A stretch of DNA of 64,000 nt from Diploptera punctata (Eukaryota > Arthropoda > Insecta > Blattodea > Blaberidae). The notes below the pieces were generated by a model. The model ran no database searches. It saw only the letters and a list, made by a program, of their open reading frames with translations, and was not told the origin of the DNA. Made by a program: the position numbers and the translations under genes. The stretch lies in the NCBI GenBank assembly GCA_030220185.1, contig JASPKZ010010276.1, positions 470,501 to 534,500 of the forward strand, written 5' to 3'. This document shows positions 1 to 64,000 of the stretch, piece by piece (the stretch's first letter is position 1; each line of letters opens with the position of its first letter).

Positions 1-619
1 CGGAGTGAAGTGAGGCGGGACGCGGCGTGGACGACGGATTGTGAGGGTTATTCAATCTGCTAATAGAGTATTTGTATTACTTCCCCATAGTTTAAATGAG
101 AGATTTGGCGCTGGATATTACTGCTTTGCAGTTACAAATGGCAGATTTTTTTTTTGTACATGGCCTTGGTACATCACAATGCTCCTTTGAAATAAATTTT
201 AAAGCATGTTTCAGCAGCAATAGTTAACGCTTCCCTTGTAAGAACAATGGCAAAAGAATGAATATGCTCAACTCGTATCCAGCCTAAGGTCGGGTCGAGG
301 AATGAGATGAGATTAAATCCCTATATTGATAGAGGTCTGTGAACTACAAGAGTGCCGGTCGTGCTGTCACAGGGGTGGATTCATTAAGTGAAACGAAATT
401 AATTAGACGAATATAGAGAAACAGTGGAATGAAATTTGTTGCAGGAGAAAACGTGAGAAACCCGGAGAAAACCTGCCTAAGCTCCGTTTTGTTCACCACG
501 AAACGCACATAGAGAGACCGAGATTCGATCTCGGGATCCCAGCGGTGAGAGGCGAGCTTGCGTCATGGAATTATAAAAGTGTTATAAAGGTATGGAATTG
601 ACTGAGCCACTGGCTAAGA
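1..619. other. No gene; possible SINE remnant
   Basis: No coding region is visible. On the minus strand around 510-540 there is a B-box-like element (GATCGAATCTCGG) followed by a tail rich in TTTCTCC and GGTTTCTC. This could be an old tRNA-derived SINE, but only one copy occurs here and no A box is clear. Confidence 0.3.

Positions 620-620
<1 letters not shown>

Positions 621-661
<41 letters not shown>
621..661. repeat. (AAT)n microsatellite
   Basis: About 13 AAT units. On the minus strand this is the ATT-type tail directly after the 3' end of the CR1-C LINE copy at 662-1207. Confidence 0.9.
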
Positions 662-1207
662 GACTTTATTTATTCTGGCAGAGTTAAGGCCATAAGGCCC
701 TCTCTTCCACTCAACCAGCACAAATACAAATAAGTATTCGACAATTATAGATATACACTATACTAATTATAAACAGTTAAAGGTACAATAAATGTAGCAA
801 TGTAAATGTCATGTACAAACAACATTTCATAGGGTAATAACAATAATGATACGATAATAATAATAATAATAATAATAGTAATAATAATAATAATAATAAT
901 ATAAATATGATACATTATACGGGAAACACCAATTAATATATATATCTTACACTGGATAATAATGAAGTCGAGTTTAGAGCAAATATAAATTTAGATTTCT
1001 TTTAAAAGATGCCAATGTCCGGCAGCCCCTTATTTCTTGTGGTAGGGAATTCCAGTTGCGAGAAGTGGAGATGGTATATGACATGGAGTGATGTGATGTC
1101 CTATGTTGCGGTATATTAAGTAAGAGACTATGTTGTGATCTTGTGTTTAAGTTACACTGCCTGTTAAACAACGGGCAGAATAGGCCACTGATCGCTGGGT
1201 TCGTCAT
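662..1207 (-). pseudogene. CR1/Jockey-like LINE (CR1-C) 3' end
   Basis: The reading frame 1207-974 encodes the C-terminal tail of a CR1/Jockey-type reverse transcriptase: TRSQH and IPQHRT, then RNWNSLPQEIR and a closing FKRNLNLYLL. It is followed by about 310 bp of 3' UTR and a conserved terminus (TTATGGCCTTAACTCTGCC, then AATAAATAAAG) running into an (ATT)n tail. The same 3' UTR recurs at 14513-14655 (minus) and at 50808-51512 (plus). The copy is 5'-truncated and the RT core is absent. A second AAT repeat (838-902) lies inside the UTR. Confidence 0.7.
838..902. repeat. (AAT)n microsatellite inside CR1-C 3' UTR
   Basis: Imperfect AAT repeat with GAT and AGT interruptions. The same place in the related copy at 50885-51005 also carries ATT repeats, so it may be part of the ancestral UTR. 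Confidence 0.8.
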
Positions 1208-1209
1208 GG

Positions 1210-2577
1210 CTTTATTGTCAGCATAACTTCATTGTCAGGTCAGTTGATGGTAGTATTTTCCTGAATATGCAGCACAGCATTGTCATGAAATGAGATAAAA
1301 TTTGGTTCTACGCGGGATGGAAGTTATAAAATCTGTTCCCAGAGTGAGAAAATTTATGGCACCAAAGGAAATTAAATCCAGTCACTTTACAGCATAGGAA
1401 TGATCTTCAAAATAAAATAGTTCCCGCATTCTTCCGCCATGCTAAACTAGGGTAAAAAATCAGGTTTCAAAAGTTACACTGTAGTGTACATAATATTACC
1501 ATGTATAGGTTCCTATTTTGTTATTCATCTCGTACCAAAACGTTTAAACTATATTACTATGAAAAATCGATTTTTGTTTTTTTCAATTTAACCCATTCGC
1601 CTCAAAAGATGAGGTAGAATCATCAGCAGTTAAATGCCTTCAACTCAGAATACGAAGTACACTCGCTTTACTATGCTATTATGTATTTTGCAATATGTTT
1701 TACATCCCTTGGCAGGCTATTTTTTATTAACATTTATGAACAGTAGTGGAATATGTTTTTGCCTTCACCCTAATTGTGATCTCAAGTACCGTTATATTAT
1801 GTTTGTTTTGAATGTCTCAAAATAGACAATATAATTTACGGTAACATAAATCCAGTTTCTGGGAAAATACATTGAGCATATAAACATGAAGCAAATGGGT
1901 TTAAAAAAATGATACTGAAAACACGCAAACAATAAAGTTACTGAATTCTGAATTAACCACTAATAGAGTTTCATGTGACAGGAAATTTAAAATTAATGCC
2001 TACTAACAGTTTCTTGATTACAGTAATTAAAATGTGAATTTAATTAAATGAAAATTCATTTGTTTTGGACACATGTTCTGTGATTTAATTGAATGATAAA
2101 TTGATTTAATTAATTTTATGAATGAAATAATTGTTTTAAATGTGCGGTATTTCAGTAGAATCCAACCAGATACAATATGAAGTGTGAAATGAAAAGCTTA
2201 TATGTGACATTGATGATAGCTGGAGTACATTTGTTAACATTTGGAGAGCTATTAATTTATGAAACCTACATTATCATTACAGATTGTCTACCATCATTCT
2301 GTGAAGTAATGAATTGTGTCAACATATTTATTACATTTTATTACATTTAGCTCGGAAACGTTGTTGACAGGTGGATTTATATGTTATGTGAAAACAGCTA
2401 TTAAAACTTAAATTAATGTAGATTGGAAAGTTTATCAGCTAAAGCTCATTAAATTTATTTTTCCAAGTGCAGTACTCTAATAACGAGAAATATCGGAGAT
2501 AATCTATACAGTTTAATTTATAGGCCTATGTATATTAGGGAAGGATACGTTGTTTCACAAAGGTGAAATTTATATGA
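1210..2577. other. AT-rich stretch, no gene seen
   Basis: Short frames only, none with recognisable motifs. The 63-codon plus frame at 1634-1825 is hydrophobic and low in complexity and is probably chance. Confidence 0.5.
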
Positions 2578-2805
2578 TTGACCATTTTTAAAAAGAGTAC
2601 GCTTATAAAAAAAACAGAGGGAAAACTCTCGGTTGCTAGACCAAGAATGAGGTGGGAGAATTACATTAACTATGATTTGAGGGAAGTAGATTATACAGGG
2701 GATGATTGGAAAACATTAGCTGAGGATAGGGATGTATGGAGAGCTCATGTCCACGTGGCCATGAAGCTACGGGTTCGATAGTGCTAGTGGGTTAGTTAGT
2801 TTTTG
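2578..2805 (+). pseudogene. RTE-B LINE, 3' fragment
   Basis: The last roughly 60 codons of RTE-B are present (RPRMRWEN, NYDLREVDYTG, DRDVWRAH, LRVR). They are followed by the family 3' end: a degenerate hairpin with a UACG loop, GATAGTGCTAGTG, and a short GTTA tetranucleotide tail. The copy is strongly 5'-truncated, as is usual for LINEs. It closely resembles the ends of the copies at 15034, 16554 and 49165. Confidence 0.8.
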
Positions 2806-2809
2806 CGCT

Positions 2810-3344
2810 TATAAAAACACTACTTTTTTATTTCTGATTTTGACATGTTAATTGCTATATTTTCTGGCATTTCAGTATTTTAAGAATTGTTACATTACAT
2901 CGACCATACTTTTTGTGTCGTAACTTATTTAATAAATCGCCGATTTTATTTTAATAATGTATTTTACTTTAACCCGGGAATTGTGGCGCGGGGTATTTTC
3001 CGACCCCACATGATTTGTAGTTCGAAGAATTAGTATTAATTTTTGGAATATGTCACTCTGTGTCCACATACCTGTCACTGCATTTTTCACCTTTCATTGA
3101 TGCCAATAACCTCAACCTTGAAGCACAAATTCTAAAGATATGAACAAAAATATCTAAGAGTGCGGTGTCAGGATCCCATTCTCCCACAAGTAAACCGTTA
3201 TGTTTGTACAGATTATAGTGAAGTTGTTGTAAAAACTGTATTTCATAAATTCAGCATAATTTGTTTAAAATTATCAGTTCATAAACAAAATAACTTTTCT
3301 ACCAAAAAGTGTGTGTCACAGTAATGTAACTACCATAAACAGTG

Positions 3345-3345
<1 letters not shown>
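2810..3345. other. Unique AT-rich spacer
   Basis: No coding region, repeat or RNA motif recognised. Confidence 0.5.
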
Positions 3346-3376
<31 letters not shown>

Positions 3377-3416
3377 CATAATCACTCCAGGGATTAGGCA
3401 ATTGCCCGTTCCGACT

Positions 3417-6359
3417 TCATAATGCATCAGCCCAACGTCTTCTAGGTCTTCCAACATCACGCCTTCCTCTTGCTTGATAATTTCTTGCTAACAATGGATA
3501 TCTCTCCTTACTCATTCCATCCATGTGATCAATCCATTTCTGTCTGTAATTCGTGACTTTATCCAATAAAGGCTGTACTTTCAATTCTTCTCTTATATCC
3601 TCATTTCTTATTCTATCAAGTCTTGTACATCCTTTTACTTGTCTTAGGAACCTCATCTCCGCCGTCTGTATTCTATCCTTCTGTTTTTTCACTGGAGCCC
3701 AAGTTTCACATCCATACAATATTGTGGGAACCGCCATAACATTATACATTTTTATCTTGGTTTCTTTTCTAATTTTATTTTTGAATGTTCTCTGTATTGT
3801 TCCACACACCGTCTGAAATTTATTTATTTTGGAGTCAATATCTCTTTCCACATTGTAGCCAACATCACAGCCCAAATATTTGAAACTAGACACCTGTTCT
3901 ATACTTTGATTTTCTAAAATAATTTTGGATCTCACTGGATCTCTTCCTCTAAAAGCCATGGTCTTCGTTTTCCTTACAGAAATCTTTAGATCGTATAATT
4001 TACATATTTCATTTAATGCATGCATTGATTTCTGTAAGTCGTCTTCATTTTTCTGTATTATGATTACATCGTCAGCAAATAGAAGATTATTTATGCACAC
4101 TTTATTATCCATTCTTATTCCTGGATTCACTAAAACTTTCCATTTATTTAAAATATCGTATATATATATATATATATATATATTAAACAAAGTGGGTGAT
4201 AAACTACATCCTTGTCGTAATCCAGTATTTGTTTTGATTGTATCTGTTCTTTTGAATCCGGTATCTATAATTATATTTGTGTCTTCATATAATTTCTTTA
4301 TTGTTTCAACAAGGCACAGCGGGTATCCTTTCATTCGTAATATTTCCCATAATTTTTGTCTGTTTACTCGATCGAAGGCCTTATCCAAATCTATAAATCC
4401 TATGTGAGTTTCTAAGTTATGTTCTCTTCTCTTTTCTATGAGTTGTTTCAGTGTAAAGACATTGTCTATACATGACCTTCCCTTTCTGAATCCACTTTGA
4501 TTTTCACTTATTATTACTTCTGTTATGTTTCTCAATCTATTATTTATTATTTTCGTATATATCTTGTAGCCAGTATTCATTAAGCTAATCCCTCTGTAAT
4601 TCTCGCAATTTCTCCGGTCTCCTCTTTTGAATATATTCTTCACAATTGCTGTTTTCCAAGTGGTTGGAATCCCATAGGTCTGCCAACATATATTAATTAG
4701 ATGAAGTATTCGTAGTTTACACAATATTCCACTATATTTGACTAACTCCATATTTATATTATCTAATCCTGTTGCTTTCCTATTCTTAGTGGTTTTCAAA
4801 GCCATTTCTAATTCATTTATGTCTATTACATCAATATTTTCCACTTTTATTTCTTCCTCGTTGTTCTCTTTTCCTTCAATTTCCTCCTTTTTCCAAAGTT
4901 TTTCATAATGTTGGATCCATTCTTGTTCTGGGATTATATTCAATCTGGCAGAATCTTTCTCAGTCTGATTTAGATGTTTCACTAATTTATAACCTATTTC
5001 TTGTCTTCCATACATATCATGTTCTACTGAGCTTATAAATTTATCCCATGACTCCTGATGGGCTTTTCTTATAATGCTTTTAGCAATTCTCCTTTTCATT
5101 TTATATTCTTCATAAGATTCTTCTGTTTTCAGTCGTAAGTATGTATGATATGCTTTTTGTTTTTCATTCACTGCATTTTGTATATTCGCATTCCAAGTTC
5201 TCAAGCCCTTCCTATTTCTTATTCTATTTTTCTTTCCTAATATCTCATTTGCTGTTTTATGTATTACATTTGATATATTTTCCCATTCAATATTTATATC
5301 TTCTGACGTCGCTATCTCTGATATATATTTATTCATTCTGCTTTCATAATGTTGTCTAATACTTTGATCTTGTAATAAATATACTTTATATACTTCTTCT
5401 TGGTTTCTTTTGTTCTTTATGTTATTTTTCCGCCATTTAGCTATTATGTTTATTTTACTTATCACGAGATAGTGATCAGAGTATATATCGCTGCCTCTAT
5501 GTACTCTCACATCTTTTACCAAGGCTCCTAGCTTGTTGTTTACGATTAAATAGTCAATTATTGATCTTGAGTTATATCCACTTCTTGTATATTTATGTAT
5601 GTCCTTTTTTCGGAAATAGGTATTCATTATTTTTAATTGATTATAGGCTGAAAACTGTCTCAAATCCTGTCCATTATCATTTATTGTTATTTCTCCATTA
5701 TTTCCTATTACATTAGGTATAGGGACATTGCCTACTCTGGCATTTAAGTCTCCACTTATTATTAAATGATGATCTTTTGTATATTTATCAACTAATGTTT
5801 GTAATGTTTTATATTTTTTTTTTGTTTCTTCTTTCTTACCTTCCTCTGGGGCATACACAGCAATTATCATCATATATCCTCTTTCAATTTTAAATCTGGC
5901 TATCAGGATTCTTTCATTTATAAACTCATAGCTATTCAATTTGTTCTTCCATTTTTCATCTATTAAAATTGCTACTCCACACTGCGCTCTTGTTGTCTGT
6001 TCTACTCCGCTATACAACATAGTATAGTGTTTTAAGTCCTTTGTTCCTTTTAGTTTCTTTTTTGTTTCTGTTATTGTTGCTATATTTATTTCTTTTTTCT
6101 TTAATTCTCTTTCTAATTCTTCTTCTTTTGTATTTATTCCCCTTACGTTCCAATTTCCTAATTTCAAAATGTCCTTTATTCCAAATCGTATCCTTTTATC
6201 TTGCTTGGGTCGGTTCCTTTTATGACAATCCGGCTGATTTTCATGAAGCTTCTCAGTAAGATAAATGTCTCCTGGAAGCATTACGAGCGCTTCGCAGGAC
6301 AAGGATGGTGGAAGGGCTGCTTCCTCTGAGCCTCCAAACATGCTCCTCTGGGTATCCAC
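3417..6359 (-). CDS. LINE polyprotein: APE endonuclease plus reverse transcriptase
   Basis: This 980-codon frame has no stops or frameshifts. The N-terminal roughly 60 residues are not recognised. An APE-type endonuclease follows (about 65-305): GNWNVRG, TETK, VYAPEEG, GDLNARVG and SDHYLV carry the expected catalytic Asn, Glu, Asp/Asn and Asp-His residues. The reverse transcriptase (about 510-790) shows KRGDRRNCENYRGIS, SGFRKGRSC, FIDLDKAFDRVN, GLRQGCSLSPTLFNIY, the catalytic LLFADDVIII and FKYLGCDVG. The C-terminus ends in RRDVGRPRRRWADAL, typical of RTE-like LINEs. A (TA)n run at 4158-4182 encodes repeated Ile-Tyr just after the LFN motif, replacing an IYIDDI-type segment seen in the relative at 45226. 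That may harm the enzyme. The product would nick DNA and copy the LINE RNA at the nick. Confidence 0.9.
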   Translation of the reverse strand: MDTQRSMFGGSEEAALPPSLSCEALVMLPGDIYLTEKLHENQPDCHKRNRPKQDKRIRFGIKDILKLGNWNVRGINTKEEELERELKKKEINIATITETKKKLKGTKDLKHYTMLYSGVEQTTRAQCGVAILIDEKWKNKLNSYEFINERILIARFKIERGYMMIIAVYAPEEGKKEETKKKYKTLQTLVDKYTKDHHLIISGDLNARVGNVPIPNVIGNNGEITINDNGQDLRQFSAYNQLKIMNTYFRKKDIHKYTRSGYNSRSIIDYLIVNNKLGALVKDVRVHRGSDIYSDHYLVISKINIIAKWRKNNIKNKRNQEEVYKVYLLQDQSIRQHYESRMNKYISEIATSEDINIEWENISNVIHKTANEILGKKNRIRNRKGLRTWNANIQNAVNEKQKAYHTYLRLKTEESYEEYKMKRRIAKSIIRKAHQESWDKFISSVEHDMYGRQEIGYKLVKHLNQTEKDSARLNIIPEQEWIQHYEKLWKKEEIEGKENNEEEIKVENIDVIDINELEMALKTTKNRKATGLDNINMELVKYSGILCKLRILHLINICWQTYGIPTTWKTAIVKNIFKRGDRRNCENYRGISLMNTGYKIYTKIINNRLRNITEVIISENQSGFRKGRSCIDNVFTLKQLIEKRREHNLETHIGFIDLDKAFDRVNRQKLWEILRMKGYPLCLVETIKKLYEDTNIIIDTGFKRTDTIKTNTGLRQGCSLSPTLFNIYIYIYIYDILNKWKVLVNPGIRMDNKVCINNLLFADDVIIIQKNEDDLQKSMHALNEICKLYDLKISVRKTKTMAFRGRDPVRSKIILENQSIEQVSSFKYLGCDVGYNVERDIDSKINKFQTVCGTIQRTFKNKIRKETKIKMYNVMAVPTILYGCETWAPVKKQKDRIQTAEMRFLRQVKGCTRLDRIRNEDIREELKVQPLLDKVTNYRQKWIDHMDGMSKERYPLLARNYQARGRRDVGRPRRRWADAL
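4158..4182. repeat. In-frame (TA)n microsatellite within the RT domain
   Basis: Uninterrupted TA repeat inside the long ORF; its translation is alternating Ile/Tyr. It lies between the GLRQGCSLSPTLFN motif and the FADD motif. The related LINE at 45226-45548 has a shorter ATATATATAT tract here followed by codons for Asp-Asp, so the run appears expanded in this copy. Confidence 0.85.
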
Positions 6360-6538
6360 CCCCCAAGAGAGGGCTGCTTCTTCCGCTCTTCAAGCCCTAC
6401 AAGTTTAGCTGTGCTATTCCTTGTCGCCCTGTTGACCGTTGAAGACTTGACGAAGATGTGGCCGCCCAATATGGATACAGACGCCATTCCTTCGTTGTGA
6501 GCTATACTTAGTTCCCCTCGCCTCTTACCCACCAGCAA
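6281..6538 (-). CDS. Upstream ORF in the RTE-A leader
   Basis: An 85-codon frame lies mostly upstream of the long ORF and overlaps its start region in another frame. No domain is recognised (Arg/Lys-rich ends, no membrane segment). It could be a uORF or simply open leader sequence. I doubt it is a functional protein. Confidence 0.25.
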   Translation of the reverse strand: MLVGKRRGELSIAHNEGMASVSILGGHIFVKSSTVNRATRNSTAKLVGLEERKKQPSLGGWIPRGACLEAQRKQPFHHPCPAKRS

Positions 6539-6593
6539 GATTAACCTAAGTCAATCTTCCCCAGTAGGGTCGTCTGGTTCATCGGGTACTAAG

Positions 6594-6628
6594 CCCCCCC
6601 ACCACGTCAAGGTGATAGCTCCTGGGGG
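6594..6628 (-). ncRNA. 5'-terminal RNA fold of RTE-A (HDV-like ribozyme candidate)
   Basis: On the minus strand CCCCC (6628-6624) can pair with GGGGG (6600-6596). Between them lie a 10-nt 5'-side bulge and an inner hairpin with 3-bp stem ACC/GGT and 7-nt loop TTGACGT. This is the order P1, J1/2 plus P2, P3-L3, P1' of the HDV-ribozyme family. The same fold occurs at the exact 5' end of RTE-B (16554). I could not identify P4 and the P2 partner with confidence. Confidence 0.45.
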
Positions 6629-6629
6629 T

Positions 6630-6690
6630 AATAATAATAATAATGATGTTAATAATAATGATATTAATAATAATAATAATAATAATTATA
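6630..6690. repeat. (AAT)n-rich microsatellite
   Basis: Imperfect AAT, ATG and TTA repeats immediately outside the 5' end of RTE-A. Confidence 0.8.
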
Positions 6691-6796
6691 GATCGCTGGG
6701 ACGTCCAAAAAATCGCTGGATGGAAAATTCCTCTTTGAGACCGTAACAGGCCACATGATCTAATACTTGCATGGATGATGATGATGATAATAATAA

Positions 6797-6827
<31 letters not shown>

Positions 6828-6845
6828 AGTTATAATAATAATATA
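6691..6845 (+). pseudogene. RTE-A-type LINE, 3' terminal fragment
   Basis: A short coding remnant (GRPKNRWMEN) is followed by AACAGGCC...CTAATACTTG and a trinucleotide tail (ATG then ATA units). This is the pattern of the other RTE-A-clade ends. The copy is heavily 5'-truncated. Confidence 0.6.
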
Positions 6846-7334
6846 TCACCATATAATTAAAATTAAATTATGTGTAGCAACAATATTTATAAGAAAATTA
6901 TTTATAGGGCTGACAATGTTTTGAGACAACTATTATAATCGTACATCAAGTGAACAATTTAATAAAATAATTATAGTATGCATTTTCGCCCAAAATTAAA
7001 TTTGACAAACTTTTTAAATCAGTGTCTTTAATGAATATATGTTTTTACGTATCGTAAATTTGTTAAATATCTTGTTTAAAATCACACAATTATTTTGGTA
7101 GGTCTCCCATTTGTGTTATTTTTTACTGCTTTTATATCAAGTAACTTTAACATTATTTTAATTTTAGTCTAACGCAAGAACAACTTGTACATACATAAAT
7201 AAAATCAAAATTTAGTTTGTCCAGAACACTGTTTTTGGTTTATTATGTTGGGGCCGAAAAATCCCCCGCGTCATTTTCTATGTATGTCGCTAAGGCGCCA
7301 CCTCTTCCGGGTTATGTATATTTTAATATAATGG
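6846..7334. other. AT-rich spacer, no gene seen
   Basis: No repeat boundary or coding motif recognised. Confidence 0.45.
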
Positions 7335-7665
7335 TACATAAAACAAGGACAGATAGAATAAGGAATGACAAAATCAGGGAGACATTAAGTGTAGAAAATT
7401 AACAACAGACAGAAAATGATTTGGACATTTAAAAAGAACGGAAAAGGAAAGACTGCCACAAAGACTATTAAATCTCAAGATACAAGGGAAATGACCACAA
7501 GGTAGACCACGAGAAAAATGGATTAACCAAGTGAAGAAAAGTCTACAAGAGAGAGGATACGAATGGGAAGAACTGAAAAAAAGGAAAGTATGGGAAGATA
7601 GAGATAGCTGGAAGCGTATTTGGAATCGACCTTCCGAAAGGAGGGCACGATAAGAGGATGATGAT
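7335..7665 (+). pseudogene. LINE 3' fragment (GRPREKW-type tail)
   Basis: The translated plus strand reads as a LINE C-terminus broken by stops: DRIRNDKIRE, then WFGHL-like residues, LPQRLLNLK, GRPREKWINQVKKSLQERG and WEDRDSWKRIWNRPSERRAR. It ends near a GATGATGA run. The WEDRDSW ending marks a family different from RTE-A. Confidence 0.6.
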
Positions 7666-7832
7666 TTTTTAATATAGCTCTATCAAGTTTTAATATCGTA
7701 CTCATCAGTAATATCTTGTAAATTAATAGCTTGTGTTATCTTGTTTTACTTGTTGCGTCTCATCTTACAGTCATAGTCATAAGTCTGTCATAAATCCAGT
7801 ATTATTATTTGTAATACCCTTAATAATTTTAA

Positions 7833-8455
7833 TATGGAAATATCAAATAACAAAACTAAAATTATGGAATTTCATGGGAAAGACCCTATATAAAGTAAAA
7901 TCTGTCTCCAGAATAAAATTTTAGAGATGTAATAAATTTAAATATCTTGGATACTATCTCTCTAGCTGGGATGAAAAGGATATCCCTGAAAAAAATTAGT
8001 AGTTATAATAAAAGTTTGGGAATTATTAATCAAGTTACGAAACCATCCCTTGTACAAAAAACACTAGATTACGTTTATATAACACTTTGGCCTGACCAGT
8101 GTTGACCTATAGTAGTGAAGCATGGACACTATAAAGACAACATGAAAGCAGAATAACGGCTTGTGAAATGAGATTCATGCGCAGAACAGCGGGTTACACC
8201 AGATAGGATCGGAAAAGGAACATCGATATCTTAAAAGAATTGAAGACTACGCCAATTTTTTAACATATTAAAGAGAACCAACTAAATTAGAAACACCACC
8301 TTGAAATAATGACTTCAAATCGGATCCCCAGAGCTGTTTATAATTATATACCAAGAGAACGAAGATCTCTAGACCGTCCTATGAAACGCTGGAGGGAAAT
8401 TTTTCTATAGGATCATAACAGGCCTTGGCCTAATACTTGGAAGAAAGAAGAAGAA
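7833..8455 (+). pseudogene. RTE-A-type LINE, decayed 3' part
   Basis: Several frames together give the region after the RT active site: NNKTKIMEFHGKDPI, NKFKYLGYYLS, SYNKSLGIINQVTK, then a degraded region and a GRP-like RW motif (CTAGACCGTCCTATGAAACG). It ends with the clade hairpin (GGCCTTGGCC, 8421-8430) followed by TAATACTTGG and an AAG-type tail. Many stops and frameshifts show it is old. Confidence 0.7.
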
Positions 8456-8890
8456 TACCCTTAAATACACAAGAAAAGAAACAAAAATGAAATTTTATAA
8501 AGTAATGGCTGTTCCTGTATTGATGTATGGATCAGAATGTTGGATGATCACTAAAAGACAAGAACAAAGATTGGAAGCTCTGAGATGAGATTTTTAAAAA
8601 ATATAGCAGGATATACTCTGCTGGATAAGAAAAGGAATGAAGATATAAGAAAGGAACTAAATATTTTCAAACTTACAGACTGAATAATTAAATGTAGGAA
8701 CGACTGGAAAGAACATACTGATAGAATGCCAGAAGGAAGATTTTCTAAAATTATTGCTAAATTATAAACCGCACAGAAGGAGAAAAATATTGGACGCCCA
8801 CACAGAAGATGGTCACAAAAATTTTAACAATTCTAGCCTTCATGAATCCGAAACGAGCCAACAGGCTTAATCTCTGGATGATGATGATGC
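8456..8890 (+). pseudogene. RTE-A-type LINE, decayed 3' part (second copy)
   Basis: The remnant reads KETKMKFYKVMAVPVLMYG, SECWMITKRQEQRLEA, EMRFLKNIAGYTLLDKKRN, EDIRKELNIF, NIGRPHRRWSQKF with intervening stops. The 3' end carries the hairpin AGCC/GGCT (8856-8867), then TTAATC and an ATG trinucleotide tail. It sits in tandem orientation with the copy just upstream. Confidence 0.75.
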
Positions 8891-8964
8891 TTATTTGTAC
8901 TTTTAATAAACATTTTATACCGTTGAGGTTACTGTTAAATATTTAAAGCAATAAAATTTGTACA

Positions 8965-9226
8965 TGTTGCGGTAGTCGTCCTCTACAAATTATATGTTGA
9001 TAAAATATTCAGCTAGGCCTTTCCGAACCGGTTCCACTTTGAAAGCTGTTCATTGGGTAGGCCTACTGGTTGTTTTTAATACGCCCTACCAGATCAACCC
9101 ACTTTACAATACATTCGTTAAAAACAACCAGTACCCAACGAACAGCTTTAAAAATGGAACCGGTTCTGGAAGGCCTAGCTGAATATTTTATACACATAGA
9201 AATTATTGAGGACGCCTGCCACAACA
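8965..9226. repeat. Palindromic foldback element
   Basis: Two arms of roughly 108 bp (8965 to about 9074 and about 9119-9226) are imperfect reverse complements round a spacer of about 40 bp. Shared blocks include TATAAAATATTCAGCTAGGC, GAACCGGTTCCA and AAAGCTGTTC. The left arm has a short insertion (GGCCTA) absent from the right. The ends are TGTTGCGG and CCACAACA. No clear target duplication and no protein are seen. It could be a MITE or foldback transposon, or a locally formed inverted duplication. Confidence 0.75.
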
Positions 9227-9235
9227 GGTATAAAT

Positions 9236-9298
9236 AATATTATTATTTGTGTCATTATTATTATTATATTATTATTTGTGTCATTATTATTATTATTA

Positions 9299-9336
<38 letters not shown>

Positions 9337-9341
9337 TTATT
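9236..9341. repeat. (ATT)n microsatellite with internal duplication
   Basis: ATT repeat in which the block TTATTATTTGTGTCATTATT occurs twice. Confidence 0.85.
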
Positions 9342-9401
9342 ACTATTATAAAATTATGTGAAAAGCACGGAGAAAATCTAGATGTACGGATAAAAATCGA
9401 A

Positions 9402-9407
<6 letters not shown>

Positions 9408-9435
<28 letters not shown>
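9408..9435. repeat. (TA)n microsatellite
   Basis: About 12 TA units. Confidence 0.9.
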
Positions 9436-9439
9436 GACA

Positions 9440-9500
9440 TGATAAGAAAAATAAATGATTGGACGGGATTTGAACCCGGACCTCTGGATGATACCCCAGT
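9440..9500 (-). repeat. tRNA-like B-box fragment
   Basis: The minus strand carries GGTCCGGGTTCAAATCCCGT, a good pol III B box in a TPsiC-arm setting, without an A box or acceptor stem. It is probably a remnant of a tRNA-derived SINE rather than a tRNA gene. Confidence 0.4.
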
Positions 9501-9574
9501 GTTATATATGTAATTATTTCAAATTTGCAGGAGTTTCTTAACCAAGCATAATTTGATTATGCTTATTTACCTTC

Positions 9575-9880
9575 AGATTAACTAGTGGCATGTGGTTAGC
9601 ACATCGCCTCAATGAGACATCTAGTAGGCAACTAATGTACTACTTGGGTGGATAAAGGTGGTTAAATTTTGCACAGAGGCCTTTTTATTCAGACTTTCGG
9701 TTATTTTACGAGCCTATAAATGTTCATACTCGGAATCCGAAGCTTAAAATATTTCCCGGAGAACATGTCCCTTGTATTTTTTCATCCTAAAAATGCGTGG
9801 GCCTCGTCCGGTTTTGAACTCGCGTCCCTTGGGACTAGATGCAAGTAACATAACCACTAGATCACAGCGGCCTGCATACA
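9575..9880 (-). mobile_element. SINE-3 copy (tRNA-derived)
   Basis: On the minus strand the head reads GGCCGCTGTGATCTAGTGGT (A-box region) and then GCGAGTTCAAAACCGG (B-box region). The body runs GGATGAAAAAATACAAGGG, TCCGGGAAATATTTTAAG and GCTCGTAAAATAACC. The copy at 31886-32275 shares this order of blocks, which defines the family. It is diverged, and the 3' end is placed by comparison with that copy. Confidence 0.65.
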
Positions 9881-10834
9881 AATCTAAATATCATCTACTA
9901 ATTTGGAATTAAACAGTGCTAGAACATCAGTTTATATAATTTGGAATTTAACAATGGTATAACATCAATTAATATATTTTGCTTCTACCGTAAAACATGG
10001 GTACATTTTAGCCACCCATATTTATAAAAGAGTTGAACAACTTATACAGACAACCAACTTACAAAAAAAAATTATTATTCATAGAGTGTTTGTCCAATAA
10101 TCTGTAGACATATAGAAATAAGGGAAAAAATTAAAAAAACAGGAAAATAGCACAAAAAGTATTTAATCGCATAAAAAAGAAAATACGAATTAAAATTAAA
10201 ATTTGAATTCAGTTTCTTTCTTTGACTTGTTACTTGCACACTCGTCTTAAAAAAAGATCACGCTGTTCACTAGAAGCTGAGTGAATAAACTACTGCCTCT
10301 GGAAATTTCTAGAACTGTTCCAAAAAAAAAAAAAACTATCATATTACATAGTTATTCACTGCAAAACTGTTTTCTGAAACTAGTCGAGCAAAATAAAAAT
10401 ATGCCCTCGCTGGTGGATTAAAAATACAATTATAAAATACACTTAACACTGTAATCATATTAGGGAATTCAGATATATTGAGATTTCTAACAAAAGGGAG
10501 GCAGATAGCATCAAGACAAGTGTGAGCTATTCTTTTATCTTCAGGAGTTACCGTTACTTGGGCACATCACGGATTACTAGAAAATAATTATAATCAAGAT
10601 CTTGGAATATTGACACTTATTCATGGGTATATGGTTCAAGATGGCCACTATAGACAAGTTAAAAGTATTAAGAAAATATAGCCACTGAATTTGAAAATTT
10701 GAAAAACTTCCAAGATGCACAGTAGGTCAGAATACATAGTAGGTCATGAATAAACTCCTATTGTGATTCCACAGAAATGTGATCAACTTTGGCAGGTGAT
10801 CAGCTAACAAGAATGGCTAACTTCGCAGATTTTA

Positions 10835-10835
<1 letters not shown>
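9881..10835. other. AT-rich stretch, no gene seen
   Basis: No ORF with recognisable motifs and no repeat termini found. Confidence 0.5.
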
Positions 10836-10908
<73 letters not shown>

Positions 10909-10931
10909 TATTATTACTATTATTATTATTA
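10836..10931. repeat. (ATT)n microsatellite
   Basis: Long ATT repeat with a few C and extra T interruptions, adjoining a LINE 3' fragment. Confidence 0.9.
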
Positions 10932-11095
10932 CTTTGGAATGGATTCCACCTGGGAAAGGAAAGATATGTCGACAAAGATTTACATGGATGGATGATGTAA
11001 GAAAAGATATGAGGGAGATAGGTCTGGAAGATTTGGAATGGGAAGGTAGAGAAGAATGGAGAAAGAATATAAAAATTTAAAAAGATTCGGGCACA
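10932..11095 (+). pseudogene. LINE 3' fragment (EWRxKI-type tail)
   Basis: The frames give LEWIPPGKE, then a degraded GRP-type block, MDDVRKDMREIGLEDLEWEG and REEWRKNIK, followed by a stop. The layout matches the LINE tails at 45556-45769 and 60116-60515. Confidence 0.6.
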
Positions 11096-11379
11096 GGAAG
11101 ATGTTTTATTGCATGTAAATCTGTTTATAAATAATAATTATTATAATTATAGTAATATTAATAATAATTATTAATTATTATTGTTATTATTATATTAAAT
11201 TTTGAAAATATCGAAACGATATAGGTTACAGAGTGATTTAATAAAAGAGTACGGTATACGATCTGCTGATTGAGTTCCGTGGTATATGACATCAATTTCT
11301 GGCGTCTAAATTAGCTATGTATCAGAATTAATTAGATTTGCGATACTAAATACATGAAGCAAATAAATGATTGGATCAC

Positions 11380-11620
11380 AAAATAATTACTGAAATGAGA
11401 AACGAATTGAACATAGAACCAATTACAACATTAATAGATAACATAGAATGAATTGGAGAGAACATGTCCTACGAATGCCAAGCACTGGTATGGCAAGAAC
11501 TGTTTTATATTATAATCCGAGGGGACAAGAAATATGGGTCGATTTTCAGAAAGAAGGCGTGAGAAATTTTGAGTCGGAACAGGCCAACAGGTCTTATCCT
11601 TGAATACGATGATAATGACT
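11380..11620 (+). pseudogene. RTE-A-type LINE, 3' fragment
   Basis: The remnant reads EMRNELNIEP, NWREHVLRMPSTGMARTV, YYNPRGQEIWVDFQKEGV. The end has the clade hairpin GGCC/GGTC (11582-11593), then TTATCC and GATGATAAT. Upstream parts are missing. Confidence 0.65.
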
Positions 11621-12262
11621 ATTTAACTCATGCCCCAAATGGACTCAATGGCCAATCACGTTTCAATGATTTCTGTTTTACAACCAATCAGAGTCGTGTT
11701 TCACGAAATATTTATCAGTGTTATAATTACCATATTAAAGAAAGCTCCTCCTTTTTAATATTCTGAACAAGTTTGACCATTATTTTGCAGTGACTGAGCC
11801 CGTGAGAAATACGGCTACCAGATGGTATACATAGTGCATGAATGTCAACACATGCCGCATGCGGGAGTTAATATAAAAACATTTGTAGCAATTGATTATA
11901 CCACCAGAAAAAGAAACCACTGTTTGCACTTTCTTAAATGTATTTTTCCCAGGTAACAATCCAGAAAAATATAATTGTCATATTTACATCATACGACATC
12001 ACAAATGAATTAATATACAGTTTGATGTGTTTCATTTTTTCTCCACTAGAGAGCATTCTTACATTATTGCGTTCCTTTGGCAATAAATAGTATGATCTGG
12101 TTGCAGTGATAAACAAAAGAAGCAGATGAAGCATACCTATCGCTTCTCATTTGTTTTCAAACATCGCCGTTTGCATTAAATATATAAATATTTTAAATAA
12201 CTATAGTTAAATAATGATTTGTGAGTAAACAGCTTAATTTTATTCGTTAAATAGTCCTAACA
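11621..12262. other. Spacer, no gene seen
   Basis: Short open frames only. No repeat boundaries recognised. Confidence 0.45.
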
Positions 12263-12357
12263 AATGCCACTCTTGATTTCCAAACTATCTAGATAAATTC
12301 TCTCCTCACTTCGTGAGTCCTGAATTTATCGATAATTTGGAAATCACTCGTGGCATT
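12263..12357. repeat. 95-bp hairpin (inverted repeat)
   Basis: Arms of 38 bp (12263-12300 and about 12320-12357) pair with few mismatches; shared blocks are AATGCCAC, GATTTCCAAA and ATAAATTC. The loop itself contains CTCAC/GTGAG. It may be a small foldback MITE. Confidence 0.7.
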
Positions 12358-12541
12358 ACTTATGATAAAGAGTATTATTGTAAATTCACGAAAACACTAA
12401 TAATTACGAATATATTTTTTTAATGCACAGAATGTGTTAAAACTTGGGTCAAATTATCACATTGGTCGAAATGTAAACACAGTATTTGATGATATAAAAA
12501 TAAAAATTGTAAACGCATATATCAAGAATTATATATTCTTA

Positions 12542-12855
12542 GTCCACCGCTGTGGTATCGAGGTAGCGTGCTGCCTTGTTACGCAGCTGGCCCGGGTTCG
12601 ATCCCCGGTAGGGGCAGTTTTTCTGGGTGAGGTTTTTATCGGGTTTTTTCTCACCTGTAAGACAAATGTCAGGCCCAAACGGTCCCCGAAATCATATGGT
12701 CATTATCACCCTTATCATTATCATCTTCATCATCTTCCTGTGTGGAAAGCAACGGGAAGCTACCACACCTACAAATCCCTAGTAAAACTGGAAGCATAGC
12801 ATGAAAATGCTATGATTGCAGTGAAGGACCTGCCTTCGGGTAGATATGGATGGAT
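12542..12855 (+). mobile_element. SINE-1 copy
   Basis: The tRNA-derived head (GTCCACCGCTGTGG, then B box GGGTTCGATCCCCGG) is followed by the family body: CTGGGTGAGGTTTTTATCGG, TCACCTGTAAGACAAATGTC, CGAAATCATATGG, a CAT-rich stretch, then AGCATAGCATGAAAATGC. It ends in the hairpin CTGCC-TTCG-GGTAG and GGATGG. About 315 bp. It lacks the AAAACTTTAAGG segment present in sister copies. Confidence 0.85.
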
Positions 12856-13002
12856 ATATTCTTAATTGTTTCATGTACTTAGGATCGCAAATCCAATTAA
12901 TTCTGCTATGTACCTAATTGTGCCGCCAGGAATTGAGCCTATATTCAAGGAACTCAATCGGATATCGTATATACTGTTTTATTGAATCACTCTGTAGCCC
13001 AT

Positions 13003-13690
13003 AACTAACTCACTGGCTGTATCGAAGCCGTACGTTCATGGTCGCGTGGACATTAGTTCTCCACGCATCCCTAACCGAGCTAATGTTTTCCAGTCATTCC
13101 ATGTATAATCTACTTCCCTCAAATCATGGATAACGTTATTCTCCCATCTCATTCTTGTTCTACCAACTGAGCGTTTTCCCTCTGGTTTTCCTATAAGGAG
13201 CTTCCATGCACATCTTTCATTCCCCATTCGTGCCACTTAGCCTGCCCATCGGAGTTTACGAGACTTCACTGATCCTATTATATCTGGCTTCCTATACACA
13301 CCATGTAGCTCACTATTAATCAGTATTCTCCATTCACCTGTCTGTTCATCTCTTTTTGGCCCAAGAATTTTCCTAATAACTTTATTCTCAAATACGCGCA
13401 ATCATTTGTCCTCCCTTAAAGTAAGATTCCATGTTACGCATCCATATAATATAACTGATAGAATAACTGCTTTATATATTTTCAGTTTAACGTTTTTTGA
13501 AAGGAGTTTGGACGACAATAGTCCCTGTAATGCATGATAGCATGTATTTCCAGAATTGAGCCTATGTTTAATTTTTTGTGCATCTCGTTGATATTTGTTA
13601 TTATTGTTCCCAGATATTTGTATTATGCCACTTCCTAAAAATGTTCCTCATTTGTCAATAACTCATGTCGTTCTGATACTGTTAAAATTT
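13003..13690 (-). pseudogene. RTE-B LINE, diverged 5'-truncated copy
   Basis: The minus strand encodes the RTE-B C-terminal third in broken frames: MARMGNERCAWKLLIGKPEG, VGRTRMRWEN, DLREVDYTWNDW. The upstream parts of the family (the VILYG...TW region and the HRLNSGN-type region) are recognisable with many changes. The 3' end at the left has GATACAGCCAGTGAGTTAGT. It is an old copy. Confidence 0.75.
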
Positions 13691-14290
13691 AATATAACAA
13701 AAATCTAAATAGATATGCATGCATCAAGTTATGTGCTTAGATAGTTTTTTTTCCTTTTTTATGCTACGTAATTGGAAATGTGACTCATTTCAAATTACTA
13801 TAATGGTATTTTTTCCGCTTCAATTTGATTGGAACGGATTTTGGACAACTAGACAATAAAAAGTCTTAAACAGTTACTTAATTTCGTAGTGTAAATTAAT
13901 CAAAGTTCTCTCTCTGATTTCGGCTTAACACTAATTCAGAGCTTTTACAGTACGTGATGCATTGTATGTTCATCTAGCTGAGAAATTACTTGTTTATTGT
14001 GCGTTTTAATTATTGGAATAATTCGAATCATTGCATAGCAAAGGTGATGAATTAGTATAAATGGAAATCAAAGAGACGATTTTCCTTTGTTGAACAATTA
14101 TTGTTTATTGCCGTCTATACACGGCATCAATCAAATTGAAATTGGAAAATTGCTTGCGAATATTGTGTACATATGTTTTTCTTTAGATGTTGACAGTCAC
14201 GTTTCAAATACAGATGTGTGCATTGGATAGTTGTAATCAAATTTAAAACTTGTCGCATGGAATTCAACAATTTTAGTATAACGTAAGTGA
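13691..14290. other. Spacer, no gene seen
   Basis: AT-rich with no repeat termini or coding motifs recognised. Confidence 0.45.
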
Positions 14291-14306
14291 ACGTAATTAC
14301 TACAAT

Positions 14307-14353
14307 AACAATAATAATAATAATAATAATAACAATAATAATAACAATAACAA
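14307..14353. repeat. (AAT/AAC)n microsatellite
   Basis: Imperfect AATAAC repeat. Confidence 0.85.
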
Positions 14354-14354
14354 T

Positions 14355-14505
14355 AAACTTCTGGATGCAAGAAATAAAAACTGGAATTAGAACAAGATGA
14401 CTGGAGGATAAAAAATAAATGGATAAAGACGAGTGAGGAAGGAAAATAAAACTTGAGGCAAAGAAAGATGTGTGAACATAGATTATCTGTATATAAATAA
14501 AATAC
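14355..14505 (+). pseudogene. LINE 3' fragment (WMQEI-type tail)
   Basis: The frames give FWMQEIKTGIRTR, LED, KWIKTSEEGK, RQRKMCEHRLSVYK. The same tail occurs in the copies at 45556-45769 and 60116-60515. It is short and broken by stops. Confidence 0.55.
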
Positions 14506-14642
14506 AAATAATAACAATGCTTTAATTAATCTGGCAGATTTAAAGCCATAATACCTTCTCTTCTACTCAACCAGCGAATAATACAATAATACAAAAATTA
14601 TATACGCGAATAATAGAATATTATAAAAAATATATACTTATT

Positions 14643-14655
14643 ACAATTGAAAATA
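14643..14655 (+). repeat. Target duplication of SINE-2, left copy
   Basis: ACAATTGAAAATA, repeated exactly at 15001-15013. It fixes the SINE-2 limits at 14656-15000. Confidence 0.85.
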
Positions 14656-15000
14656 GTCCCGCGCCGTAGCCGAGCGGTTAAGGTAGGAAGCCTTGGCGCA
14701 GAGCTACGGGACTTGCGCTGGTTCGAGTCTCCATGGGGGAAGAAATTTTCTCATGGTATTTCGGCCAGTATGGGACCGGTGCCCACCCAGCATCGTGAGG
14801 CAATTGGGTAGCTACAATAAGTAGCGGCTCCAGGTTGAGGAACCAGCTATAACGGCTGGGGGACTCAACATGCTAACCACATGTCACCCCTACACTGGCT
14901 GTTGATCATCTGCCTCTGTGATTGACACATGTGGATGTGAAGGGCCAGCAGCCGGCTGGTAAAAGGGCAACCGCTGAAAAGTGGAAAGACCCTCAATCGG
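14656..15000 (+). mobile_element. SINE-2 copy (tRNA-Ser/Leu-like head)
   Basis: The head has GTAGCCGAGCGGTTAAGG (A box), a long variable-arm-like part, and GGTTCGAGTCTCC (B box), as in class II tRNAs. The body then runs to a 3' end AACCGCTGAAAAGTGG, AAAGACCCTC. It is 345 bp with a 13-bp target duplication, so the copy is complete. A second copy lies at 58087-58430 on the minus strand. The 3' end matches the LINE at 57000-57407. Confidence 0.85.
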
Positions 15001-15033
15001 ACAATTGAAAATATTATTTAAAATATAGACTAA

Positions 15034-16265
15034 CTAGGAGATCATCAATGTGCATTTAGAAGAAACAGGTCTACAACAGATCAGATTTTTAGTATAAGAC
15101 AGATTTTAGAGAAGAAATGGGAATATGATGGTACTGTACATCAACTATATGTAGACTTCAAAAAAGCATATGATTCAATTAAGAGGGAGAAGTTATATAG
15201 TATCCTGCTGGAGTTCGGAATTCCTAAAACGTTAGTTAGACTTATACGAATGTGTCTAAATGGCTCAAAGAGTAGGGTGCGTGTAGGCAAACAGTTTTCA
15301 GACACTTTTGAAATCCAGAATGGGTTGAAGCAAGGAGATGCACTATCTCTTCTACTATTTAATTTTGTACTAGAACATGCCATTAAATCTTTAGAGCATG
15401 AGGAAGGCTTACAACTGAATGGTATTAATAAGCTGTTAGTTTATGCTGATGATGTAGTACTACTGGCCGATAGCGAGGAGATACTAAAGGCCAACACGCA
15501 CACACTTTCGAGTAACACTAAGAAATTAGGAGTGGAAGTAAATATCAGTAAAACTAAATATATGGTCGCACATAGAAATTCAGTATATAATGGAAATGGA
15601 CAGCTAATGACAAATGAGGGAAATTTTGAGGAAGTGGCTGAATTCAAATACCTAGTAACAATAATCACAAATAGGAATGAAATGCACAAAGAAATTAAAC
15701 ATAGGCTCAATTCTGGAAATGCATGCTATTATGCATTGCAGAGACTTTTGATGTCCCAAAACGTTAAGCTGAAAATATATAAAACTATTATTCTACCAGT
15801 TATATTATATGGGTGCGAAACATGGACTCTTACTTTAAGGGAGGAAAGGAGATTACGAGTAGTTGAGAATAAAGTTCTTAGGAAAATTTTTGGACCAAAG
15901 AGAGATGAACAGGCAGGTGAATGGAGAAGACTACATAACAATGAGCTACATGGTCTTTATAGGAAGCCAGATATAATAAGAACAGTTAAGTCTCGTAGAC
16001 TGCGATGGACAGGACATGTTGCGCGTATGGGGAATGAAAGACGTGCATGGAAGCTTCTTGTAGGAAAGCCAGAGGGAAAACGCCCAGTTAGTAGACCAAG
16101 AATGAGGTGGGAGAACAACATTAACTATGATTTGAGGGAAGTACGTTATACAGGAATGATTGGAAAGCATTAGCTCAGGATAGGAATGTATGGAGAGCTT
16201 ATGTCCGCGCGGCCATGAACCTTCGGGTTCGATAGTGCCAGTGAGTGAGTAAGTAAGTAAGTAAG
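15034..16265 (+). mobile_element. RTE-B LINE, 5'-truncated copy
   Basis: A target duplication TAGACTAA (15026-15033 and 16266-16273) defines the copy. The frame is open from 15034 to 16173, covering reverse transcriptase from DHQCAFRRNRSTTDQ through VDFKKAYDSIKRE, GLKQGDALSLLLFNF, LLVYADDVVLLAD and YGCETWTL to the RPRMRWEN tail. Compared with the copies at 16554 and 49165 it lacks four codons before NVKLKIYK, and a 1-bp loss near 16151 shifts the frame so the last residues are lost. The 3' tail is (GTAA)n. It is inserted in the CR1-C 3' UTR. Confidence 0.85.
15250..16173 (+). CDS. Partial reverse transcriptase (RTE-B)
   Basis: This is the longest Met-started part of the open frame in the truncated RTE-B. 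It keeps the catalytic YADD motif but lacks the endonuclease and the N-terminal RT part. There is no promoter context of its own, so a functional product is unlikely. Confidence 0.6.
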   Translation: MCLNGSKSRVRVGKQFSDTFEIQNGLKQGDALSLLLFNFVLEHAIKSLEHEEGLQLNGINKLLVYADDVVLLADSEEILKANTHTLSSNTKKLGVEVNISKTKYMVAHRNSVYNGNGQLMTNEGNFEEVAEFKYLVTIITNRNEMHKEIKHRLNSGNACYYALQRLLMSQNVKLKIYKTIILPVILYGCETWTLTLREERRLRVVENKVLRKIFGPKRDEQAGEWRRLHNNELHGLYRKPDIIRTVKSRRLRWTGHVARMGNERRAWKLLVGKPEGKRPVSRPRMRWENNINYDLREVRYTGMIGKH

Positions 16266-16541
16266 TAGACTAAATAAATCACAATAGGGATGTGGTCTGA
16301 TTTAGCTGACGCTAAAAAAATGGAATAGAAATAAAATATAGTAAGAAAAGCTTTTTAGGTGAACATTTATAGGTATATACTAAATGCTGTACAAGGTTGT
16401 TGCCTAGGCCTATGTGGAACTTAAGATATCAGTTAATTTGATGAAAACAATGATAGTGGATGACCGTCATTCACATGACTGAGAAGTGAGTTCTATGCTA
16501 TAGTCATATATCGTGTATGATTCAGAGTATATACATATCCT

Positions 16542-16553
16542 GTGTTGTGGTAT
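16542..16553 (+). repeat. Target duplication of RTE-B, left copy
   Basis: GTGTTGTGGTAT, repeated exactly at 19827-19838. It fixes the element at 16554-19826, so the first base of the LINE is the C at 16554. Confidence 0.9.
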
Positions 16554-16590
16554 CCCTCCATGGTATCTTTACCTTGTCGTGGTGGAGTGG
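16554..16590 (+). ncRNA. 5'-terminal RNA fold of RTE-B (HDV-like ribozyme candidate)
   Basis: CTCC (16556-16559) can pair with GGAG (16584-16587). An 11-nt 5'-side bulge leads to an inner 3-bp stem ACC (16571-16573)/GGT (16581-16583) with loop TTGTCGT. It aligns with the start of RTE-A, where the outer stem is CCCCC/GGGGG. A further hairpin (GGTAGC/GCTGCC, about 16626-16640) could be a P4. The target duplication places the fold exactly at the transcript start, where self-cleaving ribozymes of other LINEs sit. The full pseudoknot is not proven, and a 5' C is unusual. Confidence 0.5.
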
Positions 16591-16756
16591 CTTGCGTGCT
16601 TAAATGATCTTGAGAGCTATGCCGGCGGTAGCATTGCTGCCGATAGGGTTACCCATGCCGGACTGGTCGAAGGTGATAAGCCAGACGAAAAAAGTACCTT
16701 GGGCGAAAGACTGACGATCTTTCACCGTAAAAATACAACAGTCAAGAAATGCGGAC

Positions 16757-17455
16757 ATGGGTTCATCTGGGGTAAAATTTTCCGGAGGTCAAATAGTCCC
16801 CCATTCGGTTCTCCGGGCGGGGACTACTTCAGGGAACCCATGCCAAAGGCTCAAACACAGGGACATGTTCCTAGGAACATGGAATGTTAGGACTTTATAC
16901 AATAGCGGGGCACTAGAGATATTAACGCGGGAATTGGATAAATCGCCCTTGGATATAGTCGCTTTACAGGAAGTTAGGTGGCCAGGAGAAGGTAGTCAGG
17001 AATCAGGAAGCTTTGCGTTATACTACGGGGGTGCAGAAAGACCTGCATTTGGAACGGGTTTTTTAGTCAGAAGGAGGATCCTATCCGCTATCCGAGATAT
17101 TAAGTTTGTTAGTGATAGGATATCATACATAATTCTAAAGGGTAAACGACATGATTTTATAATTGTAAATGTACATGCCCCCACAGAAGATAAAGATGAC
17201 AAGATCAAGGATGAGTTCTATGAAGAATTAGAATGCTTATTTGATAGCCTTTCACGATATCATATGAAAATTGTCTTAGGAGATTTTAATGCAAAAGTGG
17301 GGCGGGAAGATATATTCAAACCAACAATAGGCAAATTCAGTCTTCATGAAGATAGTAACGACAATGGCGTTAGATTAGTCACATTTGCCACATCGAAGAA
17401 TCTCATTGTTAAGAGCACAACATTTCAGCATAAGGATATTCATAAATACACCTGA
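16757..17455 (+). pseudogene. RTE-B endonuclease part, broken by a stop
   Basis: This frame encodes the APE endonuclease: GTWNVRTLYNSG, ALQEVRWPGEG, VNVHAPTED, VLGDFNAKVG. It ends at a TGA at about 17452, where context suggests a codon was lost to a nonsense change. The same frame continues at 17458-18025 with WNQIDHVLVD and SDHHLVRVKI, the last endonuclease motifs. The initiator could be an earlier or later Met; 16757 is the first in this frame. Confidence 0.75.
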
Positions 17456-17457
17456 AC

Positions 17458-18025
17458 GTCCCCAGATGGAGAAACTTGGAACCAGATAGATCATGTATTA
17501 GTGGATAAACGCTGGCGCAGTAGCATCATTGATGTTAGATCAGTTAGAGGGACAGACTGCAATTCGGATCATCATCTGGTCAGAGTGAAAATCAGACAAC
17601 GGCTATCGCTTATGAGAGGAACGAACGCTAATGATGATTCTGTAAAATATGAATTAAAAAACTTGAAAAATGATGAAATGCGACAAGAATACCAAATCAA
17701 AATTGCTAATAGATTTGAAGTACTGGAATCTTCAGATGACAATGTGGCAAACGAAGAAGAAACTGATATAAATAAAGAATGGGTGGCTATAAGAGATACT
17801 ATTAAATTGTCAGCATCAGAAAGCATTGGTTGTTTAAAAAAGAGGCAAAACAAGAAATGGTTTGATGAGGAATGTGTCGACATTGTAAAGAAAAGAAAGC
17901 TAGCAAAAATGAAATGGTTACACGAGCCAAATGAGGTAAATTTAGAGCAATTGGGTAGTGTTAGACGGGAAACCACCAAGTTACTAAAGAGTAAAAAGAG
18001 GGAATATTTGAGAGAGAAAGATTAA
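17458..18025 (+). pseudogene. RTE-B endonuclease end and linker
   Basis: Same frame as 16757-17455. It holds the SDHH catalytic motif and a charged linker (KKRQNKKWFDEECVDIVKKR) typical of the region between endonuclease and reverse transcriptase. It runs into a stop at 18023-18025 because of a frame change relative to 18030 onward. Confidence 0.7.
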
Positions 18026-18035
18026 TGATCTTGAA

Positions 18036-19403
18036 ATGAATGCAAAAAATAGGAACATTAGAGAATTATATCAGGGAATTAGTATAGAGAAGAAAGGGTT
18101 TCAGGCTAGAACAAACATAATTCGGAATGAAAATGGGGATATGATTGCAGATTCTAGGAGTATATTAAATAGATGGAAAGGTTACTTTAATCAGCTATTA
18201 AATGTACATACAGAACAGGACATTGAGGAGGATAATTTACAGACAGCAGAAATGCTAGTCGCAGAGCCAAGTGCATTAGAGGTTGAAATGGCGATTGAAA
18301 AATTGAAGATGTATAAAGCATCAGGTTCAGATGAGATCCCAGCAGAACTGATAAAATCAGGGGGAGAAAAATTGATGGACAAGATACGCTGGTTGCTTAG
18401 TAAGATTTGGGAAAAAGAAGCTCTTCCAGATGAATGGAAGGAATCAATTATCATACCAATTTATAAGAAAGGAGATAAAACAGATTGCAACAACTACAGG
18501 GGCATCTCATTACTTTCAACTTCGTACAAAATTCTAACAAATATATTAGTAAGCAGACTTACTCCCTATATTGATGACATTCTAGGAGATCATCAATGTG
18601 CATTTAGAAGAAACAGGTCTACAACAGATCAGATTTTCAGTTTAAGACAGATTTTAGAGAAGAAATGGGAATATAATGGTACTGTACATCAACTATATGT
18701 AGACTTCAAAAAAGCATATGATTCAATTAAGAGGGAGAAGTTATATAGTATCCTGCTGGAGTTCGGAATTCCTAAAAAGTTAGTTAGACTTATACGAATG
18801 TGTCTAAATGGCTCAAAGAGTAGGGTGCGTGTAGGCAAACAGTTTTCAGACACTTTTGAAATCCAGAATGGGTTGAAGCAAGGAGATGCACTATCTCCTT
18901 TACTATTTAATTTTGTACTAGAGCATGCCATTAAATCTTTAGAGAATGAGGAAGGCTTACAACTCAATGGTATTAATAAGCTGTTAGTTTATGCTGATGA
19001 TGTAGTACTACTGGCCGATAGCGAGGAGATACTAAAGGCCAACACCACGCACACACTATTGAGTAACACTAAGAAATTAGGACTGGAAATAAATATCAGT
19101 AAAACTAAATATATGGTCACACGTAGAAATTCAGTATATAATGGAAGTGGACAGCTAATGACAAATGAGGGAAATTTTGAGGAAGTGGCTGAATTCAAAT
19201 ACCTAGGAACAATAATCACAAATAGGAATGAGATGCAAAAAGAAATTAAACATAGGCTCAATTCTGGAAATGCATGCTATTATGCATTGCAGAGACTTTT
19301 GATGTCCCAACTCCTTTCAAAAAACGTTAAGCTGAAAATATATAAAACTTATTTATTCTACCAGTTATATTATATGGATGCGAAACCTGGACTCTTACTT
19401 TAA
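18036..19403 (+). pseudogene. RTE-B reverse transcriptase part
   Basis: 455 codons: KASGSDEIPAELIK, IYKKGDKTDCNNYRGIS, CAFRRNRSTTDQ, LYVDFKKAYDS, GLKQGDALSPLLFNF and YADDVVLLAD are the ordered RT motifs with the catalytic Asp pair. A small insertion near 19350 shifts the frame in KTIILP. The remaining tail (YGCETW-like through RPRMRWEN to LRVR, 19380-19801) continues in other frames, with an open part at 19592-19801. Confidence 0.8.
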
Positions 19404-19838
19404 GGGAGGAAAGGAGATTACGAGTATTTGAGAATAAAGTTCTTAGGAAAATTTTTGGATCAAAGAGAGATGAACAGACAGGTGAATGGAGAAGACTACA
19501 TAACAATGAACTACATGGTCTTTATAGGAAGCCAGATATAATAAGAACAGTTAAGTCTCGTAGACTGCGATGGGCAGGACATGTTGCGCGTATGGGGAAT
19601 GAAAGACGTGCATGGAAACTTCTTGTAGGAAAGCCAGAGGGAAAACGCCCAGTTGGTAGACCAAGAATGAGGTGGGAGAACAACATTAACTATGATTTGA
19701 GGGAAGTAGATTATACAGGGAATGATTGGAAAGCATTAGCTCGGGATAGGGATGTATGGAGAGCTTATGTCCGCGCGGCCATGAACCTTCGGGTTCGATA
19801 GTGCCAGTGAGTTAGTTAGTTAGTTAGTGTTGTGGTAT

Positions 19839-20192
19839 AGAAAGAAAATTTGTATCTTATGATCTTGTGCCTAAATTGTGATGAGCCGATATATTTTGAA
19901 AGCTAGTTGATAAATAACTTGTTAAATGTGAGTACAGAATATGGAGTAGGAAAACATGTGAATGTAGAATTATTCGGTCGTTTAGATATAGCCATGATAA
20001 TGCCTCAAATGAAGGAGACACGTGGTCATAACGACGGAGATTGAATACAAATTTGTCAGGTAGATCAGTTGTCAGATTAGTCAGTAATAATCTCAGTAAT
20101 CGAAGTGTTGCATTATAAGAGTCTGTGAAAGTATTTGTTTTAATTTATTGGGAAGGAAATTTCTAAATCTATGTAGGAGTGAACAATTAAAA
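19839..20192 (-). pseudogene. CR1-C LINE, C-terminal segment
   Basis: The minus strand reads in mixed frames NLTTDLPDKFVFNLRRYDH, SPSFEALSWLYLNDR, ILHSH and TSYLSTSF, the post-RT region of CR1/Jockey LINEs. It joins on to 16553-16274 once RTE-B is removed. Confidence 0.65.
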
Positions 20193-20521
20193 GCTGTGGT
20201 CTCGAGGTAGCGTGCTGCCTTGTCACGCAGCGGGCCCGGGTTCGATCCCCGGTCGGGGCAGTTTTTCTGGGTGAGGTTTTTATCGGGGTTTTTCCTCACA
20301 TGTAAGACAAATGTCAGGAAAACTTTAAGGCCCAAACGGTCCCCGAAATCATATGGCCATCATCCTTACCATTAGCATTATCATCATCATCCTTCACCGG
20401 TGTGGAAAGCAACGGGAAGCTACCACACCTACACAATTCCCTAGTAAAGCTGCAAGCATAGCATGAAAATGCTATGATTGCAGTGAAGGACCTGCCTTCG
20501 GGCAGAATTACTATGGATGGA
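20193..20521 (+). mobile_element. SINE-1 copy
   Basis: Well-preserved copy with tRNA-like head (CTCGAGGTAGCGTGCTGCC, GGGTTCGATCCCCGG), the body blocks of the family, the terminal hairpin CTGCC-TTCG-GGCAG (20492-20505), AATTACTATGGATGG and a short tail. It splits the CR1-C LINE. Confidence 0.9.
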
Positions 20522-20524
20522 TTC

Positions 20525-21196
20525 TTGCAAGTATCATTCACTTGGATTTTTCAGTCCAGGTACAGTTCCATATAGATACCCAGATTTTTTAGTAGTGAGC
20601 TGTGGGGATGATTTGTCATTTAGGAGAATGGTAGGGATATTTTCATAATTTGTAATGCTTTTTAAACGTCAGTGGCCTATAATTATGCACTGTGTCTTGT
20701 CAGCGTTAAGATTAACTACAATGTACAAACATGTCATGTTTCGCCGACCACTGGGAAATTGAGACTAAGTAACTATTTAATTTGTCTAGTGCGTCATGTT
20801 CATCGTTCGGTTGAGAGAGAATGTAAATTTCAAATCTTCAGCAAACAATAAGTAAAACGTGTTGATATGTCGTTAATATAGATAGAGAACAGTAGTGCTT
20901 CTAACACGGATCCTTGTTGGACGCCATCCTTCAGAGGTAGTGAGGATGTGGAATGATCTGCATTGGATATACATTGCTGGCGATCATGAAGGTAGGGACC
21001 AGCCACTTCACAGAATTTTCCTAAAGATTTAAAGAGCGTAATATAGTTACTAGTATATCAGTGTCAACAGTGTCGAAAGTTTTACTGGAATAAAGGAGAG
21101 TTGACAATGTCATCTGGCCATTGCCCATTGCTTCTCGCGCATCTTCGGTTACGTTAAGAAGAACAGTTGCTGTAATGTGGTCTGTGCTAAAACCTG
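20525..21196 (-). pseudogene. CR1-C LINE, RT core segment
   Basis: The minus strand reads GFSTDHITATVLLNVTEDAR, GQMT, SSKTFDTVDTDILV, then DRQQCISNADHSTS, GVQQGSVLEALLFSIYINDI. These are the RT segments up to the GxxQGS motif. The FADD-like region after it is degraded (TYCLLKI). Confidence 0.7.
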
Positions 21197-21234
21197 CTTC
21201 TCTCCATTTTGAAGAAGACAATTCCTGATGATCA

Positions 21235-21244
21235 CGAATCCATT
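21235..21244 (+). repeat. Target duplication of the solo PLE, left copy
   Basis: CGAATCCATT, repeated at 21671-21680. It brackets the inverted-repeat unit within the R2-like LINE. Confidence 0.8.
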
Positions 21245-21328
21245 ACTTATTTTAGGAATTCTCACTATGAGGTATATTCATTAAGGTAGAATATGTTTAT
21301 CATTCACCTCATATTGTTCTTCTTATTT

Positions 21329-21379
21329 GATTATAAACTAGTTTCGGAACATAGTTTCTGTTCCATCCTCAGTATCATC
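21329..21379 (-). ncRNA. Hammerhead ribozyme motif, left arm
   Basis: Reverse-complement copy of the motif at 21572-21622: stem I strands at 21373-21379 and 21329-21335, core CTGAGGA, stem II GGAAC/GTTCC, GAAA. See the plus-strand copy for details. Confidence 0.75.
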
Positions 21380-21571
21380 ACGACCGTTGTTCTGTCGTCT
21401 TGAAGAGTTGTCCTTCTCTCCTTCCATTGGCTGACTGAAAAACCTCGAAACCGGGTCAAGAAATTAATGAACTTTGAAATTCCCGGTGAGAATGACCTGG
21501 TTTCGAGGTTTTTCAGTCAGCCAATGGAAGGAGAGAAGGACAACTCTTCAAGACGACAGAACAACGGTCGT

Positions 21572-21622
21572 GATGATACTGAGGATGGAACAGAAACTAT
21601 GTTCCGAAACTAGTTTATAATC
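21572..21622 (+). ncRNA. Hammerhead ribozyme motif, right arm
   Basis: Stem I is GATGATA (21572-21578) with TATAATC (21616-21622), 6 of 7 pairs. The core is CTGAGGA (21579-21585). Stem II is GGAAC (21587-21591)/GTTCC (21601-21605). Then comes GAAA (21606-21609), a very short stem III AC/GT, and a cleavage position expected after the T at 21615. This fits the minimal type I hammerheads known from Penelope-like elements. A U between core and stem II and the 2-nt stem III loop are weak points; dimer formation is known to help such forms. Confidence 0.75.
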
Positions 21623-22905
21623 AAATAAGAAGAACAATATGAGGTGAGTGATAAACATATTCTACCTTAACGAATCCATTGATTTGCTGATGTATATCCA
21701 CTGTAGAGAACAATGTATTTTCCTTTATGAGGAAGTTGACTCCAGAGAACTGCTTCTTTGTCTCTTAGTTGTTTCGTAAGTTTTCTTGCATCTGGTAGAA
21801 GACATTCGAGTATTAATATTGATGTCACTAGGTTCAATGTTAAGGTCTCTCACACATTGTAACCTTTCCCCTTTTAGATTTCGGAGAGTAGTACTATATG
21901 AATTATTGTCTTGGTAAAGAAAATGGCAAATGCTGTAATTTTGTTTCCCATGTTGCTCAAAATAAACCAGGTCCTTTATTCCGACGTTCAGTATATAACA
22001 TGCGATCAGGGACATCTATCGGAAGATGTAACATTTCTTTAAGCCCACTTCTCAAACGTTTATCACAATTCACTTTTTTTTTTGGTATTTGATTTGGTGG
22101 TACTGTTTGATACCGCTAACATAGACTTAGAGATATGGAACAAATTAAAACTGTAAATTTCTGATCAGGCTGTAACAGCGGTGAAGTAATGAGAGTTTCA
22201 ATATTATTCCGTAATTTAGTAAGGGTTTGTTTAGAATCAAAAGTTATATGATCTGAAAAGATGACACCTAGATAACTAATAGTTTCAGTGATTTTTTGGG
22301 CACGAATTGCATGCCCATCAAATTGGAGATATTTTTCACATAGTTTACCTTTCTCGATTGAAAACACTGCTGATTGGAAACAATAATTTGAAGGCCTTTC
22401 CTGAAACCTCTGCAGAACTATTCTTGTCAGTTCACTGGCAGCTGCTATATAGTTCCCTATAATCACCGTGTCATCAGTAAAGCTCATAATTGTTAAACGA
22501 GGTTGATCTGGAAGTAATAAGTAACAATATTACCTTGTTGTTGATATTTCTGAGAGTTCATAGAGAATATGATTAGTTGTAATGCTATATAAGGACGGTG
22601 ATAACGGAGAATCTTGTAGAACACCTCGATTGATAGTAATTGGTCTAGTTTTATTTTGATAGGTTTCAATTTGAGTCGTGTTTCCTCCTGAAGATTTAAT
22701 ATTAATTATGATATTTTTAATACACCGACAGTTTGCAATGTGTTCTTAAGATGATTATGTCCTATATTATTAAAGGCTTTACTGATGTCCGAAAAAACTA
22801 TACATACAGACTCTTTCTTTTGTTTTGCTGATTGTAAGATACTATTTAGGATAGATGTATTAATGTGTGTGCATTGAGAATTTATGAAACCTCTCTGATG
22901 TTAAA

Positions 22906-23399
22906 TGAAGGTTATGTGACTACACAGGCGTTTAATAAGGGCTCTAATACTTTTCCACATACCGCTTGCAATAGAAGGGCACAGAGAAAAGTGAACAGTC
23001 ACAAAAAATTCGAAATTGAGTTATTACTGCCAACGTATTGCTTTATAGCTGAAGTACAAGTATATGATTATTCACAGCGTTAAAATGAACGGGATCAGTA
23101 ATATTAAGCGATAAAACAATTGTGTGCAGTAAAAGAATTAATAGAGTTCTTTGAAGCATTACTTAAACGTTAACTATAAAGTACGCAACTTGGTCCATGT
23201 TAAAAATGCATTTATATGATCACTTAGACATTACTGTTACACGTGTAGTGAACAGTATTTTTAATAACATTTAAAATCTGTGAAAGTTATGTTCAAACTG
23301 TTAAAAGTCTGTCCTGTACAATTTACTTCATTAGACTCTCTTCGTTTTTTTTTCTCTGAGCTCTTCAATTGTATTTGGATCAATTATACAGGGAGAGTT
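22906..23399. other. Spacer, no gene recognised
   Basis: AT-rich. A 72-codon frame (22865-23083) overlaps the R2-like fragment edge and has no recognisable motif. Confidence 0.4.
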
Positions 23400-23632
23400 T
23401 TAATTACATCGACAAACTGCAGGGATTTTTACGTCTGGGGGCATCTGAAAAGTATTGTGTATGCTGAACCAGTTCTTGATGTGCATACCCTTCACAGCAT
23501 GTCCACGTCTCCTGTGACGCTATACGGAGAGAGGCCGGATCATGCGAAAGAGTGAGTAATTCCATGATAGGACATGTGAATGCGTGCATTGGATCCCAAG
23601 GAGGCCATTTAGAAGATCTGTTGTGACGTAGA
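23400..23632 (+). pseudogene. Transposase C-terminal fragment (Tc1/mariner-like)
   Basis: The plus strand reads CRDFYVWGHLKSIVYAEPV and, after a frameshift, GHVNACIGSQGGHLEDLL then a stop. The pattern DFxxWGHLKSxVYxxPV ... CIxxxGGHxExLL is the DDE-transposase end seen in insect Tc1/mariner-like elements; the element at 45770-46647 has the same end on the minus strand. The rest of the gene is absent. Confidence 0.6.
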
Positions 23633-23985
23633 TGCGATTATGCTATGTATTGTGTGCCGGGACGATTTGTTGTTGCATGCATACCTTTCATTTCCGGACA
23701 CATGTTCATGGATCTTTTTTTCCTACATTTCCAGTCAGGAATCAGTCCCTGAAGTTTGTCGGTGTAATAACCTATCAACCTGTATTATGATCATACCGCA
23801 ACTTAACGTTTCTAACGTTTTATTAACACATTCAGTACCAGGCACTGAGCAGGGCATTTAAACCCACAGGCCAGCCATTTAAATACCCCAGCTACTCTTC
23901 TCGTGGCACCTCAGAAAATGGACCATTATTCACAAACTGTTAGTCCTAGAAAATTCAAATTTTGTACATATCTAAAGAAGATATC

Positions 23986-24219
23986 CTAGTAGGATTTGAT
24001 GGTGAAATAACTTGGGTGATTGACATCACATGGTATCGGCGTATCAATTTTAGGAAGTGGAAGTTCATCTTCACTTTCACTTTGTGAATCTTCTAATTTA
24101 GGAATCAGTTCATCACCTGAATCATCATTATACAAAATATTCACTAATTCTTCTTCGGTAAAATAGTTTTCTTTCGCCAAAAACAACAGCGCGATAACGA
24201 GAAACATATACGACTGCAT
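23986..24219 (-). CDS. Unidentified acidic ORF, possibly transposase N-terminus
   Basis: 77 codons: a hydrophobic start, then FTEEELVNILYNDDSGDELI and a Ser/Glu/Asp-rich stretch. This loosely resembles the acidic N-terminus of piggyBac-type transposases. No downstream transposase domain or TTAA termini are seen, so the call is tentative. Confidence 0.25.
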   Translation of the reverse strand: MQSYMFLVIALLFLAKENYFTEEELVNILYNDDSGDELIPKLEDSQSESEDELPLPKIDTPIPCDVNHPSYFTIKSY

Positions 24220-25721
24220 TGGAGCCTGGAGGCAAGTTTGGGTGAACTAATTCCATGTGTTGTTTGTTTTAAAAATAAAAGGGGATTTACCAAGGTTAAG
24301 CGTGTCAAACGGGAATAGAAAATGTACATTTACATACCATCTATGATCTCCAAGACATACTAAGCCAACACAATATTTAGGCTCCGAATATAAACGTGGT
24401 CTGTTCGCGCCCGCTCTAAAACGAGTTAACTGACCGACGGCCGCATGCACGATAGTCTCTTTAAACGCCTTTAATGGTTTACGGTACTGAATGTGACACA
24501 TAGCATAATCATCATACTGTCTCGTCTGTATTTTCAATAAGCGCCGTTCTTCTAGTTTTGTAATAGTGAATGCTGTAAAATATAATAAAATAAAATGCAG
24601 AAGGCGTATACCTGAATGTACTTTTCTTTCTTTCAGATTTAGAAGATGCATGAAGGAAACCATTACAGTGTTTAACAGTTACTATTTACTGTCTTGATCG
24701 TGAGTACATTATTTAATAAGACTTTATTAATTTTTTGTACTGAATAATCTGAAGTCAGTTATCCTTCACGGCAATTCATGCTCTTGTAAGTTAAAAAAAG
24801 TGTATTCTTAATCCAGAGTTCAAAATATTTTTCCCGGCAGCTCGTGTCCTTGTAAAGCCCGGGAGAGTTGCAGCATGTAAAAGTAAGTACAAAGGGAGAA
24901 GTTGTACTAAGGTAAACCGAGAGACAAAAAAACAGTTTGATGAGCTAGATATAATGAAATGAGTAATATTACTGATGTTATTACATTGTATGAACTTCAT
25001 GATCTATAATAATGATGACATGATTTACTTAAGAGAGTGAAGTGAGGTAATTAATTATAAATGTATTCTAAACAAACGGCGAAATTATAGCATCATACAC
25101 CTTCATGCAATGGTATTAACTTTGACATTTTTAAAGATGTATGTAATGAACTAGTAATGAATATATTAAAAGTTGAAAAGAGGCAGTGTATTTGACCACT
25201 AATTCTATAAATTTAAACATCTGTTTTGATTCTAAACATAAATACAATTTTTGTTTTGTGTTCTGAAAAAAGAATACTATAAGCATTTATTACCCCTCAA
25301 TACATATCTGGGTTCCAGCGGAAAATATATACATCCGAATTTTGAGATTATTTTTTGTTTAAAGTAAACCTTATACGTACACGTCTAACAATAAAACAGA
25401 AAAAATGTACACACCATGCATAAACAAAACAGAAAAAAATTAGCATTATTTCTCATTCATCTCTGTTATTTTAAATTGCAAAATAGCATCGGCTTGTTAG
25501 ATTCTACAGAACACTGAGTAATGTTCTTTTTTCTTTGCGCGTTAATACATGAGTTATAGGGTGTTAATAAACTCATATATTACGAACGTTATCGTAAATT
25601 GATTAGTTTACGCAGGAAATAGTTTAGGCAAAGACAAATTGGTTATACAGTTTATTAAAAAATAGATACTTCTGAATTATTTAATTATGTTAGGAAGGGG
25701 AAAGTTAGTGCACACCTTAAT
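24220..25721. other. Unassigned region
   Basis: A 138-codon minus frame (24247-24663) has no domain I recognise. The rest is AT-rich with no repeat boundaries seen. Confidence 0.4.
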
Positions 25722-25734
25722 AATGAACAATTTA
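25722..25734 (+). repeat. Probable target duplication of the PLE, left copy
   Basis: AATGAACAATTTA, repeated at 27022-27034. It lies just outside the long inverted repeats. Confidence 0.65.
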
Positions 25735-25778
25735 ATAATTAAATTAATGTTTTTATTACCTCACCTCATATCTTTTTT

Positions 25779-25823
25779 CTTCTATACTGCAGTTTCGGAG
25801 CTTATCTCCATCGTCAGTAGCCT
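25779..25823 (-). ncRNA. Hammerhead ribozyme motif, left arm of PLE
   Basis: Reverse complement of the motif at 26889-26935 with identical sequence through the core. The core complement TCGTCAG lies at 25811-25817. Confidence 0.7.
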
Positions 25824-25958
25824 CTGGTCGACCGGTGTTATGTCGTTTCTTGGCGGTTTCCTTCTTACTTCTGTCGGTGGACCGATGAACCTCTGGATTA
25901 GGTCAAAATTTGCGGGAGTTTCAAAATTCATGAGTTTTTCTTTTTTGTTTTTTTACAA

Positions 25959-26792
25959 ATAGAAGATGCCTTAAAACTCCTGAACCTTCAGAGCAAAACT
26001 GTAAAATTCACAATGGAAACTGAAACTGAAAGACAAATTTCATTTTTGGATCTAACCCTAACTAGAAACGAAAAAAACAAAATAGAATTTGGAATATACA
26101 GAAAGAACACACATAAAGATAACTACATTAAGGCATCAGGATTCAACCATTTCGCTCACAAAGAAGCTGTATTCAATAGCCTAACACACAGATTGGTGAA
26201 TGTACCCCTGAACCGTGAAAAATATGAAAAAGAAAAAGAATACATAATTAAAGTAGCAATAGAAAATGGTTATGAAGAGAACATGGTACACAAGAAAATA
26301 AATAAGTTTAAAAGGCAAAAACTTATCAATGAAAGCACACTTAAAAAACAAACAGAAGAGAACATAAAATTCAAAAAATTCATTTACCATCCTTTAAAAC
26401 ACCACAAGTTCCAGAAAATGTTCAAAGAAGTTTAACATTCGATTGGCCCCAAAGAATGAATACAGCCTAAACAGATAATTAAAACCAACAAAAATGAAAA
26501 TATTGAAGAAGAATACAAATCAGGAATATATCAGATCAAATGTAAGGATTGTGACAAAATCTATATAGGAAAAACAAAAATAAATTTAAAAACCAGATTG
26601 AAAGAGCACCTTAGAAATGTATTAAAGGGTGAAGTGGACAAGTCAGCTGTAGCAGCCCATGCTTGGTCTGAAAAACATTTAATTGATACAGAAGCCAGCC
26701 TAATCAAACAAACAGATAAACAGAAAGAACTCACGGTCTGGGAAAAAATCCACATCCAAAAAAAACAAAAAAGAAAAACTCATGAATTTTGA
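25959..26792 (+). pseudogene. PLE polyprotein end: RT C-terminus plus GIY-YIG endonuclease
   Basis: One frame runs from 25959 to 26792 with stops at 26433 and about 26457. The first part (LKLLNLQSKTVKFTMETE, ISFLDLTLTRN, FGIYRKNTHKDNYI, FNHFAHKEAVFNSLTHR) is the C-terminal end of a Penelope-type reverse transcriptase. The last part (SGIYQIKCKDCDKIYIGKT, LKTRLKEHL, AVAAHAWSEKH) is the GIY-YIG nuclease, with the CxxC pair between GIY and YIG characteristic of PLEs. The nuclease cuts target DNA to prime reverse transcription. The catalytic RT domain is absent and the stops make it non-functional. The reading ends in MNFE-type codons inside the right arm. Confidence 0.85.
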
Positions 26793-26888
26793 AACTCCCG
26801 CAAATTTTGACCTAATCCAGAGGTTCATCGGTCCACCGACAGAAGTAAGAAGGAAACCGCCAAGAAACGACATAACACCGGTCGACCA

Positions 26889-26935
26889 GAGGCTACTGAC
26901 GATGGAGATAAGCTCCGAAACTGCAGTATAGAAGA
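26889..26935 (+). ncRNA. Hammerhead ribozyme motif, right arm of PLE
   Basis: Core CTGACGA (26896-26902), stem II GGAG (26904-26907)/CTCC (26913-26916), GAAA (26917-26920), stem III AC with GT around a TGCA loop, and cleavage expected after GTA (A at 26928). Stem I begins CTA (26893-26895)/TAG (26929-26931). Compared with the motif at 21572, stem I and II sequences differ yet still pair. It should cut the PLE transcript within its terminal repeat. Confidence 0.75.
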
Positions 26936-27034
26936 AAAAAGATATGAGGTGAGGTAATAAAAACATTAATTTAATTATTAAATTAAACCTCATAGTGTTC
27001 TTTCCCTGTGAAAGTTAAATAAATGAACAATTTA

Positions 27035-28120
27035 TTAAATAATATGTATATAATTTATTGTCATGGATTAGATAACGGCAAGTTAGTGTATAACATGTTA
27101 GTTTACAATTTATTGAATAATATTTTTATGAAGTATTTTACCGCTGATAATTTTCGAGAATTTCATACTTTGATATTTTGATTATACGTATCGACTATCG
27201 ATTCTATAAACCAAACATTTTGTAAGATTCTGCATTGTGTGGAAAAGTATGTTATTATATTTCTAGTCCTTAGCTATGTAATTTTCGAAACTTATTACTG
27301 TAATTTTCTTTAAATACAGTATATCTTTAATTTCAGTTCTTACCCTGGACTAACATTTGATTATTATCAATATTGACTTCATAACCAATTGGCATCTACA
27401 TTTTTGAGGCAAAATAGAAATTACTGCTTTATAATGATTATTTTTCTGATTTGTTTGTGTATCATCCGGAAATGATTTGACTGTTTAATTTTAATGCCCC
27501 ATAGATTCATTTTAAAACAAAAATAATCTTGAAATTCGGTAATCCAGTTATTACGTAACTGAATTAAAACTATATATAATCATATTCAAAATAAACTGTT
27601 TTGTTCTACGAATTTTGTCTATATACTCTTGTATACACTGTATAAGTTAGAATCTGCATTACGTACCTTGTAACAGCTATTTTTAAATTTAAATTTGTCT
27701 TAGCATAAATTTATTTCCCTGTTTAAATAATTAAATATTCATAATTTTGTTACAACGGAGATACCTAGAAATGGAAAAAACGTAAAGTGTTCATTCGAAA
27801 GAATATAAAACCATGCTAAAAAGAACTGATTTCTATACTTTTAGAATGCTATTTTTTCTGAAATTTTAGATTATTGTTATCGTTATTTAATTATGAGAGT
27901 ATAAGTTATTAGTGGATAGATGGCAGAATACTATTTGTTTACGTTTCGATTAAATTTGATGTCCTTTTATTTACCCGGACACCTGGATTAACAAAAACGA
28001 ATGGAATATTAACATTAATCAGCAATAAAGAAAAACATGTTTAAATGTATAACATCTACATTAACACAAATATATTTTTATATTGAAGTATACAATTTAA
28101 TTCAATATATTGTATCCAGA
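27035..28120. other. AT-rich stretch, no gene seen
   Basis: Nothing recognisable on either strand. Confidence 0.5.
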
Positions 28121-28225
28121 GTAATTCTGCCCGAAGGCAGGTCCTTCACTGCAATCATAGCAGTTCCATGCTATGTTTGCAGCTTTGCTAGGGAATTGTG
28201 TAGGTGTGGTAGCTTCCCGTTGCTT
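28121..28225 (-). mobile_element. SINE-1 3' fragment
   Basis: Only the last 105 bp are present: on the minus strand AAGCAACGGGAAGCTACCAC, CCCTAGCAAAGCTGCAAAC and the CTGCC-TTCG-GGCAG hairpin then AATTAC. The head and body are missing. Confidence 0.85.
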
Positions 28226-29190
28226 TATTATAACTGAAAATGAAATGTCAAAAATTGTTAATCAAACATATGCAATCTCTTGTTTGAAAATCAAAGGTCT
28301 AGAATGTTCGGAATGGGAAGTAAAAATGAGAGAAACAAAAAAAATTGAATATTTTTCAATTAACTTATTAAATAAAGTATCCAGTCCAAAATATCACTAA
28401 AGAAGTCACTCCACTTTGGGGTGCTGAATTATAAGACGAAGGCGAGGATACCTAATAGGTTACATTATAGCGTACGTTGAACTTCGACAATGTAATGATG
28501 ACATCCCAATACCGCCGCTGTCAGCATTATCGCCACATTAAGAAAACTATTGTCAACTTGAACCACGTTGGGTTCATTATATTGGGCACCAACATTATTT
28601 TAAATACACTATTCGGAAAACTCTGCCATCATAATGTGTCAATTTTTAAAGAGCGTGACAAATATGTCGATTTTAATTGCAACTAAAAGTAAGGCACGGT
28701 AGATCGAAGTAAGATAACTACAGGTTCTCCAGACTTCAAAATAGCATTCATCGGGTTTCACGATGGCCAGTGTTGATCCTATGACGACGAGCACTGGGCA
28801 GAGCGCCCATCTTCAATGAGCCCTTCGTCATTGCTGACGGTTAAAGGTGTTCGGCACTAAATGGACGGATGGTAATGGTAATTATGACGACGACGGTGAC
28901 CACCTCTTCTCATCTGTTCGTTGTTGCGTTTTTTGTTTTCATGAGGACCTAGGCGTAGCAGTCCCGCATCAGATGTCCAACTTCCCGCAATTCCAGCAGG
29001 ACTTGTAGTGACGTAAATATCAAGCGTTTGTGAAATGGTGCTTCATCTACTCAACAACACTTAATTTGCGATATATTGGAGCTTTTGTGGTTGTTTCTGT
29101 TAGCACTTGAATGCTGTGCTTCTCTTGTAATTGAGGAAGAAAATAAATTTGTAACTTCTTTGATAGAATTATGTAATAAGAACAGATAAG
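28226..29190. other. Unassigned region
   Basis: Short frames at 28477-28686 and nearby have no recognisable motif. The stretch 28730-29000 is richer in GC than its surroundings but shows no repeat ends. Confidence 0.4.
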
Positions 29191-29194
29191 TATC

Positions 29195-29425
29195 TTAGAC
29201 TGAAAAGAGAAGAACACGTGACAAAAATGGGAAATGAAAGAAGGGCATTTTGAGTTTTTGTAGAAAAAGAGGCCAGTAGGTAGGTAGTAATATTAACTAT
29301 GATCTTAGTGTGGCGAGTATTACGGGAAATGATCGGAAATCATTAACTCAGGATAGTAATTCTTGGAGAGTTTATGTCCGCACGCCATGAACCTCGGGGT
29401 ATGATAATGCATGTGAGTTAGTTAG
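29195..29425 (+). pseudogene. RTE-B LINE, decayed 3' fragment
   Basis: It is recognisable by KMGNERRAF, a degraded GKPEG to NYDL region, and an end matching the family (CATGAACC, GATAATGCATGTGAGTTAGT). Many indels show it is old. Confidence 0.65.
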
Positions 29426-29574
29426 ATTTCTTAGAATTAGTATATAGTATTCAGCAAACTCCAACAAAAAGGGATAATCTCATAGTGGATTTATTTCCTG
29501 GCAATGTTTACTGCAATTTTTTCCCTTCTCTTCATTTTCATTATGCATCCATACAATTGTATCATAACCTTTTA

Positions 29575-30273
29575 AGGGGGGTGATGGGTGAAAAATTGAC
29601 CATTTGAGATCAAATGGCATTTTTTGTACTAAACAAAAGCCTGTACCCCCTAATGTATATGTTGGCAAAGTTTCAGAGGCCTATGACGCTTCTAAGTGCC
29701 CTAAAGTGCTAATTAAGCCTGTATGTTACATTTTGTATTTAAACTGCATGCAAATATTTAAACCTGTTTTACCACACTTTTATTTTCATTACACATTTGT
29801 ACATTCTAAATTGAATGGAATTCATAAATTTCATCCTAGAAGGTTCAAACTTTTACTGTATGTCCTAAAAACAACGAGTAACAAAATAGTGCGTGGGTGT
29901 CATAATTGAAGTAGTATTTTAAGCAATAAAAAAATAAAATGCATGCAATAATTAATTTCCTTTTGTAATTCCACGTGTGAGGTACATTTTTTTCTCCTTT
30001 GTATTCACATTATAAGAATTCTAATGCATGATTTTTTCTAAATATTTAGGGATCTTGTAAAAAGAGTAGACATTTTGATAAAAATTGTGGAACCATTTTA
30101 ATTATAATACATGCAAATGTTTGAATATAATATTTAATCACTCATAAAATAAATGTCTCACAAGAATGAAACTTAACCACATCATTATGTATCATATATT
30201 GAATGTTTGTACAAAAACGAAAGTCTCTAGCTCAAAAAATGTAGAAAATAGAAATTTCATCCATCACCCCCCT
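29575..30273. mobile_element. TA-flanked MITE-like element
   Basis: The termini AGGGGGGTGATGGGTGAAA (left) and, reversed, AGGGGGGTGATGGATGAAA (right) form inverted repeats of about 19 bp. Both ends are flanked by TA (29573-29574 and 30274-30275), as expected for Tc1/mariner-type insertions. The 699-bp interior has a 101-codon plus frame (29604-29909) without known motifs. It is probably non-autonomous. Confidence 0.65.
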
Positions 30274-31885
30274 TACATACACTGTACACATCAACTTCTG
30301 TGCTTTATACAAAGTAATACTAGTTTAAATTTTCTATTGTGCTGAGAATATTTATGCAATTTTCATTTGACTCTAGAACAACATTAATAAAAAATAAATA
30401 TGGAAAATAGCTATGTGGAGAAATGGTAATTGCATGAATGAAATATTCAAATAACTGATTTACCTGATATTTAAAACTGTAGTAATTCAATTTTTTGCCA
30501 TATGGGAATATGATTCGTTAAATCTCCAAAGCCGATTATAGTAATAAAATATAACTTTTTATTTAATTTTTAATCACTGTAAACATGATTTAGACTTTAT
30601 TTTAAATCTGTTTCTCAACCTAATGTAATATGATATTTAAGATATACTATTTTGTTGTGACATTTCATGGAAACAATGATCATATTTCTGCCGATTTCAG
30701 ATCATTGTTTTCTCGGTTATTCACCTAATTCACTTTAATATACTAATGGAACAATAAATATTCACTACACATTACTAAAAATAAAATATTACTAGAAATA
30801 TTACTAATAATGTGAGGCTGGAGATATATTTTCTCTTTATAAAACTCGTTTATTGTTTAATTTTGTATTTCTGTATATCATTTAATGCAAGAAACTCAAT
30901 AATTATATTATATAACTTTGAAAGTAGCCACATAAAATTCAGAATTTACCACTTTATTTTCAGGTAGGCATCTCAATATAAAGTTGATAGCCTATATTTT
31001 CCTACATAATACTTGTAAACATACTGCATCTATAATATTTTATATTTTTTTATGTAAGCAGTCATGATTTTATATCATGTATAGGAAATATTTCTCTTAA
31101 ATCATTAACGGTGGTTTCATTATTATTACGAAATCATACAACCTGAAAGATGCTTAATGAAGCTGGAAGACATTTCTAAATTGTATCAATACTTAAAAAC
31201 AGTTTGTCATACAAATGTAAATGTAAGGTAAGTGTAGGTGGTATGATGTGTAGGTGGTTTAATGCGTCACTATGTGAAATAAACTCTACCGACGACCTTT
31301 TACAGATTGTTCAGGGATGCTACCTGAATGTGATACTTCGGCCGTAACGTATTATTCTGTACTTTAACGCCAATTATTATAAAATTAATGCTTTTATATT
31401 TAGTTATGGAAACATTTTCTGACTTTATGTATTTGACATTTAAATATAGACAATATTTTTTTTTGTAATTTCTAATTACTTTAACTACAATGGTCAAATC
31501 TCAACTTTATGTAGAATTCGGCTATTATTGATGTGATATTTTATTTTAGAAATTTTCTCTTGTTTAGATATATTTTATGCATTGGTTGGAATTATGTCTC
31601 CGTTTCAGATATCCAGTGTGATGAACCGATATTTTAACTTCAGTTCGAGGATAAAGTTTAACAATTGACTCTCATCAATTCAATGAATTCTTCTAAGTTC
31701 TACAGAATCGCAGTGCGCGTGCGCGAACGCTTCATGTAACCTCCTCCAGACGGCAGAATATATATGTGAAATCGATATTACCAACTTTGGCAATAAATAC
31801 TAAAATGTTTATAAGAAATCAACGTACACCAACGTCCCTCTTCCTAGCTCAACATAATAAATTACATGCATATTATTAAATATCG
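30274..31885. other. Very AT-rich stretch, no gene seen
   Basis: No coding motifs or repeat boundaries recognised. Confidence 0.5.
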
Positions 31886-32275
31886 GGCGCGGTGGACTAG
31901 TGGTTATGCTCCTTGCCTCTGGTTCCGAGGGTCGCGGGTTCAAACACGGCCGCGGTCGATGGATTTTTTAGGATGGAAAAATCTAAGAAGCAAGTACTCC
32001 GGGAGGGACTTTAAGCCATGAGTCCGGAGTCTGAAGATTTTCAGGCTCGTAAAAGATCCTTAAGCCTGAACAAAGAAGCCTCTAAGCAAAATTTACCGAC
32101 CGTTCTGAAACATCCCAGTAATACCCTAGTTGCCTGCTAGACGTTGTGTCGGTGTGTTGACCGCATGCCATCTTTGGGCAAATAAGGTAACTAAAGTGTA
32201 CTTGGTCTATAAACTCCTGATAAGAGAGGCCATGGCTCAACAATGGGCTACGCGATTAATCAATCAACCATATTA
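31886..32275 (+). mobile_element. SINE-3 copy (tRNA-derived)
   Basis: The head GGCGCGGTGGACTAGTGG (A box) and GTCGCGGGTTCAAACACGG (B box) is followed by body blocks TTTTTTAGGATGGAAAAATC, ACTCCGGGAGGGACTTTAAG and CAGGCTCGTAAAAGATCC. The same order occurs in the minus copy at 9575-9880. The 3' limit is judged by comparison and by the AATCAATCAACC-like tail. Confidence 0.75.
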
Positions 32276-33801
32276 TTTAATAAACTGTAAGCTAATCTTG
32301 TGTACACTAACTTGTCCTATCGGACACGAAGGAACACCGATTTCACTGCCATCTAGTGGAAGTTACATTAAGCATTCGCATATCTCGCGTATGTGCATTG
32401 CGATTCTACAGAACTTAATTTGTAGATACATACAACAGTTTGCGTATATAGATAAATATTTAATAATTGTAAAATATAATTAAGAATTGTTGTAAAATGT
32501 TTAAAATAGTACAATACGTTATTACAAATGGTAAAAAAGAGAAGTGCGAGAGTAGCATAAGGATATTGTATGCAAAAGCATAGAGTATCACTCTCAAAAA
32601 ATTAGCCCTCTCAATTTATGTTGTACTGAATATCACGGCAATTGTATTCTTAAACAAAAGACAATATCGTATAACTAGGTTGGGCATTTTCAACTCTTAC
32701 TTGACGCTGACGTTACTTATAGTCAGTGATGGATCTACAATGTTCTGGTTCTATTGTTCGAACTAGATAACTCTGTTGTCTATTACTTATTTTTATGAAC
32801 ATAAATGATGAGGCTGGCTGTTTTTCCAGGATTTTTTTGTCAGAATTTCCTAGTATTTGCTTTACAGTTGAGAAAGCATACGAGAAATCTTACTTGGAAA
32901 TTCAAGCCAACTGGGAAATGAGCCCGATCCTGTGTGTAAGATGAACCTTTGTTACTTCTAAACGAATGGTTTAGAAAAATATTCTTCATACTTCAAATAA
33001 TGTTTGTATAGAACGAAAAATATAGTTTTACAATCTTAAAGTGTATACTTTTGGAATTCCTTTTAAAAATGTGTGAAAAATGTTGGATAACAATGTTATC
33101 TATGACCGATAATTGTAGAAAATTGTCGAAGATTTCTCTGACATTCTTATGAACTATATGTACATGACACAATTTAAGTAATCGCTTTTCATAGAACTTT
33201 GTAAATTTTTAAAAGATATAAAATTATCTTTACTAACTATTGTTAAATCATCTCGAATGCTTTTTAATGTAATATCTTGTATGATAACGGTGAGAATTTT
33301 TTCAAAGGAACATTTTTTTATTACTGATGTTTAAATGTTTACAGGAAATAGAATAAATAAGACTGGCGCCAATCAGTTTCACTATATTGCATTACCAAAA
33401 CCCACACAACACATTTTGAAACTAATTATGTAAAGGAGGTATGTGAATAGGAGATTATGAGCCCCTCTCATTTCACACAACTCCAATAATTTATTTCTGA
33501 TTGTTAACATATAATTGTGACATTTATGTAAAATATTTCGAAAATAAATAAAGTGTTAAAACTGATTACATTATTTGTTAACCATATCCGAAATTTCCTG
33601 ACTTTCATAATTTTGGTGGGGGGTTCAGGAGACGTAAGGTAGATTGTGTGCAATATACTTTATCTATCTATAGTTTGGCAGTTAACAAAATGCAGTCTCT
33701 CTGTGCATGCGCTGGAATTATATGACGTAATATTCTACAATAAATATAGTGGGAATTCCCGTGATCACATGATATAAATGTAATTTTGTGAGACGTGCAG
33801 G
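32276..33801. other. AT-rich stretch, no gene seen
   Basis: No coding motifs recognised. Confidence 0.5.
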
Positions 33802-34039
33802 TACGTGCGTCCACATAAGAGTAGGCCTGGCAGACAACATGTACGCTGCCGCGTATATATAATCGGGTATTATGTTATGTTACCAATATGTTATATTATG
33901 TTACATATATTCATTGCTTATGTATGCACCCAATAGCCTTTATAATCAGTACTAACCTTTGTTTTACAGCCGGTGTTGGAAGTGGTGTGGATAGTCACTC
34001 TGTAAGGTTTTAGTTTCAATAGTTTAGTAGCCCTATGTA

Positions 34040-34805
34040 CAGGGATGCAGCATCGTTCATAAAAACCATCGATGATAGAACATCGATGTTTTGAAAAGTA
34101 AAATATCGATGTTGAAAAATCGATTTTTATGAACGATACATCGATTTTTTCAATGTTTTGGAAAAAAAGAATAAAAACACAAAAGAATGTTAAAAATGTT
34201 TAATAATTATTTATTTTGCAAAATAGAATTTAAAAACAACAATTTTGACAATCTTGTGCCTAGTAAGCGGTTTCTTTCTTGAATAATCGTAGCCTCAGCC
34301 TCTAAGAACATCCGCTCACTGGGCCCAGGATATAAACCTTTCATGTCAGCCCACATTTCTAAAGCATCTGCTTTTATAGGAATTACAGCAGACGACATAA
34401 ACATGTGAAATTCTGATTCTTCTTTTGTTTTATCCGTTGTTTTATTTTTTTATACCGTTATGCGGTAATTGTTTGTGGTAACTCCATATGTGACGTTCGG
34501 ATTCATCCTTTTAGAATCGTTAGAAGACTCAGCAAATTGCTGCTTGCATACTTGTTAAGTAATTTTTAATATAGGCCTAATTGATGACTTTACCCTTAGC
34601 AATCGCATCTTTGAAATAATATAATATATGTCGGTAAGCATGATAAAATATCCTTCATAAAATATTGTTCATAAAACATCGATCTTAAACATCGATGTAT
34701 CGTCGATGTTAGGGGTTTTAACATCGATGTTAAAAAATAAAACATCAATGTTTATGAACGATACATCGATGTTTTAAAAACATCGATGTATCGTTTGCAT
34801 CCCTA
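34040..34805 (-). mobile_element. hAT element (non-autonomous)
   Basis: The ends CAGGGATGCA and TGCATCCCTA form a hAT-type inverted repeat, and the exact 8-bp duplication CCTATGTA lies at 34032-34039 and 34806-34813. Both subterminal zones contain many copies of the palindrome ACATCGATGT, plausible transposase binding sites. It encodes only a C-terminal transposase scrap, so it needs an external enzyme. Confidence 0.9.
34207..34404 (-). pseudogene. hAT transposase C-terminal (dimerisation) fragment
   Basis: 65 codons with YPGPSERMFLEAEATIIQER, NRLLGTRLSKLLFLN, the pattern of the hAT family C-terminal dimerisation domain (SxERxFSxA...RxRL...LxFLN). The catalytic DDE part and zinc finger are missing. 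Confidence 0.8.
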
Positions 34806-35394
34806 CCTATGTACTGAGGTTTTTGAGATACCGACTTGTTGCGAAACTCGTCGCAGAGATTTAGTGGGAGATCGTACGGATGATGTGTTCATTTTGTTGA
34901 TTTTTTCCTCCGTTAGAATTTTTCGTTTACTTTTACGGGTTGTAGCATTATTAAGTGATCCCGTTGTTCTTAATTTATTCACGAGACATCTCACAGTCTC
35001 CCTACATGGTACTGGAATCCCGGGATATCGATTACAGACCTTTCTACAGGCCTCTGTTTTGAAATATGGTCGTACAAAAACACTCTTTGTTCAAGAATAA
35101 TTTTTTTTTGGCATTTGAACGGTGCAACAAGCGACACAAGCAAACACATCTTCACTTGACTAGCAAACTACTCTAACTGACTCCGCGTGGCTATGCAGTG
35201 AGTGAGTCATAAATACAACAGCGCACTATTGTCTGCCAAGCCCAGTCTTATGTGGGACGCACGGTACATGGCAATCGTTATTGATTATTACGTAGCATTG
35301 TTTTTGGCATCAACTGCGTTCAAGTGATATGGGTATTGACATTGATTAGTTGAAAAAAAAGGAACATACGGAAATATCGTTCTGGTTAGTTATA

Positions 35395-35790
35395 CTAGGG
35401 TATTCTATAAGTAATGGCAATATGTTGTAAATCAGCGATTCTAGTGGTGACAATTGTAATCTTGTAGTATGTTGTTGATAAATCTTTGTTGTATAAATAT
35501 GTAATTTAAAAAGTCTCGAAATAGCGATATTATGTGAATACATTCACTGTTTCTCACATTCAGTAAATAATATCGCCCTAAAAAGATATTGAGTAGAATT
35601 TGTTTAGAAGGTGGATTTTCGGGAGTACTCGAGCATCCACCAAATTCACCAGACAGGAGCCCTTGTGATTATAACTTATTCTCTAGGATCAAAGAACCTC
35701 CACCTGGCATTCGATTTCATCTAACAATAAAGAAAAAATTACAGCAAAATTGATATATTTGAATATATGTGAATACCTTGAAATTATAAA
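35395..35790 (+). pseudogene. mariner-like fragment, copy 1
   Basis: It shares a long stretch with 52290-52780: TTGTAAATCAGCGAT, CTAGTGGTGACAATTGTAAT, GTTTCTCACATT and the coding end EHPPNSPDRSPCDYN, FSRIKEP, GIRFH. The SPDxSPCDY pattern is the catalytic Asp region of mariner-family transposases. Both copies lack the same interior, which suggests a shared deletion derivative. Confidence 0.6.
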
Positions 35791-36294
35791 AAAAATACAC
35801 CACCTTACTTCTTAATGAGAACACACCCCAATCGTTACAATCCATATGATCGTCAAATACAAGTCAGTTGTTACTAAAGACACTTCGAGTCTACAACGTC
35901 GTAAATAACTCATCCTGCTGCTGATGGAAGTTAACTTTCGAAAGGCCTCCAGATAACATTTTAAATATAATATTTTAACACAGTTGAGGACGATGACACC
36001 TGCCAAAAGTTACATATTTTAAGTTTTTATCTTATAACTATTCAGCTCAAAGAAATTTGATATTAATTTTATTAATATCTAGTGCATTGTTAATAATTTA
36101 ATTGTTATTCAGAATTGTAATAACATTTTTTATTTGATTAATATTTTTAAGGGTTTGTATTTTTTGGTTCTGTAGAAAGGTGGAAGCCTCAAACCTCTAC
36201 TGCCCCAACGGCCTCCTAAGGCATGTAGAGCAATCACTTTACCTTTTATTAGCTTTATTTTACTTGGCAGAGATAAGGCATTACATATTATCAA
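35791..36294. other. Unassigned region
   Basis: No gene seen. The stretch just left of 36295 (36155-36280) is open on the minus strand and may be LINE-flanking sequence. Confidence 0.4.
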
Positions 36295-36490
36295 TGTCTT
36301 CTTCTTCTTCGCTTCCTGGTTTAGGCAAGAGTTGCCTGTTCCGTCTTCACTAATAGATCTAAGACCATCTCTTCCGAGGACGTCCGACATCTCTTCTTCC
36401 TCTTGGAAAATAATGGAAGATTTTATTTGGTAATCTACTTTCTTCCATTCTTTCTACATGTTCTTTCCACTGTATCTTGTTGTTAAATAT

Positions 36491-37548
36491 TGCACCGATA
36501 TTAGGTCTAGGCATTGTTTCCTAGTATCTAATAATAAAAAGGTATTTTATTCAAACGTAACATTAGGCCTAAATATAAAAAGAGTAATAACAATCCAAAT
36601 TATACCGAGTTTATATTCAAAATAATCAGGAAACAATTTTTAGTATAATAAAATAGAAATAAATTGATAACTAGAACAATAGACGATTTTGATATATAGC
36701 TTAATTAATTAAGCTATATCATAAAGTTATTACTCAGGAAAAGCATGTATAATTATAGGGTTTTCCAGTGGCAGCGTGTCGAATACAATGGGGAAAAGAA
36801 TCTGAACTGTCCCTTTGTAACATAAGACTCGGCCAGGTAGGTACCTGTCAAACTCGACACAAATCCCCAAGCTAACAGGTGACATTTCACACAATAAGAT
36901 ATTGACATGACAGGTGTCGTCTTTATCGGAGACGTGACATTAGCAAGTCGTTATACAAAATAAATATAATTATTCTACCAACGTAAGAAAAATATATGGA
37001 AGATTTGAACATCCCTCAGTGATGGAGAATGGGCGTAAACCAGCCCCAAAACTTGTTAAATTGGTTAATTTGTAAGGAGGTCCAAAGCACGTGTGGGCGG
37101 GATCACAAAATACCTAATACCCAAATAAATTATTCGCGAAGAGAATCGCACACCAGTTAGTTGCTGGCCCTCAGCCTAATAGATTAGTTAGTTGTTGGCC
37201 TTACTTCAAACAGTGCACACATCAGTTAGTGGTTAGCCTTACTTCAAACAGGGCACATTGCTAGATCATCTCCTACATTGTGCTTTGGGGCTCTAGAAAG
37301 CAGTCGGAGGGCCGACCAGTGTATATACCTAGGAAAATAAAGTAGTCAACTGTGTTAACTCCACGGCAGCCTCCAGTGATTTCATATTAACGTATCACGT
37401 TAATCTTCCTTGCGTTATTCCCTGAGATAAGTTTCCTGATTGCTCACCGAACCCTACCTGACTAGACCGCGAGCATAAAATTCTCACATTCCGAGGATTC
37501 CTTATAATAAACCCTTGGATTAAACCATCCCGGACTAATCCTGTCCCA
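36491..37548 (+). repeat. LTR-like arm, left (plus orientation)
   Basis: It begins TGCACCGATATTAGG and ends CTAATCCTGTCCCA. Near 37332 GGAAAATAAAGT could be a polyadenylation signal. The inner neighbour is CGGCACGTT rather than a TGG-type primer site. Confidence 0.75.
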
Positions 37549-38905
37549 CGGCACGTTATTTATACGGATAATATTATTATTTATTAAATCATAGAGAGAT
37601 TTATGTAAATTGTGTAAAAAGAAATAGAATATTCAATTTAAGGTCTCATTTGTAAAGTATTAAATGTTCAAATCAATCAAAAATACTTCTTTTTAAGTCT
37701 CATATTTTAAGTATCATAAAGGTTTATAGGCATTCCGTCCTTTGGAATATTCAGATTGTTTAAGATCCTAAGTTCATTATCGGTTGGATGATTTTTTTTT
37801 TGTAACTTGTTATTTTGTTTAGACAATAATCGGCATCTTAGCTCATTTAATTTGTAATCGGTTCTAGTACATATTTATAGGTCGGCAACGTAATTTATAC
37901 TCTGCGCGTAAAATCACTCAATTGGATACAGGATAAATTAACAAATTTTACCACCTTTGCGTATATCATTCCGCAACAATGGTTCTTCAATTATCATGAC
38001 TAAACGTCGTACATCATAATGCTACTTCATATCGAGTAGGTCTATTCGTCGAAGAGAATACAATACAAAAGATAATACCGGATCATCTGCGTCCATAAAT
38101 ATTATCATAATCGTGTTATACAAAACACATAAAGCATGCCTCAACTGGCTATCATAAAAAATACACCCTGTATAATATGATCATTTCATTTAATTTCACG
38201 CGCTTATGCGTCTTCAATTATTGCGTTAATCGACCTCTTTATTAGATGCGTTTAGTTCCGACATCTCATTTATTAACTTATTATGCCAATATCATCTCAA
38301 TACTATTTAATATATTTATTTCATCAAGGATAATCATTTATGTCGCAATTTATCAGCGGCATCCGTTCAATGAACTTTTATTTATTGTGGGCGGATGATG
38401 GTCTAATCCATATTTATCATTATTATTATACTTAAAATGTTTTCTCTCTCTTTCAGTTGATTGAGTTTATTGTTTAGCATTCTAATTGTTATTATTAGAT
38501 TTTCTTTAGTACAGATCCATATATTATTAATAAATTCTTTCCACTATCTCACCCAGTTCAATGTGATTTCAGATCTTACTACATTATTTTAACTACATCG
38601 TGCATTGTTGCACTCATGTTCATCATCTAATGCTAATTGATATATTTATTTATACGACTCAATATATAATTAATTCATTAATATTATTTAACTAGGTGTC
38701 TTTATATTTCAACATTAATATGATCTTGCCCCCTTCTCGATTGAGCGTTAACAATACGGGATTTTTTTTATACGGGCATTAATAATAGATCACCCTATAC
38801 AATACTCTTATCATTTATTAACATAAATATTTTCAAGTAATCTGATATTCACTTAGATCTGGGTTCGGATCCCGATAACTGGTTTATGCACGTACTTATG
38901 TATCT

Positions 38906-39217
38906 TTATTGGGTCCATGCATCATTTAATTCGTCATTATACTCATTTATTATTGCGAGTCGTTTGTCGAAATTATTTATGTTGTTCGCGCTTCTATCAT
39001 GAGATTTTGTGCGACCACTTTGCACTGATTTCTCCAAATTTTCGATCATGTAACGTAAAGAACCGTACCACGGATGGTATGAATTTACTACGTTTATTTG
39101 CGAATTAAATATCGCATTGAACTCAATTATTGATTCATCAGTGACCAATTTGTTCGCATATACGGCTGATGTTCCCAATTTGGTCAGCTGCTTTTCACTG
39201 TACTGGCGTTCGAACAA
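38906..39217 (-). CDS. Possible Gag fragment, unidentified
   Basis: 103 codons, mixed charge: FERQYSEKQLTKLGTSAVYA, then NSYHPWYGSLRYMIENLEKS, ending in YNDELNDAWTQ. No domain recognised. Its place downstream of the primer site on the same strand suggests a Gag part. It is not in one frame with the upstream ORF. Confidence 0.35.
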   Translation of the reverse strand: MFERQYSEKQLTKLGTSAVYANKLVTDESIIEFNAIFNSQINVVNSYHPWYGSLRYMIENLEKSVQSGRTKSHDRSANNINNFDKRLAIINEYNDELNDAWTQ

Positions 39218-39462
39218 AGAAATACCTGGTTGGGGATCCTCAATATAACTTAGGTATTTTTCCCCTACGTTTGATCTTTCTTATCTGTCGGGTTTTTGCA
39301 ATTACCCGAGGCGAGTACGCGTCATTTTCGTCTTTACTGCTTTTCACGATAATTTTAGTTATCTTGCTGGCGGTATGGGTTTCAATTATTTGTGTGTTTT
39401 CAGGTATTTCTCTTTTCTCACTTTTACAATCAAATACATCTACGTTTACAAAATCAATAACT

Positions 39463-39792
39463 TCAATTATAATTATTTCTTTTGATTCTACGATTTCTTT
39501 TTCTACTGTTTGGCCTACATGACTTTCGGTTTTCTTTTTCTTTGGGACCCTGATCTAACTCAATGTTATCCCCCTTAAGTTTTAATTCCATTTTGTTTAT
39601 ATTTATCTCTACTTTCTCTAACAGCGTTTCTAAATTTTTGTTTATTTGTTCCTCTGTCCTATATCGTTCTATCCTGTCTTCCTTCAATTGTGCCATTAAA
39701 ATTTCGAAGTATTTCTTGCAATCTCCTTCCATCTTATCTATTTTATTTAATTTTTTTTTCTGTCCTAAGCATTTACAATTATATACTCTCAT
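39463..39792 (-). CDS. Possible Gag coiled-coil fragment
   Basis: 109 codons, Lys/Glu-rich with a probable coiled coil (about 20-75: KMEGDCKKYFEILMAQLKED, NKNLETLLEKVEININKM) and a basic end (NSRKRNRRIKRN). Such N-terminal coiled coils occur in Gag of some insect Gypsy elements, but this is inference from composition and position. Confidence 0.4.
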   Translation of the reverse strand: MRVYNCKCLGQKKKLNKIDKMEGDCKKYFEILMAQLKEDRIERYRTEEQINKNLETLLEKVEININKMELKLKGDNIELDQGPKEKENRKSCRPNSRKRNRRIKRNNYN

Positions 39793-40187
39793 TTATTTTA
39801 TCTCGTGCACCCTGCTCTACACCCGCTCTAAAATTTTCACTACCTTCTACCCATTTCGTTATTGTCTACACTTTCCTGCTCGCAAGCATGCACATTTACA
39901 TCATCGTTTTGGCTCATTGTATCTTGCGTTTGTTCTTTATGTATCACTATTTTACCGCTCCTTAATCTCATTCAGTCACTCGCTTTTATATTTTAAAATA
40001 TCTTTCTTTTTTTTTACCTTTTTGTGGTCTTGGTTAGCTTATTGGATTCGGCGTAGCTCTCTTTTAGTCGTCCTCCTCCAAGTCTACTTCCTCACGTCCG
40101 CAGGATTTACTGCTGGAACACGCCTTTCCACTCTTCGTTTGGTGGTTGCAAAGCAGTTTCTCGAAGCTCCACAGTTGGGCAGCCACG

Positions 40188-41245
40188 TGGGACAGGATTA
40201 GTCCGGGATGGTTTAATCCAAGGGTTTATTATAAGGAATCCTCGGAATGTGAGAATTTTATGCTCGCGGTCTAGTCAGGTAGGGTTCGGTGAGCAATCAG
40301 GAAACTTATCTCAGGGAATAACGCAAGGAAGATTAACGTGATACGTTAATATGAAATCACTGGAGGCTGCCGTGGAGTTAACACAGTTGACTACTTTATT
40401 TTCCTAGGTATATACACTGGTCGGCCCTCCGACTGCTTTCTAGAGCCCCAAAGCACAATGTAGGAGATGATCTAGCAATGTGCCCTGTTTGAAGTAAGGC
40501 TAACCACTAACTGATGTGTGCACTGTTTGAAGTAAGGCCAACAACTAACTAATCTATTAGGCTGAGGGCCAGCAACTAACTGGTGTGCGATTCTCTTCGC
40601 GAATAATTTATTTGGGTATTAGGTATTTTGTGATCCCGCCCACACGTGCTTTGGACCTCCTTACAAATTAACCAATTTAACAAGTTTTGGGGCTGGTTTA
40701 CGCCCATTCTCCATCACTGAGGGATGTTCAAATCTTCCATATATTTTTCTTACGTTGGTAGAATAATTATATTTATTTTGTATAACGACTTGCTAATGTC
40801 ACGTCTCCGATAAAGACGACACCTGTCATGTCAATATCTTATTGTGTGAAATGTCACCTGTTAGCTTGGGGATTTGTGTCGAGTTTGACAGGTACCTACC
40901 TGGCCGAGTCTTATGTTACAAAGGGACAGTTCAGATTCTTTTCCCCATTGTATTCGACACGCTGCCACTGGAAAACCCTATAATTATACATGCTTTTCCT
41001 GAGTAATAACTTTATGATATAGCTTAATTAATTAAGCTATATATCAAAATCGTCTATTGTTCTAGTTATCAATTTATTTCTATTTTATTATACTAAAAAT
41101 TGTTTCCTGATTATTTTGAATATAAACTCGGTATAATTTGGATTGTTATTACTCTTTTTATATTTAGGCCTAATGTTACGTTTGAATAAAATACCTTTTT
41201 ATTATTAGATACTAGGAAACAATGCCTAGACCTAATATCGGTGCA
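40188..41245 (-). repeat. LTR-like arm, right (minus orientation; acts as 5' LTR)
   Basis: Reverse complement of the left arm. Read on the minus strand it ends in CCCA, then CG, then the TGG-type primer site at about 40169-40185. It therefore looks like the 5' LTR of a minus-strand element. Confidence 0.75.
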
Positions 41246-41585
41246 ATATCTTTTCTTTTATGGAGTAGATCTGCAGTTCTTCACGGATATCCTCGTTTCT
41301 TATCTGGTCCATTCTAGAGCAGCCTTTTACTTTTCCTAAAAATTTCATCTCGGCTGCTTGGATTTTACTTTCTTGTTTGGTAGTGGTAATCCAAGATTCA
41401 CTCCCATACAAAAGGACAGGGGCAGCCATTGTTTTATAAAATTTTAATTTTGTATGTTTATGGGCTTTATTATTCAATGTTCTATTTATTGTACCACAAA
41501 TAGTTTGAAACTGATGTTTTTGTGTTCAATATCTTTATCATACCCATAGCTGAAGTCACATCCTAAATATTTAAAGTGGGATACT

Positions 41586-42459
41586 TGTGGGTAAGTAAAC
41601 CACAGTACTGCTACCATTTGTGGGGGTGGGGACGAGAGAACCCTTATGCCATAAACACGCTCTTGCTACCATTTGTCCGGGATCTAGTTTTGTTGATGCT
41701 GTACTTATTAATGTGTTCGAGAGATACAAAGAAGTTATCAAATAGAAAGCAGCCTGCCTCGGGCCCATGAAAGGCAGCTATTAATTCACCTTTCTTTCCT
41801 AGATGAAAATAGATACAAATATAGATACTGATAGTCAATTGCATACAGCGAATGAGTTGTTACAGGATAGAGAGTGATTACTATACTTGAATAATAACAA
41901 GGGGCGTAACATAAAAGATAAGCTTTTAATATAAACAAGTTTCATGCGTAAAAACAAAGTAATAAATTGAATAACAAAACATATCTCTTGATCATTCTAT
42001 CAAGCATAGCTTACGAAAATAACTAAATGAATAACATACCATACACATAATCTCATTCACACATCCAAGCCTTCAGGAATCCTTTTCTTCTGTCCATAGC
42101 TGGATTAATTCAAAGTCGACTTCTTCTTAGTCATAATCCACTTGTCTATATACAGATCACCAATTCAAGTTCTTTAACTGCATGGTGAGCTAAAGCTGGA
42201 TTCGCGTATTGAATCCGCTTTTGGAATAACTAAGCGCCACTTGCTAGGCCGATCGAATGATGATGTTCGGTAAGAGTACACTGCCTATAAAGGTTCGCAA
42301 ATAGGGGGGATATGCGCTGTAGAGATGCGCGGTAGAAAGGATGAAAAGGGAAGGGTTAGCCACACGGAAAAGAGGACATTGGCATAATTCACAAATATTC
42401 TGTAGTAGGGAGGAGAACAAAGATACCACACTGAACCGCAAAAAGGTACTTTCGGTTCA
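41586..42459 (-). repeat. 3' LTR of the Gag-only element
   Basis: Starts TGAACCGAAAGTACC and ends TTACCCACA on the minus strand. Same length as the other LTR. Confidence 0.85.
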
Positions 42460-43241
42460 ATAGCTCCCCTACGCCCTCCGGGTAAAAAGAAAACAGTCCA
42501 TAAATCCCAAAATAATGTCTAGTAAAGGGATCCCACGTTGGGAGGGGCACAGAAACACTACCAGATTCCAGCGGTAAACTTCAATACCAATCTTCCAACC
42601 ACCCCTAAATCACAATCACCACACTCGCTTTCATGTTGACTATCCAGGCGCTGAAAATCAACTCCAACTGGACTCAGTCGCCATAGTGCAACTCGGCGGT
42701 GTTCCGGGTGCTGAACCGGGTGACGATACTATAGTTGGATTGCCGGAACGCAATCCCGCTCCACCGCTTTCCAGGAATCTGTAGTTCTAGAGCCACTATG
42801 TCGGTCAGCTGGGCACTCGGGGGTCGGCCGGATCCTCCAAGCGCTCGACTGCCGAACATTCCAGGCTGCGTCGTAATGCCAATGTTAAGGAAGGGTAAAC
42901 TGAAACAAAAACAGGCGAAGACAGGAAAACGGAACCACAGACATACTAGTTCAGCATGTGACATAATACAAAATGTTTTCGTAATAAACATCTAATTTAA
43001 CATACAGATATGATCGACATGTTGTTTTTACAACGTGGCCATGGACGCTTACTAACTTCTAGTTACCCTCGTTTTAGAGTTTAGTTAGCGTCTCATTAGC
43101 AAAACCTGGACCACGTATACTGAAACTCACTCTAGCAACTCCTACAACCAAAAGGTTGGAACAATCAGCTCATATACCAATATACATAAGTAGCTTACTC
43201 AAATATCCTGAACAAATACATACAAACAAACTACGTAAAAA
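42460..43241 (-). other. Non-coding interior between gag and 3' LTR
   Basis: No pol or env motifs. The part 42660-42900 is clearly richer in GC than its surroundings and open on both strands (42735-42995 plus, 42674-42991 minus), without recognisable domains. Confidence 0.5.
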
Positions 43242-43961
43242 CTAAGATCGACACTCTCTAGAAAGATGTCCATAACGCTGACATTTCCAACATTGTAGAT
43301 TACTTTTCGATTGCCATGAAGAACGATTCGCAGAAGTATTAGATTTACTTAAATTATCAGACTTATTTTTTTTCACATATTCTAAACTCTCCATCCAAGA
43401 AAATCTCAATTTAACAACTTCACTCCAAACCTTCAACAGTATTCCTCCCATGCAACTCAAAATCGAGTTTACAAAATACTCATCAGGAACCAATTTCAAT
43501 TCGAAGATCGAGTTAAGTTTAATAAGGAAGACCACTAGCTATTCCTTATCATCACCATCGCAGGGATCAACTTTTCTAATCAACTCTCGAAAAATTCGCT
43601 GATTATTTTCCTCCATATGAGAAGAAAGGTTGGGGACCGTTCCACTAGAAAAATCCTTGATAGAGCTAAGTCTACGATCACTTATATTCTTGTTCTGTTC
43701 TGCAGAATAATCCTCTTGAATTGCGCTGTCTACAATAAACTTACGTTTTATTAATGTTTGTTCAGCCGGGGAGAGAGAATTCATATGAATTTTAAGTCGC
43801 TGACGTAGTATGTTTACATCACCTTCAACCTCAATGCCTAGTAAGCTTAACTCTCGGACGAGATTATCTTTTGATATTACATCTATCCAACTAGGCATGT
43901 TTACAAAGTACAATAAACAAAAGATGTAAATAACTATAAGCGAACGTAGCCTAGTATGCAT
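43242..43961 (-). pseudogene. gag, interrupted by one stop
   Basis: A single frame runs from 43961 to 43242 with one in-frame TAG at 43541-43539. The likely start is the Met of MPSWIDVISKDNL at about 43898. The N-terminal part (DNLVRELSLLGIEVEGDVNI, LRQRLKIHM) resembles a SAP-like helix pair. The C-terminal part ends in a CCHC zinc knuckle, CWKCQRYGHLSREC, the nucleocapsid signature that binds genomic RNA. At about 215 codons it is short for a Gag. The stop could be decay or could be read through. Confidence 0.75.
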
Positions 43962-44347
43962 AAATCACTCTCTGTTTTCGTATAAAGAAAGATGAGTCAT
44001 TATCATTTACGTAACATAATACAAACGCGTAAATTAATGCTTTTCATTAACTTTAACATAAATACCCAATATCGAAAACCAGCAAATATCCGCAGGGTAA
44101 TATCTCTGAAAAAGGATAGATTTTCTTATTCTCAACTTCATTTAGGACCATACAGAGTTTTTTACCCTAGTCTTGGTACTTGAAACCAAAACTCCAAAAC
44201 CTGAATAGAAAATATTAAATCGATATTACTAGAACCACAGTTAATAAATTACAGCATATGTTTCAATGTGAAAAATACAAAACCACACGCTCTGCGCACC
44301 TATTTGTGGGTAAGTTCCCCAAACCAACCACGCTCTGCGAAACCATT

Positions 44348-45221
44348 TGTGGGTAAGTAAACCACAGTACTGCTACCATTTGTGGGGGTGGGGACGAGAG
44401 AACCCTTATGCCATAAACACGCTCTTGCTACCATTTGTCCGGGATCTAGTTTTGTTGATGCTGTACTTATTAATGTGTTCGAGAGATACAAAGAAGTTAT
44501 CAAGTAGAAAGCAGCCTGCCTCGGGCCCATGAAAGGCAGCTATTAATTCACCTTTCTTTCCTAGATGAAAATAGATACAAATATAGATACTGATAGTCAA
44601 TTGCATACAGCGAATGAGTTGTTACAGGATAGAGAGTGATTACTATACTTGAATAATAACAAGGGGCGTAACATAAAAGATAAGCTTTTAATATAAACAA
44701 GTTTCATGCGTAAAAACAAAGTAATAAATTGAATAACAAAACATATCTCTTGATCATTCTATCAAGCATAGCTTACGAAAATAACTAAATGAATAACATA
44801 CCATACACATAATCTCATTCACACATCCAAGCCTTCAGGAATCCTTTTCTTCTGTCCATAGCTGGATTAATTCAAAGTCGACTTCTTCTTAGTCATAATC
44901 CACTTGTCTATATACAGATCACCAATTCAAGTTCTTTAACTGCATGGTGAGCTAAAGCTGGATTCGCGTATTGAATCCGCTTTTGGAATAACTAAGCGCC
45001 ACTTGCTAGGCCGATCGAATGATGATGTTCGGTAAGAGTACACTGCCTATAAAGGTTCGCAAATAGGGGGGATATGCGCTGTAGAGATGCGCGGTAGAAA
45101 GGATGAAAAGGGAAGGGTTAGCCACACGGAAAAGAGGACATTGGCATAATTCACAAATGTTCTGTAGTAGGGAGGAGAACAAAGATACCACACTGAACCG
45201 CAAAAAGGTACTTTCGGTTCA
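44348..45221 (-). repeat. 5' LTR of the Gag-only element
   Basis: Direct repeat of the 3' LTR. Just inside it (44290-44347) a short stretch containing TTACCCACAAATGG/TAGG and CGCAGAGCGTG is duplicated. Confidence 0.85.
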
Positions 45222-45555
45222 TACTTGTTCAATAATTTCATCTCTAATTACTATTTTTGCACGCAGAGTATTTCTTCCACAAAATGCCATTACTTTTGTT
45301 TTGCTTATTGAAATTTTAAAATTATAATCGCTACATATTGCATTTAGTTTGTAAGCAGCCAATTGTAACAGATCTTCATCATGGTGTATTAAGACTAGAT
45401 AATCGGCGAAAAGTAAGTTATTAATACTTGAGTTATTGTTCAATCTAAGGCCATAGTCCATTATAATTTTCTATTGTTTCACAATGTCGTCGATATATAT
45501 ATTAAGAAGAGTGGGCGATAGACTACACCCTTGTCTAACTCCTTGACATATTATC

Positions 45556-45769
45556 AATGTTTACACATATTTTTGGCCTAAAGCTTTATTCTCCTTCTCC
45601 ACTCGTCCCTACTAATCCACTTCATGTCCTCCAGTCCTCTTGTTCTCATTCTAGTTCTTATTCCTCGCATCCATAGATTTCGAAGCCTTCCTTTCTTTCT
45701 TCTTCCAGATGGACACTTCCAATTTTTTCTGGATAATATTTCGTATTGCATTCGTCGTACATGCCCATA
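45556..45769 (-). pseudogene. LINE 3' fragment (WMxxIRT-type tail)
   Basis: 67 open codons: WYGHVRRMQYEILSRKNW, CPSGRRKKGRLRNLWMRGIR, TRGLEDMKWISRDEWRRR. The same family occurs at 14355 and 60116. The 3' end has ATGTTTACACAT. It abuts the DNA transposon at 45770. Confidence 0.7.
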
Positions 45770-46647
45770 CCAGTGTTTCATAAAGGATGGGGCAAACTTA
45801 AATGGTTGAAATTACACGATAATAGAAGCAACAATATCCCAATAAACATGGGTCCGTAAACGAGCCGTTTGCGAGATAATTACGAATGTATGGTTACAAG
45901 CCGCCACTGACTTCATTGTAAACATCGTCCTAGTTAGTAGAAATGTATTTGAATTTAGACTTTACTATTAATTTTTCACCTCATTTAGTTCACATTTCTC
46001 AGTTCACTTTACTTATGGGTTACCTGTTAAAGGAGATGTTAAAGTGTCTTCCTTGCATCTGGATGCAATACTGAGCTCGTCTCTGCAATGAATGTCAAAT
46101 TCTTTCGAAAACCCCCTGGATCATTTCTGAATTTTTGACAAGCATGTATAACTCTCTGCTCCAGTTCTTCAATCGTGTTAACGGGTGTGCTGTACACTTC
46201 GCTTTTGAGGTGACCCCAGTCATAAAAATCCAGGTGATCTTGGAGGCCAAGGTACAGATCCGCCTCGACCTATCCATCTTTGGCCGTATCTGCGCGTTAG
46301 ATGCCGTCTCACAGCAGCAGCAAAATGTGCCGGAGCTCCATCATGCATGTACCACAAACTCCGACGTTGCTGAAGGGAAACATCCTCAAGCAATCCTGGA
46401 AGATGACGCCGCAGAAACCTAAGGTACCTCCGTCCATTAAGTTTTCGTGGAAGAATATGTGGCCCAATGAGATAATCACCTAGTACGATGTTACAAACAA
46501 TGACGTCAGTGGCGGCTTGTAACCGTACATTCGTAATTATCTCGCAAACGGCTCGTTTGCGGACCCATATTTATTGGGACATTGTTGCTTCTATTATCGT
46601 GTACTTTCAACCATTTAAGTTTGCGCCATCCTTTATGAAACACCCTG
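45770..46647 (-). mobile_element. Tc1/mariner-like DNA transposon with long TIRs
   Basis: Inverted repeats of about 145 bp (45770 to about 45913 and about 46502-46647) match almost throughout: GTTTCATAAAGGATGG, ACTTAAATGGTTGAAA, CGATAATAGAAGCAACAAT, GAGCCGTTTGCGAGATAAT. TA flanks both ends (45768-45769, 46648-46649), and the right end reads CACCCTGTA. The interior encodes a decayed transposase on the minus strand. Confidence 0.8.
45960..46480 (-). pseudogene. Transposase C-terminal half, decayed
   Basis: The minus strand gives, across frames, HILPRKLNGGTLGF, VGVCGTCMMELRHILLLL, EADLYLGLQDHLDFYDWGHL, KSEVYSTPVNTIEELEQRV, ACQKFRNDPGGF. This is the end of a DDE transposase (pathogen-free insect Tc1/mariner-like type); the block DFxxWGHLKSxVYxTPV also occurs at 23400. 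Stops and frameshifts are present. Confidence 0.7.
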
Positions 46648-46670
46648 TATATATACAGATATATATATAT

Positions 46671-46979
46671 ATATCCATCCATCCATCCATAGTAATTCTG
46701 CCCGATAGCAGGTCTTTCATTGCAATCATAGCATTTTCATGCTATGCTTGCAGCTTTACTAGGGAAGTGTAGGTGTGGTAGCTTCTCGTTGCTTCCCACA
46801 CCGGTAAAGGATGATGATGATAATGATAAGGATGATGATGGTGATGATGACCATATGATTTCGGGGACCGTTTGGGCCTTATAGTTTTCCTGACATTTGT
46901 CTTACAGGTGAGGAAACCCCCCGATAAAAACCTCACCCAGAAAAACTGCCCCGACCGGATATCGAACCCGGGCCCGCTG
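46671..46979 (-). mobile_element. SINE-1 copy, head-to-head with the next
   Basis: The minus copy runs from its GGATGG tail (46671-46692) to the B-box part of the head, GATATCGAACCCGGGCCCGC, where it stops. The A-box part is missing and the sequence passes directly into the plus-strand copy. Confidence 0.85.
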
Positions 46980-47325
46980 TGGTCTCGAGGTAGCGTGCTG
47001 CCTTGTCACGTAGCGGGCCCGGGTTCGATCCCCGGTCCGGGCAGTTTTTCTGGGTGAGGTTTTTATCGGGGTTTTTCCTCACTTGTAAGACAAACGTCAG
47101 GAAAACTATAAGGCACAAACGGTCCACGAAATCATATGGCCATCATCATCATCATCATCATCCTTATCATTATCATCATCATCTTTCACCGGTGTGGAAA
47201 GCAACGGGAAGCTACTACACCTATAATTTCCTAGTAAAGCTTCAAGCATAGCATGAAAATACTACTCGTATGATTGCAGTGAAAGACCTTCGCTCGGGCA
47301 GATTTACTATCAATGGATGGATATA
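46976..47325 (+). mobile_element. SINE-1 copy, head-to-head with the previous
   Basis: Head CTCGAGGTAGCGTGCTGCC and B box GGGTTCGATCCCCGG, full body, and a degraded terminal hairpin (CTTCG-CTCG-GGCAG). It joins the inverted neighbour within GGGCCCGCTG with no spacer. Confidence 0.85.
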
Positions 47326-47334
47326 TATATATAT

Positions 47335-47530
47335 GTATGAATGGCAGAAGAGGGACTCCCAAGAAAAATACCAGAATTGGTATCCACCAGATAGAAGAAG
47401 AATAAGAATAAGAAGAAGAAGATGAAAAGGTCAACAATAAGACAGATTGATGGTATTTTAAGCAGTATGAGGGGTGAAAAATATACGTTGGAGATTGGAA
47501 TGACAAAGAAATGTAGAGAACGAGAGTAGA
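47335..47530 (+). pseudogene. Possible LINE 3' fragment
   Basis: Weak: frames give RLPKKIPELVST, a Lys-rich degraded block and TIRQIDGILSSM. It resembles LINE tails but has no diagnostic GRP..RW block. Confidence 0.3.
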
Positions 47531-47711
47531 TTAATTGGCTGCTAGAAGATAATTATGAAACTCTGTGAAATTTACTAAATTAATTAAATATATCTACATC
47601 AGATCATAATTGACTGATGTAAAATTAAGGTATTTATGACTTAAAGTAATTTTCCCCAAAATACGGTTATTCATTTATTTTATAATATAACTTTGTTTTT
47701 TTTTATTTTTA

Positions 47712-48560
47712 CTAGCTAATATCCGGCGTGCGCTGCTACTCCTAAATAAATGTTGACGTGTTTTTACCACCAGCCATGAGCTATTATGCTTGCCCGGGAA
47801 TCTGCTTATCCCGATCCTCTTAGCATCAATGAAAGACAAAAATGGTTATAAGGAGTTAACCATAGAAGATAAATATATGTTGTCGCTGACATTTTTGTAC
47901 ATTTTTGCGATATTCAATTATGTGTACATTAATTTGGTGTATTTGTTATGGTTTAGGCAGCGTAAGCCATTTAAGCGTCTAAATAGGGACTTTATTTCAC
48001 GTTTTTCACTACAAAGGGTGATTTTTAGGGGTAAAGGGGTTGAGTATTATAATTGTCTTATAGCGTAAGTTCATACCCGGAATCTCCTGAACATTTTTCA
48101 AAAAGCCCCATCTCAATAGGATGAACGGTATGGCAGAGCACGCTTGCCCGGTAATCTACTTATCCCGATCTGTTTGGTATCAATGAAAGACAAAAGTGGT
48201 TATTGTGAGTGATCCATAAAAGATGAACATATGCTTTCGCGGACTTTTTTTGCAGAGTATTTTTTAGATATTCGATTCTGTGTACATTAATTTGGTGTAT
48301 TTGTTATGGTTTAGGCAGTGTAAGCCATTTAAGTGTCAAAATAGGGACTTTATTTTACTTTATCACTACGAAGGGTCATTTTTAGGGATGAAGGGGTTGA
48401 ATATAACAAATATCACCAGTCTCTTTTAGCCTATGTTCATCTCGGGAATCTCCTGAACATTTTGCAAAAACCCCATCACAATCGGATCAACGGTATGGCC
48501 GAGCATAAAGTAGAAGCAAACAAACAAACATTCATTTTTATATGTATTAGATATAAGCAT
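47712..48560 (+). repeat. Interspersed repeat with internal tandem duplication
   Basis: It starts TACTAGCTAATATCCGGCGT, as does the repeat at 63436 (TACTAGCTAATACCCGGCGT). The interior holds a unit of about 355 bp twice (from about 47786 and about 48141: GCTTGCCCGG.AATCT, ATCAATGAAAGACAAAA, GTACATTAATTTGGTGTATT). It ends AAACAAACAAACATTC. The class is unknown. Confidence 0.6.
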
Positions 48561-48869
48561 ATACTTGAAATGTTATAAATGTTTTCCAGCTCCCTTTCAT
48601 AACAAAAATTGAAACACTATGTATATATTTTCAAGAAAATTAAATTATTTAGTCTAGCTATATTTATCGGACCTTCTAACTAATAACTTATATTTATTTT
48701 TGATATTTTTATATTTTACTTGTTTTAAAAACGTTTATGCTTGTCAAATCTCAAACAGCTATTTTCCAGATATTGTAATAATTTTGCCTGTTATGTAGCT
48801 ATAGTATTTACAGGAGTTAAAGTATCAGAAAACCATGTGCAGTCGAATAATATATTAAGGAATGGTTAT
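48561..48869. other. AT-rich spacer, no gene seen
   Basis: Nothing recognisable. Confidence 0.45.
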
Positions 48870-49080
48870 ATATGAGGAAACAATAATGGGATGCGCATAT
48901 AATCAAGATGGACAAGGATAGAATTGTCAAATCTGCAAGGGTAATCTGCTTAGGGGCAGACGACAACAGTGACTTCCAGAAAGCGGTGGTATGAAGATCA
49001 AAAGATGTGGCAATAAAAATTGAAGAAAGAATAGGTTTAAACCTATAATAGAAGAAAGAAGAAGAAGATGATCTATGGTA
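48870..49080 (+). pseudogene. LINE 3' fragment, decayed
   Basis: The frames read HIIKMDKDRIVKSAR and, later, KRWYEDQK- and IKIEERIGLN-like blocks, then an AAG trinucleotide tail. Short and broken. Confidence 0.5.
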
Positions 49081-49148
49081 TTTTTATATCTTTAGTAATG
49101 TACTTCTAAATGTATAATCTTCTCCAGTTAATTTTCTATTAAAAATTG

Positions 49149-49164
49149 TATTAATTAATTTCAG
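49149..49164 (+). repeat. Target duplication of RTE-B copy, left
   Basis: TATTAATTAATTTCAG, repeated at 49791-49806. Confidence 0.85.
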
Positions 49165-49790
49165 CAAATACCTAGGAACAATAATCACAAATAGGAATGA
49201 GATGCACAAAGAGATTAAACGTAGGCTCAATTCTGGAAATGCATGCTATTATGCTTTGCAGAGACTTTTGATGTCCCAACTCCTTTCAAAAAACGTTAAG
49301 CTGAAAATATATAAAACTATTATTCTACCAGTTATATTATATGGTTGCGAAACATGGACTCTTACTTTAAGGGAGGAAAGGAGATTACGAGTATTTGAGA
49401 ATAAAGTTCTTAGGAAAATTTTTGGACCAAAGAGAGATGAACAGACAGGTGAACGGAGAAGACTACATAACAACGAACTACATGGTCTGTATAGGAAGCC
49501 AGATATAATAAGAACAGTTAAGTCTCGTAGACTGCGATGGGCAGGACATGTTGCGCGTATGGGGAATGAAAGACATGCATGGAAACTTCTTGTAGGAAAG
49601 CCAGAAGGAAAACGCCCAGTTAGTAGACCAAGAATGAGGTGGGAGAACAACATTAACTATGATTTGAGGGAAGTAGATTATACAGGGAATGATTGTAAAG
49701 CATTAGCTCAGGATAGGGATGTATGGATAGCTTATGTCCGAGCGGCCATGAACCTACGGGTTCGATAGTGCCAGTGAGTAAGTAAGTAAG
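49165..49790 (+). mobile_element. RTE-B LINE, short 5'-truncated copy
   Basis: A 16-bp target duplication defines it. It holds the last part of RTE-B: an intact frame from 49202 to 49768 with KRRLNSGNACYYALQRLLMS, YGCETWTLTLREERRL, RRLRWAGHVARMGNERHA, RPRMRWENN and LRVR. The terminal hairpin is GAACC-UACG-GGUUC, followed by a (GTAA)n tail. It keeps the four codons lost from the copy at 15034, and the frame is intact. Confidence 0.9.
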
Positions 49791-49799
49791 TATTAATTA

Positions 49800-50250
49800 A
49801 TTTCAGAATTGTTTCTGTTATATACACAGGTATCCTCAACCAAAATATACAATTTGTTTCTTCCACTGCCTTGCGTGTCTGCTTCTATCATATTCCTCTT
49901 CTTCATGTTGTCTTGAATTCCCTTTATCCACGTTGGCTTTGGTCTACCATGTTTCCCTTTTCCAGGTTGTATGCATTTCTGTACTTCTTTGTTTGTGTCT
50001 GTGTCCCTCCTTCTCATTATATGCCCATACCATCTTAGTTGGATTTCTTCAATCTCTTGTACAATATCCTTTTCTACATTCGTAATTTCTCTTATTGTAT
50101 TACTTTTTTATTTTGTCTAATTTTTATATTCTTGCCGATCTTCTTAAAAAGTCCGTTTCTTTGACTAATAATTTATTTCAGTGTTTTTTCTTCAACGTCC
50201 ATGTTTCCGCAACATGCAATAACATACTCTTCACAACTAATAAAAATATA
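49800..50250 (-). pseudogene. LINE 3' fragment (GRPKPTW-type tail)
   Basis: An open part at 50017-49793 reads MRRRDTDTNKEVQKCIQPGK, HGRPKPTWIKGIQDNMKKR, then GSGRNKLYILVED. Upstream pieces (KETDFLRRSAR, LLHVAETWTL-like) lie in other frames. It is a different LINE family from RTE-A and RTE-B. Confidence 0.6.
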
Positions 50251-50807
50251 AACTGCTTTCAATCGCTCGTTAAAGCGTAAAAAGTAACCAATTATAATAA
50301 AATCTAAGTTTATCTAAGTTTATTTTTCCTGTTATAAATTTCACGTACGTGGTTGAATTTACAAGCAGTGCAATATGATGTGGATATTAATATCAAACTC
50401 GTATTTATGGTGTTTTGAAACTGAGTGTATGATTTCCTTGTCATATTTGTGATTGTGTCCATATCAGTCAAGCTGTCTATTATAATCCTCATCACGTCAT
50501 CCAGTTGGCTGAATTGCATTGTTTACTAGAAAGTTTGCTAGGAATTTGAGATTGACAAGGCGACAAGCAGGATCTATATCATACTCTCCCAGTCTCCTTG
50601 TAGCCAGTAGCTTTGTGCACACCTCTTCACTTATTGCACCCCTCAGTTCTGTATACAGTGTGTTCATTTCATCAAATATCTCGAAATTAGATCACAGCTC
50701 TGATTCGAATTTCTGTCAAAATATTAGCCAGTCCATTTAGACAATATTAAGACCATAGAATATAATACTGTCATTCAAATCAGGTATATCAAGCTTGCTC
50801 AATAATT
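50251..50807. other. Unassigned region
   Basis: Short frames on both strands (50310-50519 minus, 50519-50740 plus) without recognisable motifs. Confidence 0.4.
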
Positions 50808-50884
50808 TGCTCTAACCTCGACTTCATCATTACCCAGTGTAAGGTACATATATTAATTGGTGTTTCTCGTATAATTTATCATTT

Positions 50885-50956
50885 TTATATTATATTATTA
50901 TTATTATCATTATTATTATTATCATTATTATTATATTATTTTCATTATTATTATTA

Positions 50957-51004
<48 letters not shown>

Positions 51005-51005
51005 T
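50885..51005. repeat. (ATT)n microsatellite in CR1-C 3' UTR
   Basis: Long imperfect ATT repeat, at the same place as the AAT repeat in the minus copy (838-902). Confidence 0.85.
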
Positions 51006-51118
51006 TATTGTAAGTATTATTATTGTCATTATCGTATAAAATATTTGTTTGTACATGAAATTTACATTGCCACATTTAGTGTATCTTTAACCGTTTATAA
51101 TTAGTATAGTGTATATAT

Positions 51119-51345
51119 TCTTCTTCTTCTTCTTCTTCTTCACTTCACGGGCTAGGAAAATTGCCTGTTCCGCCTCACAGTTGTTCTGTCCATCTTTTCA
51201 CTGGCCTTCCTACATTCCTGGAACCTCTTGGCTTGTAGTTGAATGCTGCTCTTGGTAATCTTGATATATTCATTCTTTCCACATGTGTAAACCATTTCTC
51301 TCTATATTCTCTGATTTTCTCATCCAATGGATATATATTTGTCAA
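51119..51345 (-). pseudogene. RTE-A-type LINE, 3' fragment
   Basis: The minus strand reads NIYPLDEKIREYREKWFTH, VERMNISRLPRAAFNYKPRG, SRNVGRPVKRWTEQL, then CGGAACAGGCAATTTTCC and an AAG-type tail. Inserted in the CR1-C 3' UTR. Confidence 0.7.
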
Positions 51346-51421
51346 ATATTTATTTTTATTTGTGCTGATTGAGTGGAAGAGAAGCCTTATGGCCTTAACT
51401 CTGACAGAATAAATAAAACAT

Positions 51422-51447
51422 TATATTATTATTATTATTATTATTAC

Positions 51448-51512
<65 letters not shown>
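51422..51512. repeat. (ATT)n microsatellite, LINE tail
   Basis: About 30 ATT units directly after the CR1-C 3' terminus. Confidence 0.9.
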
Positions 51513-51515
<3 letters not shown>

Positions 51516-51744
51516 CTATATTATCTACTCTGAGTTGGCTTGGGGTCCGGGATGACTTAAGGCAGCAGTGAGGGTTTGTCACGCTAAGATTATATGTGTG
51601 TGCTGTGCATTAAAGTTGTCCCTACTACAAATAGATAATGTAAGCATTAGGGACTATTCCCTTACAAGTAGAACATAAAGCAGCGAGTTACTTGTTTTAT
51701 TTGTTACATTGTGCAAATTGTTTTCATATTTATATACATACACA

Positions 51745-52000
51745 ATTCTTTTGTACGTGTGTTTGTCACTGAACTCCTCCTAAACGACTGGATCAATTTT
51801 ATTTTTTTTTGTGCATGTTTGATTGGGTCCCTCGATGGTTAAGATTTAAAATTGGATCCTCTAAAACCATTAGGTGTAGGAATTGACCTGAAATGAAAAT
51901 TGAAAAATCGCTCTTGCGGTTACATTTATCGATATTTCACAACGAAACTCAGCGTATCCAATTAAAATGGTTCCAGGTAGGTATTATCCAAAAATGACCG
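51745..52000 (-). repeat. Interspersed repeat, related to 63436-63800
   Basis: CTAAAACCATTAGGTGTAGG, CTGAAATGAAAATT, TTTCACAACGAAACTCAG and CCAATTAAAATGG are reverse complements of blocks at 63630-63745. It is the same unknown repeat family in opposite orientation. Confidence 0.6.
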
Positions 52001-52289
52001 AAATGTAACAATTAGAAGTGGAGGTTTACGTGAACGCCATGTTTGGTGTGTCTTAGCGTATACCATACAATTTAATTAACCTCTAATATTTCATTTATTT
52101 AGGCGTAGCAATTCAAGTAGTTTTATAAATAGCTAATTTAACACGACATAAAATTTATAGAAATAACACACTCAAAATAGTATTGCATGTAGATGATTCG
52201 TTACCTTTGTCACATCAGATGATGATTTTACAGATGGAATTGTTCGATTAAACAACAGAGACAAGAAATACCAGGGCATGCAATAAGGA
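52001..52289. other. Spacer, no gene seen
   Basis: Nothing recognisable. Confidence 0.4.
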
Positions 52290-52780
52290 AGGTAGTACTG
52301 TTGTAAATCAGCGATCTTAGTGGTGACAATTGTAATACTGTAGTATGTTGTTGAGCAGTTTTTGTAGTATAAGTCTGTGATATTGAAAGTCCCTAAATAG
52401 CAATATTTTGTGAATACATTTACTGTTTCTCACATTTAGTAAATAATACCTCCCAAAAAATATGTTCAGTAGAAATTGTATAGAAGATGGAATTGGGAAG
52501 TACTCGAACATCCACCAAATTCATCAACATGAGTTTTTGTGACTTTAACGGATTCTCAAAGATCAAAGAACCTCTACAAGGCATTCGATTTCAATCGAGA
52601 GCTAATATCCAGAAAGCTCTAGATCGATCTGTGGAATAGATATCCAGAAATGGTGCTTCAGATGGGGTGCGCCATATTCCAAAAATTGCTAGCTTATAGT
52701 TGACATGACAGAAGAATATAAATGAAGTTCGTAATGTCGAAAATAACCTAAATAAATGTTTTATGATGTTATAATAGTGT
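52290..52780 (+). pseudogene. mariner-like fragment, copy 2
   Basis: Homologous to 35395-35790. The coding end reads GIGKYSNIHQI and, in a neighbouring frame, TSTNSSTxMSxCDF-like, then SKIKEPLQGIRFQSRANIQK and ALDRSVE. The end of the transposase is better kept here than in copy 1. It lacks the N-terminal part. Confidence 0.6.
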
Positions 52781-52799
52781 TGATTACTTATTGAATGGC

Positions 52800-53740
52800 C
52801 TAGTATAATATAAAAATAGATTTTAGTAAAACAAAAACTATGACAATATGCGGATAAGAAGTTAAAATAAAATTAAATAGAAATATTGTTGAACAAGTAT
52901 CCGAACTATATAACCTCTCTCACTGAACTTCTGAAACACAAAATTATATATACCGGTAGTTAAAATTACAGGAATATAAGACGAATTAGTCCACCGCTGT
53001 GGTCTCGAGGTAGCGTGCTGCCTTGTCACGCATCGGGCCCGGGTTCGATCACCGGTCGGGGCAGTTTTTCTGGGTGAGGTTTTTCTCGGGGTTTTTCCTC
53101 ACCTGTAAGACAAATGTCAGGAAAACGTTAAGGCCCAAACGGTCCCCGAAATCATATGGCCATAATCATCATCCTTATCATCTCATCATCATCATCGTCC
53201 TTCACCGGTGTGGAAAGCAACGGGAAGCTACCACACCTACAATTCCCTAGTAAAGCTGCAAAGCATAGCATGAAAATGCTATGAGTGCAGTGAAAGACCT
53301 GTCCTCGGGCAGAATTACTATGGATGGATGGAAGACGAATTAAATCATTAAACTAAGAAAGGGAAACAATTTTAAACTAAATTACGATAACACAATGTAA
53401 CTGCAAAAGCATCTCTAAAGTATAGCCGTGAAAACTGGATCTTGAAATCTAGACATAAAACCAAATTACAAACTGCACAAATTAGAATTTGATTACCTCT
53501 CTTTGTTAGATCTACGTAGGTTAGTTTCAGAGAGGAGTGTTGACAATCGGGAAAGGTTAAAAGTTCAAAACATAGGAGAAGATATTGAAACACATAAAAA
53601 TAGCTGGTTAAATTACCTCCATAGAATGTATTCAAATCGTTTAACAAAGACGATATTCCAGTTTCAATCTAAAGGACATAGAAACAGAGGAGAGCCTAAA
53701 CAACACTGGATAAATAGTGTACAATAAAAACTATTAGTCA
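52800..53740 (+). pseudogene. RTE-A-type LINE split by SINE-1
   Basis: Left of the SINE: KIDFSKTKTMTICG, VKIKLNRNIVEQVSE. Right of it: a degraded block, WILKSRHKTKLQTAQIR, NRERLKVQNIGEDIETHKNS, WLNYLHRMYSNRLTKTIF, GEPKQHWINSVQ. The SINE at 52989-53331 sits between them with an 11-bp duplication, AAGACGAATTA (52978-52988, 53332-53342). Stops and shifts make it a pseudogene. Confidence 0.7.
52989..53331 (+). mobile_element. SINE-1 copy with target duplication
   Basis: Complete copy from GTCCACCGCTGTGGTC to the GGATGGATGG tail, bounded by AAGACGAATTA. The terminal hairpin is CTGTC-CTCG-GGCAG, still pairing through a wobble. Confidence 0.9.
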
Positions 53741-53811
53741 TCAATGATACTGAAGCCATGAATATTCGGACTTCTTAAAAGATTGACTTCAATTCACACA
53801 TTCATTTCATA

Positions 53812-54141
53812 GTAATTCTGCCCGAAGGCAGGTCCTTCACTGATATCATAGCATTTTCATGCTATGCTTGCAGCTTTGCTAGGGAATTCTAGGTGTGGTA
53901 GCTTCCCGTTGCTTTCCACACCGGTGAAGGATGATGATGATGATGATGATGATGATAAGGATGATGATGATGGCCATATGATTTCGGGGACCATTTGGGC
54001 CTTAAAGTTTTCCTGATATTTGTCTTACAGTTGAGGAAAAACCCCGATAAAACCTCACCCGGGAAAACCGCTCCGACCGGGGATCGAACCCGGGCCCGCT
54101 GCGTGACAAGGCAGCACGCTACCTCGAGACCTGCGGTGGAC
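53812..54141 (-). mobile_element. SINE-1 copy
   Basis: Complete minus copy: the hairpin CTGCC-TTCG-GGCAG at the left and the head (B box GGGTTCGATCCCCGG, CTCGAGGTAGCGTGCTGCC, GTCCACCGCAGG) at the right. A GATGAT repeat of about 25 bp occupies the CAT-rich part. Confidence 0.9.
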
Positions 54142-54284
54142 TAATCCACACATAATCCCCCATAATAAAAGAAAAAAGTGTCTTCTTCTAAATCCAGATA
54201 ATCGCGCAAGCCCTACCAGTTAATACATTTATTCGTATTATCATTATTGCTATATATGTTCTGTATTTTTTAGAACATTTTGAA

Positions 54285-54437
54285 ATATAGGAAGGTCTAT
54301 AGTTGATAGAATGTCGGAAGAGAGGATCACAAGAAGAGTGTTGTACTATAGGTCTAAGGGGAGAAGACATCCGGGAAAACCAAGAAAACGATTTACTGTT
54401 TTAAAGTCGGCATATATACTTTTGCTTAATCCCTGAA
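54285..54437 (+). pseudogene. LINE 3' fragment
   Basis: RMSEERITRRVLYYRSKGRR and HPGKPRKRFTVL are the penultimate block of RTE-A-type LINEs. It is very short. Confidence 0.55.
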
Positions 54438-54911
54438 ATGTAAATAATAATATAATTTACAGATTTTCAACGTTTACACATCTTTCTGTGAGCCTAAACA
54501 TTTTATGTTCACGATTATATTTTTATAGTATCAAAGCACCTGTTCATTTAAATTCAAACTCTATTCCAACGGTTCTCTTCGACTGTGATATGGTGCATAG
54601 TTTACTCATCCCAGTACCTAGCTCGGACAATGAGTTATTCAGATTATAATTATTGAAAATGGGGTTTTGCGGATGAATTAGATTTAGAAACTAATTCGTA
54701 AAACACTTTGAATATCTCCATATCCATGATTGTATTTCATATCATATCGAATTTCATAATTTTAATTAAATAACCTAATCAATAATTATTTATTGATAAA
54801 ATCGACACTTCTATTCAGGATATTTTAAGATAAAATACGATTAAGAGTAATATAATATCAAATATATAAGGCCTATGTAATAGTATATTACGAAGCGAGG
54901 TTGGGAATTGA
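54438..54911. other. AT-rich spacer, no gene seen
   Basis: Nothing recognisable. Confidence 0.45.
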
Positions 54912-54983
54912 TTTTTACAGAAACGAGGAAATGTTTAAAAACCGAGCGATAGCGAGGTCTTTAATTTCCGAGATTCTGTAAAA
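54912..54983. repeat. Short hairpin element
   Basis: The arms TTTTACAGAA...GAGGAAAT and ATTTCCGAG...TTCTGTAAAA pair with mismatches around CGAGCGATAGCGAGG. It may be a core of a small palindromic repeat. Confidence 0.5.
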
Positions 54984-55814
54984 CACTTCACAAACGTGCG
55001 TTGTACATTATTTTTTGCGCGATGGTGTTTTCAAAGTAGTAAATAATAGTAATATTTCCAACATATCTGCGTTCATTATTAACAACTGACTAACTTTAAC
55101 AGTGTGGGCAATGTTTATTGGTTGAGGCTACAGCAGGCCGTGACACCAATCAGTCATAAAATGGGGCACGTACGTATTTACTGTTTTATATTGTTTCAAA
55201 TAAAGTTCATTTCATTTAAAATGCAGTGATTTGTTTCGTATAATGTATATTAACACTACCTTTTGTATATATATTTTTGTATAACTATTGTACGTAGTAT
55301 ACATAAAGGGCAGTGGTTTTACTTCCCGCACGAGGTTTGTATTGTGTAATATTACAGTATAATTATCTAGGTTGGCAACCCCGAAATGTAGGAAGTTGAA
55401 TTTTCAATCATGTTCGCCATTGCTGTAAGTATGACAGAACGCACTATCGCTCACAAAAATATTGACATGAACTTATTTGAGCGTACAATCAGACTTTCGC
55501 ATTAGGCGTATTACTTTTAACAATGCAATGAAACAAATTGAAGGCGTTTCAATCAGCACTGCCAACTGATAAAATTAAATAAAAAGTATATCACAATTAT
55601 AAAAAAATACATTTAAGAATCGTGAAATAATTAATTTGTATTTAGCCCTATAATGAACTAAGTGGCTACTAATGATATCAGTATGGACTTATTTACATTC
55701 AAATAATTTCTATTGTATACCCTTGATTCTCTATATGTAAAATGAAGCAATAAATTCGCCACCATTTATTTTTTATGTTAGCGAAGGTTGAATCGGTTTT
55801 TGTGAAAAATTTCA
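54984..55814. other. Unassigned region
   Basis: No gene or repeat boundary recognised. Confidence 0.45.
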
Positions 55815-56440
55815 TTAATGGAATTTCTTCTTCTTCTTCTACTACAAGGTTTAGGCTATGCAGCCTGTTCCGGCGAAGTTAAAAGTGGAGTCCATCTTCT
55901 ACGTGGTCGGCCAACATCTCTTGTTCCTCTGGGATTATACAGGAAGGTTCTTTTTGGTATTCTTCCGTTGTTCATTCTCATTAAGTGTTCTGTCCATTTC
56001 TTATTATTTTCGCTGATTTTATCTTCAATTTTATATATATTTAATTCTTCTCGTATAGTTTCATTCCTTATTCTATCCGCTCTTGTCCATCCTTTCACAT
56101 TACGTAAAAACAGCATTTCCGCAGTCTGTATCCTGCTTTTATCCCTTGATTTCATTATCCAATTTTCACTTCCATACAACAACAAAGGAACAGCCATTGT
56201 TTTAATAATTTAAGTTTCGTATTTTTCCTTGTTTTCCGACCTAAGTTTCTTTTTATGGTTCCACAAATAGCCTGAAATTTATTTACTTTATTTTCTATAT
56301 CTTTATTTTCTCTATAAGTTATATCACATCCTAAATATTGGAAATGTGATACTTGTTCTATTATTTTGTTATCCAGTTCAATTTTTGATCTAAGTAATGG
56401 AATTTCCATTATAATAATATTTCTTTTTGTAAAATTGTAA
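55815..56440 (-). pseudogene. RTE-A-type LINE, 3' third
   Basis: Two frames, 56487-56155 and 56197-55856, join across a shift near 56200: IPLLRSKIELDNKIIEQVSH, FQYLGCDITYRENKDIE, RNLGRKTRKNTKLKLLK, then MAVPLLLYGSENWI, EMLFLRNVKGWTRADRIRNE, YNPRGTRDVGRPRRRW. The end has the hairpin GGCT/AGCC (55854-55865), TAAACC and an AAG tail. It is 5'-truncated. Confidence 0.8.
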
Positions 56441-56696
56441 AACACTGAAATGAGAAATAGTATGTATTTAAAATATGCACAACACATGTACTATATTAAG
56501 CTACGTTTAACCACAGGCAATTTTAATTATCTGGGATACAATATGTCATATAGAAAATGTGAATACATTGCAAGCAAAATAAATTCAATTATATGTGTGG
56601 TATCATAAAACGAAGTTTCAAGGGAATTAGAAAGGAGGCATTTTGAAAATGTTATAAAACAATGACGTTTCCTACATTACTATATGGATCGGAACA

Positions 56697-56866
56697 CTGG
56701 GTCAAATAATCCTCCGAAATTAAATACTAATATTTATCAAATTCTGTTTCATCCACAGTTTGCTATTAAATATATGTTTGGGTTTATTATTCTAATTATA
56801 GTTTTAACAATATTAACAATAAAACAATCTTATAATATTACACCAGCAAACCCGCTTGTTATCCCG
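56697..56866 (+). pseudogene. NUMT: cytochrome b fragment
   Basis: The plus frame reads TGSNNPPKLNTNIYQILFHP, QFAIKYMFGFIILIIVLTIL and, after a small loss, YNITPANPLVIP. Insect mitochondrial cytochrome b has the same order of motifs: TGSNNP, then KIPFHP, a KDxxGF block with a hydrophobic helix, and ANPLVTP. About 55 codons remain. It sits exactly inside a LINE at ACTGGG/GGGTGGTAAC, with ACTGGGTC common to LINE and cytochrome b at the left joint. That fits repair of a break using mitochondrial DNA. Confidence 0.8.
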
Positions 56867-56999
56867 GGTGGTAACAAAAAGAAAACACCAGAAACGAAGA
56901 ACAGCAACTTAAGAGATTAGGTTTTTGAAGGGTGTGGCTGGATATACAATATCAGACTGGAAACGAAATAAAAATATATGAACGATACTAAATATATTC

Positions 57000-57407
57000 T
57001 TACTTTTTTTTTTACTTTTGAGGGTCTCTCCACTTTTCAGCGGTTATCCTGTATTCCCATTCGCCATTCTTGCCAATCACGCCATTCATCCTCCTTCAGA
57101 CCTCGGTCGTTCATCAATCTATGGATCTCTCCTCTCCAAGTTGTTCTTGGCCTGCCCCGTTTCCTTCTACCAGAAGGTGACCATGCCAAAAGAGTTTTGG
57201 GCCACCTATCATCCTCCATTCTCCTGACATGACCATACCACTGAAGAGCTCGTCTTTCGATCCTTTCCACCACTGTCTCCTCCATATCCATCATCTGCCT
57301 CACTTCTTCATTTCTTCTTCTTTCCATCCTGGACACCCTGGCACTGCGTCTTATTCCATCCATCTCCACTGCCAAGATCTTAGTTTTTTTGTCCTTCTAC
57401 CAAAGTC
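57000..57407 (-). mobile_element. LINE 3' end with poly(A); SINE-2 partner candidate
   Basis: The exact 13-bp duplication ACTAAATATATTC (56987-56999, 57408-57420) bounds a 408-bp 5'-truncated insertion. The frame 57375-57037 is open: MDGIRRSARVSRMERRRNEE, RALQWYGHVRRMEDDRWPKT, GRRKRGRPRTTWRGEIHR, RDWQEWRMGIQDNR. The 3' UTR ends AACCGCTGAAAAGTGGAGAG, ACCCTCAAAAG and poly(A). This end is nearly the same as the 3' end of SINE-2. Confidence 0.85.
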
Positions 57408-57410
57408 ACT

Positions 57411-57471
57411 AAATATATTCAATTTATTAAATATATTCAATTTATTAAATATATTCAATTTATTAAATATA
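57411..57471. repeat. 18-bp tandem repeat
   Basis: AAATATATTCAATTTATT occurs about three and a half times. It starts within the target duplication of the LINE at 57000-57407. Confidence 0.85.
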
Positions 57472-57650
57472 ATTGCACAATAAGGAGACGAATGGATGGA
57501 CCACACCAATAGAATGGATAACAAGAGAATTTCTAAACATATTCTACAATACAGATCACTATGACGAAGAAATGTAGTAAGATCCAGTTAAATATGGATA
57601 GATCAATTCTAACATGAGATCGGAAAAGACATTATGCTGCTGATGATGAT

Positions 57651-58086
57651 CGAAGCACGGCGAATAAGTATCAACCCGAAGTTTTAAAAGTGATCAAATT
57701 AAACGAGAAGAACTTGTATTTAATTTTAGTAGAAGTTTCCAGTTACCACATCATTACAGCCTGTGTTTAATTTCTTTGTGCATCTCATTCCTATTTGTAA
57801 TTTCAAAATTTTAATCGTCACCCTTACCTCACAGTGAACTACGGAACATTAAAATAAAAAGTAACTAAACTGAATAAGACGAGCAAATTTAATTACCGTA
57901 AAACACAAAAATATAAAACATAACATTGAATACGCCTGAAATAAACTACAGATGTGAGTGACATCATGACTGTTCCTATATTCTCATGTATTAAGCCACT
58001 GTATCGCTTGCAATTCCCCGTGCCCTCTTCGTCACGTGCTTTCATTCTCTTCATCTGTGGACAGTACATATCAGTTTGAACGATCC
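57651..58086. other. Spacer, no gene seen
   Basis: Nothing recognisable. Confidence 0.4.
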
Positions 58087-58430
58087 GATTGAGGGTCTTT
58101 CCACTTTTCAGCGGTTGCCCTTTTACCAGCCGGCTGCTGGCCCTTCACATCCACATGTGTCAATCACAGAGGTAGATGATCAACAGCCAGTGTAGGGGTG
58201 ACATGTGGTTAGCATGTCGAGTCCCCCAGCCGTTATAGCTGGTTCCTCAACCTGGAGCCGCTACTTATTGTAGCTACCCAATTGCCTCACGATGCTGGGT
58301 GGGCACCGGTCCCATACTGGCCGAAATACCATGAGAAAATTTCTTCCCCCATGGAGACTCGAACCAGCGCAAGTCCCGTAGCTCTGCGCCAAGGCTTCCT
58401 ACCTTAACCGCTCGGCTACGGCGCGGGACA
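58087..58430 (-). mobile_element. SINE-2 copy
   Basis: Almost identical to 14656-15000 in reverse orientation: 3' end GAGGGTCTTTCCACTTTTC at the left, head GTAGCCGAGCGGTTAAGG at the right. Flanking sequence ATCAGTT(T)GAAC on both sides looks like an imperfect target duplication. The similarity of the two copies suggests recent activity. Confidence 0.85.
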
Positions 58431-58447
58431 TCAGTTGAACTAGACCC

Positions 58448-58735
58448 TAATTACTAACTAATTGGCAGTATCGAATCCGAAGGTTCATGACCGCGCGGAT
58501 ATAAGCTCTCCATAGACCTATATCCCAATGCGGAGTTAATATTTTGCACTCATCTCCTGTATAGTTTAACTCCCTCAAATGATGGTTTATGTTATTCTCC
58601 CACATCATTCTTGGTCTTACTTACTGGGCGTTTTCCCTCTGGTTTTCCAACTAGAAGCTTCCATGCCTCTCTTTCATTTCCCATTCATGTCACATGTGCT
58701 GCCTATCTCAATCTACTTGACTTAACTGTTCTTAT
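58448..58735 (-). pseudogene. RTE-B LINE, 3' fragment
   Basis: The minus strand shows the family tail in broken frames (a GNER.AWKLLVGKPEG-like block, MMWENNI, DLRELNYTG-like) and the end GAACC-TTCG-GATTC, GATACTGCCAATTAGTTAGT. Diverged copy. Confidence 0.7.
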
Positions 58736-59069
58736 TTGCGGCAAAACTTTACAAGGCAGGCACGAGGATCTCTTTAGGGCGTGTTTTAGATTAATCTTCT
58801 TTCTGGGTTCTACTGGTGTGATGGTCAAGGAATTCGATGATCAGTAACAATGAGTTGAGTAATTAATTAAAACGGGTTTATTCTGTTAACCTCTAATGAA
58901 CAACACAGTAAATAATGAATTAATATTGTCTTGAAGGCTACTTGAGCAAATCTAGACTTCCTAGAATATTTACGTACGATCGATTGATTCACACTTATAG
59001 GTAATACTATAGGAGTAACAGACTCCTCCGAATACTAGTAATGTGATAAACTAGCCCACTCTGTTTTCG
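58736..59069. other. Spacer, no gene seen
   Basis: Nothing recognisable. Confidence 0.4.
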
Positions 59070-59225
59070 TAAGGTAGCCACTGGCCACACTGTATGTACT
59101 CGTATGGGCCACCAGCCACACTCCGTGTGTGTATGAGAGCAACAGGCCACACACTGTGTTCGTATTAGAACGACTAACCACATTCGGTGTGTGCGTGTGT
59201 ATGAGTTATTGACCACACTGTGTTA
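59070..59225. repeat. Degenerate minisatellite
   Basis: About four imperfect units of 35-40 bp built on CCACACTGTGTG and GTATGAG. The minus strand is open through it (59007-59216) only because of the repeat. Confidence 0.6.
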
Positions 59226-59585
59226 ACAATAAAATTCCTTGGCCTTTTATATTAATTTTCCAAGGACGATTTAAATTGGCTCAAGTATTACTTTTACAAA
59301 ATGTATTGTCAACACGTCAATCAAATTTACACTTTTATAATAAACATTAGTTTCACTTAGCAAGGTACATATACCTGCCAACCCTTGAGTTACCGTTAAC
59401 CACTGCATAACAAAAGCTTATTGTGTGGTCCCAAATAATAACCAAATTAGTAATTCTAGGAATTACTAACGCTATAAATTACATCTGGTTGGCTATGACA
59501 TTATTCCATATTTAGGATTAGTGAAAATGGCGAGATGGTTTCTCGTACTCAATACAAACTTAATAGGTTAGGAATTGTTTAATGT
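59226..59585. other. Spacer, no gene seen
   Basis: Nothing recognisable. Confidence 0.4.
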
Positions 59586-59589
59586 ATCA

Positions 59590-59835
59590 AACAAAATTTA
59601 AAATATAAAATAGATACCTCAGATGTCAGTCTTTCTCAACTTTATAAAGGCTGTAAGATGCGAAGTACTTTCGGGAAAATTTGCTCCATCCTCAGCATGT
59701 AAATTGGTACCATGTTAAATTGGTACATGCTGAGGATGGAGCATATGTTCCGAAAGTGCTTCACATCTCACAGCCTTTATAAAGTTGAGGACGGCTGAGA
59801 TCTCAGATATCTATTTTATATTATAAATATTACAT
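59590..59835. mobile_element. Third PLE-like inverted pair
   Basis: Arms of about 105 bp (about 59600-59705 and about 59718-59826) are imperfect reverse complements sharing AAATAGATA, CAACTTTATAAAGGCTGT and CTCCATCCTCAGCATGTA. The plus-strand arm contains the PLE hammerhead core arrangement. Only the terminal part of the element remains. No coding region is left and no target duplication is certain. Confidence 0.6.
59725..59766 (+). ncRNA. Decayed hammerhead motif
   Basis: CTGAGGA (59730-59736), stem II GGAGC (59738-59742)/GTTCC (59747-59751) with one wobble, GAAA (59752-59755), then a short stem AG/CT. Stem I pairs only weakly, so it is probably inactive. The opposite arm has a more degraded copy. 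Confidence 0.55.
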
Positions 59836-60064
59836 AGTGACCTCAATGGTGTTTCGTCGTGAATTTTAAAAGTATTGTGTCAAACAAACCATATAATGTT
59901 GAAAAATAACATTTGAGTTGACTCCACAGTTAATCACCATGATTGGTTCAAGAGAGAGCTTTAGAGATCCGTATTCTGGACGTTCCGTGTTCAAATTCCG
60001 TTGACCAATCTGAGTCCGTTACTCCTGGTTTTATAAGTCAAAGTAATTTCTGGGAATGAATTTT

Positions 60065-60090
60065 ATATATATATATATATATATATATTA
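60065..60090. repeat. (TA)n microsatellite
   Basis: About 12 TA units, followed by a TTTA-rich stretch. Confidence 0.9.
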
Positions 60091-60115
60091 TTTTATTTTA
60101 TTTATTTATTTATAT

Positions 60116-60515
60116 ACAGAATTTTAATGTTTACACAACTTTCTGTGCGTAAAGTTGTATTTTTCTTCTCCACTCGTCTCTCTCCATCCAATCCATGCTC
60201 GTCTTGCTCTCATTCCAGTTCTTATTTCCTGCATCCACGAGTTTCGAGGTCTTCCTCTCCTCCTTCTTCCAGGTGGACACCATTCCAATGTTTTTCTGGG
60301 TAATCTTTCTTCATTCATTCGTCGTACGTGCCCATACTAAATTAATTGCTTATACCGTATATAATCTACTGAATAACCAATATTCATTTTTTTCTCTTAT
60401 GACAGTATATTTTTGTCTAATTTTGAACATCTTGCTGTTCTCCTCAAGAAATCCATTTCCATCGACATAAGTTTTTGTTGAATTTCCAAACTTCAACTCC
60501 ATATGTTACAGTATA
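60116..60515 (-). pseudogene. LINE 3' fragment (WMQEIRTGM-type tail)
   Basis: An open part at 60318-60124 reads MNEERLPRKTLEWCPPGRRR, RGRPRNSWMQEIRTGMRARR. Upstream on the minus strand are YGVEVWKFNKN, FLRRTARCSKLDKNI-like blocks in other frames. Same family as 14355 and 45556. (TA)n tracts lie at both ends. Confidence 0.7.
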
Positions 60516-60537
60516 TATATATATATATATATATATT
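60512..60537. repeat. (TA)n microsatellite
   Basis: About 12 TA units at the 5' limit of the LINE fragment. Confidence 0.9.
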
Positions 60538-60904
60538 ATATTCCATTTTGAGACATATGGTTGAGGTTTCTATGTCAAAGAGTTATGCGTTTTTGTGATG
60601 ATTATTATGGTAGTAGTAAGATTATGAAGTAGACTACCTGGAAGAACATTTATCTAACCTGCTGACGTTTTGCTTCGCGGTATTTTTATAAAACGTAATC
60701 GGTTGCCATAACGTATGAATTAACCAAGCAAATCTCGGTTAGATAACAAAGTAAATGATATGTGGATAAATATTGATAAATTCAATGGAAGCGTACGTTT
60801 TTATCACAAATCAAGTTCCACGTCAATTAGTTTTTTTAATAAGCGTGCACAAGTCAAGCTAATCCCCAGAATGTTTTCAAACCCTACCAGCATCATTCTA
60901 CCGT

Positions 60905-60935
<31 letters not shown>

Positions 60936-61573
60936 TCAGGACATTTAATAAACGAAAGCACCGCCATTCATAATGTCCAGTTCCTGAGTAATAGTCGAAT
61001 ATTTAACTATATTGAAACCATTAAGATCGTATTTTTTAAACATTTCATTGTGCAATTGAGTTACTTTCCTCTGTACTACATGTGACAAAATTAAAATTCA
61101 TTATTAAAAAATGCAAACAAAGAGATTGTTCACAGACGAAGATGCAATCAAACATCCTAAAGCAATTGAGAAGGTTAGAAGCAAAGGGGTGTACATACAA
61201 GTTTTACAGTATTGAGAAAAAAGCAGATTTAAATTTGAAGTTTAAAATAAAATTAGGATAATTCAAAATTATAACAATCATTCTTTATCTACTCCTAACA
61301 ATTTAACCTCTCATCTTAAAGGTACTTTTACGTGCCACAGGCCACCTGGGCCTTACAGTGACACGACATTTTTCCTATCGGGAGAGGGATTCTAACTGTA
61401 GATCACATACATAATTTTTTGACCTTACAGGATATGAAGGTCCTCCACTAGTAAGGGATCAGCTTAATGTCAGGGTCTTTTCCGAGACAATACAAGATTA
61501 AGACGACATACTCGTACACCATTCACACACACACACACACATATTCAAATTAAACATGGCTAACATGATAAGA
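60538..61573. other. Unassigned region
   Basis: Apart from (TA)n at 60905-60932 and a short (CA)n at 61526-61540, nothing is recognised. Confidence 0.45.
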
Positions 61574-61918
61574 GTCCACCGCTATGGTCTCGAGGTAGCG
61601 TGCTGCCTTGTCACGCAGCAGGCTCGAGTTCGATTCCCGGTCGGGACAGTTTTTGTGGGTGAAGTTTTTATCGGGGTTTTTTGTCACCTGTAAGATAAAT
61701 GTCAGGAAAACTTTAAGGTCCAAACGGTCACCGAAGTCATATGGCCGTCATCACCATCCTTATCATTATCATCACCATCATCATCCTTCACCGGTGTGGA
61801 AAGTAACGGGAAGCTACTACACCTACATTTCCCTAGTAAAGCTGCAAGCATAGCATGAAAAATTCTATGTTTGCAGTGAAGGGCCTGCCTTCGGGCACAA
61901 TTACTATGGATGGATGGA
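61574..61918 (+). mobile_element. SINE-1 copy
   Basis: Complete copy with a mutated B box (GAGTTCGATTCCCGG) and a terminal hairpin with one mismatch (CTGCC-TTCG-GGCAC). GGATGG tail. Confidence 0.85.
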
Positions 61919-62010
61919 ATATGATGATGATTATGATTGTCAGATGATGTTTGGGGACTGTGTGGGCATTAAAGTTTCCTGGCATTTGTCTTACAGTTTA
62001 GGAACAACCA
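61919..62010 (-). mobile_element. SINE-1 body fragment, tail-to-tail
   Basis: GATGTTTGGGGACTGTGTGG and TTTCCTGGCATTTGTCTTAC match the minus strand of the SINE-1 body with about 15% change. It is fused directly to the tail of the plus copy. Confidence 0.6.
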
Positions 62011-62974
62011 AAAAATCAAATAAATAAAAATAAAATAAAAAGTAAAAAAAACTTATCAAATAGAATAACAAAATATTTAGTTATTTAGATTAATTGACAA
62101 TCTCACTCTTATTCTCTTTCATCGTTTTTAGGGGTTTCTAAGGAAAATCAAAATTAAGAATTAAGCTTGGTAAAATAACAATATAAATATTATACTTACT
62201 CTGTAGTGAGGCATACCTTAATAGATGGCACAAAGTCTGATGTCGTAGTAGACGGAGGAAAAACATGAATCACATTAAGTGGTTACAAAAAGTTTTCTAA
62301 AATGGTTACAAAATCTAACACGATGTAATTCAAATTAAAACAAATAAGGAGAAATAAAAAGTGTTAAAAATATATTCAAAGAGGTTAAAATATTTTTTAC
62401 ATAATTCTGAAATAACATGCTTATTTTAGATAAAATACGTCAGCTGCACCTCATGAAACATTTATTTTCTCTTAAAATCTCTTTATTAGAGCATGCATTG
62501 TTATATTATTCTATTGAGGCAGTTAAATTAACCTTCCCCCAAGTAGTAAGTAGATACAATATGTGTAGTTAACCTTTTGTTTAAGCGCACCCACATAGAT
62601 GAGTTGTTTTGCACGCCGACACATTCTTGGAAATTCACCCTCTCTTTCTTCCTAACTCATAGTAACGTTATTTTGCAAAATCAATTTTAAATGACTTTAT
62701 TACTAAATATTTAAAAGTATAGAGCAATTTGTTGATTGAAAATTATGTCTGATTTACATAATAATTCTCGAGAACTTAAGTTTTTGCAATGAGAATGATA
62801 TACTAGGTCGTACGTCTACGTTTAACTTCCAGTGATATGATATTTAATTCAAATTCCAATTCCCTTTGTGTTAGTTACATGTGTAAATGTCAGAGGTTTT
62901 ATATCAACTTTTTCCTTCTCTAAATTACGTATTTTGTAATTTGCATTAATTAGCATTTTCACTCTAATTCATCA
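62011..62974. other. Unassigned AT-rich region
   Basis: It contains one member of a 40-bp direct repeat (62132-62175) whose partner is at 63232-63275. Otherwise nothing is seen. Confidence 0.4.
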
Positions 62975-63235
62975 TCATCATCATCATCTGCATTCATGGA
63001 TTAGGTCTATTGACCCGTTCCGACTTCAGCCCATCTCTTTCTAGGTGTGCCCACATCTCGTGTGCCTTTAGGTTTGTATTTTGTTATTTGTTTTGGATAT
63101 CTATCTTCATTCATTCTGTCTATGTGCTGCTTCCATTTTTGTCTATATGTATCTATTTTATCAGTTATTGCAAATATTTCAAGTTCCTGTCTTATTTCTG
63201 TGTTTGACTCTAATTTTCTTTCGTTATTATTGAGG
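62975..63235 (-). pseudogene. RTE-A LINE, 3' fragment
   Basis: The minus strand reads ERKLESNTEIRQELEIFAIT, DKIDTYRQKWKQHIDRMNED, RYPKQITKYKPKGTRDVGTP, RKRWAEVG, then the hairpin GGTC/GACC (63004-63015), TAATCC and an ATG tail. Of the fragments it is close in ending to the full-length element at 3347. 5'-truncated. Confidence 0.75.
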
Positions 63236-63435
63236 AGTTTCTAAAGAAAATCAAAATTAATAATTAAGCATATAAAATAAATTATATATTTATGAAGTTT
63301 CCAATTTAATATCCTATCGATTGGATCTTTGAACTAACTAGTAGTGGATCAATTTACTTAACACAGTTTTTTTCTGAATTTCCAAAAGATTATAAGTGGC
63401 CTTGATTATCTGGTAGCAACATATTTTAGATATAC

Positions 63436-63805
63436 TACTAGCTAATACCCGGCGTGCGCTCCTACGCCTAAATAAATGAAGTATCAAGGCTTAATTAAAT
63501 TGTGTATATATACTGCGATGAACCAAACGTGGCGGTTGCCAGAGTCAATTTTTAATTTTAAATTTCTGGTAAATCCCCACTCCTAATGGTCGGATTTCGC
63601 TGATGTTTGCACAACACCTACCTCAGTTCATTTTAATAGAATATACTGAATTTCGTTGTGAAACATCGAAAATTACGATCGCTAGAGCGATATTTAAATT
63701 TTCGTTTCAGGAGAAATCCTACACCTAATGGTTTTAGAACATACTAATTAGCGGAAAAACACTCGCCATACCTGAAAAATTCTATATACAAATTTTCAAG
63801 CCAAT
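63436..63805 (+). repeat. Interspersed repeat of unknown class
   Basis: It starts TACTAGCTAATACCCGGCGT like 47712, and its interior is homologous to 51745-52000 in reverse. No coding region or tRNA-like head is seen. Confidence 0.55.
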
Positions 63806-63810
63806 TGACG

Positions 63811-64000
63811 GTCCACCGCTGTGGTCTCGAGGTAGTGTGCTGCCTTGTCACGCAGCGGGCCCGGGTTCGATCCCCGGTCGGGGCAGTTTTTCTGGGTGAG
63901 GTTTTTATCGGGGTTTTTCCTCACCTGTAAGACAAATGTCGGGAAAACTTTAAGGCCCAAACGGTCCCCGAAATCATATGGCCATCATCCTTATCATTAT
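63811..64000 (+). mobile_element. SINE-1 copy, cut by the window end
   Basis: Head GTCCACCGCTGTGGTC and B box GGGTTCGATCCCCGG with most of the body; it runs off the end of the window. It is well preserved. Confidence 0.9.

What the first reader, a model, noticed from the sequence alone, without database searches (positions are those of the whole stretch)
25735..27021. Penelope-like element framed by inverted arms, each with a hammerhead ribozyme
Seen: arms of about 220 bp in inverted orientation, a middle coding for a PLE-type RT end and a GIY-YIG nuclease with CxxC, and in each arm CTGACGA, a 4-bp stem II, GAAA and a GTA cleavage site. Known: PLEs carry hammerhead motifs in their terminal repeats. 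Inferred: because the arms are inverted, transcription from either side would give an RNA able to fold on itself and to cut near one end only.
Basis: partly seen in the sequence, partly recalled or inferred. Interest (0 to 1): 0.75.

Follow-up and report, generated by a model that had tools for sequence, protein, structure and literature searches.

The report
Head-to-head Penelope retrotransposon with hammerhead motifs
This is a broken, apparently recent copy of a known kind of jumping gene (a Penelope-like element) in what looks like a cockroach genome; its mirror-image ends look like separate DNA copies primed at both sides of one cut, which bears on a noted oddity of these elements but is not a new kind of system.

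Summary
The middle is a frame-broken C-terminal PLE remnant with a GIY-YIG endonuclease (E=7.8e-9). Each arm has a minimal type I hammerhead-like core. No Rfam hammerhead model matches it, but a complete-looking extra-U hammerhead in a viral contig also scored far below threshold. It is an ordinary 5'-truncated Penelope-like element with inverted pseudo-LTRs, an arrangement in print since at least 2013 (PMC3846280). The ends add something. The optional 'tail' is on the right here and on the left in a second copy (21234-21680). The four ends lie at two distances from the hammerhead (+77 to +91, +120 to +122); the outer one is close to RT starts measured for the anole PLE. Best reading: both target strands primed reverse transcription independently, at either of two start sites, and the cDNAs were joined head-to-head.

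The parts
25722..25734 (.). Target-site duplication, left copy (AATGAACAATTTA)
   Evidence: 13-nt exact direct repeat with 27022-27034, only two occurrences in the window
25735..25954 (-). Left arm: inverted pseudo-LTR without tail (identity with the right arm runs on to 25729, into the target-site duplication)
   Evidence: 100% inverted repeat of the right arm
25782..25820 (-). Minimal type I hammerhead-like motif of the left arm; predicted cut after 25785 on the minus strand
   Evidence: mirror of 26893-26931; no Rfam hammerhead hit
25956..26432 (+). Remnant of the PLE ORF: part between RT core and endonuclease, 5'-truncated at about 25955
   Evidence: open frame; matches to P0027-P0030; no Pfam RT hit
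26460..26792 (+). GIY-YIG endonuclease remnant with CxxC (CKDC)
   Evidence: Pfam PF01541 E=7.8e-9; 64% to P0001 of Diploptera punctata; alignment A1
26759..26984 (+). Right arm: pseudo-LTR in sense orientation (also codes the end of the upstream ORF in another frame)
   Evidence: tblastn frame change near 26775 against P0016
26893..26931 (+). Minimal type I hammerhead-like motif of the right arm; predicted cut after 26928
   Evidence: stem I 3 bp, stem II 4 bp after an extra U, stem III 2 bp
26943..26950 (+). 5' strand (TATGAGGT) of a predicted stem closed by the tail; it contains a splice-donor-like ATGAG|GT
   Evidence: pairs with 26987-26994 in the predicted fold; same sequences in copy B; donor-like motif at 26942 and 21637
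26987..26994 (+). 3' strand (ACCTCATA) of the same predicted stem, inside the tail, 3-9 nt beyond the inner end
26985..27021 (+). Tail: 37-nt extension present only on the right side in this copy
   Evidence: shares ACCTCATAGTG with the left-side tail of copy B
27022..27034 (.). Target-site duplication, right copy
21234..21680 (.). Copy B, a related head-to-head element: TSD 21234-21244/21670-21680; tail 21245-21275 on the LEFT; arms 21276-21458 and 21493-21675 (98%); hammerhead cores starting at 21372 (-) and 21579 (+)
   Evidence: 98% over 51 aa to P0005 of Diploptera punctata
59593..59831 (.). Locus C, a decayed head-to-head pair (87% over 82 nt) with hammerhead-like cores at 59695 (-) and 59730 (+); a tail-like stem partner only on the right (ACCTCA at +105); PLE membership not shown

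Best explanation
A 5'-truncated, frame-broken, endonuclease-containing Penelope-like element of a cockroach (Diploptera punctata or a near relative), inserted in one event. Shown: a TSD around both arms, inverted pseudo-LTRs, a one-sided tail, GIY-YIG endonuclease with CxxC, hammerhead-like cores. Inferred: the GIY-YIG/RT protein of another copy cut both strands of an AT-rich site about 13 bp apart. Each 3' end primed reverse transcription of a sense PLE RNA at one of two internal start sites set by a stem-loop downstream of the hammerhead (the inner one gives no tail, the outer one gives the tail). Each cDNA stopped part-way, and their heads were joined, leaving mirror-image 3' ends facing outward. 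The hammerhead belongs to the RNA of tandem arrays; in this lone inverted copy it is probably idle.
For: One TSD encloses both arms and its sequence is not repeated at the inner junctions. The ends stop at recurring distances from the A of the hammerhead ATG: copy A +77 to +83 (left), +120 (right); copy B +122 (left), +85 to +91 (right). The anole PLE starts RT 111-118 bp into an ORF that begins at its hammerhead, in a stem loop, cuts and extends both strands, shows no start-site difference between strands, and its tail corresponds to the stretch between the two RT start sites (PMC11167929, section 3). The tail is right-sided in A and left-sided in B, and both share ACCTCATAGTG, so B's left arm cannot be a fold-back copy of B's right arm. 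In A and B the tail closes the same predicted 8-bp stem, and the inner end lies 3-9 nt before its 3' strand in both; in C the stem persists with two pairs changed on both sides (read by eye). Hits with an organism name are all Diploptera: 3 of 19 (16 carry no organism), 7 of 7, 4 of 4.
Against: Only two copies could be measured well; no host genome was searchable (genome search did not complete). A 6-nt overlap between arm end and TSD leaves the inner ends uncertain by that much. The published proposal for head-to-head PLEs is self-priming, on an antisense template (PMC3846280, passages). An 8-bp stem between these stretches also arose in 225 of 5000 mononucleotide shuffles for A; for B my test window cut the stem and scored it absent. 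No Pfam RT hit on the remnant. No Rfam hammerhead hit.
Confidence: 0.7

Rival explanations
1. Self-priming: the element was copied once and the cDNA (or an antisense template) folded back on itself, so the second arm is a copy of the first, as proposed for rotifer Penelope elements.
For: Arms of A are 100% identical; fold-back is the published hypothesis for head-to-head PLEs (PMC3846280, passages).
Against: In copy B the left arm carries a tail that the right arm lacks, while the sense-only 34 nt in the middle continues the right arm; a fold-back copy of either arm would not give this. In A a fold-back copy of the right arm should have included the tail.
Confidence: 0.15
2. Hairpin with a purpose: the inverted pair is kept because its transcript forms a long duplex, for small-RNA production or for one-sided self-cleavage.
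For: The + transcript is predicted to pair 220 of 226 right-arm bases with the left arm. PMC3846280 mentions small-RNA profiles of Penelope copies (passages only).
Against: The same pairing hides the hammerhead; inner spacing differs widely between A (804 nt) and B (34 nt), as expected of a by-product; no expression data were available here.
Confidence: 0.08
3. Two separate insertions, or an assembly artefact, placed the arms in mirror orientation.
For: Perfect identity over 226 nt is also what a chimeric read or mis-join can give; the window has another perfect inverted repeat of 1064 nt.
Against: One 13-bp TSD encloses the whole; the middle and the flanks differ; B and probably C repeat the design; Diploptera gene models P0016 and P0026 also join antisense arm to sense body or arm, although splicing in those models could confuse this.
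Confidence: 0.05

Closest known systems
Endonuclease-containing Penelope elements of Adineta vaga (PMC3846280, passages read)
   Same: 5'-truncated copies flanked by inverted pseudo-LTRs of about 200 bp (a 212-bp example, that one without TSD), optional 31-bp tail on one of the inverted pLTRs, TSDs of 8-10 bp in other examples, head-to-head called the most frequent inverted arrangement
   Different: Here TSDs are 13 and 11 bp; in A all three frames carry stops between hammerhead and tail end, whereas in the Adineta example pLTR and tail cover the first codons of the ORF; the word hammerhead does not occur in that paper
PAc, the Poseidon PLE of Anolis carolinensis (PMC11167929, abstract and all of section 3 read)
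   Same: Hammerhead with a start codon at stem II and cut site 26 bp downstream (here an ATG at 26902 and the cut after its 27th base); RT start in a stem loop 111-118 bp into the ORF (here outer ends +120 and +122, and a stem-loop at the same place); AT-rich target, both strands cut and extended
   Different: In A the ATG frame stops right at the hammerhead cut site; PAc copies are described in tandem, and section 3 does not discuss inverted copies
[quoted passage not shown] Lunse et al. 2017; neither held, known here through passages of PMC6155905 and PMC7761336)
   Same: Type I, weak or absent helix III, found in PLE pseudo-LTRs; self-complementary stem III here
   Different: The extra U between A9 and stem II: I could not check in the originals how common it is

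Membership tests
[quoted passage not shown]
   Pfam PF01541 E=7.8e-9, above cut-off; CKDC between GIY and YIG; P0029 carries linker and GIY-YIG in one frame matching 26208-26726
Penelope-like elements (EN-containing) | Telomerase-like reverse transcriptase | tested here: inconclusive
   Only the part downstream of the RT core seems present; no Pfam RT hit; 81% identity over 59% of the query to P0027 of Diploptera, which lists PF26215 precomputed there (family not looked up) and gave no Pfam family at E<=0.1
Penelope-like elements (EN-containing) | Pseudo-LTRs, optionally inverted, with an optional tail of about 30-40 bp | tested here: met
   37-nt tail in A, 31-nt tail in B
Penelope-like elements (EN-containing) | Short target-site duplication | tested here: met
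   13 bp in A, 11 bp in B
Hammerhead ribozyme, minimal type I of PLEs | Core CUGANGA ... GAAA with stem II between and NUH cut site (motif recalled) | tested here: met
   A GUA, B GUU; stem II GGAG/CUCC (A), GGAACA/UGUUCC (B); pair 4 is G-C, A-U or G-U in A, B, C and stem I pair 3 is C-G or A-U in A, B, read by eye on three loci; C has only a poor stem I
Hammerhead ribozyme, minimal type I of PLEs | Match to a hammerhead covariance model (Rfam 15) | tested here: inconclusive
   No hammerhead hit at gathering or E<=10. Control: an extra-U hammerhead in L001 scores only 12.3-18.3 bits against gathering 34-56.3, and 0 of 3 such loci reached gathering, so the models seem insensitive to this core; no control above threshold was obtained
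Hammerhead ribozyme, minimal type I of PLEs | Self-cleavage | not testable with these tools
   needs an in vitro assay; energies only
Retrozyme (non-autonomous, hammerheads in direct repeats, no protein-coding part) | Direct repeats with hammerheads and no protein-coding part | tested here: not met
   repeats are inverted and the middle encodes a GIY-YIG remnant

The most novel reading that the evidence does not exclude
In this cockroach PLE family both reverse-transcription start sites lie downstream of a strong splice-donor-like sequence (ATGAG|GTGAG; +43 in A, +55 in B), and the donor itself forms the 5' strand of the stem that the tail closes. If that sequence starts an intron, splicing would strip the start sites from every mRNA, and the folded, protein-bound template would in turn hide the donor: a built-in switch between translation and transposition that would also explain why PLEs keep introns. 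Two-ended priming from that stem-loop then builds the head-to-head copies.
Probability: 0.15. Interest if true: 0.6.

Novelty: new member of a known kind. Interest (0 to 1): 0.3.

Why it matters
How PLEs come to be bounded by mirror-image pseudo-LTRs was left open in the papers seen: PMC3846280 hypothesises self-priming and asks for experiments, and PMC11167929 leaves the later steps 'yet to be validated experimentally'. Two copies in one window, with the tail on opposite sides and ends at two fixed distances from the hammerhead, favour independent priming on both target strands and make the question testable with any PLE-rich genome assembly. The element itself is ordinary.

Tried and rejected
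A fixed-spacing core pattern found 0 matches because its 18-base gap was too long for A (14 bases); the open pattern gave 10 matches, 6 in the three loci A, B, C and 4 elsewhere (16711, 10544, 4075, 1626) without a stem II of 4 bp by the rule. DNA of other PLEs: the endonuclease alignment A1 found no relative in viral contigs (174 pattern stretches, none confirmed) or genome contigs (189, none confirmed). P0016, P0022 and P0026 were used as junction evidence with caution only, because these gene models may splice at AG|GT sites in the arms; P0021 was dropped for the same reason. TSD of locus C: only a 7-nt A/T match (59597/59865), so C is not claimed as a PLE. Retrozyme identity rejected (inverted repeats, coding middle). 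In-frame stops of the remnant as point stops: tblastn frames suggest a locally shifted frame near 26413-26484 and another shift near 26775 instead. Function as a hairpin RNA: no data. Cut-site motif: of the four primer ends implied by the TSDs of A and B two end in ATT, the motif reported for PAc; too few to use (by eye).

Full report
What is there. The window (34.6% G+C) contains two arms, 25729-25954 and 26759-26984, that are 226-nt perfect inverted copies separated by 804 nt. Directly outside lies the repeat AATGAACAATTTA (25722-25734 and 27022-27034), which occurs nowhere else in the window on either strand. In 20,000 random pairs of flanks (46 x 86 nt) from this window, 17 shared an exact repeat of 13 nt or more and 87 one of 11 or more. 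The right arm is followed by 37 nt (26985-27021) that the left arm lacks.

The middle. 26460-26792 is open and matches the GIY-YIG domain (E=7.8e-9) and a solved GIY-YIG endonuclease (1mk0_A, E=0.00065). It carries CKDC between GIY and YIG. The protein search gave 19 hits; the 3 with an organism name, among them the best, are from the cockroach Diploptera punctata, 16 carry no organism. Searching with the antisense translation of the left arm gave 7 hits, all Diploptera, and with the upstream remnant 4, all Diploptera. The upstream remnant has no Pfam reverse-transcriptase match, so the RT is inferred from its position and from P0029, one Diploptera protein that covers linker and endonuclease at 66% (window 26208-26726). 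The reading frame is broken: by tblastn, P0028 continues in another frame at 26413-26484 and P0016 changes frame near 26775. With 0 differences in 226 arm positions the insertion looks recent, so the damage was probably already in the template RNA, which would then have been moved by proteins of another copy (inference; gene conversion between the arms is an alternative).

The ribozyme motifs. On the + strand from 26889: GAGGCTA CTGACGA T GGAG ATAAG CTCC GAA AC TGCA GT A|TAG. This gives a 3-bp stem I, a 4-bp stem II after an extra U, a 2-bp stem III and a GUA cut after 26928. The left arm mirrors it. The window has 5 cores with at least 4 bp in stem II, in three loci; 200 first-order Markov simulations gave a mean of 0.05 and a maximum of 3. 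Besides A they belong to copy B (21372 minus, 21579 plus) and locus C (59730 plus; its partner at 59695 minus has a damaged stem II). Between the loci, stem II pair 4 is G-C, A-U or G-U, and stem I pair 3 is C-G or A-U (read by eye; three loci only, so weak). The stem III stretch is self-complementary (ACUGCAGU in A, ACUAGU in B), and co-folding of A favours a dimer joined there (-22.9 against 2 x -9.3 kcal/mol), in line with the review PMC7761336 (passages). Against the motif: thermodynamic folding of the isolated RNA is unremarkable (z -1.5 to -0.9; 16, 39 and 17 of 200 shuffles fold at least as well), its best fold is not the hammerhead (-9.3 against -1.2 kcal/mol), and Rfam 15 gave no hammerhead match at gathering or E<=10. 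As a check I scanned three viral-contig loci with the same extra-U core; 0 of 3 reached gathering, and L001, which reads as a complete hammerhead, got 12.3 to 18.3 bits against thresholds of 34 to 56.3. The Rfam result is thus uninformative, and I have no positive control above threshold.

A second and a third copy. Copy B has arms 21276-21458 and 21493-21675 (98%, three differences), an 11-bp TSD (21234-21244, 21670-21680), 68% identity to A over 207 aligned positions, and 98% identity over 51 aa to P0005 of Diploptera. Its tail is on the left. Both tails contain ACCTCATAGTG. Locus C (59593-59831, 87% over 82 nt) is a decayed pair with the same hammerhead core; no TSD is convincing.

Where the ends fall. 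Counting from the A of the ATG inside the hammerhead (CTGANG-ATGG), A ends at +77 (up to +83 because of overlap with the TSD) on the left and +120 on the right; B ends at +122 on the left and +85 (up to +91) on the right. In the anole PLE the ORF begins at hammerhead stem II, the cut is 26 bp downstream, reverse transcription begins in a stem loop 111-118 bp into the ORF, the tail corresponds to the stretch between the two RT start sites, the protein cuts and extends both strands, and start sites do not differ between strands (PMC11167929, section 3 read in full). The match in distance between lizard and cockroach elements is the strongest link between anatomy and mechanism here. The inverted arrangement is not discussed in that section.

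A stem at the start sites. In the RNA with tail, A and B are predicted to form the same 8-bp stem, UAUGAGGU with ACCUCAUA (A +42 to +49 with +86 to +93; B +54 to +61 with +94 to +101), and in both the inner end lies 3-9 nt before the 3' strand. Locus C keeps a stem at +49 to +55 with +106 to +112, only on its right side, with two pairs changed on both sides relative to A and B (and sequences, read by eye). This suggests a tail on the right in C as well. Alone the stem is modest evidence: in A an 8-bp stem arose in 225 of 5000 mononucleotide shuffles, and for B my test window cut the stem and scored it absent.

Mechanism. I propose, with about 0.7 confidence: a staggered cut with 3' overhangs; each 3' end primes on a sense PLE RNA at the inner or outer start site; each cDNA stops early (A's left arm ends within an A8 tract of the template, 26758-26765); the two heads are joined. 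The published alternative, self-priming, on an antisense template (PMC3846280, passages), does not account for copy B, where the left arm has a tail the right arm lacks while the middle continues the right arm. That PLE copies have a tail on one of two inverted pLTRs is already in print (PMC3846280). Linking the tail side to independent start-site choice at the two ends I did not find in the passages read of PMC3846280, in section 3 of PMC11167929, or in the listings; the library lacks most subscription papers, and the original D. virilis work and Craig et al. 2021 were not read.

What the hammerhead does here. Probably nothing in this copy. In the minimum-energy fold of the whole + transcript every base of 26893-26931 pairs with the left arm, and 220 of 226 right-arm bases do. 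A single transcript has one hammerhead only. The anole hammerhead did not cut without protein, and its mutants did not affect insertion in vitro (PMC11167929).

A possible extra. A carries ATGAG|GTGAGG at +43 and B ATGAG|GTGAGT at +55 (right arm; the left arm of B reads GTGAAT). Diploptera gene models P0022, P0026 and P0028 leave the arm at that point (read by eye). In A each of the three frames meets a stop between the hammerhead and the end of the tail; B was not tallied. If this is an intron, both RT start sites lie inside it, and the donor sits in the stem described above. No RNA data were available, and of the four papers listed only PMC3846280 was looked at (passages), so this is a lead only.

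Verdict.

Noticed in passing
window 36487-37550 and 40186-41249: A much larger perfect inverted repeat (1064 nt, 100%, 2635 nt between); flanks share only 6-nt matches and the longest stop-to-stop frame listed is 215 aa. Could be another recent element or an assembly feature.
   Followed up: partly
window 2632, 13039-13167, 16084, 19649, 49616, 58534-58617: Six places match the C-terminal part of P0001 (64-91% identity), a dispersed repeat outside the PLE part of that protein.
   Followed up: no
L001 9017-9048 and other rows printed: Viral contigs hold complete-looking hammerheads with an extra U between CUGANGA and stem II; 0 of 3 loci tried reached an Rfam 15 gathering score.
   Followed up: partly
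window 45773-47264, 53001-54131, 8950-9241: Further inverted-repeat pairs of 95-169 nt (84-95%) with spacers of 33-941 nt; none holds a CTGANGA...GAAA match.
   Followed up: no
window 26928/26929: The predicted hammerhead cut falls exactly between the last sense codon (GTA) and the stop (TAG) of the frame 26704-26931; in P0028 the same codon is read as Tyr.
   Followed up: partly
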